Assembly (NCBI GenBank): GCA_018241725.1
Contig: JAFEDI010000141.1
Coordinates: 1-37,861 of the forward strand
Length of the DNA: 37,861 bases
Source of the DNA: Pseudomonadota bacterium
GTDB lineage: Bacteria > Pseudomonadota > Gammaproteobacteria > Burkholderiales > Rhodocyclaceae
Direction: 5' to 3'
Shown here: positions 1 to 37,861 of the stretch, piece after piece
Numbering within the stretch: position 1 is the stretch's first letter
Layout of the letters: every line of letters begins with the position of its first letter
Notes under the pieces: model-generated
What the model was told of the DNA's origin: nothing
Databases searched by the model: none
The model's input: only the letters and a program-made list of their open reading frames with translations
Position numbers and translations under genes: made by a program

Positions 1-764
1 CCGTAGCGGACGAGGTCGTCGGGAGCGTCGGAGTGATCGACGCGGATGACGTCCTGCTCGACGATGGGCCCCTGATCGAGCTCGCTGGTGACGTAGTGGC
101 AGGTGGCGCCGATGAGCTTGACGCCCTTGGCGTGGGCCTGGTGGTAGGGCTTGGCGCCGACGAAGCTGGGCAGGAAGCTGTGGTGGATGTTGATGATCTG
201 GCCGGGGTAGTTGATGCACAGCTCCGGGGAGAGGATTTGCATGTAGCGGGCCAGCACCATCACGTCGCCGTCGGCCTCGCGGAACAACTCTTCGACCTTG
301 GCGTAGGCGGCGGGCTTGTTGTCGGGGGTGACGGGCACGTGGTGGAAGGGGATGCCGTGCCACTCGACGAAGCCGCGGAAGGTTTCGTGGTTGGAGATGA
401 CGCAGGGGATGTCGATGTCCAGGTCGCCGGAGTGCCAGCGGGCGAAGAGGTCGTAGAGGCAGTGTTCTTGCTTGGATACGAGGATGACGACGCGTTTCTT
501 GCGGGCGCTGTCGGAGATGCGCCAGTCCATGCCGAACTCGGCGGCGATGGGGGCGAACTTGTCGCGCAGGGTGTCGACGCCGAAGGGCAGGGAGTCGGCG
601 AGGATTTCCTGGCGCATGAAGAAGCGCTTGGCTTCGGGGTCGGCGTGGTGGTTTGCCTCGGTGATCCAGCCCTGATGGCTGGCGAGGAAGCCGCTTACCG
701 CGGCGACGATGCCGACCCGGTCAGGACAGGACAGCGACAGGGTGTAGCGACGGCTGGATGACAT
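1..764 (-). CDS. purU: Formyltetrahydrofolate deformylase PurU, 3' end cut by the window
   Basis: PurU hydrolyses 10-formyltetrahydrofolate to tetrahydrofolate and formate, balancing the one-carbon pool and feeding formate to purine synthesis. About 254 residues are visible against a family length near 285-290, so the last ~30 lie outside the window. The N-terminus (MSSSRRYTLSLSCPDRVG) is the ACT regulatory domain. The C-terminal half is the formyltransferase fold, with the N-I-H-H-S-F-L-P-S-F segment that holds the catalytic Asn and His, then G-A-K-P-Y-H-Q-A and the H-Y-V-T-S-E-L-D-Q-G-P-I-I segment. The start is the ATG at 762-764. The gene is divergent from the XRE-cupin regulator, so the two may share the 146-bp intergenic control region. 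Family assignment is firm; regulation by the neighbour is inference. Confidence 0.95.
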   Translation of the reverse strand, partial: MSSSRRYTLSLSCPDRVGIVAAVSGFLASHQGWITEANHHADPEAKRFFMRQEILADSLPFGVDTLRDKFAPIAAEFGMDWRISDSARKKRVVILVSKQEHCLYDLFARWHSGDLDIDIPCVISNHETFRGFVEWHGIPFHHVPVTPDNKPAAYAKVEELFREADGDVMVLARYMQILSPELCINYPGQIINIHHSFLPSFVGAKPYHQAHAKGVKLIGATCHYVTSELDQGPIVEQDVIRVDHSDAPDDLVRY

Positions 765-804
765 GCTCTCAACTCCGCTGGAAGTTCATGTAGAGAATTA
801 TTTT

Positions 805-817
805 TGCACATGGTGCA
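805..817. promoter_or_regulatory. TGCAC-3-GTGCA palindrome between purU and the XRE regulator
   Basis: This is a perfect inverted repeat with 5-bp arms and a 3-bp centre in the AT-richer intergenic region of a divergent pair. It starts 40 bp upstream of the purU start codon and lies about 95 bp upstream of the regulator start. The position suits an operator for the adjacent XRE-cupin protein, but no binding evidence can be read from sequence alone. Confidence 0.4.
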
Positions 818-910
818 TCTCAAGGTGAATCGTGTCAACTATTTTTTCCTCGTGTGAAACACCTGCCTGTGCAATAATTTCGTCATCGAGATTTAGGTGG
901 GAGAACCCGC

Positions 911-1513
911 ATGAGCGAACAAGAAGGCAGCGGCAGCCTGGAGCGCTACCTGGGCAACACGATCCGCGACCTGCGCCAGAAGCACGGCCTCACCATTGCG
1001 GATGTGGCCAACCTGGCGGGCATCAGCCGCGGCATGCTGTCGAAGATCGAGAACGCCCAGACGGCCACCAGCCTGGACACCTTGTCGCGGCTGGCCGGCG
1101 CCCTCGGCGTGTCGATCGCCACGCTGTTCCGCGGCTACGACGTGCGCGACGGCAGCGCGCAGCTGGTGAAGGACGGCGAAGGGATGGAAGTGGTGCGGCG
1201 TGGCACCAAGAAGGGGCATACCTACCACCTGCTGGCCTACGACCAGGGGCCGACCAAGGTCTTCGAGCCCTTCCTGATCACCATCGACCATGAGTCGGAG
1301 ACCTTCCCGATCTTCGAGCACCCGGGCACCGAGTTCATCTACATGCTCGAGGGGGAGATCGAATACCGCCATGGCCAGAACACCTATGTGCTGAAGCCGG
1401 GCGACGCGCTGACCTTCCGCGCCGACATTCCCCACGGGCCGGAGAAGCTCAGCAAATGCCCGATCCGCTTCCTCAGCGTGCTGATGTATCCGAACCCGGG
1501 CGAGGCAGGCTGA
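911..1513 (+). CDS. XRE-family transcriptional regulator with C-terminal cupin sensor domain
   Basis: This 200-residue DNA-binding regulator has a helix-turn-helix at about residues 12-68 (LRQKHGLTIADVANLAG, then ISRGMLSKIENAQ as recognition helix) and a cupin_2 barrel at about residues 110-190 (H-P-G-T-E-F-I-Y-M-L-E-G-E-I then K-P-G-D-A-L-T-F at the second cupin motif). Proteins of this architecture usually bind a small metabolite in the cupin and act locally. The start has a good Shine-Dalgarno (AGGTGGGAG, ~7 nt away). The gene is divergent from purU and followed by a hairpin. Its ligand cannot be told; control of one-carbon metabolism is only a guess from position. It is not phage-like: no phage genes surround it. 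Confidence 0.9.
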   Translation: MSEQEGSGSLERYLGNTIRDLRQKHGLTIADVANLAGISRGMLSKIENAQTATSLDTLSRLAGALGVSIATLFRGYDVRDGSAQLVKDGEGMEVVRRGTKKGHTYHLLAYDQGPTKVFEPFLITIDHESETFPIFEHPGTEFIYMLEGEIEYRHGQNTYVLKPGDALTFRADIPHGPEKLSKCPIRFLSVLMYPNPGEAG

Positions 1514-1577
1514 GTCGTTGCGGCGTTCCCCATCGGGGCCGGCCGGACTGATGTCCTTGTTTTGAGGGGCACAGAAT

Positions 1578-1605
1578 CCGTGAGGGCGAGTTCATTCGCC
1601 CCCAC
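1578..1605. terminator. Putative terminator hairpin between convergent genes
   Basis: CCGTG-A-GGGCGA pairs with TCGCCC-C-CACGG around a 6-nt loop, with one internal mismatch. It lies between the regulator stop (1513) and the stop of the minus-strand chemoreceptor (1614). There is only a short T tract, so a bidirectional or weak terminator is likely. Confidence 0.5.
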
Positions 1606-1613
1606 GGGGTGTT

Positions 1614-3407
1614 TCATGGCTCGCCCGGCACCAGCCGGGCCAGGTCGGCAGCCAGCGCATCCTCGCCGCGCAGCTTGCCGGCTTCGTCGCGATAGCTGCC
1701 GGTGCCGCGGAGCACCGCGAACTGCCAGGTCTTCTCGATCTGTTCCCGCTCGCGGCTCTTCATGAAGCCGGCGATGAAGCGGTTGACCTCCTGCAGCAGG
1801 CGGCACGACGACGGGTCGTCGGCGACGCCGACCGCGTAGAACCAGGGCTGGCGGGACAGTGTCGCGGGCAGGATCTCGATGCGTCCGCGCCATGGGCTGT
1901 CCTGCCCGTAGCAGGCCCACGCGAAGATCGGGTGATCCACCGCGAAGGCATCCACGGTGCCGTCAGCCAGCGCGTCGTGGATGACGCCCTGGTCGGAATA
2001 GCCGATCAGGTTGGCCAGCCGCACGGTGCCCGGCTCCTTGCGGGTGTGCTTGCTCCAGCGCAGGCCGGCGGCTTCCAGCGCGGCGAAGGCGGCCGGGTCG
2101 TTGATGCAGCCGAGGACCTTGCCTTCCAGGCTGGCCATGCCGTCGATGCGTGTATCGCCGTGGCGGCGCGCCAGCACGTAATTCAGGTAGGTGTAGCTGT
2201 CCGAGAAGGCCACGCCCTTGTAGGCGGCATTCGGCGGCAGTGCACTCCACACCAGGTCGGCCGCGGGCTCGCCGGGGCGGCGGCCGGCCTGCAGCAGCTC
2301 GGTGCATTGGTCCCATGGGTGTTCGACGAAATCCACCGCCACGCCCAGGTGTTTGGCGAAGGCGCGGGCGTAGTCCACGTCCAGTCCGCGCAGCGGTGCG
2401 CCGGGCTGCAGGCGGAAGGACAGGCCCTTGAAGGCGGGTTCGATGGCGACCCGCAGGCGGCCGCGTTGGCGGATGTCGGCCAGCCGGTCGTAGTCGGCGT
2501 CGGCGGTGAGGCCTTCCTTGCCGAGCAGGCGGTTGAGCAACGGCACGATGTTGTCGTAGGGCTGTTTCTCCAGTCCGGTCAGGTCCAGGCTAAGGCGCTC
2601 CGCCCATTCGAGCTTGAGGCGCTGGCGGTCGAAGGTGGACTGGTTGAGAGTGTGCATGGCGGAGATGACCCGCCCGTGTTCGTCGAGGGTGGCAAGGGCG
2701 TCGCGCAGCCCGGCGAAGGTCTCTTCGATACGCGTGAAGGCGGCGCCGGTTTCCTGGTTGGAGCGGGCCACGCTGGCCGCGCTCTCCTGGCGGAAGCCCT
2801 GCAGGTCCTGCTGGAAATCGGCAAAGTTGAGCAGTTGGGAGGCGCTCTTGGCGTTGGCGACGGTGTCGCCGGCGAGGGCCCGGATGTTGTCGGCGACCAC
2901 CGCGAAGGCACGGCCCTGTTCGCCGGCGCTGGCCGCTTGAATGGCGGCATTGAGGGCCAGCAGGTCGAGGTCGCGGCCGATCTTCTCGAGCACCTTGACC
3001 ACTTCGCCGATGCGCGCGACCTTGGCCGACAGGGTGGCTTCCAGTTCGGCCAGGCCGGCGTCGATGTCGCCGGCGGTGGCGGCAAGTGTGGCCTCGGCCT
3101 GCTCGCGCAGTGCGTGGGCTTCTTCGCTGCCGTTCAGCATGCGGCGCTGGCCGCGTTCGATCTCCAGGGTCATCGCACCGATGCGCGCTTCCACTTCGCC
3201 CAGGTGGGCGGCGTGGGCGGTTTCGGCGTTCATGCCGTGGCGGATCAGATGGGCGATGTGGCGACCCCACAGGGCCAGGCGACGGCCCGGCGACGGCGGG
3301 GCCGGCGGAGCCGCGACGGGCTCCGGGGCCCCGCCGCCGACGGCGTCGTCGGCGGCCATGAAGTCGTTTCCGCGGGGCCCGAACAGGCCCTTCATAAAAC
3401 GATTCAT
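1614..3407 (-). CDS. Soluble MCP-signalling protein fused to a C-terminal SBP_bac_3 solute-binding domain
   Basis: This 597-residue protein has no signal peptide and no convincing membrane segment. Residues ~1-45 are Ala/Pro/Gly-rich. Residues ~55-260 are helical coiled coil with the chemoreceptor hairpin tip at about 145-185 (LDLLALNAAIQAASAGEQGR, then AFAVVADNIRALA), the region that contacts CheW/CheA. Residues ~309-565 match a family-3 periplasmic-type binding protein (RLADIRQRGRLRVAIEP, a dual-lobed fold usual for amino acids), here placed in the cytoplasm and downstream of the signalling part. It starts 10 bp after amtB, so it should be cotranscribed with glnK-amtB. Its Shine-Dalgarno is weak; later ATGs at residues 5 and 17 are alternative starts. 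Family parts are clear. A role in sensing ammonium or an amino acid is inference. Confidence 0.85.
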   Translation of the reverse strand: MNRFMKGLFGPRGNDFMAADDAVGGGAPEPVAAPPAPPSPGRRLALWGRHIAHLIRHGMNAETAHAAHLGEVEARIGAMTLEIERGQRRMLNGSEEAHALREQAEATLAATAGDIDAGLAELEATLSAKVARIGEVVKVLEKIGRDLDLLALNAAIQAASAGEQGRAFAVVADNIRALAGDTVANAKSASQLLNFADFQQDLQGFRQESAASVARSNQETGAAFTRIEETFAGLRDALATLDEHGRVISAMHTLNQSTFDRQRLKLEWAERLSLDLTGLEKQPYDNIVPLLNRLLGKEGLTADADYDRLADIRQRGRLRVAIEPAFKGLSFRLQPGAPLRGLDVDYARAFAKHLGVAVDFVEHPWDQCTELLQAGRRPGEPAADLVWSALPPNAAYKGVAFSDSYTYLNYVLARRHGDTRIDGMASLEGKVLGCINDPAAFAALEAAGLRWSKHTRKEPGTVRLANLIGYSDQGVIHDALADGTVDAFAVDHPIFAWACYGQDSPWRGRIEILPATLSRQPWFYAVGVADDPSSCRLLQEVNRFIAGFMKSREREQIEKTWQFAVLRGTGSYRDEAGKLRGEDALAADLARLVPGEP

Positions 3408-3417
3408 CGACGTGGGC

Positions 3418-4911
3418 TCAGTCGTGGTAGGCGGACTCGCCGTGGGTGCTCAGGTCGAGGCCTTCGCGCTCGGCTTCTTCGCCGACCCGCAGACCGATGG
3501 TCAGGTCGACCAGCTTGAAGGCGATGTAGGACACCACGCCGGACCACACCACTGCAGTACCCACGCCCCAGGCCTGGGCGACCAGCTGGGCGCCCATGTC
3601 GTAGGGGGCGACGGCGTTGGCGACATAGTCGTAGACACCGGTACCGCCCAGTTCGGGGGAGGCGAACACGCCGGTCAGCAGCGCGCCGAGGATGCCGCCG
3701 ACGCCATGCACGCCGAACACGTCGAGGGTGTCGTCCATGCCGAGCATGCGCTTGAGGCCATTGACGCCCCAGTAGCACACCACGCCGCCGAGCAGGCCCA
3801 TGATGATGGCGCCCATCGGACCGACCAGGCCACACGCCGGGGTGATCACGACGAGGCCGGCGATGGCGCCGGAGATTGCGCCGAGCATCGACGGCTTGCC
3901 CTTGAAGATGGCTTCGATCAGCGTCCACGAGACGGTTGCCGCACAGGTGGCCACCAGCGTGTTGAAGAAGGCCAGGCCGGCGGTGGCGCCGGCTTCCAGG
4001 GACGAACCGACGTTGAAGCCGAACCAGCCGACCCACAGCAGGGAGCCGCCGACCATGGTCATCGTCAGGCTGTGCGGGGCCATCGATTCACGGCGGTAAC
4101 CGAGGCGCGGGCCGATCATGAAGGCACCGATCAGTGCGGCGATACCGGCGTTGATGTGCACCACGGTGCCGCCGGCGAAGTCGAGGGCGCCCTTGTTGAA
4201 CAGGAAGCCGCCCACTTCAGCTGCTTTCTCGGCTGCTTCGGCGGAGGTGAAGGCATCCGGGCCGGCCCAGTACCACACCATGTGGGCCATCGGGATATAG
4301 GAGAAGGTGAACCACAGCACCATGAAGGCCAGCACCGCGGTGAATTTGATGCGCTCGGCGAAGCCGCCGATGATCAGTGCCGGAGTGATCGCCGCGAAGG
4401 TCAGCTCGAAGGACGCGAAGATGTACTCCGGCAGCACGACGCCCTTGCTGAAGGTGGCGGCCACGGTGTCCGGCGTCACGCCCTTCATGAACAGCTTGTC
4501 GAAGCCGCCGATGAAGGCATTGCCGTCCGTGAAGGCCAGGCTGTAGCCATAGACGGCCCACAGCACGCCGAGCAGACAGAAGATCACCAGCGACTGCATC
4601 AGGATCGACAGCATGTTCTTCGAGCGGACCATGCCGCCGTAGAACAGGCCGAGGCCGGGGGCGGCCATCATCACCACCAGCAGCGTGGCGGTGATCAGCC
4701 AGGCGGTGTCGCCCTTGTTGGGCACGGGAGCGGCGGCAGCCGGGGCTGCCGGGGTTGCTGCGGCGGCCGTCGCGCTCGCTGCCGCCGGGGTGGTGGCTGC
4801 GTCGGTGGCGGCGCTGACGGTCGCCGCAGCGGCCGGCGCGTCGTCGGCCCAGCCGGGCATCGCGAAACAGAGGGCGAAAAGCAGGGTTGCCAGGGCAAGA
4901 ATGCGTTTCAT
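3418..4911 (-). CDS. amtB: Ammonium transporter AmtB
   Basis: This inner-membrane ammonium channel is a trimer in known homologues and is gated by GlnK. The 497-residue precursor has a signal peptide (MKRILALATLLFALCFAMPGWA) followed by an Ala/Pro-rich linker of about 45 residues, then the 11-helix Amt core. The conserved pore twin histidines are at H210 (in AHMVWYWAG) and H402 (in GVHGVGGILG), matching H168/H318 of E. coli AmtB. The periplasmic entrance motif GLGLFYGGMVRSKN is intact. The tail ends GLDLSTHGESAYHD. It sits 10 bp after glnK and 10 bp before the chemoreceptor on the same strand. The extended Ala-rich leader is longer than in E. coli but is common in betaproteobacteria. Confidence 0.97.
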   Translation of the reverse strand: MKRILALATLLFALCFAMPGWADDAPAAAATVSAATDAATTPAAASATAAAATPAAPAAAAPVPNKGDTAWLITATLLVVMMAAPGLGLFYGGMVRSKNMLSILMQSLVIFCLLGVLWAVYGYSLAFTDGNAFIGGFDKLFMKGVTPDTVAATFSKGVVLPEYIFASFELTFAAITPALIIGGFAERIKFTAVLAFMVLWFTFSYIPMAHMVWYWAGPDAFTSAEAAEKAAEVGGFLFNKGALDFAGGTVVHINAGIAALIGAFMIGPRLGYRRESMAPHSLTMTMVGGSLLWVGWFGFNVGSSLEAGATAGLAFFNTLVATCAATVSWTLIEAIFKGKPSMLGAISGAIAGLVVITPACGLVGPMGAIIMGLLGGVVCYWGVNGLKRMLGMDDTLDVFGVHGVGGILGALLTGVFASPELGGTGVYDYVANAVAPYDMGAQLVAQAWGVGTAVVWSGVVSYIAFKLVDLTIGLRVGEEAEREGLDLSTHGESAYHD

Positions 4912-4921
4912 GGGAGCGCTC

Positions 4922-5395
<474 letters not shown>

Positions 5396-5435
5396 CTACA
5401 AATGAAGGGGTTTAACAAAATGAAAATAAAATTCA

Positions 5436-5482
5436 TGCACTAAAACACGGCGCAGAGGTCAAAACTGCACCAAGTCGGGCAG
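5436..5482. promoter_or_regulatory. Two NtrC-like enhancer sites upstream of glnK
   Basis: TGCACTAAAACACGGCG (5436-5452) has the GC-N11-GC pattern. TGCACCAAGTCGGGCAG (5466-5482) matches the left half-site TGCACCA and has a degenerate right half. Their centres are 30 bp apart, about three helical turns, and lie roughly 85-115 bp upstream of the predicted start, the usual place for NtrC enhancers. The rest of 5261-5644 holds only this AT-richer control region and the leaders of the flanking genes. Confidence 0.5.
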
Positions 5483-5644
5483 CGGAAATGGAGAGGCAAA
5501 GCGTCGGGGAGGCGTCGGGAGAACGAGAGAAAAGTCGCGAACCGGCGTGAAAGACAGGTTGTATCCTGCTTGGTGCGTAATACGGTAATACTGGTATGTC
5601 GTTTGCTTTTAGAAAGCCGTATCTATGTTGAGGAGGGTTGCGAC

Positions 5645-5824
5645 ATGTTCTCTACACTCTGGCAGTACTGCCTGGCCCATCTGCGTGCCGGCCAGGCCTG
5701 GATCTCCGAGACAACCAGCAATTCCCGTTCGGCGCGCCTCGCGACGATGGGCCTGCAAGGCCCCACCGAGCAGGATGCGGGAGCCGATGGCCTGCACATG
5801 CAGCAGCTCGGGGGCTGGCGTTGA
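5645..5824 (+). CDS. Small hypothetical protein, 59 residues
   Basis: I do not recognise this protein. It has an unusually good ribosome site (GAGGAGGG, ~7 nt before the ATG) and starts MFSTLWQYCLAHLRAGQAW, an amphipathic aromatic-rich segment with one Cys and one His, followed by a polar tail. No domain or signal peptide is evident. A perfect 9-bp hairpin begins 24 bp after its stop, which suggests its own transcription unit. It sits between the divergently oriented glnK control region and the diguanylate cyclase. A reading starting further upstream at 5570 has no Shine-Dalgarno. Coding is likely but not proven. Confidence 0.5.
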   Translation: MFSTLWQYCLAHLRAGQAWISETTSNSRSARLATMGLQGPTEQDAGADGLHMQQLGGWR

Positions 5825-5847
5825 GAAGAGGGCACACCCGCCCGCAT

Positions 5848-5871
5848 CCCGGCGTGTGAATCCACGCCGGG
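5848..5871 (+). terminator. Perfect 9-bp stem-loop after the small ORF
   Basis: CCCGGCGTG pairs exactly with CACGCCGGG around a 6-nt loop. It starts 24 bp after the stop of the 59-residue ORF. There is no direct T-run (the first T-rich stretch is about 15 nt later), so it may be a terminator, a processing site or an RNA-stabilising hairpin. Confidence 0.45.
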
Positions 5872-5974
5872 AGCGTGGCGAGTCGGTCTTGTTTCTTGGG
5901 TGCCGTCGCGGCAAAACGTCCAGCTGTTGCCGGCGGATCCGACGCGGAGGAGAGGGGCCGGTGCGATGTACGTA

Positions 5975-5992
5975 GCGTGATTTATTTCACGC
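5975..5992. repeat. Inverted repeat GCGTGA-6-TCACGC upstream of the diguanylate cyclase
   Basis: Six-base perfect arms flank an AT-only centre (TTTATT), about 75 bp upstream of the cyclase start. It could be an operator or part of the promoter region; nothing in the sequence decides which. Confidence 0.35.
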
Positions 5993-6034
5993 ACGGCTAC
6001 GGAGGCTCAGGTCTTATTCTAGATTCCTATTCAT

Positions 6035-6048
6035 GGTCAAATTTGACC
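6035..6048. promoter_or_regulatory. Perfect 14-bp palindrome before the diguanylate cyclase start
   Basis: GGTCAAATTTGACC is a perfect palindrome that ends 17 bp before the ATG at 6066. Its size and position fit a repressor operator in the promoter or leader. The regulator is unknown. Confidence 0.45.
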
Positions 6049-6065
6049 GCGAGCGGGGATCCATC

Positions 6066-7532
6066 ATGTCCTTGACTGCGCCTGGGCTCACTGACAGTGT
6101 TCCCGCTGATCCATCCGACGGCGGTGCCCTGTTCCTGTCGACGCTGACGGCCAGTCCGCGCGAAAAGCGCGTGGCGCTGACGGTCCTGCTGTTCTCCCTG
6201 CTGGTCTTTGCGCTGCTCGCCCCGTTTGCACGGGTGCCGTTGCTTCCGATCTGGGGCTTCATTCCGTGCTATGAGTCATGGCTGGTGGCCACCGACCTCA
6301 TCACCGCCGCACTGCTGTTCAGCCAGTATCTTTCGTTCAATTCCCGCGCATTGTTCATGCTCGGCTGCGGCTATCTGTACGTGGCCTGCATGACCGTTGC
6401 CCATGCGCTGACTTTTCCGGGGTTGTTCACCTCCACCGGTTTGCTGGGTGCCGGCCCGCAGAGCACAGCCTGGCTGTACATGTTCTGGCACGGCATCTTC
6501 CCGCTGTTCGTCGTCGCCTATGCGCGTTTCAAGGGGCGGGACTGCGTGTCTTCCGTGCTGCCGCGCCGTCCGCGTCTGCCGCTGCTGGCCGCCGGGGTCG
6601 GCATGGTGGCGCTGAGCGCCGGCTTCACCGCGCTGGCCACCGTCGGGCAGGACCTGCTGCCGGCAATCATGGACGGCAACCGCTACAGCTCGTCGATGTC
6701 GCTCGTGGTCGCCTCGACGTGGGCCACCAGTCTGCTGGCGCTGGTTGTGCTGTGGTTCAGCCGGCCCCATACGGTGCTCGACCTGTGGCTGATGATCATG
6801 ATCGGTGCGTCCTTGATCGATATCGCGCTGTCGGCGATGCTCAACGGCGAGCGCTTCGATCTTGGGTTCTATGCCGGCCGTGTATACGGCCTGCTGGCGG
6901 CGGGCTTCGTGCTGCTGGTGCTGTTGGTGGAAAGCGGCATCCTGTACCGCAAGCTGGTGCAGCTGACGGAGACCCTCAGGCGTCTGACCGCCCAGGACGC
7001 GCTGACCGGCATCGGCAACCGGCGGGCTTTCGACGGCTCCCTCGACCTGGAACTGCGCCGGGCGATGCGCAGCGGCCAGCCGCTGTCGGTGCTGATGATC
7101 GACGTGGATCACTTCAAGGACTTCAACGACCATTTCGGCCACGTGGAAGGCGACTGCTGTCTGCAGATGGTCGCCAAGACCCTCAACGTCGCGGCGGTCC
7201 GCGCCGCCGACATGGTGGCCCGCTACGGCGGCGAGGAGTTCGTGGCGCTGCTGCCCGGCACTGATGAAACCGCCGCCGCCCAGGTGGCCGAGCGCCTGCG
7301 CAGTGCGGTGGCCGCGCTGCGCATCGTGCACCGCGGCACGCTGGAAACCAGTCAGGTCACCATCAGCATCGGTGTGGCCTGCCTGCGTCCGGCCTGGCCG
7401 GTGGAGAATCCGAATCACTCGATGAGCTCGGTCGGTATCGATCTGGTGGAGCGGGCTGACCGGGCGCTCTATGCCGCCAAGGAGGCCGGCCGCAACCGGG
7501 TGGTCGTGGCTGCGGAGCCGCTGGTCGGTTGA
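6066..7532 (+). CDS. MASE4-GGDEF membrane diguanylate cyclase
   Basis: This protein makes the second messenger c-di-GMP from two GTP. It has 488 residues. The N-terminal ~285 residues form a multi-helix membrane sensor of MASE4 type (WGFIPCYESWLVATDLITA then LLFSQYLSFNSRALF). The C-terminal GGDEF domain follows a short helical linker, with the signature G-G-E-E-F at residues 388-392 and a preceding R-A-A-D five residues upstream of it, which is an intact inhibitory I-site (RxxD). It should therefore be active and product-inhibited. I chose the ATG at 6066 (MSLTAPGL), preceded by a GGGGAT tract, over one at 6033 that has no ribosome site. No EAL domain is present. The signal sensed is unknown. 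Confidence 0.92.
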   Translation: MSLTAPGLTDSVPADPSDGGALFLSTLTASPREKRVALTVLLFSLLVFALLAPFARVPLLPIWGFIPCYESWLVATDLITAALLFSQYLSFNSRALFMLGCGYLYVACMTVAHALTFPGLFTSTGLLGAGPQSTAWLYMFWHGIFPLFVVAYARFKGRDCVSSVLPRRPRLPLLAAGVGMVALSAGFTALATVGQDLLPAIMDGNRYSSSMSLVVASTWATSLLALVVLWFSRPHTVLDLWLMIMIGASLIDIALSAMLNGERFDLGFYAGRVYGLLAAGFVLLVLLVESGILYRKLVQLTETLRRLTAQDALTGIGNRRAFDGSLDLELRRAMRSGQPLSVLMIDVDHFKDFNDHFGHVEGDCCLQMVAKTLNVAAVRAADMVARYGGEEFVALLPGTDETAAAQVAERLRSAVAALRIVHRGTLETSQVTISIGVACLRPAWPVENPNHSMSSVGIDLVERADRALYAAKEAGRNRVVVAAEPLVG

Positions 7533-7582
7533 TGGGCTCTCACCGGGCGGCCGCCGAGTCGCCGGGCAGGTGGGCGTGGCCG

Positions 7583-7816
7583 CTGGAAGAGCTGGAAGGG
7601 TTCCTGGTAGTAGATGCCGCGCGGCACGCCGAGGGTCCAGCTCTTGGTGCGCGGATCGGCCGTCTCGCGGGCCTCGAAGTTCTTTTTCTTCTGGGCGAGG
7701 GCCTGGGGCAGGTAGGGGATGAACTTGCCCTCGATGATGCCGGCGCAGGGGGCTGCATCCTTGCGTGCGGCGTGGGGTTCGAGGTCATTAAGGTCATCCG
7801 CCGAATCAAGGGCGCA
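7583..7816 (-). pseudogene. Remnant of a broken gene, unassigned
   Basis: Translating the minus strand from the stop at 7817-7819 gives a protein-like stretch with natural composition (including CAGIIEGKFIPYLPQALAQ, KTADP-like RETADPRTKSW and GVPRGIYYQEPFQLFQ). It has no ATG, GTG or TTG start. After Gln at 7583-7585 it degenerates into an Arg/Pro-rich reading that runs antisense into the cyclase. A shift of frame near this point would instead give a plausible tail ending at 7540. I read this as a gene missing its 5' end and frameshifted at its 3' end. The family is not recognised. It is the main content of the 7533-7894 gap. Confidence 0.5.
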
Positions 7817-7894
7817 TCACTGCCGGCGCCGTGCAGGACAGGGGTGCCGGCAGAGACGCTGCGCACCCGGCGGAAAGCGGGCGCAGCGTGTGGG

Positions 7895-8134
7895 TTACAG
7901 CACGAAGGCGGTCAGGCGACGGTCGAGCATCGCGTTCTCCTGTACCGCGCGGGCGCGGGCCTTGTTGATCTCGGACTGGCGTTCGCCGAAGGCGTCGCGC
8001 GCATCCACGCTGCTTTGTGCGGCTTCGATGGAACGGATGCAGCGCCAGCGTTCGCCGGTGCGGGTCATGATCTTCTGCATCGATTCGGGGCGGTGGTAGG
8101 TCATGCAGTGGTAGCAATAGACTTTGGTCGTCAT
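7895..8134 (-). CDS. Small Cys/His-containing protein, 79 residues
   Basis: The protein begins MTTKVYCYHCMTYHRPESM and contains a CxxC pair (C7, C10), nearby His residues and a later Cys32 (in RWRC), compatible with a small zinc-binding knuckle. The remainder is charged and probably helical (AFGERQSEINKARARAVQEN). The start has a good ribosome site (GAGG, 5 nt). Codon use fits the host. No function can be named. The neighbours are the gene remnant downstream and nfsB on the opposite strand. Confidence 0.7.
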   Translation of the reverse strand: MTTKVYCYHCMTYHRPESMQKIMTRTGERWRCIRSIEAAQSSVDARDAFGERQSEINKARARAVQENAMLDRRLTAFVL

Positions 8135-8315
8135 GGTCACCTCGTCACAGCTTTGCACATGAAATTGCACACCCGGCCGGGGCGGGCGCGCCTCCAGACT
8201 CCAGTGCCAGCATGCGCACCGCAGATTGCACGACGATGACAACCGGGCAGCGGCGTATGCGACGCCTGCACAGTGCGACGATGCCCGCCATGAACTTCCG
8301 CCGCCTGCCACCCTC

Positions 8316-8321
8316 TACAAT
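8316..8321 (+). promoter_or_regulatory. Putative -10 element of nfsB
   Basis: TACAAT, one base off TATAAT, stands in otherwise GC-rich sequence about 79 bp before the nfsB start. No good -35 hexamer is visible at 16-18 bp, so the call rests on the -10 alone. Confidence 0.3.
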
Positions 8322-8399
8322 GCGGCAGCGCCGCAAACGCCCTCCCGGGCAGTGGCGGCGCGTTGTCCGACAACCGAGAACGCAAGGACCCGCACGCTC

Positions 8400-9053
8400 A
8401 TGGATATCGCCCGCATCACCCAGACCCGCCACACCACCAAGGCCTTCGACGCCGACCGTCGGATCCCCGAGAACCTCGTCGAGCAGCTGCGCGTGCTGCT
8501 CCGCAACGCCCCGTCGTCGGTCAATTCCCAGCCCTGGCATTTCGTCATCGCCGCCACGCCGGAGGCCAAGGCCCGCGTCGCCCAAGCCACCCAGGGCGGC
8601 TTCGCGTACAACGAGCCGAAGGTCCGCAAGGCCTCCCATGTGGTGGTGCTGTGCGCCCGCAACACGCTGGACGACGCCCACCTGTCGGCGGTGCTCGACG
8701 CCGAGCAGGCCGATGGCCGTTTCGCGACCGACGAGGCAAAGGCCAACCAGGACAAGAGCCGGCGTTTCTACGTGAACCTGCATCAGACCGAGCTGCAGGA
8801 CGAGCGCAGCTGGATCGAGCGCCAGGTTTACATCGCCCTCGGCACCCTGCTGCTCGGCGCCGCGGCGCTGGACATCGACGCCTGTCCGATGGAAGGCTTC
8901 GACGTGAAGGCGCTGGACGAGGCCCTCGGCCTCACCGAGCGCGGCCTCACCGGCGTGGTGCTGGTGGCCCTCGGCTACAGCGGAGCGGACGACTTCAACG
9001 CCAAGCTCCCCAAGTCGCGCCTGCCCGACGCGGCACTGTTCACCGAGCTGTGA
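8400..9053 (+). CDS. nfsB: Oxygen-insensitive NAD(P)H nitroreductase NfsB
   Basis: This FMN-dependent dimeric enzyme reduces nitroaromatics, nitrofurans and quinones by two-electron steps; the family also has dihydropteridine reductase activity. The start at 8400 gives 217 residues, the length of E. coli NfsB. The N-terminal FMN-binding motif RHTTKAFDADRRIP is typical, as are PSSVNSQPWHFVIA (FMN and substrate pocket), ERQVYIALGTLLLGAAALDID and the GFD segment after CPMEG. An open frame extends upstream to 8226 but has no ribosome site; an AAGGA lies upstream of 8400. A strong terminator follows at 9062. It is transcribed alone. Confidence 0.93.
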   Translation: MDIARITQTRHTTKAFDADRRIPENLVEQLRVLLRNAPSSVNSQPWHFVIAATPEAKARVAQATQGGFAYNEPKVRKASHVVVLCARNTLDDAHLSAVLDAEQADGRFATDEAKANQDKSRRFYVNLHQTELQDERSWIERQVYIALGTLLLGAAALDIDACPMEGFDVKALDEALGLTERGLTGVVLVALGYSGADDFNAKLPKSRLPDAALFTEL

Positions 9054-9061
9054 TCGACACG

Positions 9062-9082
9062 GGGGCTGCGGCCCCTTTTTTT
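9062..9082 (+). terminator. Rho-independent terminator of nfsB
   Basis: GGGGC-TGCG-GCCCC hairpin followed directly by seven T residues, 9 bp after the nfsB stop. It is the clearest intrinsic terminator in the window. Confidence 0.85.
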
Positions 9083-9091
9083 CGTTGACGT

Positions 9092-10243
9092 TCAGCTGCC
9101 CGGTTGCAGCGTGACCGTCACCGTCTGGCGGTTGCTGCCGCGCAGGATCTCGATCGACACGCTGTCGCCGACCTTGAAGTCGTCGAGGCGCGCCGCCAGG
9201 CGGGCCACCGAATCCACTGGCTTGCCTTCCACCGCGACGATGATGTCGCCCGGTACCAGGCTGCCGTCCGGGTTCTGCGTGATGCCCCGCAGGCCCGCCT
9301 GGTGGGCCGCAGAGCCGCGCGGCACGCGCAGGATCACCACCCCTTCGATGCCCAGCCCGCGGGAGAGGCGCTGGTTGAGGTCCTCGTCGAGCTCCACGCC
9401 AAGCGCCGGACGCAGGTACTTGCCGCTGCGGATCAGCTGCGGCACCACCCGCATCACCGTATCCACCGGGATCGAGAAGCCGATGCCCGCCGAGGTGCCG
9501 GACGGGCTGTAGATCGCCGTGTTGATGCCGATCAGGCGGCCGGCCGAGTCGAGCAGCGGGCCGCCGGAGTTGCCGGGGTTGATCGCCGCGTCGGTCTGGA
9601 TCAGATGTTCGATCGACGGTCCCTCGTCGTCGCCCTGCAGGCTGCGGTCCAGCGCCGACACGATGCCGGTGGTCAGCGTCCAGTCCAGGCCGAAGGGATT
9701 GCCGATGGCGAAGACCTTCTGCCCGACCTTCAGGTCCGCGCTGGTGCCCACCGGCACCGGCGGTGGGCGCTTGAAGCCGACGCCGATGCGCAGCACCGCG
9801 ATGTCGTGGGCCGGGCTGGCACCCACCAGCGCCGCCTGGTAGTCGCGTCCGTCGGCAAGGCGCACGGTGGCCTGTGAGGCGCCGCGGATGACGTGGAAAT
9901 TGGTGACCACGTGGCCCGCGTCGTCCCAGATGAAGCCCGAACCGGTGCCGCGCGGCACCGACATCACGTTGCGGGTCCAGTTGTCGCGCACCAGCTGCGA
10001 AGTGGTGATGTACACCACCGAATTGCGGGAGCGCTCGAACAGCTCGATGGTCGATTTCTCGTCGGCGGCCAGGTCGCCGCGCGGCGTCACGACGCGCTCG
10101 CTGGCCTGTTGGGGGCTGAAGGCCGACTCCAGCGCCGGCAGGAAATGCCACAGCAGCATCAGCGCGCCCACGCAGGGGGTGATGATGAGCCAGCGCTGCA
10201 CGAAGCGCTGCTGCTGGCGGAGGGGATCGTCGTCGTATCGCAT
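9092..10243 (-). CDS. Membrane-anchored HtrA serine protease (DegS/DegQ type) with one PDZ domain
   Basis: This periplasmic quality-control protease of family S1C has 383 residues from the ATG at 10243. An N-terminal membrane anchor (WLIITPCVGALMLLWHFLPA, about residues 18-37) is followed by the trypsin-like domain with the full triad H117 (in VVTNFHVI), D147 (in HDIAVLRI) and S226 (in GNSGGPL). A single C-terminal PDZ domain follows (about 285-375: GVVILRVPRGSAAHQAGL, then GDIIVAVEGKPVDS). One PDZ plus a retained anchor resembles DegS/AlgW, which trigger the sigma-E response, more than soluble DegP with two PDZ domains. The frame is open further upstream to 10300, but MRYDDDPLRQQQ is the more natural start. 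It is divergent from the Hsp20 pair, so both units may answer protein-folding stress. Confidence 0.9.
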   Translation of the reverse strand: MRYDDDPLRQQQRFVQRWLIITPCVGALMLLWHFLPALESAFSPQQASERVVTPRGDLAADEKSTIELFERSRNSVVYITTSQLVRDNWTRNVMSVPRGTGSGFIWDDAGHVVTNFHVIRGASQATVRLADGRDYQAALVGASPAHDIAVLRIGVGFKRPPPVPVGTSADLKVGQKVFAIGNPFGLDWTLTTGIVSALDRSLQGDDEGPSIEHLIQTDAAINPGNSGGPLLDSAGRLIGINTAIYSPSGTSAGIGFSIPVDTVMRVVPQLIRSGKYLRPALGVELDEDLNQRLSRGLGIEGVVILRVPRGSAAHQAGLRGITQNPDGSLVPGDIIVAVEGKPVDSVARLAARLDDFKVGDSVSIEILRGSNRQTVTVTLQPGS

Positions 10244-10299
10244 GCTGGCTGCCCGTCGCTGTGACCTGTCACGGAACGTGAGGGCCGGCTCGGCTCGCA

Positions 10300-10311
10300 C
10301 GCGCTAGCGCG
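10300..10311. repeat. 12-bp perfect palindrome between htrA-type gene and hsp20
   Basis: CGCGCTAGCGCG is self-complementary. It lies 57 bp upstream of the protease start and 117 bp upstream of the Hsp20 start, in the shared divergent control region. An operator role is possible but unsupported beyond position. Confidence 0.3.
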
Positions 10312-10344
10312 AAAGATGGGGGATGCGGACGCCAACTTCAAGGC

Positions 10345-10375
10345 CTTGAAATCGGCATGGCGCGCACTCAGCTAT
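10345..10375 (+). promoter_or_regulatory. Sigma-32-like heat-shock promoter of the hsp20 pair
   Basis: CTTGAAA at 10345-10351 matches the RpoH -35 consensus exactly. After a 14-bp spacer, ACTCAGCTAT (10366-10375) only partly resembles the CCCCATnT -10. Its distance (about 50 bp before the first Hsp20 start) is right, and heat-shock control of small heat-shock genes is well established. Confidence 0.45.
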
Positions 10376-10427
10376 GGGGTCATGGGCGCACCGGCGCCGC
10401 TTACCCACCCTTTTTCAGGAGGCTCGC

Positions 10428-10859
10428 ATGTACTACCGATCCATGTTCCCCCGCGATCTGCTCGCCGAACTCGAGCGGCTGCAGCGGGAGGTGCCGCAGA
10501 CCGTCGAACCGGGGCCGAGCATTCGCGGCCAGAAGCGCGGTTACCCCGCCCTCAACGTGGGCGGCACCCCGAATGCCGTGGAGATCTACGCCTTCGCGCC
10601 GGGCCTCGATCCGGCCACGCTGGACGTGCAGCTTGAGAAGGGCATCCTGACCATTGCCGGCGAGCGCAAGGCCCCGGACGTGTCCGAGCAGGCCACCGTG
10701 CATATCGGCGAGCGCTTCGCCGGGCGTTTCCGCCGCGTGGTGTCCCTGCCCGACGACATCGACCCCAATTCCATCGTCGCCAAGTACCGCAACGGCGTGC
10801 TGCACGTCAGCGTGCAGCGCCGCGAAGAAACCCAGCCGCGCCGCATCAGCATCCAGTAA
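10428..10859 (+). CDS. Small heat-shock protein Hsp20 (first of two)
   Basis: This 143-residue ATP-independent holdase binds unfolding proteins as large oligomers. The alpha-crystallin domain spans about residues 38-133, with PALNVGGTPNAVEIYAFAPG at its start, the L-x-x-G-I-L-T-I-A-G-E-R segment and the beta-8/9 motif A-K-Y-R-N-G-V-L-H-V. The C-terminal R-R-I-S-I-Q contains the I-x-I-like anchoring motif (ISI). The ribosome site AGGAGG lies 5 nt before the ATG. A second, shorter Hsp20 follows 18 bp later. Distinct N-termini suggest the two form separate or mixed oligomers; that is inference. Confidence 0.95.
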   Translation: MYYRSMFPRDLLAELERLQREVPQTVEPGPSIRGQKRGYPALNVGGTPNAVEIYAFAPGLDPATLDVQLEKGILTIAGERKAPDVSEQATVHIGERFAGRFRRVVSLPDDIDPNSIVAKYRNGVLHVSVQRREETQPRRISIQ

Positions 10860-10877
10860 GCCCCCGGAGGACCGACC

Positions 10878-11258
10878 ATGAGCGACACCAACCAAGCCCC
10901 CAAGAGCGCCGACGCGACCCGCGAGGACGCCGCGCTGCTGCCCCCCGTCGATGTGCTGGAGGACGCCGCCGGCATCACGCTGTATGCCGACTTGCCCGGC
11001 GTGCCGAAGGACCGCCTCAGCCTGCACGTGGAAGCCGACGTGCTGACCATCGACGGCGAAGTGGTGCTCGAAGCACCGGAGGGCATGGAATTGACCCACA
11101 CCGAGGTGGGCCTGCCGCGCTACCGCCGCCAATTTACGCTGTCGAAGGAACTCGACGCCGGCAAGGTGAAGGCCAGCTTCGAGCACGGCGTGCTGACCCT
11201 GCGCATCCCCAAGGCCGAGCACGCCCAGCCGCGGCGTATCGAGGTACAGGTGCTGTAA
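10878..11258 (+). CDS. Small heat-shock protein Hsp20 (second of two)
   Basis: This 126-residue holdase is in the same operon, 18 bp after the first, with a CCGGAGG ribosome site 8 nt before the ATG. The alpha-crystallin domain covers about residues 20-116 (PPVDVLEDAAGITLYADLPG, then F-E-H-G-V-L-T-L-R-I-P-K). The tail RRIEVQVL carries an I-x-V form of the anchoring motif. The N-terminal arm is short and acidic (DATREDAAL), unlike the partner. Paired Hsp20 genes are common in Rhodocyclales and Burkholderiales. Confidence 0.95.
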   Translation: MSDTNQAPKSADATREDAALLPPVDVLEDAAGITLYADLPGVPKDRLSLHVEADVLTIDGEVVLEAPEGMELTHTEVGLPRYRRQFTLSKELDAGKVKASFEHGVLTLRIPKAEHAQPRRIEVQVL

Positions 11259-11262
11259 GACG

Positions 11263-11297
11263 ATCGGCGGGGCGCGCGTCGCTTGCGTCCCGCCGAT
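11263..11297. terminator. Putative bidirectional terminator, 9-bp perfect stem
   Basis: ATCGGCGGG pairs exactly with CCCGCCGAT around a 17-nt loop, directly after the Hsp20 stop and before the convergent membrane-protein gene. No T-run follows, so it may act in RNA processing or as a weak terminator. Confidence 0.5.
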
Positions 11298-11314
11298 TGG
11301 GTGTTACGGGCGGC

Positions 11315-11923
11315 TCAGGCCGCCGCTTCTTCCAGATCGTGTTCGAGCGGGTCGAGGCGCTGGCCGCGCAGCAGCCACACCGGCGACTTCCAGTAGATGT
11401 CCACGTTGTGGAAGGGATCGGTGAGGATCTTGCACATCCAGGCCAGGCCCCACGCCGGGCTGCGCAGGAAGAACAGATGCACGGTGCGGAACAGCAGCCC
11501 GCCGATGCCCAGCCCCAGCCACACCAGGCCGAGCTTGTGCAGGAAGGCAGCCTGCGCGTCGAACAGCCCGAACAGCGTCGGCTGTACGTAGAGCAGGGCC
11601 GGGATGCTCAGCCAGATGCCGATCAGGACGCCCTTGCGGCGCATGTTGTAGCCGACCTTGATCGATTCCTTGTAGTCATAGCTGGTGTTGTTCACCCGGT
11701 CGAACTCCCGCGGCTCGAAGAAGATGTGCCCCGACTGGCGCGACACCATGCCCACCAGCCAGCCCACCAGGCCCGCCATGGCCGGGTCTACGAAGAGCAG
11801 GCCGTAGGCGCACAGGAAGCTGAAGGCGCTGATCAGGTGCAGGGTCTGGTTGATCCGGCACTGGTGGTAGTAGCGGTGGTCGTCCCACCGCAGTGTGCGC
11901 AGTTTTTCAAGGAAATCATGCAT
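11315..11923 (-). CDS. Mpo1-like (DUF962-type) membrane protein
   Basis: This 202-residue inner-membrane protein has about four hydrophobic segments (LHLISAFSFLCAYGLLFV, AGLVGWLVGMV, GVLIGIWLSIPALLYV, LGLVWLGLGIGGLLF). The pattern YYHQCRINQTLHLIS followed by SRQSGHIFFEP resembles the N-x-x-x-H and Q-x-x-G-H-x-x-F-E signatures of the Mpo1/DUF962 family, whose yeast member is an Fe(II) 2-hydroxy fatty acid dioxygenase. The His spacing is only approximate, so enzyme activity is uncertain. The start ATG at 11921-11923 has a GAGAGG ribosome site. The C-terminus ends in an acidic Glu/Ala tail. It is convergent with the Hsp20 pair. Confidence 0.5.
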   Translation of the reverse strand: MHDFLEKLRTLRWDDHRYYHQCRINQTLHLISAFSFLCAYGLLFVDPAMAGLVGWLVGMVSRQSGHIFFEPREFDRVNNTSYDYKESIKVGYNMRRKGVLIGIWLSIPALLYVQPTLFGLFDAQAAFLHKLGLVWLGLGIGGLLFRTVHLFFLRSPAWGLAWMCKILTDPFHNVDIYWKSPVWLLRGQRLDPLEHDLEEAAA

Positions 11924-12076
11924 CTGGCCGCCCTCTCGTGGTTTGGATGGGGGCACTGTGCGCACGCAGGATGACAGTACGGTAACGGGATGGTGTCGGA
12001 ACGATGGCAATCCGGCTTTGTTTGCGCCAGGTCAACCGCTTGGCCGTTCCGGCATCGGGATGAGCGGCAGCGCAGC

Positions 12077-12715
12077 TCAATACACGCCGTAATTGAAGGC
12101 CAGTTCGATGCGCTGGCTGCGGTTCAGCCCTTCCAGCCCGACGAGGCGCTTGCCGTCGCTGCGCAGGCCGTAGCGCTGCTCGATCTCGGACAGGTAGCGC
12201 GAAGCGCGGCGGAAGCGGCCTTCATAGGTGGCGACCGGCAACAGGTAGAGGTGGGACGTCCAGTACAGCTCGCCGGGCGTCACCGGCAGGCCGCTGAGCT
12301 TGCGTGCGTAGTCGCTGACGCGAGTGTCCGTGTAAATGACCAGCGCGTTGTAGCCCATGTCCTGGGCGAAGTCGTAACGCCGCCGGCGGTCCGGGACGAA
12401 GACGCTCCAGCCGTCCCGCGAGAAGGCGTGGGGCGCCACGTCCACCAGCTGCCCGTCCGGCGCCAGCCACACGGAATGGAAGGTGAAGCCGTGGGCGCCC
12501 TGCTGCGGCCCGGCGTGTTTCGGCAGGCTGTGCAGCCAGCCGAAACACTGGCGTCCGCCCTCCGCCGCCACCGTGTCGCGCACCACCGCGTGGCAATACA
12601 CGTCGCTGCCGGCTTCGCCGGCGCCCCGGTGGCGGATGCGCAAGGGCGCGCCGCCGGCGAAGTCGCGCAGGCGCTGGGCGACGACGGGCGGTAGCAGGGC
12701 GGCGGACGGGGCCAT
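12077..12715 (-). CDS. Hypothetical protein with a GW...HSVW...PDG.LVDV.P core
   Basis: This unrecognised protein has 212 residues from the ATG at 12713-12715. It contains a block FGWLHSLPKHAG, then TFHSVWLAPDGQLVDVAPH, of the style seen in widespread uncharacterised soluble proteins with conserved Trp, His and Pro-Asp-Gly positions. A later segment is helical and basic (GRFRRASRYLSEIEQRYGL). The start lacks a clear ribosome site. The same frame stays open upstream through the 21-bp repeat array to an ATG at 13027, so the protein could carry a ~100-residue heptad-repeat N-terminus. I favour the short form. It lies 153 bp upstream of the Mpo1-like gene. Confidence 0.65.
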   Translation of the reverse strand: MAPSAALLPPVVAQRLRDFAGGAPLRIRHRGAGEAGSDVYCHAVVRDTVAAEGGRQCFGWLHSLPKHAGPQQGAHGFTFHSVWLAPDGQLVDVAPHAFSRDGWSVFVPDRRRRYDFAQDMGYNALVIYTDTRVSDYARKLSGLPVTPGELYWTSHLYLLPVATYEGRFRRASRYLSEIEQRYGLRSDGKRLVGLEGLNRSQRIELAFNYGVY

Positions 12716-12788
12716 GGTGGTGGAGCGATTGAACGGGGGGCGGAAGTTAGCATGCACTATCGCCCAGCTTCCACTGCGCCGGCCAGAT

Positions 12789-13082
12789 ATCTTCGTGCAC
12801 GCGTGCACGGTCTTCTCGCACCGGTGCACGATCAACTTTGCCGCCGTGAACAAGACCGTGCACGGGTGAAAGGTCTTCGTGCACGGCGCGTAGTTCATCT
12901 TTCGTGCGGCAATGTTCATCGTGCACCGGGTGAAGTTCATCTTGCACGCGTGCACGAAGAACTTCGGGTCGGCTGAGTTGATCGTGCACGCGCCAATGTT
13001 GAACGTGCACGGCTGCGAGATGGACATTGCCGGTCAAATGTTCGATATCGGCGGGTTAACAATGGATACGCGCGGTGCGGTG
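12789..13082. repeat. Degenerate 21-bp tandem repeat array centred on GTGCAC
   Basis: Fourteen contiguous 21-bp units fit without any insertion or deletion. The clearest is TTCATCGTGCACCGGGTGAA plus G at 12915-12935. GTGCAC starts at 12795, 12858, 12879, 12921, 12984 and 13005 (TTGCAC at 12942), all in one 21-bp phase. A second phase, offset by 8, has GTGCAC at 12803, 12824 and 12950. On the minus strand the array reads as heptapeptides of the form K/T-x-N-x-x-x-C (for example KFFVHAC, KMNFTRC, KLIVHRC) without a stop from 13027 into the next gene. On the plus strand the phase reads as x-x-V-H-x-C-T but is broken by two stops. It fills most of the 443-bp gap between the hypothetical gene and the kinase. 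Whether it is coding or a regulatory array is open. Confidence 0.8.
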
Positions 13083-13158
13083 GCGTGCAAGGGGATGACC
13101 GGGGCGTTATGATCGGTCGACATCTTGATCCCGAGATTCCGAGGCCCAGTCGATCCCC

Positions 13159-15408
13159 ATGCGGACTTTCCAGTCGTTGTCCAAGCAGCCGAAGCATGAA
13201 AGTCCAAGAGCCGCATCCAGGCTGTCCAGCTGCAAGTCCCTTGGCGGCTTCCTGTTGTTCGCTGTCGCGGTGCTGGTGTTGCTCGGTTTCTTTCTGGCGG
13301 AGGGCTACCAGGGCCAGATCCGGCTGGCGACTGCCAATGCGCGCAATCTCGTCGAGATACTTGAGGCGCGGCTGGATGTGTCCCTGCGGCGTACCGAGAC
13401 GACCCTCGCGGCGCTGGCGGAGGAAGTCCCCGTCGAGGCCCTCGATCTGGCTGCCCGGGAGCGCCATGCGCCGGACCTGCACCGCAAGCTCGTCGCGTGG
13501 GCCCAGCGCTTTCCGGAGATCAGCGGGCTGCGCCTGATCGACCGGGACGGCAACGTGCTGTACCTCTCTGAGGGTATTGCTACGGGTACGCCACCCAGTG
13601 CGCGGGGACGCAGCTATTTCGAGATCCTCAAGCAGCAGCCGGATCATCCACTGTTTTTTTCCGAGGTCAGCGTCGGACGCATCAGCCATCGGCCGCAGCT
13701 CTTCGCCGCGCTGCCGATCCGCGATGCCCAGGGGCGCTTCGTCGGGGCGGCAATGGCGCCGCTCGAACTGGATTACCTGTCCACGCTGGTGAACGCCATC
13801 GACCTCGGCGAGCACGGCGCCGTCACCTGGCGGCGCAGCGACGATGCGCGGCTGGTGATGCGCATCCCGCCGCGCCCGGAAGCGGTCAATCAGGCGATCA
13901 TCAACAACCCGATGCACATGCGCATCGAGCAGGGCGACCGGGAGGGGATCATCCGTTTCCAGGCGGCGCTCGACGGGCAGGAGCGCATCTACGCGTACAA
14001 GCGCGTTGGTGTCTATCCTTTCTATGTGGCGGTGGGGCTGGCGACGAGCGACTTCCTCGCCGAGTGGCGGCGCACGGCATTGATTTCGACAGTGTCCACG
14101 CTGGCCTGTCTGGCCCTGCTTGGGATGCTCTTGTGGCGGCAGATCCGCTATCGGCAGGACCTGGAGTACACGGTGGCCCGGCGCACCGGTGAACTGCTGC
14201 AGGCCACGCGGGCGGCGGAGGGGGCCAACCTGGCCAAGAGCGCCTTCCTGGCCAATATGTCCCACGAGATCCGCACGCCGCTCAATGCCATCATCGGCAT
14301 GGCCCACCTGCTGCGGCGCGGCGGCCTGAACGTGCGCCAGACCCAGCAGCTCGGCAAGCTGGAGGCGGCGGGCGTGCACCTGCTGCACATCATCAATGCG
14401 GTGCTGGAGCTGACTAAGATCGAGGCCGGCAAACTCAGCATGGACGAGGTGCCATTGCAGGTGGAGCGCATCGTCGCCGCGGTGGTGGACATGATTCGAG
14501 GGCAGGCAGAGGAGCGCCAGCTGCGGCTCGATGTGCAGCTCCAGTTGCCGGCCTGTGTATTGCTCGGCGACGCGACCCGCCTGCAGCAGGCCCTGCTCAA
14601 CTACGCCAACAATGCGGTGAAGTTCACCGAAGCCGGCGGCATCGCGCTGCGCGTCGATACGCTGGAGGAGGGGGCGGACAGCGTCGTGCTGCGCTTCGTC
14701 GTCGAGGACAGCGGTATCGGTATTGCTGCGGAGGCCATGCCGCGCCTGTTCAACGTCTTCGAACAGGCCGACAACAGCATGACGCGCAAGTACGGAGGAA
14801 CCGGCCTCGGGCTGGCCATCACGAAGAAGATCGCCCAGCTGATGGGTGGCGATGCAGGTGCCACCAGCGTGCCTGGGCAGGGCAGCACCTTCTGGTTCAC
14901 CGCCCGCCTGCGCAAGGGTGCGCAGGACCTGTCGGCAGGGTTGGCCGGTGCGCCCGAGGCGGCGGAGCAGAGCCTGGTGCGCCGCCACGCGGGTTGCCGG
15001 GTACTGCTGGTGGAGGACGAGCCGGTCAACCGGGAGATCGTGCTGAGCCTGCTCGGTGATGTGGGGCTGCTGGTGGATGCCGCCGAGGACGGCGTGCAGG
15101 GCCTGAACATGGCGACCACCAACGATTACGCGCTGATCTTGATGGACATGCAGATGCCCGGCATGGACGGCCTCGAAGCCACGCGCCGCATCCGCGCGCT
15201 GCCCGGCCGGCAGGCCGTGCCGATCCTGGCCCTCACCGCCAACGCCTTCGCCGAGGACAAGGCGCGCTGCCTCGAAGCCGGCATGAACGACTTCATCGCC
15301 AAGCCGGTGGCGCCGGACGTGCTGTTCGCGCTGCTGGACCGCTGGCTGGAGCAGGCCGCCGGGGATGCCGGGGGCCGCTCTGGGGCCCCTCACGAAACTA
15401 TGCCGTGA
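13159..15408 (+). CDS. Hybrid sensor histidine kinase with extracytoplasmic sensor and receiver
   Basis: This is a 749-residue membrane kinase. TM1 (about 28-48) and TM2 (about 305-326) flank a periplasmic double-Cache-like sensor ([19 protein letters not shown], then [20 protein letters not shown]). HisKA follows with the phosphoacceptor H369 ([11 protein letters not shown]), then HATPase_c with its N, G1 and G2 boxes ([24 protein letters not shown]), and a receiver with phospho-Asp D663 ([11 protein letters not shown]). There is no HPt domain, so an outside phosphotransfer protein is expected. The neighbouring hybrid kinase carries one, and exchange between them is possible. The Shine-Dalgarno is weak. 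The coding end overlaps the converging kinase by 11 bp. Confidence 0.93.
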
Positions 15409-18400
15409 TCAGCGCTTCCACCCCCTGCAATCCGCCGGTGACGTGCTGGAGCCGATTCACGGTCTGTGCAAAGCGTGCCGCGGTAGTTTCGTGATCCTTG
15501 TCGGTCGCCGCAGCCTCCAGGGCGGCAGCCGCTTCGCCGAGATCGTAAGCCCCCAGGGTGCGGGCGATGCCTTTCAGGGTGTGGGCGAGCCGGATCTGGC
15601 TGCCCCAGTCGTTGGCGGCCATGGCCTGCGCAAAGCTGGGCTCGAAGGTCTTGCCATGGGTGTCGCGGAACTTGGCCAGCAGGCGGTACAGCGACTTTGC
15701 TTTCTTGACGTAGGTGAGGCCGACCGCCACATCGATCCCTGGCAGTTCGGGATAGACGGCGACCGGCTGTTCTTCCTCGACGATCACTGCGGCGGCGATG
15801 CGTTCGGCCGGCACCTGGGTGGCTATCTCGTCGAACAGCGTATCCATGTCGATCGGTTTCGCCACGTGGGCGTTCATGCCGGCTTGCCGGCAGGCTTCCT
15901 TCTCGTCGGCCATGGTGTTGGCGGTCAGGGCGATGATCGGCAGATCCCGGCAGTCGGCTTGCTGCCGCAGCAGGCGCGTCGCGGCGAAGCCATCCATCAC
16001 CGGCATCTGCACGTCCATCAGGATCAGGTCGGGCCGTGCGGCGGCGACGGCAGCCAGCGCTTGCTGGCCGTTGGCCGCGAAGCGCACCGTCAGGCCCACA
16101 TTGCCGAGGAGTTCGCCGATGATCTCCCGATTGATCTCCACGTCCTCGACGATCAGGACGTCCAGCCCGTGGAAACGCGACCATTGCCGGGTGGTGGTGC
16201 CACGCCGCTCGATCACCGGGGTGCCCTGGTCCGGAAAGCCGAGGCTGTTGGCGATCTCGACGTACAGGTGGCGGGCACTGACGGGCTTGGCCAGCAGACC
16301 GTCGATCTCGTCGGCGATGGCGTCGAGTTCCTTGTGATGGCTGAAGGCGGTGGCCAGCAGCATCGGCGGACATTTCATCCGGTGGTCGCGATAGACCGAT
16401 TTGAGGCGCCGGATCGTCTCGACGCCGTCCAGCCCAGACATGCGCCAGTCCACAAGACACAGCAGGTAGTCGGGCGGCGGTGCTGATTCCATGCGGGCCA
16501 GGACCTCGTCGCCACTGCCCGCGAGTTCCACCTGCAAGCCCAGTTGCTGGCACAGATGGGCGTGGATGTGCCGGGCTACGGGGTTGTCGTCGATCACCAG
16601 CACGGGGCGAGCGGCATGGGCCGCCAGCTGTTGCCCGAATTCACCGATGCCGCGCCGGCGATCGGGCCCGATCGCCTTGAAGCGGGCGGTGAAGTGGAAG
16701 GTACTGCCGGCGCCCAGGGTGCTGTCCACCCAGATGCGGCCACCCATGATTTCGACGAGCTGGCGGCAGATGGCCAGGCCGAGGCCGGTTCCGCCATAAC
16801 GGCGGGTGGTCGAGGTGTCTGCCTGGGTGAAGGGCGTGAACAGGCGTGCCACCTGCTCCTCGCTGATGCCGATGCCCTCGTCGCTGACGGAGAAGTGGAG
16901 TTCGACCGCGTCCTGTTCCGTCGGGCCGGTTTCCACCGCCACGACCACGTTGCCGCCGGTCGAGAACTTGAGGGCGTTCGAGACAAGATTGGTCAGGATC
17001 TGGCCGAGCCGCAGCGCGTCGCCCTCGAGCAAGCGGGAGTCGTCGTCGATGTCGTAGTGCAGTTCGACGCCCTGTTCCTCGGCGCGCAGGGCGACGATGC
17101 CGGAGAGCTGTTCGAAGACGGTCTCCAGCACGAACGGGGTGTGTTCGAGGTCCAGCTTGCCCGCTTCGATCTTCGAGAAGTCCAGGATGTCGTTGATGAT
17201 GGTGAGCAGGTTCTCCGAGGCTGCCCTGATCTTGCCGACGTAGTTGGCCTGTCGGGGGCTCAGGTGGGTTGCCAGCGCCAGGTCGGCCATGCCGATGATG
17301 GCGTTCATCGGGGGCCGGATCTCGTGGTTCATGTTGGCCAGGAAGGCGCTCTTGGCGATGTTCGATTTGAGGGCGTCCTGGCGCGCAGCCTCGAGTTCCG
17401 CCATCAGGCGATGGGTGCGGGTGACGTCGCGGGCGATGCCGAGCACGCCGACCAGGTGGCCGGCGTCGTCGTACATCGGCGTCTTGATCGTCTCCAGCAT
17501 TTCCTCGTGGCCATCGTCCCGGTAGATCACCGTCTCTTTATTGACGCAGGCCTGTCCTGTCTCGATGGCATGCAGGTCGTGGCGTCGGAACGCGTCGGCC
17601 TGTTCGGCGGGGAGGAAGTCGCGATCCGTCTTGCCGACGATTTCGCTTTCGGAGGCGCCGAGAAGACGTTCGAACTTGTTGTTGCAGGTGATGAAGACGC
17701 CTTCAGGATCCTTCAGCCAGACCAGATCGGGCAGGGTGTTGATCAGTGTGCGCAGCTGCCGGCGTTCCTGTTCGAGCAGGGCGATCGATTCGCGCAGCCT
17801 GTCCTTCATGTGCAGGATGGAGGCCGCGAGGCTTTGCTCGTCGCCATAGGCGATATCCACTTCCGTGTCCAGGTCACCCATGGCGATCCGGCGGGCCACC
17901 TTTTGCATCGCGATGGGTTCGCCGCCAAGGCGACGCAGGATGGCGCGGGCGCTGAGCAACATCAGGCCGCCCGCCAGCAGTACGCCGCCGAGGGTCAGTA
18001 CGCCAACCAGCAGGCGGACGCGGCTTGCCGTCAGATAAAGGTTGTTGGAGGTCCGGTCGGCGAAGGCCGAGGCGATCTTCACCGTTGCATCGACGGCGGC
18101 CCGGTGGGCTTCGTAGCGTTCCACCAGTGTCCGCTGGAGTTCGGCGGCTTTTGCCGTATCGTCGCGCTGGAGGGCGGCGACGTAGTCGTCGAACAGGAAG
18201 CGCCAGTAGGCGTCGGCGGTGCGCTTCTCGGTTGCCAGCAATGCGTCACGCAGCTCCGGGGTGAGGGCCTGCCCCGCCCAGTAGGCGTTGCGTTCGTCGT
18301 ACTTGTGCTTGAGCGTCGTCAGCTTGTCCAGCAGCGGAGGGCGCTCTCCCGCCTGGGCCTGCCCGAGCTGCAGGGCCGTCAGGTGGGCCTCGATGACGTA

Positions 18401-18574
18401 CAGCGGCGGCGGCAGCACATCGGCGATGACGTCCTTGCCCTGGGCCATGCCGTGGGCTGCATCGATGATCGATTGCGTCGCGCTCCAGACGAGGACGGCC
18501 AGGCCCACGAAAAGGGCGCACACCACCGTGGCGACGAGAAGCAATTGTTTTCTTAACGTGAGCGATCGGAACAC
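15398..18574 (-). CDS. Hybrid histidine kinase with HAMP, PAS, two receivers and HPt
   Basis: This is a 1058-residue BarA/EvgS-like phosphorelay protein. A membrane segment (about 10-30), a helical periplasmic bundle and TM2 (about 188-210) lead to HAMP, a PAS domain (about 276-395: [19 protein letters not shown]), HisKA with H417, HATPase_c, receiver 1 (D709 in [12 protein letters not shown]), receiver 2 (D854 in [13 protein letters not shown]) and a C-terminal HPt domain with H998 (in [13 protein letters not shown]). The kinase box reads HEIRPPMN, with Pro where Thr is usual. The start is a GTG preceded by GGGAGG, 4 nt away; the frame is open further upstream but without any such site. No response regulator with an output domain is encoded nearby. 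Confidence 0.92.
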
Positions 18575-18844
18575 CGTTCCTCCCTTGATTCCGCCGGGAG
18601 CGGGGCCATCTGGCCGCCGCGGCCGCGTATTGTTTCCGATTCCGGTGGCGGTGAGGGAGATGTGGGTGCGATGGAGGGACTTTGTCACCATCTGACACAT
18701 GCCGCGCTCCGTTCGAGCGGCCGGCGCCGGGTGGCCGGGGCGGGGCGTGCCAGGTGCCCTGCGCCGACCGTACGGCAGCGCTGATCCCGTGTCCGCCGAC
18801 ACGGTATGCTGCGCGCCTTGTGTCCTTGCACGGAGTACCCCGCC

Positions 18845-19084
18845 ATGTTCATCGAGTCTCCCGATCAGGTTCCGCTGCGCGAGCAGGTCACCGCGGCCGG
18901 TGACGTCTTCCTGGTGCCCGAGCTGATCCTGCGGGTGGATGACGCGTCCTTGAACGGCTGGCAGTTGCGCTACGGGGACTGGACGGACTATCCGGACCGG
19001 TCCGGCGGACGGAGTGGCGCAGAGCAGGCGCTGCAGGCGGCCATCTTCGACATGCGCTTCCGCATCGAGACGCTTGGCAAGTGA
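18845..19084 (+). CDS. Small hypothetical protein, 79 residues
   Basis: This acidic soluble protein is not recognised. It opens MFIESPDQVPLREQVTAAG, has a probable strand-rich middle (DVFLVPELILRVDDASLNG) and ends in a helix (EQALQAAIFDMRFRIETLGK). There is no signal peptide or Cys. The ribosome site GGAG lies 9 nt before the ATG, and a TATGCT -10-like hexamer lies about 42 bp upstream. It stands 63 bp before the SRPBCC gene on the same strand and may share a transcript with it. Codon use fits the host. Confidence 0.7.
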   Translation: MFIESPDQVPLREQVTAAGDVFLVPELILRVDDASLNGWQLRYGDWTDYPDRSGGRSGAEQALQAAIFDMRFRIETLGK

Positions 19085-19147
19085 ACCGTCGGCGTCATCG
19101 GACGCCATCGACTACAGTTCAGGAACCCCTTCCACCCAGGAGTGAGC

Positions 19148-19594
19148 ATGAGCACCCATACCGTCCGCCTGCACCGTGTGCTGCGCGCGCCGCCGGAGCG
19201 CATCTACCGGGCTTTTCTCGATCCCGCGGCGATGGCCAAGTGGCTGCCGCCCCATGGCTTCACCGGCACCGTCCACCAGTTGGATGCGCAGGTCGGCGGC
19301 GCCTACCGCATGTCCTTCACGAACCTCGGCAACGGGCACAGCCACAGCTTCGGCGGAACTTACCTGGAACTGGAGCCGGCGGCGCGGCTCCGCTACACGG
19401 CGCTCTTCGACGATCCGAACCTGCCCGGCCAGATGCAGACCACGGTCGTGCTCAGCGCGGTGTTCTGCGGCACCGAGCTGAACATCGTGCAGGAGGGCAT
19501 TCCCGAGATCATCCCGCCGCAGGCCTGCTACCTGGGCTGGCAGGAGTCGCTGCAGTTGCTCGCGCAGCTGGTCGAAGCCGATATCCCCGGCTGA
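19148..19594 (+). CDS. SRPBCC / AHSA1-family protein
   Basis: This 148-residue START-like hydrophobic-cavity protein shows the Activator-of-Hsp90 homology 1 pattern: an N-terminal R-V-L-R-A-P-P-E-R-I-Y-R-A-F, then AMAKWLPPHGFTG, a G-G-x-Y-R-M-S-F strand, G-T-Y-L-E-L-E-P-A-A-R-L-R-Y-T and the C-terminal helix ACYLGWQESLQLLAQLVEADI. Members bind small hydrophobic ligands or act on stress; bacterial functions are mostly unknown. AGGAG lies 5-6 nt before the ATG at 19148. A GTG six bases earlier lies too close to it to be preferred. Confidence 0.88.
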   Translation: MSTHTVRLHRVLRAPPERIYRAFLDPAAMAKWLPPHGFTGTVHQLDAQVGGAYRMSFTNLGNGHSHSFGGTYLELEPAARLRYTALFDDPNLPGQMQTTVVLSAVFCGTELNIVQEGIPEIIPPQACYLGWQESLQLLAQLVEADIPG

Positions 19595-19702
19595 TTCCGC
19601 GCTGGGCCGCCGCTGCTTTTTTTCTTCGAATTACGATCCGGCCGCTGGCATCTTCGACTGTCAGCTGTGCGTGCCGGTCAGGCCGCGGTGACGGCAGGCC
19701 AG

Positions 19703-19728
19703 TAAAAAGGGGCGCATTGCGCGCCCCT
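19703..19728 (-). terminator. Rho-independent terminator of the cytochrome gene
   Basis: On the minus strand an AGGGGCGC/GCGCCCCT hairpin with a short loop is followed by TTTTT. It lies about 35 bp downstream of the cytochrome stop. Confidence 0.75.
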
Positions 19729-19762
19729 CGTGTTTGACCGGTGGAGGGCAAAAGCCGGGGGC

Positions 19763-21742
19763 TCAGTCTCCCTTCGGACCGTTGTGGCAGGTGTAGCAGC
19801 CGACCTTGGTGCCGGCAGCCAGCGCGTAGGACTTGCTGTCGTGGGTGAATGTCTTGGCGATCTTTACCTGGGACAGCGGGCTGCCGCGGTAGTCGTTGCC
19901 GTGGCAGGCGGTACAGGATGATGCGCCGCCGGATTCGACCATGTCGCCGTGGGCATCGACCCAGCTCTGACCGATGGTGTGCATGCCGTGGGGGCCGCCG
20001 TTCTTGGTCAGTGGCACCTTGGCGTGGCACACCGTGCATTCGGTGATCGTGCCGGCGTAGCCCTGGATGGCCTTCGACTGCAGCAGGTCGTTGTCGTGGC
20101 TGCTCGCCCAGGTCTGGTTCTTCGACGCGTACTCGGCGTGGGTGGAACCGTGGCAGGCTTCGCACTGGGTCTTGCCGTGGCCGACGCTGAAGCGGAACAG
20201 GGAGAAGCCGGTCTTCGGCGTGTTGGCGTTGGTGGCAAAGCGGGCGTCGGTGACCACGCGCAGCGCGCCGGTCGTCACGTCGGTGACGGCGGCCGTTTCA
20301 CGCTTGCCGTCGTGGTGGCAGGCCTGGCAGTTGGGCTGCTGCAGCCAGCCGACCCGGCTGGCCTTGCCGACCGCGCCCAGGTTGCCATGGCAGCTCTGGC
20401 AGTCGAGGCCCGGGGTGTCGCTCATGGCGCCGCGCAGGCACTTGGTGACGGAGCCCGGGTGGCATTGGTAACAGGAGTCCCGGTTGCCGATGCTGTCCAG
20501 CGTGACCTGCTTGAGCGGGTCCTTCACTTGGCCGTGCATGCGGTGCATCGCCGAGGTAAGGGCGGAGATCTTCACGCTCTGGCCGTTGGCCGTGACGGTG
20601 AAGCCCGGTGAGGCGAGGGCATTGGAGCCGTGGCAGGAGGCGCATAGGGTCGGCGTCCCTTGGTCGGCACGCTGGGCGAGGCCGCCGCTGGCCACTGGCT
20701 GCAGCTTGAGCAGGGCAGCCTGGTAGACCGGGTCGTTGGCGTGCTTGTCGTCGTGCAGGCGCAGCACGTTCTTCTTCCAGTCCTTTTCCGGATCGGCGCT
20801 GTAGTTGGCCCAACCGCGCAGGGGCGGCTTGGCCGCATCCTTGTTGGAATTGCTGGCGTGACAGCTGATGCAGGTCATCTCGTCGGACACCGGCAGCACG
20901 GTCTGGGTGCTGGCCAGCACGGTGCCGGTGCTGCTCTTGGCAACGACCTTCACCATCGGGTAGTAATTCTTGTTGTACCCGTTGCTGGTCAGGGTGTCGT
21001 CGTAGGGCAGGATGGGCAGGCCTTCGGCCTCGTACCAGCTCTGCACCTGGTTGTAGCTCATTGCGGCTGGCTGGGTGCTCGGCGTTGGGTTGCTGACCGC
21101 CGGGTTGCTCAAATTGAGGCCGCGGTTGGGTGCCGGCGCGCCGCCGTAGAGGGCTTTGACGTATTGCCAGAAGTTGGTCTTGCCGGCTGATGAGGTGTTG
21201 ATGGAGCCCGATGGATCGCGCAGCGACTCGTAGCTCAAGGTCACGCCGGAGGTGACCTGCTTGCCGGACTGACGGTCGATCAGCTGGGCGTGCAGGTTGT
21301 TGTAGGGCGGCAGGATGGACATGATCGAGTAGTCCTTGCCGTCCACACAGTGCATGCCCAGGTCGTTCCAGGCCAGCAGCGCGTAGCGGGACGCAAAGCT
21401 GCCGGTTGTGGCAGCCGCGGTGACAGTGGTCGTCGTGCTGCTGGCGCTCAGCGTGGTCGCGCCCGCCGACGAGACCGACGTGGTCCCGAGGAAGGGGTTG
21501 GCGGAGCCGGACCAGGTGTTGCTGGAGGCGCTGTCGCTGCGCTTGCTGCTCGCTGTCGTGGTGCCGCTCGTCCGGGTGCTGCGTTCCGAAGTTTGAGTCT
21601 GTTGCACGCCGGTGCTGGTCAACAGCGTTTGCAGCCATGTGATGTCTGCGTAGGCCAGGCCGCCCAGTGTGCTGGCTGCAAGAAAGGTCAGCGTGATGCC
21701 GAGGTGCCGCTTGCGCCTCGCCGGTGGATTTGTCGTGTGCAT
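19763..21742 (-). CDS. Nine-haem c-type cytochrome
   Basis: This 659-residue exported electron carrier has nine CxxCH haem motifs (in order: CISCH, CASCH, CYQCH, CQSCH, CQACH, CEACH, CTVCH, CTACH, CYTCH), all in residues ~290-655, the last one at the very C-terminus. A signal or anchor segment (LGITLTFLAASTLGGLAYA, about 15-33) is followed by a ~90-residue Ser/Thr-rich spacer, then a conserved block (YALLAWNDLGMHCVDGKDYS, then SILPPYNNLHAQL) found in a family of bacterial multihaem proteins of unclear role. The ATG at 21740-21742 has a GGGAG ribosome site; the open frame to 21838 is not used. It is transcribed alone with its own terminator. The redox partner and whether it works in the periplasm or on the outer surface are unknown. 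Confidence 0.92.
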   Translation of the reverse strand: MHTTNPPARRKRHLGITLTFLAASTLGGLAYADITWLQTLLTSTGVQQTQTSERSTRTSGTTTASSKRSDSASSNTWSGSANPFLGTTSVSSAGATTLSASSTTTTVTAAATTGSFASRYALLAWNDLGMHCVDGKDYSIMSILPPYNNLHAQLIDRQSGKQVTSGVTLSYESLRDPSGSINTSSAGKTNFWQYVKALYGGAPAPNRGLNLSNPAVSNPTPSTQPAAMSYNQVQSWYEAEGLPILPYDDTLTSNGYNKNYYPMVKVVAKSSTGTVLASTQTVLPVSDEMTCISCHASNSNKDAAKPPLRGWANYSADPEKDWKKNVLRLHDDKHANDPVYQAALLKLQPVASGGLAQRADQGTPTLCASCHGSNALASPGFTVTANGQSVKISALTSAMHRMHGQVKDPLKQVTLDSIGNRDSCYQCHPGSVTKCLRGAMSDTPGLDCQSCHGNLGAVGKASRVGWLQQPNCQACHHDGKRETAAVTDVTTGALRVVTDARFATNANTPKTGFSLFRFSVGHGKTQCEACHGSTHAEYASKNQTWASSHDNDLLQSKAIQGYAGTITECTVCHAKVPLTKNGGPHGMHTIGQSWVDAHGDMVESGGASSCTACHGNDYRGSPLSQVKIAKTFTHDSKSYALAAGTKVGCYTCHNGPKGD

Positions 21743-22044
21743 GGATGCTCCCGCCTTTGGCTGGTTGGATCGCAATGGATTCGAACGGGCTTGTGGCGGC
21801 GCACGACGGAGTGACACGGTCGTGACTTCAGCGTTCAAGCCTTCTTGTCAGCTGAAGTCAGGTGGTAAATCCACGTGAGCAGTGAAAATCAATACCATGA
21901 CGTCAGTGTGGTAATGATTTTAGGTGCACGCTCAATTTGGTTCAATCGTAATTACAAATATTCTTATATTCTGAATATCTGGTAACAATTGAAGCTGGCA
22001 AGTGGAACCGCCAGGGCTCACTCACCACGCTTCCAGCGGTGCGA

Positions 22045-22539
22045 TCAGGAACGCTTGCGGGCCGGTTTGCGCTGCAGGCTGGCATCCGCCTGCAGCGCCA
22101 TGTCGAGCATCGCGTCGCGGGATTTGACGGCGGCGTCGAGCAGGGTCCGGAACATCTCGCCGACGAAGGCGGGGCCGGCGGCCAGCGCCAGTGGCGGTGT
22201 GGCTTGCGTCTTGGCCGGCGTATCGGCGTTGAGGTACAGCAGCTCGGCCATCTCGTGCTGGTTGGCGGCAACCACTTCATTGAAATCGCCGGCGTAGCCG
22301 ATGACCTGATCGATGACATGCTTGGTCAGCGCCAGCTGGGCCTCGTTCCAGCTCTGCAGGTCGCGGGCCCGGGCGAGGGTCTGGACGGTTTCCAGATTGC
22401 CTTCCATCAGCGACTGCGCAGCCTTGAGGTTGAGGGAGACCAGGCGCTGCGCGCAGACGAGCGAACCCTGGCAGAAGGACAACAGATCGTTGTGCCGGCC
22501 CGCGCCAGCGTGCGCGTGAACGTTCGGTAGCGGAAACAT
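22045..22539 (-). CDS. Phasin-family protein
   Basis: Phasins coat polyhydroxyalkanoate granules, controlling their size and number. This 164-residue protein has the phasin_2-like helical pattern (NLKAAQSLMEGNLETVQTLA, then the A-x-x-L-Q-S-W-N-E segment) and a basic Lys/Arg tail (QRKPARKRS) that may touch DNA or the granule surface. The ATG at 22537-22539 has GGAGG at a 5-nt spacing; a GTG six bases earlier is less likely. No pha synthase gene is in the window. The membership is good by pattern, but phasins are weakly conserved. Confidence 0.82.
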   Translation of the reverse strand: MFPLPNVHAHAGAGRHNDLLSFCQGSLVCAQRLVSLNLKAAQSLMEGNLETVQTLARARDLQSWNEAQLALTKHVIDQVIGYAGDFNEVVAANQHEMAELLYLNADTPAKTQATPPLALAAGPAFVGEMFRTLLDAAVKSRDAMLDMALQADASLQRKPARKRS

Positions 22540-22638
22540 GGGCACCTCCGCGATGTGAGCATGGGAGCCCCCACGCTACGCGCTTTCCGATGGGCGGTGC
22601 TTGCTCGATATCAATGAGCGTGCGCGCCACGCCTCAGC

Positions 22639-23301
22639 TCAGGCTCCTTCGCCGCCGGCCGTCTTGCCGGCGGCCTTGACGATCAGTTCTTCGAGGATGT
22701 GTTCCATCACGCTGCGCAGCGGTGCCAGCAGGATCTGCGGATCGAGGTCCGGGTTGCGGATCATGCGCACCGTGAGCCCCTCGAAGACCGCGTACAGCAC
22801 TTCCAGCGGCCCTTCCATCTGGGCGTCGGTGCAGCTCACGCCGCGGAACTGCAGGCCTTCGCGGATGAGTTCGACGAGGCGCTCGCGGGCTGTGCGGTCG
22901 GCGGTGTGCACGATGGTGGCGACACCCGGATTGCGCGCCGCCTCGGCGACGATCTCGAGCATCAACGGCGCGTCGTCGTTGTCGAGGTCCGCGGTGCAGT
23001 GCTGAACGTCGTCCACCATGGCCCGCAGGATGTCGCCGTCGGCGCTGGCGGAACGGATGCGCTGGGTGATGGTCAGCAGGTTGAGCAGATCCCGCTCGAC
23101 GATCGCCGCGATGATCGCTTCCTTGTTCTCGAAGTAGTGGTAGATGTGGCCGACGCTCATGCCGGCGGCCTTCGAGATCTGCGCCATGCTGGCGCCGTGG
23201 AAGCCCTGGCGGCGGAAGCAGTTGGTGGCGGCGTTGAGCACCTGGGCTTTGCGGGCTTCGGCGCGGGGTTGCTCCTGCTGGGCGTAAGTCTGTGTGTTCA
23301 T
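22639..23301 (-). CDS. TetR-family repressor of the RND efflux operon
   Basis: This 220-residue regulator has a TetR_N helix-turn-helix at about residues 16-62 (R-K-A-Q-V-L-N-A-A-T, then MAQISKAAGMSVGHIYHYF as the recognition segment, then ENKEAIIAAIVERDL). The C-terminal ligand-binding half is typical in length (TtgR is 210, AcrR 215 residues). It is divergent from the adaptor-pump-channel operon, separated by about 206 bp that hold two copies of an AGAATGAGCGTTC motif. By analogy with TtgR/AcrR/MexR systems it should repress the pump and be released by its substrates; that is inference. Confidence 0.93.
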   Translation of the reverse strand: MNTQTYAQQEQPRAEARKAQVLNAATNCFRRQGFHGASMAQISKAAGMSVGHIYHYFENKEAIIAAIVERDLLNLLTITQRIRSASADGDILRAMVDDVQHCTADLDNDDAPLMLEIVAEAARNPGVATIVHTADRTARERLVELIREGLQFRGVSCTDAQMEGPLEVLYAVFEGLTVRMIRNPDLDPQILLAPLRSVMEHILEELIVKAAGKTAGGEGA

Positions 23302-23393
23302 GGCTGTTTTCTCCTCATCCTGGCGTCATGGGGCAACCCTTGCGTTGAGGGTCTGCCGTCTGCAGGCGTTTGCTTATACGGCGAATTCTAATA

Positions 23394-23430
23394 TAGAATG
23401 AGCGTTCGAACTAGAATGAGCGTTCATTCT
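23394..23430. promoter_or_regulatory. Repeated TetR-type operator between regulator and efflux operon
   Basis: TAGAATGAGCGTTC occurs at 23394-23407 and again at 23412-23425, 18 bp apart. The second copy is extended into AGAATGA-GCGT-TCATTCT (23413-23430), an inverted repeat with 7-bp arms. Both lie in the divergent promoter region, as usual for TetR repressors of drug pumps. Two copies allow cooperative binding of two dimers. Confidence 0.7.
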
Positions 23431-23507
23431 TTTATGGGCGCCGAATACTTTTTGCTCTCCCCAACGGGCTGATTTGGCGCCCACTCAAGGCAGGAAAGGT
23501 GTTGGAT

Positions 23508-24710
23508 ATGCAGATCGAAATGAACAAGGCGGTGTGTTCCGCCGGGCTTCTGCTGGCGCTGGGCAGCGTCATCCTGAGCGGTTGCGGCGAGCCGAAGGCT
23601 GCCGGTGAACAGCACCCGATGGGGCCGACCGAAGTCGGCGTGGTGGAGGTCCAGCCGCAGAAGGTTGCGCTGACCACCGAGCTGGCCGGTCGCACCGCGG
23701 CCTACATGGTTTCCGACGTGCGCCCGCAGGTCGGCGGCATCATCCAGAAGCGGCTGTTCACCGAGGGCGGCGACGTTGCTGCCGGCCAGCCCCTGTACCA
23801 GATCGATCCGGCCACCTACCAGGCCGCTTATGAGAGTGCCCGCGCCAGTCTCGCCAAGGCCGAAGCCAACCTGGCGAGCACGCGCAGCAAGGCGTCCCGC
23901 TATGAGGAGCTGGTGGCCATCAAGGCGGTCAGCCAGCAGGATTACGACGACACCCAGGCCGCCCTCAAGCAGGGCCAGGCCGATGTGGCGGCGGCCAAGG
24001 CGGCGGTCGAGACGGCGCGCATCAACCTGGCCTACACCAAGGTCGCCTCGCCGATCGCCGGGCGCATCGGCCGCTCGACGGTGACGCCGGGCGCGCTGGT
24101 GACGGCCAGCCAGCAGAACGCGCTGGCTACCGTGCAGCAGCTCGATCCGATCTATGTGGACGTGACCCAGTCCAGTGCCGAACTGCTGCGCCTCAAGCGC
24201 GACCTGGCCAGCGGCCAGCTCAAGAAGGCCGGCGCCGGCCAGGCAGCCGTCAAGCTGGTGCTGGAGGACGGCAGCGCCTATCCGCTGGCCGGCAAGCTGC
24301 AGTTCTCCGACGTGACGGTGGACCAGAGCACCGGCACGATCACCCTGCGGGCGGTTTTCCCCAATCCGAAGGGCGACCTGCTGCCCGGCATGTACGTGCG
24401 CACGGTGCTCGAAGAGGGCGTCGACGAGCAGGCCATCCTGGTGCCGCAACAGGGCGTCAGCCGCGACACCAAGGGCAACCCGACCGCGATGGTGGTGGGC
24501 GCCGACGGCAAGGTGGAGCTGCGCACCCTCAAGACCAGCCGCGTGCTGGGTGACAAGTGGCTGGTCAGCGATGGCCTGAAGGCCGGCGACAAGCTGATCG
24601 TCGATGGCTTGCAGAAGATCCATCCGGGCGCCCCGGTCAAGCCGGTGCCGGCAACGGCGCCGAAGGCCGAAGCCCCCGCCAAGACGTCGACGGCGGCTGC
24701 CGCAGGCTAA
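23508..24710 (+). CDS. RND efflux periplasmic adaptor lipoprotein (MexA/AcrA/TtgA type)
   Basis: This 400-residue membrane-fusion protein bridges the inner-membrane pump and the outer-membrane channel. It has a lipoprotein signal with lipobox L-S-G-C (in LGSVILSGCGE), so it is tethered to the inner membrane. Barrel-sandwich, alpha-hairpin (YESARASLAKAEANLASTRS) and beta-barrel segments follow in the MexA order (RPQVGGIIQKRLFTEGG, ASPIAGRIGRSTVTPGALV, LQFSDVTVDQSTGTITLRA). The C-terminal tail is Pro/Ala/Lys-rich. The ATG at 23508 has an AGGAAAGG ribosome site. The pump gene follows 12 bp later. Control is by the divergent TetR repressor. Confidence 0.95.
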   Translation: MQIEMNKAVCSAGLLLALGSVILSGCGEPKAAGEQHPMGPTEVGVVEVQPQKVALTTELAGRTAAYMVSDVRPQVGGIIQKRLFTEGGDVAAGQPLYQIDPATYQAAYESARASLAKAEANLASTRSKASRYEELVAIKAVSQQDYDDTQAALKQGQADVAAAKAAVETARINLAYTKVASPIAGRIGRSTVTPGALVTASQQNALATVQQLDPIYVDVTQSSAELLRLKRDLASGQLKKAGAGQAAVKLVLEDGSAYPLAGKLQFSDVTVDQSTGTITLRAVFPNPKGDLLPGMYVRTVLEEGVDEQAILVPQQGVSRDTKGNPTAMVVGADGKVELRTLKTSRVLGDKWLVSDGLKAGDKLIVDGLQKIHPGAPVKPVPATAPKAEAPAKTSTAAAAG

Positions 24711-24722
24711 GGGAGTACGCGC

Positions 24723-27700
24723 ATGTCCCGCTTCTTCATAGACCGGCCCATCTTCGCGTGGGTCATTGCGATCGTCATCATGCTCGCCGGCGTGCTGGCG
24801 ATCCGCACGCTGCCAATCTCCCAATACCCGCCGATCGCCCCGCCCGCGGTGTCGATCAGCGCGACCTACCCCGGCGCGTCCGCCAAGACCTTGGAAGACA
24901 CCGTCACCCAGGTGATCGAGCAGAAGATGAAGGGCATCGACCACCTGACCTACATGTCGTCGGCCAGCGACTCGTCGGGCTCGGTGACGATCACCCTGAC
25001 CTTCGACGCCGGCACCGACCCGGATATCGCCCAGGTGCAGGTGCAGAACAAGCTGGCGCTGGCCACCCCGCTGCTGCCGCAGGAAGTGCAGAAGCAGGGC
25101 GTGCAGGTCGCCAAGGCCACCACCAACTTCCTGATGGTGGTCGGTTTCGTCTCCGAAGACGGCAGCCTCAGCGACATCGACCTGGGTGACTACGTCGCCT
25201 CCAACGTGCAGGACATCGTCTCGCGCATCAACGGCGTCGGCGAGACCCAGCTGTTCGGCAGCAAGTACGCGATGCGCATCTGGCTCGATCCGGCCAAGCT
25301 GCACAACTACAAGCTGACCCCGGCCGACATCAGCGCCGCGATCACCGCGCAGAACGCCCAGGTCTCCGCTGGTCAGCTCGGTGGCATGCCGTCGCCGAAG
25401 GGCCAGCGCCTCAACGCGACGATCACCGCCCAGAGCCGCCTGCAGACGCCCGAGCAGTTCGGCGCGATTCTGCTGCGCACCACCGCCGACGGCGCCTCCG
25501 TGCGCCTGCGCGACGTGGCGCGCATCGAGCTGGGCGGCGAATCCTACGACGTGGTGGCGCGCTACAACGGCAAGCCAGCTACCGGCCTGGCGATCAAGCT
25601 GGCCACCGGCGCCAACGCGCTGGATACCGCCGATGCGGTGAAGGCCAAGCTGCACGAGCTGACCAAGTTCTTCCCGCCGGGCGTGAAGGCGGTGACGCCC
25701 TACGACACCACGCCCTTCGTGAAGGTCTCCATCGAAGAGGTCGTGAAGACCCTGGTGGAAGCCATCGCGCTGGTCTTCCTGGTGATGTACCTGTTCCTGC
25801 AGAACTTCCGCGCCACGCTGATCCCCACCATCGCGGTACCGGTGGTGCTGCTCGGCACCTTCGGCGTGCTCGCCGCGGCCGGCTTCTCGATCAACACGCT
25901 GACCATGTTCGGCGTGGTGCTGGCCATCGGTCTGCTGGTGGACGATGCCATCGTGGTCGTCGAGAACGTCGAGCGGGTGATGAGCGAGGAAGGTCTGTCG
26001 CCGAAGGAGGCGACCCGCAAGTCGATGAACCAGATCACCGGCGCGCTGATCGGCATCGCGCTGGTGCTGTCGGCGGTGTTCGTGCCGATGGCCTTCTTCG
26101 GCGGTTCCACCGGCGTCATCTACCGCCAGTTCTCGATCACCATCGTGTCGTCGATGGTGCTGTCGGTGGTGGTGGCGCTGATCCTCACGCCGGCCCTCTG
26201 CGCAACCTTGCTGAAGCCGGTGGCCCAGGGCCACACGGCCGGCGAGGGCGGCCTGCTGGGCGGCTTCTTCGGCTGGTTCAACCGCGCCTTCGAGCGCAGC
26301 AACGCCGGCAGCCGCTCCGTCGTCGCCCGCATGCTGGGCAGCAGCAAGCGCTACCTGGTGATATACGCACTGATCGTGGTCGGCATGGGCGCGCTGTTCC
26401 TGCGCCTGCCAACCGCCTTCCTGCCGGAAGAAGACCAGGGCTTCCTGATGTCCCAGGTGATCCTGCCGGCCGGCTCCACCGCAGAAAGCACGCTGGCGGT
26501 GATGGAGAAGGTCGAGCACCACTTCATGGAAGACCAGAAGGAGGCCGTGGAGTCCATCTTCACCGTCACCGGCTTCAGCTTCGCCGGCAGCGGCCAGAAC
26601 AACGGGATCGCCTTCATCAACCTGAAGGACTGGAGCGAGCGCAAGCGCCCCGACCTGAAAGTGACGGCGGTGGCCGGCAAGGCGATGGGTTATTTCTCGA
26701 CCTTCCGCAACGCGATGGCCTTCGCCTTCGCGCCGCCGGCGGTGGTCGAGCTGGGCAACGCCAGCGGTTTCGACTTCCAGCTGCAGGACCGCGCCGGCCT
26801 CGGCCACCAGGCCCTGATCGACGCCCGCAACCAGCTGCTCGGCATGGCGTCTCAGAATCCGCTGCTGGTCGGCGTGCGCCCCAACGGCCAGGACGACACC
26901 CCCGAGTACAAACTCGACATCGATCATGCCAAGGCCGGCGCACTGGGTCTTTCGCTGGCCGACATCAACAACGCCCTGCAGACCGCTTGGGGCAGTTCCT
27001 ACGTCAATGACTTCATCGACAAGGGCCGCGTCAAGCGGGTCTACCTGCAGGGCGACGCGTCGGCGCGCATGCAGCCGGAAGACCTGAACAAGTGGTACGT
27101 GCGCAACGGCAACGGCGACATGGTGCCCTTCTCGTCCTTCGCGTCGGCCCACTGGACCTACGGCTCGCCGCGCCTGGAGCGCTACAACGGCCTGCCGTCG
27201 GCGGAGATCATGGGTTCCGCGGCGCCCGGCCACAGTACCGGCGAGGCGATGGCGGCCATGGAAGACATGGCGTCCAGGCTGCCGGACGGCATCGGCTTCG
27301 AATGGACCGGCCTGTCCTACCAGGAGCGTCTGTCCGGCTCCCAGGCGCCGGCCCTGTACGCGATCTCGCTGCTGGTGGTGTTCCTGTGCCTGGCCGCGCT
27401 GTATGAAAGCTGGTCCATCCCGTTCGCGGTGATGCTGGTGGTGCCGCTGGGGATCATCGGCGCGCTGCTGGCGGCGATGATGCGCGGGCTGTCCAACGAC
27501 GTGTATTTCCAGGTCGGCCTGCTGATGACCATCGGCCTGTCGGCGAAGAACGCGATCCTGATCGTCGAATTCGCCAAGGAGCAGATGGAGCACGGCAAGG
27601 GCCTCATCGACGCGACGCTGGAGGCGGTGCGCCTGCGCCTGCGCCCGATCGTCATGACCTCGCTGGCCTTCATCCTCGGCGTGCTGCCGCTGGCCCTCTC

Positions 27701-27887
27701 CAACGGCGCCGGTTCCGGGGCGCAGAACGCCATCGGCACCGGCGTGATCGGCGGCATGCTGTCCGCCACCGTGCTGGCCGTGCTGTTCGTGCCGCTGTTC
27801 TTCGTGGCCGTGCGGCGGGTGTTCAAGGGCAAGACTGCCACGGACGCCGCCCCGGCCGAACCCATCCCCGCCCAGGAGGTGCGCTGA
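24723..27887 (+). CDS. HAE1-family RND multidrug efflux pump (MexB/AcrB/TtgB type)
   Basis: This 1054-residue trimeric proton/drug antiporter captures hydrophobic drugs from the periplasm and the inner-membrane leaflet. The start [20 protein letters not shown] and the N-terminal TM helix are standard. The proton-relay aspartates are D407 and D408 ([13 protein letters not shown]), and the matching Lys is K942 ([13 protein letters not shown]), so it should be active. The FGGSTG-containing loop and the C-terminal TM set are intact. The length equals that of AcrB-like pumps (~1050). The next gene begins 1 bp after its stop, so adaptor, pump and channel are cotranscribed. An own outer-membrane gene in the operon resembles MexAB-OprM and TtgABC more than E. 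coli AcrAB. Confidence 0.97.
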
Positions 27888-27888
27888 G

Positions 27889-29286
27889 ATGCCCCGCATG
27901 ACTCTTCTCGCCGCGGCGCTGGCTTCCGCCGTGCTGGCCGGCTGCGCCACGCTGGCTCCCGACTACGCCAGGCCGGCCGCGCCGGTGCCGCAGCAATGGC
28001 CGGTCGACGCAGGGGCCACCGGCACCGCCGCGGCCGACATCGGCTGGCAGGACTTCTTCACCGATGCCCGCCTGCGCCAGCTCATCGCGCTGGCCCTGGA
28101 CAACAACCGGGATCTCCGCGTCGCCGCCCTCAACATCGAGAAGGCCCGCGCCCAGTACCAGATCCAGCGCGCCGACCTGTTCCCGACCGTGCAGGCGACG
28201 GCCGGTGGCACCGGCCAGCGTACGCCGGCCAGCCTGTCCACCACCGGCCAGGCGATGACCACCCACCAGTACACCGCCGGCCTCGGCTTCGCGTCCTACG
28301 AGCTGGACTTCTTCGGCCGCATCCGCAGCCTCAAGGACCAGGCCCTGTACCAGTTCCTCGGCACCGAGGAGGCCCGGCGCAGCGCGCAGATCAGCCTGGT
28401 GGCCGAGGTCGCCAGCGCCTACCTGACGCTGGTCGCCGACAACGAGCGCCTGAAGCTGGCCGAGGAAACCCGTGTCAGCCAGCAGAGCTCCTACGACCTC
28501 ACCAAGCGCCGCTTCGAACTCGGCAGCGCGTCCGAGCTGGACCTGCGCCAGGCCCAGACCAGCGTCGACTCGGCGCGCGTGGACGTGGCCCGCTACACCG
28601 GTCAGCTGGCCCAGGACCGCAACGCGCTGGCGCTGCTGCTCGGCGGGCCGCTGCCCGACGAGCTGGCCCAGCCGGGCGAACTGGGCAGCGTCTCGGCGCT
28701 GGCCGGCGTGCCCGACGGCGTGCCGGCGGACGTGCTGCAGCGGCGCCCCGACGTGCTGCAGGCGGAACGCGCGCTGCAGGCCGCCAACGCCAACATCGGC
28801 GCCGCGCGGGCGGCCTACTTCCCGAGCATCACGCTGACCGCCAAGGGCGGTGTGGCCAGCAGCCAGCTGTCCGACCTGTTCAAGGGCGGTGCCGGCAGCT
28901 GGAGCTTCGCGCCGCAGATCAGCCTGCCCATCTTCGACGCCGGGCGGATCAGCGCCAACCTCAAGGTGGCCGAGACGGACCGGGCGATCAGCCTGGCCCA
29001 GTACGAGAAGGCCGTGCAGACGGCCTTCCGCGAAGCCGCCGATGCGCTGTCGCTGCGTACGCCGCTGGAAGGCCAGCTGGCCGCCCAGCAATCCCTCGTC
29101 GATGCCACCGCGGCCAGCTACCGGCTGTCCAAGGCGCGCTTCGACAAGGGCGTGGACAGCTACCTGGCGGTGCTCGACTCCCAGCGCGCCCAGTACAGCG
29201 CCGAGCAGAGCCTGATCACCGTCCGGCTGGCCGGGTTGAGCAACCAGGTAACCCTGTACAAGGTGCTCGGCGGCGGCGCGAAGTAA
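27889..29286 (+). CDS. Outer-membrane efflux channel lipoprotein (OprM/TtgC type)
   Basis: This 465-residue TolC-family channel of the NodT subfamily has a lipobox L-A-G-C (in [16 protein letters not shown]). Two OEP repeats are visible by their helical and strand elements ([20 protein letters not shown], then [17 protein letters not shown] in the first; [19 protein letters not shown], then [16 protein letters not shown] in the second). It forms the trimeric duct through the outer membrane, docking on the adaptor. The AGGAGG ribosome site is inside the end of the pump gene. It ends only 3 bp from the convergent HxlR regulator, with no terminator seen between them. Confidence 0.96.
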
Positions 29287-29289
29287 GTC

Positions 29290-29718
29290 TCAGGCCGTCA
29301 CTTCACTTTCCTGGCCCGCCCGCGCCTGCTGGGCGGCCAGGATTTCCGGCAGGTTCAGCTCGATCCAGTCGGCCAGCGCCTCGACCTTGCGGCCGATCTG
29401 CTCGCCCAGCGGCGTCAGCGTGTATTCCACGTGGGGCGGCACGACCGGGTAGGAGACCCGCGCGACGAAGCCGTCGCTCTCCAGCTGCTGCAGCGTCTGC
29501 GCCAGCATCTTTTCGCTGATCCCGTTCACCTTGCGGCGCAGGTCGCTGAAGCGGTGCATGCCGCTGAGCAGGCCGACCAGCAGCAGCACGCCCCAGCGGC
29601 TGGTCACGTGCTTCAGCACCTCGCGGGACGGACACTTCTCGGCGAACACGTCGCCGCGCCGCATCATCTCGGCCAGGGTCGGGCGGGCCTCGGCCCCGTC
29701 GTCGTGGTCTGTGTTCAT
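29290..29718 (-). CDS. qorR: HxlR-family redox-responsive regulator (QorR/YtfH type)
   Basis: This 142-residue winged-helix regulator has the HxlR core (CPSREVLKHVTSRWGVLLLV, then RFSDLRRKVNGISEKMLAQT, the recognition region) and a C-terminal dimer helix (KVEALADWIELNLPEILAAQ). A Cys near the N-terminus (in AEKCPSRE) is the residue that senses quinone or thiol stress in YodB/QorR members. It is divergent from a QorB-type reductase as in E. coli ytfH-ytfG. The 91-bp gap holds an inverted repeat. The name is by synteny and family; other HxlR roles remain possible. Confidence 0.8.
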   Translation of the reverse strand: MNTDHDDGAEARPTLAEMMRRGDVFAEKCPSREVLKHVTSRWGVLLLVGLLSGMHRFSDLRRKVNGISEKMLAQTLQQLESDGFVARVSYPVVPPHVEYTLTPLGEQIGRKVEALADWIELNLPEILAAQQARAGQESEVTA

Positions 29719-29733
29719 GATGGCACTTACCTT

Positions 29734-29751
29734 TTAGTGCGTACTTACTAA
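29734..29751. promoter_or_regulatory. Inverted repeat TTAGT-8-ACTAA, likely QorR operator
   Basis: Five-base perfect arms lie in the AT-rich gap of the divergent regulator/reductase pair; a further AGTTAGTTAG follows at once. Spacing and position fit an HxlR dimer site overlapping both promoters. Confidence 0.55.
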
Positions 29752-29809
29752 AAGTTAGTTAGGCGGATATTCTGCCGCTTCCTCTCCCCAAGATAAAGGA
29801 AGTCGCATC

Positions 29810-30661
29810 ATGATCGTCGTTACCGGCGCCTCCGGCCAGCTCGGCCGCCTCGTCATCGAAAACCTCCTGCAGACCGTTCCCGCCGGCGAGATCGTCGCCG
29901 CCGTGCGCACGCCGGCCAAGGTGGCCGACCTCGCCGCCCGCGGCGTGCAGGTTCGCGAGGCCGATTACAACCGTCCCGAAACCCTCGACAGCGCCTTTGC
30001 CGGCGCCGACAAGCTGCTGTTGATCTCCTCCAGCGAAGTGGGCAGCCGCCTGCCCCAGCACCGCGCGGTGATCGACGCCGCCAAGCGCGCCAAGGTCGGC
30101 CTGATCGCCTACACCAGCTTGCTGCACGCCGACAGTTCGCCGCTGCCGCTGGCCGTCGAACACAAGGCCACCGAACAGCTCATCGCCGAAGCCGGCCTGC
30201 CGGCGGTCATCCTGCGCAACGGCTGGTACACCGAGAACTACCTCGCCAGCATCCCGCCCGCGCTGCAATACGGCGTGGTGCTCGGCAGCGCCGGCGAAGG
30301 ACGTATCGCCTCCGCCGCCCGTGCCGACTACGCCGCCGCTGCAGCCGCCGTCCTCACCCGTGACGGTCAGGCCGGCAAGGTCTATGAACTGGCCGGCGAC
30401 GAGTCTTACACGCTGGCCGAGCTGGCCGCCGAGATCGCCCGCCAGTTCGGCAAGGCGGTGGCCTACCAGAACCTGCCCGAAGCCGACTTCAAGGCCGCGC
30501 TGCTCGGCGCCGGCCTGCCGGAAGGCCTCGCCGCGCTGCTGGCCGAGTCCGACATCGGCGCCTCCAAGGGCGGCCTGTTCGACGACAGCCACCAGCTCAG
30601 CCAGCTGATCGGCCGCCCGACCGCTGGCCTGGCAAGCCTGGTCAAGGCCGCGCTGCAATAA
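29810..30661 (+). CDS. qorB: NAD(P)H:quinone oxidoreductase, QorB/YtfG type (NmrA-like SDR)
   Basis: This 283-residue atypical short-chain dehydrogenase starts with the nucleotide-binding motif M-I-V-V-T-G-A-S-G-Q-L-G (G-x-x-G-x-x-G). It shows EADYNRPETLDSAFAGADKL, the Y-T-S-L-L-H-A-D-S-S segment and VILRNGWYTENYLASIPPAL, all matching QorB (E. coli YtfG, 286 residues). It reduces quinones with NADPH and guards against redox cycling. The ribosome site AAGGAA lies 8 nt before the ATG. It is divergent from its presumed repressor QorR, and a perfect 8-bp hairpin follows its stop. Confidence 0.88.
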   Translation: MIVVTGASGQLGRLVIENLLQTVPAGEIVAAVRTPAKVADLAARGVQVREADYNRPETLDSAFAGADKLLLISSSEVGSRLPQHRAVIDAAKRAKVGLIAYTSLLHADSSPLPLAVEHKATEQLIAEAGLPAVILRNGWYTENYLASIPPALQYGVVLGSAGEGRIASAARADYAAAAAAVLTRDGQAGKVYELAGDESYTLAELAAEIARQFGKAVAYQNLPEADFKAALLGAGLPEGLAALLAESDIGASKGGLFDDSHQLSQLIGRPTAGLASLVKAALQ

Positions 30662-30670
30662 GCCGCGTCG

Positions 30671-30694
30671 CGGGCCGGTGTCCGCGCCGGCCCG
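30671..30694. terminator. Putative bidirectional terminator, 8-bp perfect stem
   Basis: CGGGCCGG pairs with CCGGCCCG around an 8-nt loop, between the qorB stop and the stop of the convergent PepSY gene, leaving only a few bases outside the hairpin. No T-run is present. Confidence 0.5.
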
Positions 30695-32350
30695 TCAGCG
30701 CGGTGTTTGCACCGACGGCACGCCGGCCGCCGGCTTGGCTTGGACGCCGCTGGCGGACCACACGCTGTCCGGCGTCCCATAGCGGACGCGCCGCGCGGTG
30801 GCGCGGGCCATCCACGCAAAGGCCCCGGCACCGGCGAGCGCCGTGGCATCCACACCCAGACTTGCCGCCGAGCCGTGCGCCCACAGGCCCAGGGACGGCA
30901 GGCTCCACGCCAGCAGCGAGGTGAGCGGAATGGCTGCGGTGAGCGCCGCCGCCAGCCACAGAAGATGGACCGACGCGCGTGCCGCACCGCGCAGGAAGGC
31001 CCAGCCGATGCTGGCGAAGAAGGCCCCGTAATACAGTGCAGGCAGCCAGGCGTTCGTATCGCCGGCCAGGCCGTGCAGCCATTTACTACCGACGATCGCC
31101 AGCGAGACACCGCACACGCAGCCCAGGCAGACGCCGACGGTGGCGGCGGCCATCAGGCGCACATCCAGCCGCTGCACGGGCAGTTCCCCGCCCTGGCGTG
31201 CCTGCTTCTTGCGGCGGCTCTCGACCCACAGCAGGTTTCCGCTATAGAACAGCCAGGCGCCGGCCAGGCCGAGCAGGAAGTACATCCACTGCACCGGCGT
31301 GCCGCCGAAGGCCGCCATGTGCAGGGCGAAGAAGCTGCTGATGAACAGGTTCGGTGTGCTCTGCCGGCCGGGCAGGAAATCGCTGCCGACCACCTTGCCG
31401 CTGTAGGGATCGACCGCCGCAAACCCGCCCCGCGCCCGCGGCGAGACGGCCGCCGCGTCCTTGCCCCATACCCGCACCACCGCGCGCGGCCCGGTGGCCT
31501 GCTGGTACTGCAGCAGGGTGGGCTCGAAGCCGGGCGCCTGTTCCCGCACCCGGGCCAGGATCTCCAGCGGAGGCAGCATCGTCGCCGGATCGCGTTCGGC
31601 GGCGCCGGGCGCCGGACGCGGCCGCTGAAAGGCGGTCGACCACTTGCCGTCGTGCAGCAGCCTGTCCTGCACCGCATAGATGCCGTCGTGATAGGCGAAG
31701 ACCACCGCCGTCAGCGCCATAACCAGATGGAAGGGCAGACTGACGATGCCCACCACGTTGTGGGCGTCCAGCCACATGCGCTTCAGGTTCTTGCCGACCC
31801 GCAGCGCGAAGAAATCCTTGACCAGCGACGGCAGCAGCACCACCACGCCGGACACCAGCGCCAGCGCGTAGAGGGTCGCGATGACGCCCATCACCCAGCG
31901 ATTCGGATCGCTATCCACCGGCAGGCCGACGACGCGGTGCAGCGTGTCGATGAAGGCCGCCAGCCGCGACGGATGGGTCTCCGTCACCTGCGCCGCGCCG
32001 TGCGCATCCAGCGTCGCCGCGTAGTGGCGGACCTGGCTGCCGTCGTGCTCGTCGGCGTCCGGGCTGCGTACCTGCCAGCCCAGGCGGGCCGGCACGTCCT
32101 CGGCGTCCTGCACGTAGAGGGTGAAGTCTTTGGCCGCGTCCGGATGCGCGGCCAGGGTCTTGACGATCAGCTGCTGCGCGTCCGCCAGCGCCACCGGGCG
32201 GACTTCACCCGGCGGCGAGGCCCAGCGCGTCAGCGGCTCCTTGAAGACGGTCAGGGCGCCGGCATAGAAGGCGATGAACAAGGCCATCCCGGCGACGATG
32301 CCGGTCCACGTATGGACCGCCTTGTAGATGCGGACGAACTCGCTTCTCAT
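30695..32350 (-). CDS. PepSY-associated transmembrane protein, likely siderophore-iron reductase
   Basis: This 551-residue inner-membrane protein has a first TM helix (AVHTWTGIVAGMALFIAFY), a PepSY-like periplasmic region, further TM helices (LVSGVVVLLPSLVKDFFAL, IVSLPFHLVMALTAVVFAYH) and four or more C-terminal TM helices. Conserved membrane His residues (in YKAVHTW, LDAHNVVG, LHMAAFGG) suit haem or iron binding. Related proteins accompany TonB siderophore receptors and are thought to reduce ferric siderophores. It is the last gene of the receptor-DUF3325-DUF3649 operon. The start MRSEFVRIYKAVH at 32350 is preferred to the open frame above it. The reductase role is inferred from context. Confidence 0.85.
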   Translation of the reverse strand: MRSEFVRIYKAVHTWTGIVAGMALFIAFYAGALTVFKEPLTRWASPPGEVRPVALADAQQLIVKTLAAHPDAAKDFTLYVQDAEDVPARLGWQVRSPDADEHDGSQVRHYAATLDAHGAAQVTETHPSRLAAFIDTLHRVVGLPVDSDPNRWVMGVIATLYALALVSGVVVLLPSLVKDFFALRVGKNLKRMWLDAHNVVGIVSLPFHLVMALTAVVFAYHDGIYAVQDRLLHDGKWSTAFQRPRPAPGAAERDPATMLPPLEILARVREQAPGFEPTLLQYQQATGPRAVVRVWGKDAAAVSPRARGGFAAVDPYSGKVVGSDFLPGRQSTPNLFISSFFALHMAAFGGTPVQWMYFLLGLAGAWLFYSGNLLWVESRRKKQARQGGELPVQRLDVRLMAAATVGVCLGCVCGVSLAIVGSKWLHGLAGDTNAWLPALYYGAFFASIGWAFLRGAARASVHLLWLAAALTAAIPLTSLLAWSLPSLGLWAHGSAASLGVDATALAGAGAFAWMARATARRVRYGTPDSVWSASGVQAKPAAGVPSVQTPR

Positions 32351-32364
32351 GATGTGATGTCCAG

Positions 32365-32655
32365 TCAGGAAAGGCGTAGCGCGGACAGGGCGCCCAGCAC
32401 CAGCGCCCCGGCGCCGCCCAGCCACAGCCAGGCGCGCAGGCCGCTGGCGAAGAAGAAGACCCCACCCAGCACGCCCAGCCAGACCGGCGGCACCATCCAC
32501 ATGGCCAGCTGCCCGCGCACGGAGAGCGGCATGTCGGCGTTGAACTGCAGGAACAGGCCGCTGCAGCCGAGCGCCAGCACGGCGCCCAGCACGAAGCCGG
32601 CGAGGGTCTTGGACAGCCAGTCGCGGCGGATCGGCGGAAGGTTCGCGGCGGCCAT
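32365..32655 (-). CDS. DUF3649-type small membrane protein
   Basis: This 96-residue protein has three hydrophobic helices (TLAGFVLGAVLALGCSGLFL, MVPPVWLGVLGGVFFFASGL, WLGGAGALVLGALSAL) after a short N-terminal IRRDWLSK motif typical of DUF3649. It lies 1 bp after DUF3325 (stop and start TGA-G-ATG) and 14 bp before the PepSY gene. In siderophore operons this trio recurs as an accessory inner-membrane unit with unknown detailed function. Confidence 0.78.
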   Translation of the reverse strand: MAAANLPPIRRDWLSKTLAGFVLGAVLALGCSGLFLQFNADMPLSVRGQLAMWMVPPVWLGVLGGVFFFASGLRAWLWLGGAGALVLGALSALRLS

Positions 32656-32656
32656 C

Positions 32657-32929
32657 TCAGCGCCCCCGCCCGCTGCCCAGCAGCGCGCCGGCATACGGCA
32701 GCACGGCGAACGCCAGCATCAGCACCACGATGAATGTGAAGGTGGCGGTAAGGGCCTGCATGTCGCGGGCCAAGGTCAGCCAGCCGGCAGCCAGCAGGGC
32801 CGCGCCGGCTATGCGCGTCGGGCGGGCCGGCCAGCGCGCAGCGAGCAGCCGCTGGTTGGGGGAGGCCAGGTAGAGGCTGGAGCAGCCGAGCAGCGCCGCG
32901 GCCAGGCCGATCAAGGTGAATGTCTGCAT
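32657..32929 (-). CDS. DUF3325-type small membrane protein
   Basis: This 90-residue protein has a Met-Gln start and three TM segments (LIGLAAALLGCSSLYLA, AGAALLAAGWLTLA, FTFIVVLMLAFAVLPYAGAL). The middle motif S-P-N-Q-R-L-L is family-like (DUF3325). It sits between the receptor gene and DUF3649 on the same strand. Its precise role in iron uptake is unknown, though conserved linkage makes involvement likely. Confidence 0.75.
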   Translation of the reverse strand: MQTFTLIGLAAALLGCSSLYLASPNQRLLAARWPARPTRIAGAALLAAGWLTLARDMQALTATFTFIVVLMLAFAVLPYAGALLGSGRGR

Positions 32930-32980
32930 GGTGAGTGTGTCGGCCGCGGGTCGACGCGGCTCGTCGAGGGCCTGGGGCCG

Positions 32981-35146
32981 TCAGAAGTCCATCGTCGCGG
33001 ACGCGGAGATCGTCCGCGGCGCGCCCAGGGTCGCAATCGAATAGCTGTCGCTGAAGCTGCCCGACCAGTAGTGCTTGTCGAACAGGTTGTTGATGTTCAC
33101 GCGCAGCACCACTTTGCGGCCGTCCATCGTCGTGGCGTAGCGCGCGCCGACGTCGAGGGTGGTCCAGCTGGGGATCTGCTGCCGGTTGGCGGCATCGAGA
33201 TACTGGCTGCCGGTGCTGACGACGCGGCCGCTGAGGGTCAGCCCGGCGAGCCACGGCGTGTCCCACTCGGTGCCCAGGTTGCCCTGCCAGCGGGGCGCGC
33301 CGATGGCCACGTTGCCGTCGTACTGGCCGTAGGCCGTCCTGGTCTGCACGCCGCGCGTATAGGTCGCGCCGCCGAGCAGGCGGACGGTACGCGTCAAGCT
33401 GCCGAAGGTGTTCCACTCCAGCCCGCGGACCCGCTTCTCGCCGTCGTCGGTGTAGGTCGGGTTGCTGCTGCTGCCGAGCGCGACCATCGAGGGCTTGGTG
33501 ATCTCGAACAGGCTGACGGTGTGGGCAAAGGCGCCGGCATCCCATTTGGCACCGGCCTCCTTCTGGTCGGTCTTGTAGGGCGCGAACACGAAGTTCCGGT
33601 TGGTCGCCAGGGTATCGGTGACCGTGTCGCCCTTGCTCAGGCCCTGCACGTAGTTGGCGTACAGCGAGACCGCCGGCCCCCACGGCTTGACGACGACCGC
33701 CAGCGCCGGCGTCACCACACTCTTGTCGTACTGGGCGCTCACCGCGCCCGTCGTGGCGTTGTAGTTGGTGGTCTTTATGCTCTGGTTGCGCAGGCCCACG
33801 GTCAGCCGGAGGCGGTCCTCCAGCAGCGACAGCGTATCGATCAGGGCCAGGCTGGACAGCGTCGTGTCGCTGGTCTTCGGCGCCACGCCCGGCGGCGTCG
33901 GCATCGCCAGCGTGGTGACCGGGTTGTAGATGTTCGACGTGGCGCTGGCCGAGTTGGTGGCCGAGCCGCTCTCCTGCTCCAGGTTGGTGGCGTGCAGGAC
34001 CAGCTCGTGGGCCACGCTGCCGGTGCCGAAGCGCGCGCGCAACCCGGCCTCGGCCGAGACGCTGTCGGTGTAGCTCCGCGTGCCGTTGGTCGCCGCGGTG
34101 AAATTGCCGTTGGCGGCGATCGTCCGCGCATGGGTGCCGTTGATGAAGCCCGCGGATTCGAAGTTCAGTACCCCGACACCAGCAAAGGCCGAAAGCTGGG
34201 GACTGAACGCGTATTCCGCGCGGGCCATCGCCGCCTTGCTCTCCAGCGAACCGCTCGCGCCGCGGAACAGATTGGTGCGCGGATCGACCGCCTTCGGCAC
34301 CGGGGTCGTGTTCTGGAACCAGTACATCGCCGGCGTGCCGCCCGCAAACGACTCCTTGCTGTAGTACGCGTCGAGGGACGCGGTCAGCGCGTCGCTGCGG
34401 TAATCCACCGCCGCAGACAGGAACTCGCGCTTCTTGGACTGGCCGTCCAGCTCCGTATCGCCGTCGCTGAAAGCCCCGTTGATGCGCACCCCCAGCGCCT
34501 TGCGCTCCCCGAAGCGGCGCCCGGCATCGATGCTGGTGCCGAACTGCCCCTCGGACTGGTAGCCCACGGACAGGCGCGTCAGGGGATCGTCGGTCGCCCG
34601 TTTCGGCACCAGGTTGATCACCCCGCCGACGCCGCCGCCCGGCGGCATCCCGCCGAACAGCGCGCTGGGGCCCTTCAGCACTTCGACCCGGTCCACGGCT
34701 TCCAGCGGCGCATGGCCCACCGGCGCCAGGCCGAACATGCCGTTGATGGCGAGGTCGGACGAATTGACGTCGAAACCGCGCACCCGGAAATTCTCATAGG
34801 CGTGGCCGTTCGATGTCGTGAAGCGCACCGAGGGATCGTTGGCCATCAGATCGTAGAGGGTCCGCGCCTGCTGGTTCGCAATCAGCTCGGCGGTATAGCT
34901 GGTGATGTTGAACGGCGTATCGATGACGTCCTGGTTGCCCAGCGCGCCCAGGCGGGCGCCTTTGGCCACCTGGCCGCCCGCGTATGGGGCCGGCGTGTCG
35001 GACGGGCGTTCCGCGCTGGCGGCAACCTTCACCGCCGGCAGCGTCGCCTCGTTTTCCGTAACTGCATTGGGAAGCGCTTGTGCCGCCGCCCAGGGGGACT
35101 GCGCAAGCATGCTCATGGCCAGCGCGAGCGGAGTCATTCGCCGCAT
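32981..35146 (-). CDS. TonB-dependent siderophore receptor
   Basis: This 721-residue outer-membrane receptor imports ferric siderophore using TonB energy. It has a signal peptide (MTPLALAMSMLAQSPWAAAQ), a plug domain (TPFNITSYTAELIANQQ, YENFRVRGFDVNSS, VDRVEVLKGPSALFGGMPPG, G-G-V-I-N-L-V-P-K) and a 22-strand-type barrel ending with a C-terminal aromatic Phe (ISASATMDF), needed for outer-membrane insertion. Residues ~38-50 could be the TonB box region (LPAVKVAASAERP), with no long N-terminal signalling domain, so no surface-signalling partner is expected. The ribosome site AGGAGA lies 6 nt before the ATG. A Fur-like box lies ~115 bp upstream. The siderophore (hydroxamate or other) cannot be told. 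Confidence 0.93.
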   Translation of the reverse strand: MRRMTPLALAMSMLAQSPWAAAQALPNAVTENEATLPAVKVAASAERPSDTPAPYAGGQVAKGARLGALGNQDVIDTPFNITSYTAELIANQQARTLYDLMANDPSVRFTTSNGHAYENFRVRGFDVNSSDLAINGMFGLAPVGHAPLEAVDRVEVLKGPSALFGGMPPGGGVGGVINLVPKRATDDPLTRLSVGYQSEGQFGTSIDAGRRFGERKALGVRINGAFSDGDTELDGQSKKREFLSAAVDYRSDALTASLDAYYSKESFAGGTPAMYWFQNTTPVPKAVDPRTNLFRGASGSLESKAAMARAEYAFSPQLSAFAGVGVLNFESAGFINGTHARTIAANGNFTAATNGTRSYTDSVSAEAGLRARFGTGSVAHELVLHATNLEQESGSATNSASATSNIYNPVTTLAMPTPPGVAPKTSDTTLSSLALIDTLSLLEDRLRLTVGLRNQSIKTTNYNATTGAVSAQYDKSVVTPALAVVVKPWGPAVSLYANYVQGLSKGDTVTDTLATNRNFVFAPYKTDQKEAGAKWDAGAFAHTVSLFEITKPSMVALGSSSNPTYTDDGEKRVRGLEWNTFGSLTRTVRLLGGATYTRGVQTRTAYGQYDGNVAIGAPRWQGNLGTEWDTPWLAGLTLSGRVVSTGSQYLDAANRQQIPSWTTLDVGARYATTMDGRKVVLRVNINNLFDKHYWSGSFSDSYSIATLGAPRTISASATMDF

Positions 35147-35259
35147 CGTGTTTCTCCTGTTGAATAAACACTGGCTGGCGAGGGCTGGCTTGTGTGCTGT
35201 GGTTACCTGTTCAGATTGGATGTCCCGGTCGATGACCGTCAGAGATCATGCGAAGATTC

Positions 35260-35278
35260 TAAACGAGAATGGTTATCA
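35260..35278 (-). promoter_or_regulatory. Fur box upstream of the TonB receptor operon
   Basis: TAAACGAGAATGGTTATCA closely follows the common betaproteobacterial Fur sequence of AATGAGAATGATTATCA type, with about three differences. It lies in the 307-bp gap 35147-35453, which otherwise holds the receptor leader and the gstA promoter region with nothing else recognisable. Repression by Fe-Fur of the receptor operon is the expected outcome. Confidence 0.7.
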
Positions 35279-35453
35279 ACAAAAGCCCCGGATGTCGCCG
35301 CGCTTACGGCCTGGCAAGCGTTGTGGTCTGCACCGCGCCCCGATCCGCTGCTATCTTAGGCGCCGGTCGGCTATGCATCCCATCCGGATGGCTGCCGGCC
35401 GGTTCCAATCCCAAACCACAAAAACCGCGCCCCGCGCGCACCAAGGAGACTAA

Positions 35454-36059
35454 GTGAAGCTCTACTTCAAACCCGGCGTCTGTTCCCTGTCGCCCCACAT
35501 CGCCCTCGAAGAAGCCGGCCTCCAGTACGAATCCGAAAGCGTCGACCTCGCCACCAAGATCACTGGCAGCGGCGCCAACTACCTCGAAGTCAATCCCAAG
35601 GGCTACGTGCCAGCGCTGGTCCTCGACTCCGGCGAAGTCCTCACCGAAGGCCCGGCCATCGTCCAGTACATCGCCGACCTCGCCCCGGAAAAGAAGCTCG
35701 CGCCCCCCAACGGCAGCATCGAGCGCTATCGCCTGCAAAGCTGGCTCAACTTCATCGGCACCGAACTCCACAAGTCGGTGACCGCCTTCTTCCACCCGCT
35801 GAGCAAGGACGACTGGAAAGCCGCCGCCAAGCTCAACCTGGAACGCCGCTTCGGCTACCTGAACGAACACCTCGCCGACAAGCCCTACCTCCTCGGCGAA
35901 GACTTCAGCGTTGCCGATGGCTATTTGTTCACCGTGCTGGGCTGGATGAAGATCATCAAATTCGACCTCAGCTCCTACCCGAACCTGATCGCGTTTCAGG
36001 GACGTGTGGCAGAGCGGCCTGCGGTGCAGGCGGCGATGAAGGCGGAAGGCCTGATTTAA
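35454..36059 (+). CDS. gstA: Glutathione S-transferase, beta class (GstA)
   Basis: This 201-residue cytosolic dimer has the same length as E. coli GstA and close similarity along its whole course. It has the beta-class Cys10 (M-K-L-Y-F-K-P-G-V-C), S-L-S-P-H-I-A-L-E-E, the glutathione segment N-P-K-G-Y-V-P-A-L, the E-G-P-A-I-V-Q-Y-I-A motif and a catalytic-region H (in GTELHKSV) as in E. coli. The C-terminal helix motif A-D-G-Y-L-F-T-V-L precedes a final AERPAVQAAMKAEGLI. The start is a GTG at 35454 after an AAGGAGACTAA ribosome site. It is transcribed alone, and a strong hairpin follows at 36071. It detoxifies electrophiles and binds glutathione. Confidence 0.95.
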   Translation: MKLYFKPGVCSLSPHIALEEAGLQYESESVDLATKITGSGANYLEVNPKGYVPALVLDSGEVLTEGPAIVQYIADLAPEKKLAPPNGSIERYRLQSWLNFIGTELHKSVTAFFHPLSKDDWKAAAKLNLERRFGYLNEHLADKPYLLGEDFSVADGYLFTVLGWMKIIKFDLSSYPNLIAFQGRVAERPAVQAAMKAEGLI

Positions 36060-36070
36060 GGTGTTGAAAA

Positions 36071-36090
36071 GCCGGCGCGGAAGCGCCGGC
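36071..36090. terminator. Bidirectional terminator hairpin, gstA / J-domain gene
   Basis: GCCGGCGC-GGAA-GCGCCGGC has a perfect 8-bp stem and a tetraloop. On the minus strand it is followed by TTTT, so it best terminates the J-domain gene; on the plus strand it lies 11 bp after gstA with no T-run. Confidence 0.65.
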
Positions 36091-36113
36091 TGCATGGAGC
36101 GCCGCGGCGGTGC

Positions 36114-36752
36114 CTATTTCTTCGGCAGCCGGTCTAGCTCCGTGATCAGGGCGGTGGCGCTTTCCTCCCCCTTCACGACGATCAGGCCTGCCGATGTGTG
36201 GAGGTGCGCTTCGTAGTGCGTCACCTCCTGGGTTCTGCGCCGCTCGGCCCGCTTCCGCTCCACAAAGGCCCGCTGTTCCTTGTCGTCGCGCGCCTCCAGC
36301 ATCTCAGCCAGGGCGCCGAAGTTCTCCCAGAAACCCTTCGGCTCCTTCGGAGGCAGGTAATACTCCTCCACCTCGTTCCAGGTCTTCAGCTCGTAACGGA
36401 ATATGGAGCGCAGCCTGATGCGTTTTCCGTCGACGTCGATGAACTCCGGCCCCGCCGGGGCACTGTCCGGCGGCGGAGGAGAGGAAGGCCCGCCACCCGG
36501 TCGGGCAGCGCCCTGGCGGTTGGCACTTTCCCGACGCTTGAAAGCAAGCTCCACGTCATACGCCGTGCGGCGAATGGAGTCGGAAAGGACGTAATAGGCC
36601 GCATTCAATTCGGACGTTCTCTTCTCGGCCTCCACCTGATTGTCCGGATGCTTGTCGGGGTGCCACTTCTGCGACAGGAATTTGTACGCTCCTTTTATCA
36701 CTTCCTCGCTGGCGGTTTCTTTCACTTCGAGGAGGTCGTAGTGGGTTTGCAT
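36114..36752 (-). CDS. J-domain protein (DnaJ-like co-chaperone), not canonical DnaJ
   Basis: The N-terminal J domain (about residues 3-68) has the invariant H-P-D in a loop (KWHPDKHPDNQVEAEKRTSE) between helices II and III, so it should stimulate an Hsp70 ATPase. A Pro/Gly-rich linker (about 80-95) leads to an unassigned ~110-residue charged C-terminal region (FRYELKTWNEVEEYYLPPKE and VERKRAERRRTQEV). No zinc-finger or CTD domains of DnaJ are present. At 212 residues it is a specialised class III co-chaperone. It stands between gstA and the STAND-like gene, on the same strand as the latter and 212 bp downstream of its stop. Confidence 0.85.
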   Translation of the reverse strand: MQTHYDLLEVKETASEEVIKGAYKFLSQKWHPDKHPDNQVEAEKRTSELNAAYYVLSDSIRRTAYDVELAFKRRESANRQGAARPGGGPSSPPPPDSAPAGPEFIDVDGKRIRLRSIFRYELKTWNEVEEYYLPPKEPKGFWENFGALAEMLEARDDKEQRAFVERKRAERRRTQEVTHYEAHLHTSAGLIVVKGEESATALITELDRLPKK

Positions 36753-36964
36753 TGGGGGCTCGGTGGGTGGGGTTGGGGATGTTGAAGGCAGAAGGATTGA
36801 TTTGAGGAAATGAGGCCAGTATAGAGGGGCAGGATTTGGGGAAGTGAAAGTTCTTGGCCTGAGGCAGTCGCTCAGTATTGGAGCATAGAGTGTTGGGCGT
36901 CTTCTCGACGGCTGCTATTCATCTTACGTGAGAACGGCAGCCTCTCTAGAATACCCTTCTATCG

Positions 36965-37861
36965 TCAGGCTCGGATGTCTTCAAAGAGTTTCGGGAACAT
37001 TACCCGATGGGCTTCTATTGACTCTACCACCACTCCTCTAATCGAATTGGCCTTCTTCGCCAATAGTCGCTCTGAGTACCTCATCATCTTGTCAAAGAAG
37101 AACTCTGGCTTGGAAGCCGAAACAGGTACCAGCAAGCATGTCGCGAGCCCGATTTTACTGTATAGCTCAGAGTCGTCGTCTGATTCCATGTTGATGCTGC
37201 TAATAACTTCCACAACTTTTTCGGAATACTCCTTGATAGGCGATAAAACAATTTCATTCATTAGGCTTCGATAAGGCTTTAGAATTCTGTCGATTGACTC
37301 GCGACTCTTTCTGTACGTAAATAGCGCTTGTCGGACTCCGTTCGGTCGCCGTGCTGCGTATGGAAGAACTCCATCCTTGTTTATCTGCTGAATCATATTT
37401 ATTTGGCTTCGAACCAAATGAGAGCACATGTTCTCTCTTAGTTCTGGAGAGAGGTTGACGCCCATGGCCATACACCGATAGAGCAATAGCAAATGTGCAA
37501 GGCGTCGTCCGAATGCAGGATAATTCTGGAATTTTTCCGTGGACGATCGTTCTGAAAGAAAATTCAGAATACTTGAAGAGTCGTCCATCATCGATACCAT
37601 GAATAAGATTACATTGTGCCAGCCTTCGTTTTCATAGTGTTTCTTGAGGATCTCTAATTCCTTTCTTTTTGCGACGAAGTACTTTGCAACGAAATACTCT
37701 TGCATCGTTGCATGGCTGAATTCGTATGTTTCTGCCGAGCATTTCTCTACGATGCCATGATGACTCTCGATCTCCATTAAAATGCCTTTGGCGTCGTTTG
37801 GGTCCATGGAAAATCGAGCTATTTCACTTGAGATGGCGCTTAAGATAAAGAACTCGTGGAA
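36965..37861 (-). CDS. STAND/NACHT-type NTPase, C-terminal part only (5' end beyond window)
   Basis: The frame is open to the right edge, giving 298 visible residues with the start outside. The visible N-terminal part shows the end-of-NACHT pattern: a helical stretch, M-E-I-E-S-H-H-G-I-V-E-K, then E-F-S-H-A-T-M-Q-E-Y-F-V-A, the F-x-H-x-T-x-Q-E-Y-x-x-A signature that closes the winged-helix region of bacterial STAND NTPases. About 235 helical residues follow with no obvious TPR, LRR or WD repeat. Base composition is markedly AT-richer than in all its neighbours. Many such proteins are anti-phage defence sensors; that role is inferred. The nucleotide-binding P-loop and any N-terminal effector lie outside the window, so neither is seen. 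Confidence 0.65.
   Translation of the reverse strand, partial: FHEFFILSAISSEIARFSMDPNDAKGILMEIESHHGIVEKCSAETYEFSHATMQEYFVAKYFVAKRKELEILKKHYENEGWHNVILFMVSMMDDSSSILNFLSERSSTEKFQNYPAFGRRLAHLLLLYRCMAMGVNLSPELRENMCSHLVRSQINMIQQINKDGVLPYAARRPNGVRQALFTYRKSRESIDRILKPYRSLMNEIVLSPIKEYSEKVVEVISSINMESDDDSELYSKIGLATCLLVPVSASKPEFFFDKMMRYSERLLAKKANSIRGVVVESIEAHRVMFPKLFEDIRA

Follow-up and report, generated by a model that had tools for sequence, protein, structure and literature searches.

The phased array in the window

The window, i.e., the whole stretch of 37,861 nucleotides on contig C46 of the Zoogloea genome G000, contains an array of 21-bp units between two divergent genes. In 7 other Zoogloea genomes one of these genes has relatives (E <= 0.001); the other encodes a hybrid kinase. 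The features of the locus are:

12077-12715, minus strand: flanking gene, 212 aa, without Pfam or NCBIfam match
12716-13027, minus strand: in-frame open extension 5' of the 212-aa gene, judged not coding
12774-13067, unstranded: 21-bp-phased array of 14 units with the layout L6-NN-R6-7-mer, whose L and R sets are mutual reverse complements
12779-12788, unstranded: left edge of the array, CCGGCCAGAT, which resembles the right-edge CCGGTCAAAT; a single copy is left in the array-less locus of genome G020
12795-12808, unstranded: as cut in register, the only window unit with both half-sites intact, GTGCAC NN GTGCAC
12984-13010, unstranded: successive first-phase GTGCAC cores at 12984 and 13005, 21 bp apart
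13030-13049, unstranded: right edge of the array, CCGGTCAAAT GTTCGATATC; G020 runs from the left edge straight into GTTCGATATC, with 251 bp absent
13159-15408, plus strand: flanking gene, hybrid histidine kinase (dCache, HisKA, HATPase_c, receiver)

The array holds nine GTGCAC hexamers (12795, 12803, 12824, 12858, 12879, 12921, 12950, 12984 and 13005), which fall into two 21-bp phases offset by 8 bp, six in the first and three in the second. With a TTGCAC at 12942 as its seventh member, the first phase spans 12795-13005, i.e., 210 bp. Mean identity at lags of 21, 42, 63 and 84 bp was 0.502, compared with 0.255 +/- 0.014 in 2000 dinucleotide shuffles (shuffle maximum 0.304; z 17.4), and the same shuffles contained at most 3 GTGCAC. 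The register is unbroken by indels across about 14 units. The first-pass annotation, which had described seven cores in one phase over 210 bp, a second phase at 8 bp and about 14 units free of indels, was thus right about the array, its seven cores being the six GTGCAC and the TTGCAC; the left end lies slightly beyond the 12789 that it gave. The position upstream of a hybrid kinase, which it had also pointed out, holds for the window array and is not a general trait: other arrays come after a TorF gene, are placed in a PedF/SugE region or precede an SDR-like gene. Far from the array, at 37668-37704, the window also carries an AT-rich short tandem repeat, TTTGCAACGAAATAC, with a 15-bp unit in 2.4 copies.

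Cut in register, each unit consists of a left hexamer (L), two nucleotides (NN), a right hexamer (R) and a 7-mer, i.e., 6-2-6-7 bp. In 120 units from 13 pieces of array GTGCAC was the L hexamer in 52 and the R hexamer in 50, and the 7-mers fell largely into reverse-complement pairs (GTTGATC 12 and GATCAAC 11; GGTCTTC 8 and GAAGACC 6; GCTCAAC 8 and GTTGAGC 7). Half-sites found in place of GTGCAC include TCACAC, TTTGGC, ATTGGC and TAACAG. Statistically, the right half-sites read in reverse complement are indistinguishable from the left ones: in 180 units from 15 pieces, the Jensen-Shannon value between the non-GTGCAC L hexamers (123) and the reverse-complemented R hexamers (124) was 0.049, compared with a median of 0.046 and a 95% value of 0.085 for random splits of one set, and it was 1.53 when R was left unreversed. 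This complementarity, together with the paired 7-mers, places two dyads 10.5 bp apart in each unit, one in the middle of NN and the other in the middle of the 7-mer. Around the 7-mers, GTGCAC was present on one side in 74 of 107 cases, on neither in 23 and on both in 10; the last value is lower than the ~21 expected under independence, and therefore the simplest picture of a dimer on each site does not fit.

Arrays of the GTGCAC type have ~6-16 contiguous units. The longest direct repeat within any of them was 18 bp and the longest string common to different loci 26 bp, so that the grammar is unlikely to stem from recent duplication. Pairs of loci in the same genome shared strings barely longer than the other pairs (mean 18.1 in 21 pairs versus 17.2 in 63), and we rejected recent copying between loci. 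Avoidance of GTGCAC as a restriction site (that of ApaLI) was likewise rejected: in 400 kb of G000 it occurred 82 times against 104.7 expected and ranked 27th of the 64 palindromic hexamers, i.e., without genome-wide avoidance.

Distribution and conservation of the arrays

The same grammar was present at four loci of G000: the window, C9 (L011), C32 (L013) and a locus apparently spread over two contigs (L014 at the end of C110, L012 at the start of C30). Orthologous places in three other Zoogloea genomes, Zoogloea sp. LCSB751 (G016) and the MAGs SZAS-77 (G020) and SZAS-78 (G021), bear arrays of equal grammar, giving 14 GTGCAC arrays in the four genomes. The window type occurs in G000, G016 and G021, the TorF and PedF/SugE types in all four, and the type beside a gene that we presumptively label SDR-like (L014/L012) in G000, G020 and G021. 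L014 and L012 seem to be a single array that an insertion sequence has divided, since matching inverted sequence is present at their ends and the copy in G020 and G021 is uninterrupted; a 25-aa fragment resembled a transposase HTH weakly (E 0.096, short of the cut-off). The same start recurs in an ORF that ends contig C32 past the TorF array (L013).

Of 23 Zoogloea genomes, 9 were matched by a sequence-only model of 35 rows at E <= 0.01, with 32 matches in G000, 27 in G021, 23 in G020, 17 in G016 and one or two in each of five further genomes; absences carry little weight, because several of the genomes are incomplete drafts. A pattern scan of a collection of genome contigs returned at least 115 stretches; among the matches listed, 7 were judged arrays of this kind, all from Zoogloea sp. 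LCSB751, SZAS-77 and SZAS-78. The units thus recur at further loci of G000 and in three relatives, which answers the first-pass concern that a unit found nowhere else would speak for chance slippage. Six other stretches and one viral match were inspected: L103 and L135 are direct 21-bp tandem repeats and the rest lack an array. The former lie in a Thermoanaerobaculia MAG (L103:4093-4444) and in Gordonia soli (L135:2347-2538) and contain GTGCAC or GTGCGC strings; no reverse-complement mosaic was seen in either. Lag 21 was not prominent in 109 loci from elsewhere, 831 kb in all (108 picked by the genome pattern and one viral), with a count of 6 against 10 at lag 12, 7 at lag 15 and 6 at lag 18. 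The passages of the literature found among the matches listed contained no description of such 21-bp mosaic arrays.

Arrays of other sequence were also found. The weak model matches, at six places in five genomes, included 21-bp arrays of other sequence in G008, G012 and G003 (C96), while the places in G007, G015 and G003 (C86) proved on inspection not to be arrays. An 800-kb sample, formed by C4 and C42 of G000 (400 kb, chosen as long) and C86 and C96 of G003 (400 kb, known from the weak matches), gave 6 signals above 0.55 at lag 21, one of them the known C96 array, compared with 4 at lag 42, 3 at 24, 2 each at 27 and 48, 1 at 15 and none at the remaining lags from 10 to 60. The palindromic 6-2-6-7 layout was seen in L210, L215 and L226 and less clearly in L192 (4971-5180) and L194; further arrays are in G020 (L182) and in G012 and G010 (L237, L238). 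The half-site sets of the families are GTGCAC, TTGAAC/GTTCAA, TCGCAG/CTGCGA, CCGAA/TTCGG, AGGCGA/ACCCTC and GTAGAC/GTCTAC, and their common layout suggests that they form one class. A divergent 21-bp array with GTGCAC and ATTCGATGTTG on C128 of G000 (L015:2076-2180) is perhaps kin of those in G012 and G010. On C4 of G000 there is also a near-identical 21-bp tandem repeat unlike the mosaic arrays (L192:11888-12122, with TCACCTGTATTTGGTGGAAGG at 11960-12064).

Between array-bearing relatives, the arrays differ in length by whole units. The window locus measures 349 bp between fixed anchors in G000, 370 bp in G016 and 391 bp in G021, i.e., steps of 21 and 42 bp, and the aligned TorF arrays have just two internal gaps, each of 21 bp and both in L148. 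Free pairwise alignments split or cancel gaps (9+12, 14+7, 3 and 3, 1 and 1), and such gaps may be alignment artefacts. In 13 ortholog pairs, mismatches affected 66 of 1212 GTGCAC positions (5.4%), compared with 576 of 2820 (20.4%) in the other half-sites, 112 of 672 (16.7%) in NN and 240 of 2352 (10.2%) in the 7-mers; 170 of 202 GTGCAC hexamers were intact against 186 of 470 others. These counts score each pair both ways, after aligned units that matched at fewer than 11 of their 21 positions had been dropped, and we claim no significance for them because pairs within a locus share history. Core retention, the conservation of palindromes that the first-pass annotation had proposed as a sign of binding, could also come from conversion towards GTGCAC. 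The order of the alternative half-sites is largely conserved between species. An apparent module inversion between L011 and L031 disappeared once a 21-bp unit gap was allowed, and among 15 strongly changed 7-mers three came close to the inverted form of the one they replaced, each in a pair whose unit numbers differ and where misalignment is likely.

At the window locus G020 keeps the 212-aa gene (94% identity) and the kinase-side flank without the array; the locus is 98 bp long against 349 in G000, and the missing 251 bp equal twelve units minus one bp. The join falls in CCGGCCAGAT, and the array bears a similar copy at each edge. Loss of the array is the simpler reading, because G016 and G021 bear it, and gain is also possible. 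With both flanks recognisable in G020, the array is dispensable at that locus. G010, G012, G018 and G019 have the 212-aa gene at 64-68% identity with different upstream DNA, and lag-21 identity did not exceed 0.48 in the 3.6-kb loci around it.

Coding potential, RNA folding and flanking genes

The first-pass annotation had offered, beside a multi-site operator or nucleoprotein array, a Cys-rich heptad-repeat protein domain read from the minus strand in frame with the next gene. The 21-bp unit does equal seven codons, G or C predominates at every third position, and in G000 a minus-strand ORF (12077-13027, about 316-318 aa) is open through the array into the 212-aa gene, but the orthologous frame is closed in G016 and G021 (246 aa). 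The substitutions in five ortholog pairs (67 unit pairs, among them L011/L031, which is off by one unit at its end) were spread over codon positions as 64/68/67 at 469 sites each, so that the differences between orthologous units show no third-position bias; since 21 is divisible by three, this result bears on every frame. Summed over 13 arrays, the six frames contained 32, 56, 27, 18, 54 and 19 stops in ~1160 codons each, and in the wobble frame 15 of 48 stretches of 105 bp (35 codons) were stop-free. In favour of coding, two minus frames were poor in stops (0.0154 and 0.0164 compared with 0.0356 predicted from composition) and one of these was stop-free in 4 of 13 arrays, namely the window type of G016 and G021 and the TorF type of G000 and G021. 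The heptad product gave no tblastn match in plasmid and phage collections at E 0.01, and the heptad, for which the first-pass annotation had proposed a search of protein databases, matched as a profile in 1 of 300 genomes of the order, G000 itself. We rejected the heptapeptide-repeat domain as extremely improbable, since its frame is not kept between species and the substitutions lack third-position bias.

A second alternative is that the array is transcribed into long imperfect hairpins acting as a 3'-end structure, a bidirectional terminator or a decoy RNA. The minus strand of the window array has a predicted folding energy of -138.5 kcal/mol (z -8.4 relative to dinucleotide shuffles), and the TorF arrays start at the TorF stop codon, contain a conserved 18-bp stem and fold better on the minus strand than 30 shuffles each of their module order (z -3.3 in L013, -3.5 in L027, -2.7 in L030 and -1.7 in L148). 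The other 9 of 13 arrays, however, folded on both strands within 1.5 sd of their own modules randomly ordered, and we discarded organised long-range RNA pairing as a general trait, since mainly the TorF arrays stand out. In the four TorF sequences the covariation term was unfavourable (+4.25), with double changes in 6 of 106 pairs, and the window gave no Rfam match at the gathering threshold; neither result supports a structured RNA family. The position of the window array between divergent genes and the rarity of GTGCAC on both sides of a 7-mer also stand against an RNA element, which we regard as unlikely. The best hint of hairpins in this array class comes from L210:17501-17716 (G003 C86), where the half-site pairs AGGCGA/TCGCCT and ACCCTC/GAGGGT swap jointly across the 7-mer.

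The genes on either side of an array may be divergent, tandem or convergent, and this variety speaks against a single simple regulatory role. TorF-type arrays start at the stop codon of the TorF gene (TIGR02001). This gene is present at 74-77% identity in six array-less genomes (G004, G006, G010, G011, G012 and G022), none of which has a 21-bp array directly after it; it is followed 3' by a convergent oxidoreductase-like gene in G004, G010, G011 and G012 (family taken from G011) and by another ORF in G006 and G022. G010 and G012 have an array of other sequence beyond the gene next to TorF. The far side of the TorF array shows three arrangements in the four array genomes, G000 and G021 being alike, and the flanks in G020 and G016 open with LysR and AsnC-type regulators. 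Gene order at the PedF/SugE locus (L024, L025, L011, L031) varies between species: in G000 and G020 PedF separates SugE from the array, SugE is on the far side in G021, and G016 is without PedF.

At the TorF, SDR-like and PedF/SugE arrays one flank is common to the species and the far flank differs in several comparisons, the difference beginning near the array edge. Next to the array of the SDR-like locus, G000 has a gene for an uncharacterised 342-aa protein, and G020 one for an OLD/GajA-like ATPase. In a chosen set of ten flank proteins, taken without control loci, seven had PADLOC matches: LmuA (1.3e-48), LmuB (3e-109), PDC-S02 three times (over the C-terminal part), OLD/GajA-like and SduA (4.7e-162); the 342-aa protein, a DUF4365 protein and a 130-aa ORF had none. 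The Lamassu pair LmuA and LmuB adjoins the PedF array on C9 of G000 (L179:537-4311; GC ~0.5). Beside the SDR-like array on C32 of G020 (L183:764-4857), an OLD/GajA-like ATPase, a PDC-S02 nuclease and the Shedu protein SduA stand in a row; the matching spot of G000 keeps PDC-S02 with a different array-proximal gene. PDC-S02 relatives were found in 3 of 23 Zoogloea genomes, each within ~2.5 kb of a 21-bp array, the three cases involving two array sequence families and two of them being one orthologous locus. The third is on C63 of G012 (L150, 3058 bp), where a 21-bp array of other sequence lies ~0.9 kb from the PDC-S02 relative and the contig also has an HTH_38 ORF. This nuclease, the one array neighbour whose co-occurrence was assessed, is missing from G016 and G021 and is therefore not the common factor of the arrays.

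These flanks are suggestive of arrays that border variable regions with Lamassu, Shedu, OLD-like and PDC-S02 genes, and the array might then be a recombination or integration border for accessory, often anti-phage, genes. The variable far flanks, the seven PADLOC matches and the nearness of every PDC-S02 relative to an array favour such a landing site, but the window array is without cargo and has both flanks shared, the TorF far flank is common to G000 and G021, and at L210 and L215 the neighbouring genes are predicted to converge on the array, with no sign of cargo. Since in addition only some flanks were scanned, without control loci, and the three PDC-S02 cases amount to two loci, we consider a border function very improbable as the general explanation.

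A putative docking array

The observed phase, dyads, strand symmetry, core retention, 21-bp steps and recurrence at several loci, together with the lack of a coding signal, fit best with the other reading of the first-pass annotation, a multi-site operator or nucleoprotein array. With moderate confidence we interpret the array as non-coding duplex DNA that serves as a docking array for a putative dimeric, oligomerising DNA-binding protein; selection, protein binding, oligomerisation and an effect on the flanking genes are what we infer from the above. Selection would act on the register and not on a peptide. The putative protein would bind as symmetric dimers and oligomerise along one face of the helix, each 21 bp (two turns) offering it two dyads 10.5 bp apart, one central to the L-NN-R palindrome and one to the 7-mer. 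Among the half-sites GTGCAC would have the high affinity, whereas the alternatives and the constrained 7-mers would tune occupancy, either as weaker sites or as spacers. A lone GTGCAC is common in the genome and we therefore propose that specificity comes from avidity over many phased sites. The flanking genes might be affected by local silencing, insulation or bridging.

A functionless mutational repeat would account for part of the same observations: slippage would add or remove 21-bp units while hairpin-guided template switching keeps the half-sites complementary. The copy-number steps of 21 bp, the G020 join within a short sequence present at both array edges, the strand symmetry, the hairpin potential (z -8.4) and the intergenic position all agree with it. 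The units are, however, far from identical, as the limits on shared strings within and between loci indicate; GTGCAC is far better kept than its neighbours, the order of the alternative half-sites is largely kept, and near-inverse 7-mers are confined to pairs where misalignment is likely. On balance we find a purely mutational origin rather unlikely.

Helically phased operator arrays are known from multi-site binding of the Lrp or ParB type. The Zoogloea arrays resemble them in having symmetric sites at whole-turn spacing, with the spacing conserved and the core positions changing less than their neighbours, and cooperative binding on one face would be expected; they differ in their ~6-16 contiguous units, degenerate half-sites, unrelated intergenic loci and a cognate protein that is still putative. 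Minisatellites or VNTRs share the shifts in copy number by whole units, yet G020 departs from this by one bp; the Zoogloea units are ~50% identical at lag 21 and strand-symmetric, whereas L103 is an ordinary homogeneous array, and the GTGCAC arrays contained no recently duplicated near-identical units. A CRISPR array was rejected, as the half-sites vary and face both ways and the 7-mers are largely reverse-complement pairs. REP/BIME elements, as portrayed in two papers (PMC2817692, PMC3733652), are mosaic and species-specific; their palindromic modules are extragenic, face either way, often come after genes and are described as protein-binding sites; the CGTC REPs are said there to be without dedicated transposase (PMC3733652). 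The Zoogloea arrays are also extragenic, palindromic, mosaic, in both orientations, species-specific and often placed after genes, but have a continuous 21-bp register and two dyads per unit. REP/BIME copies exceed 100 per genome; G000 has at least four GTGCAC array loci, and arrays of other sequence besides. We do not file the arrays under REP/BIME because the unit consensus (position table, 120 units) lacks a GTAG or CGTC tag and the Y1 (RAYT) transposase PF01797 had no match in G000, with positive controls in 5 of 14 genomes.

A wider proposal, which we put forward as quite improbable in its entirety, is that the arrays form a genus-wide class whose half-site code differs by lineage or family and is read by co-evolving filament-forming proteins, some arrays being borders or landing pads for the exchange of anti-phage genes beside core genes. 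If arrays do mark the borders of variable defence-gene regions, they would help to recognise such sites. A non-coding register kept over a dozen non-identical units would call for an explanation even if it were a product of mutation. If the docking array is real, Zoogloea possesses a sequence-specific nucleoprotein lattice that is undescribed and has a grammar legible in the DNA, and its half-site code, differing by family, would be a handle on the evolution of phased multi-site binding.
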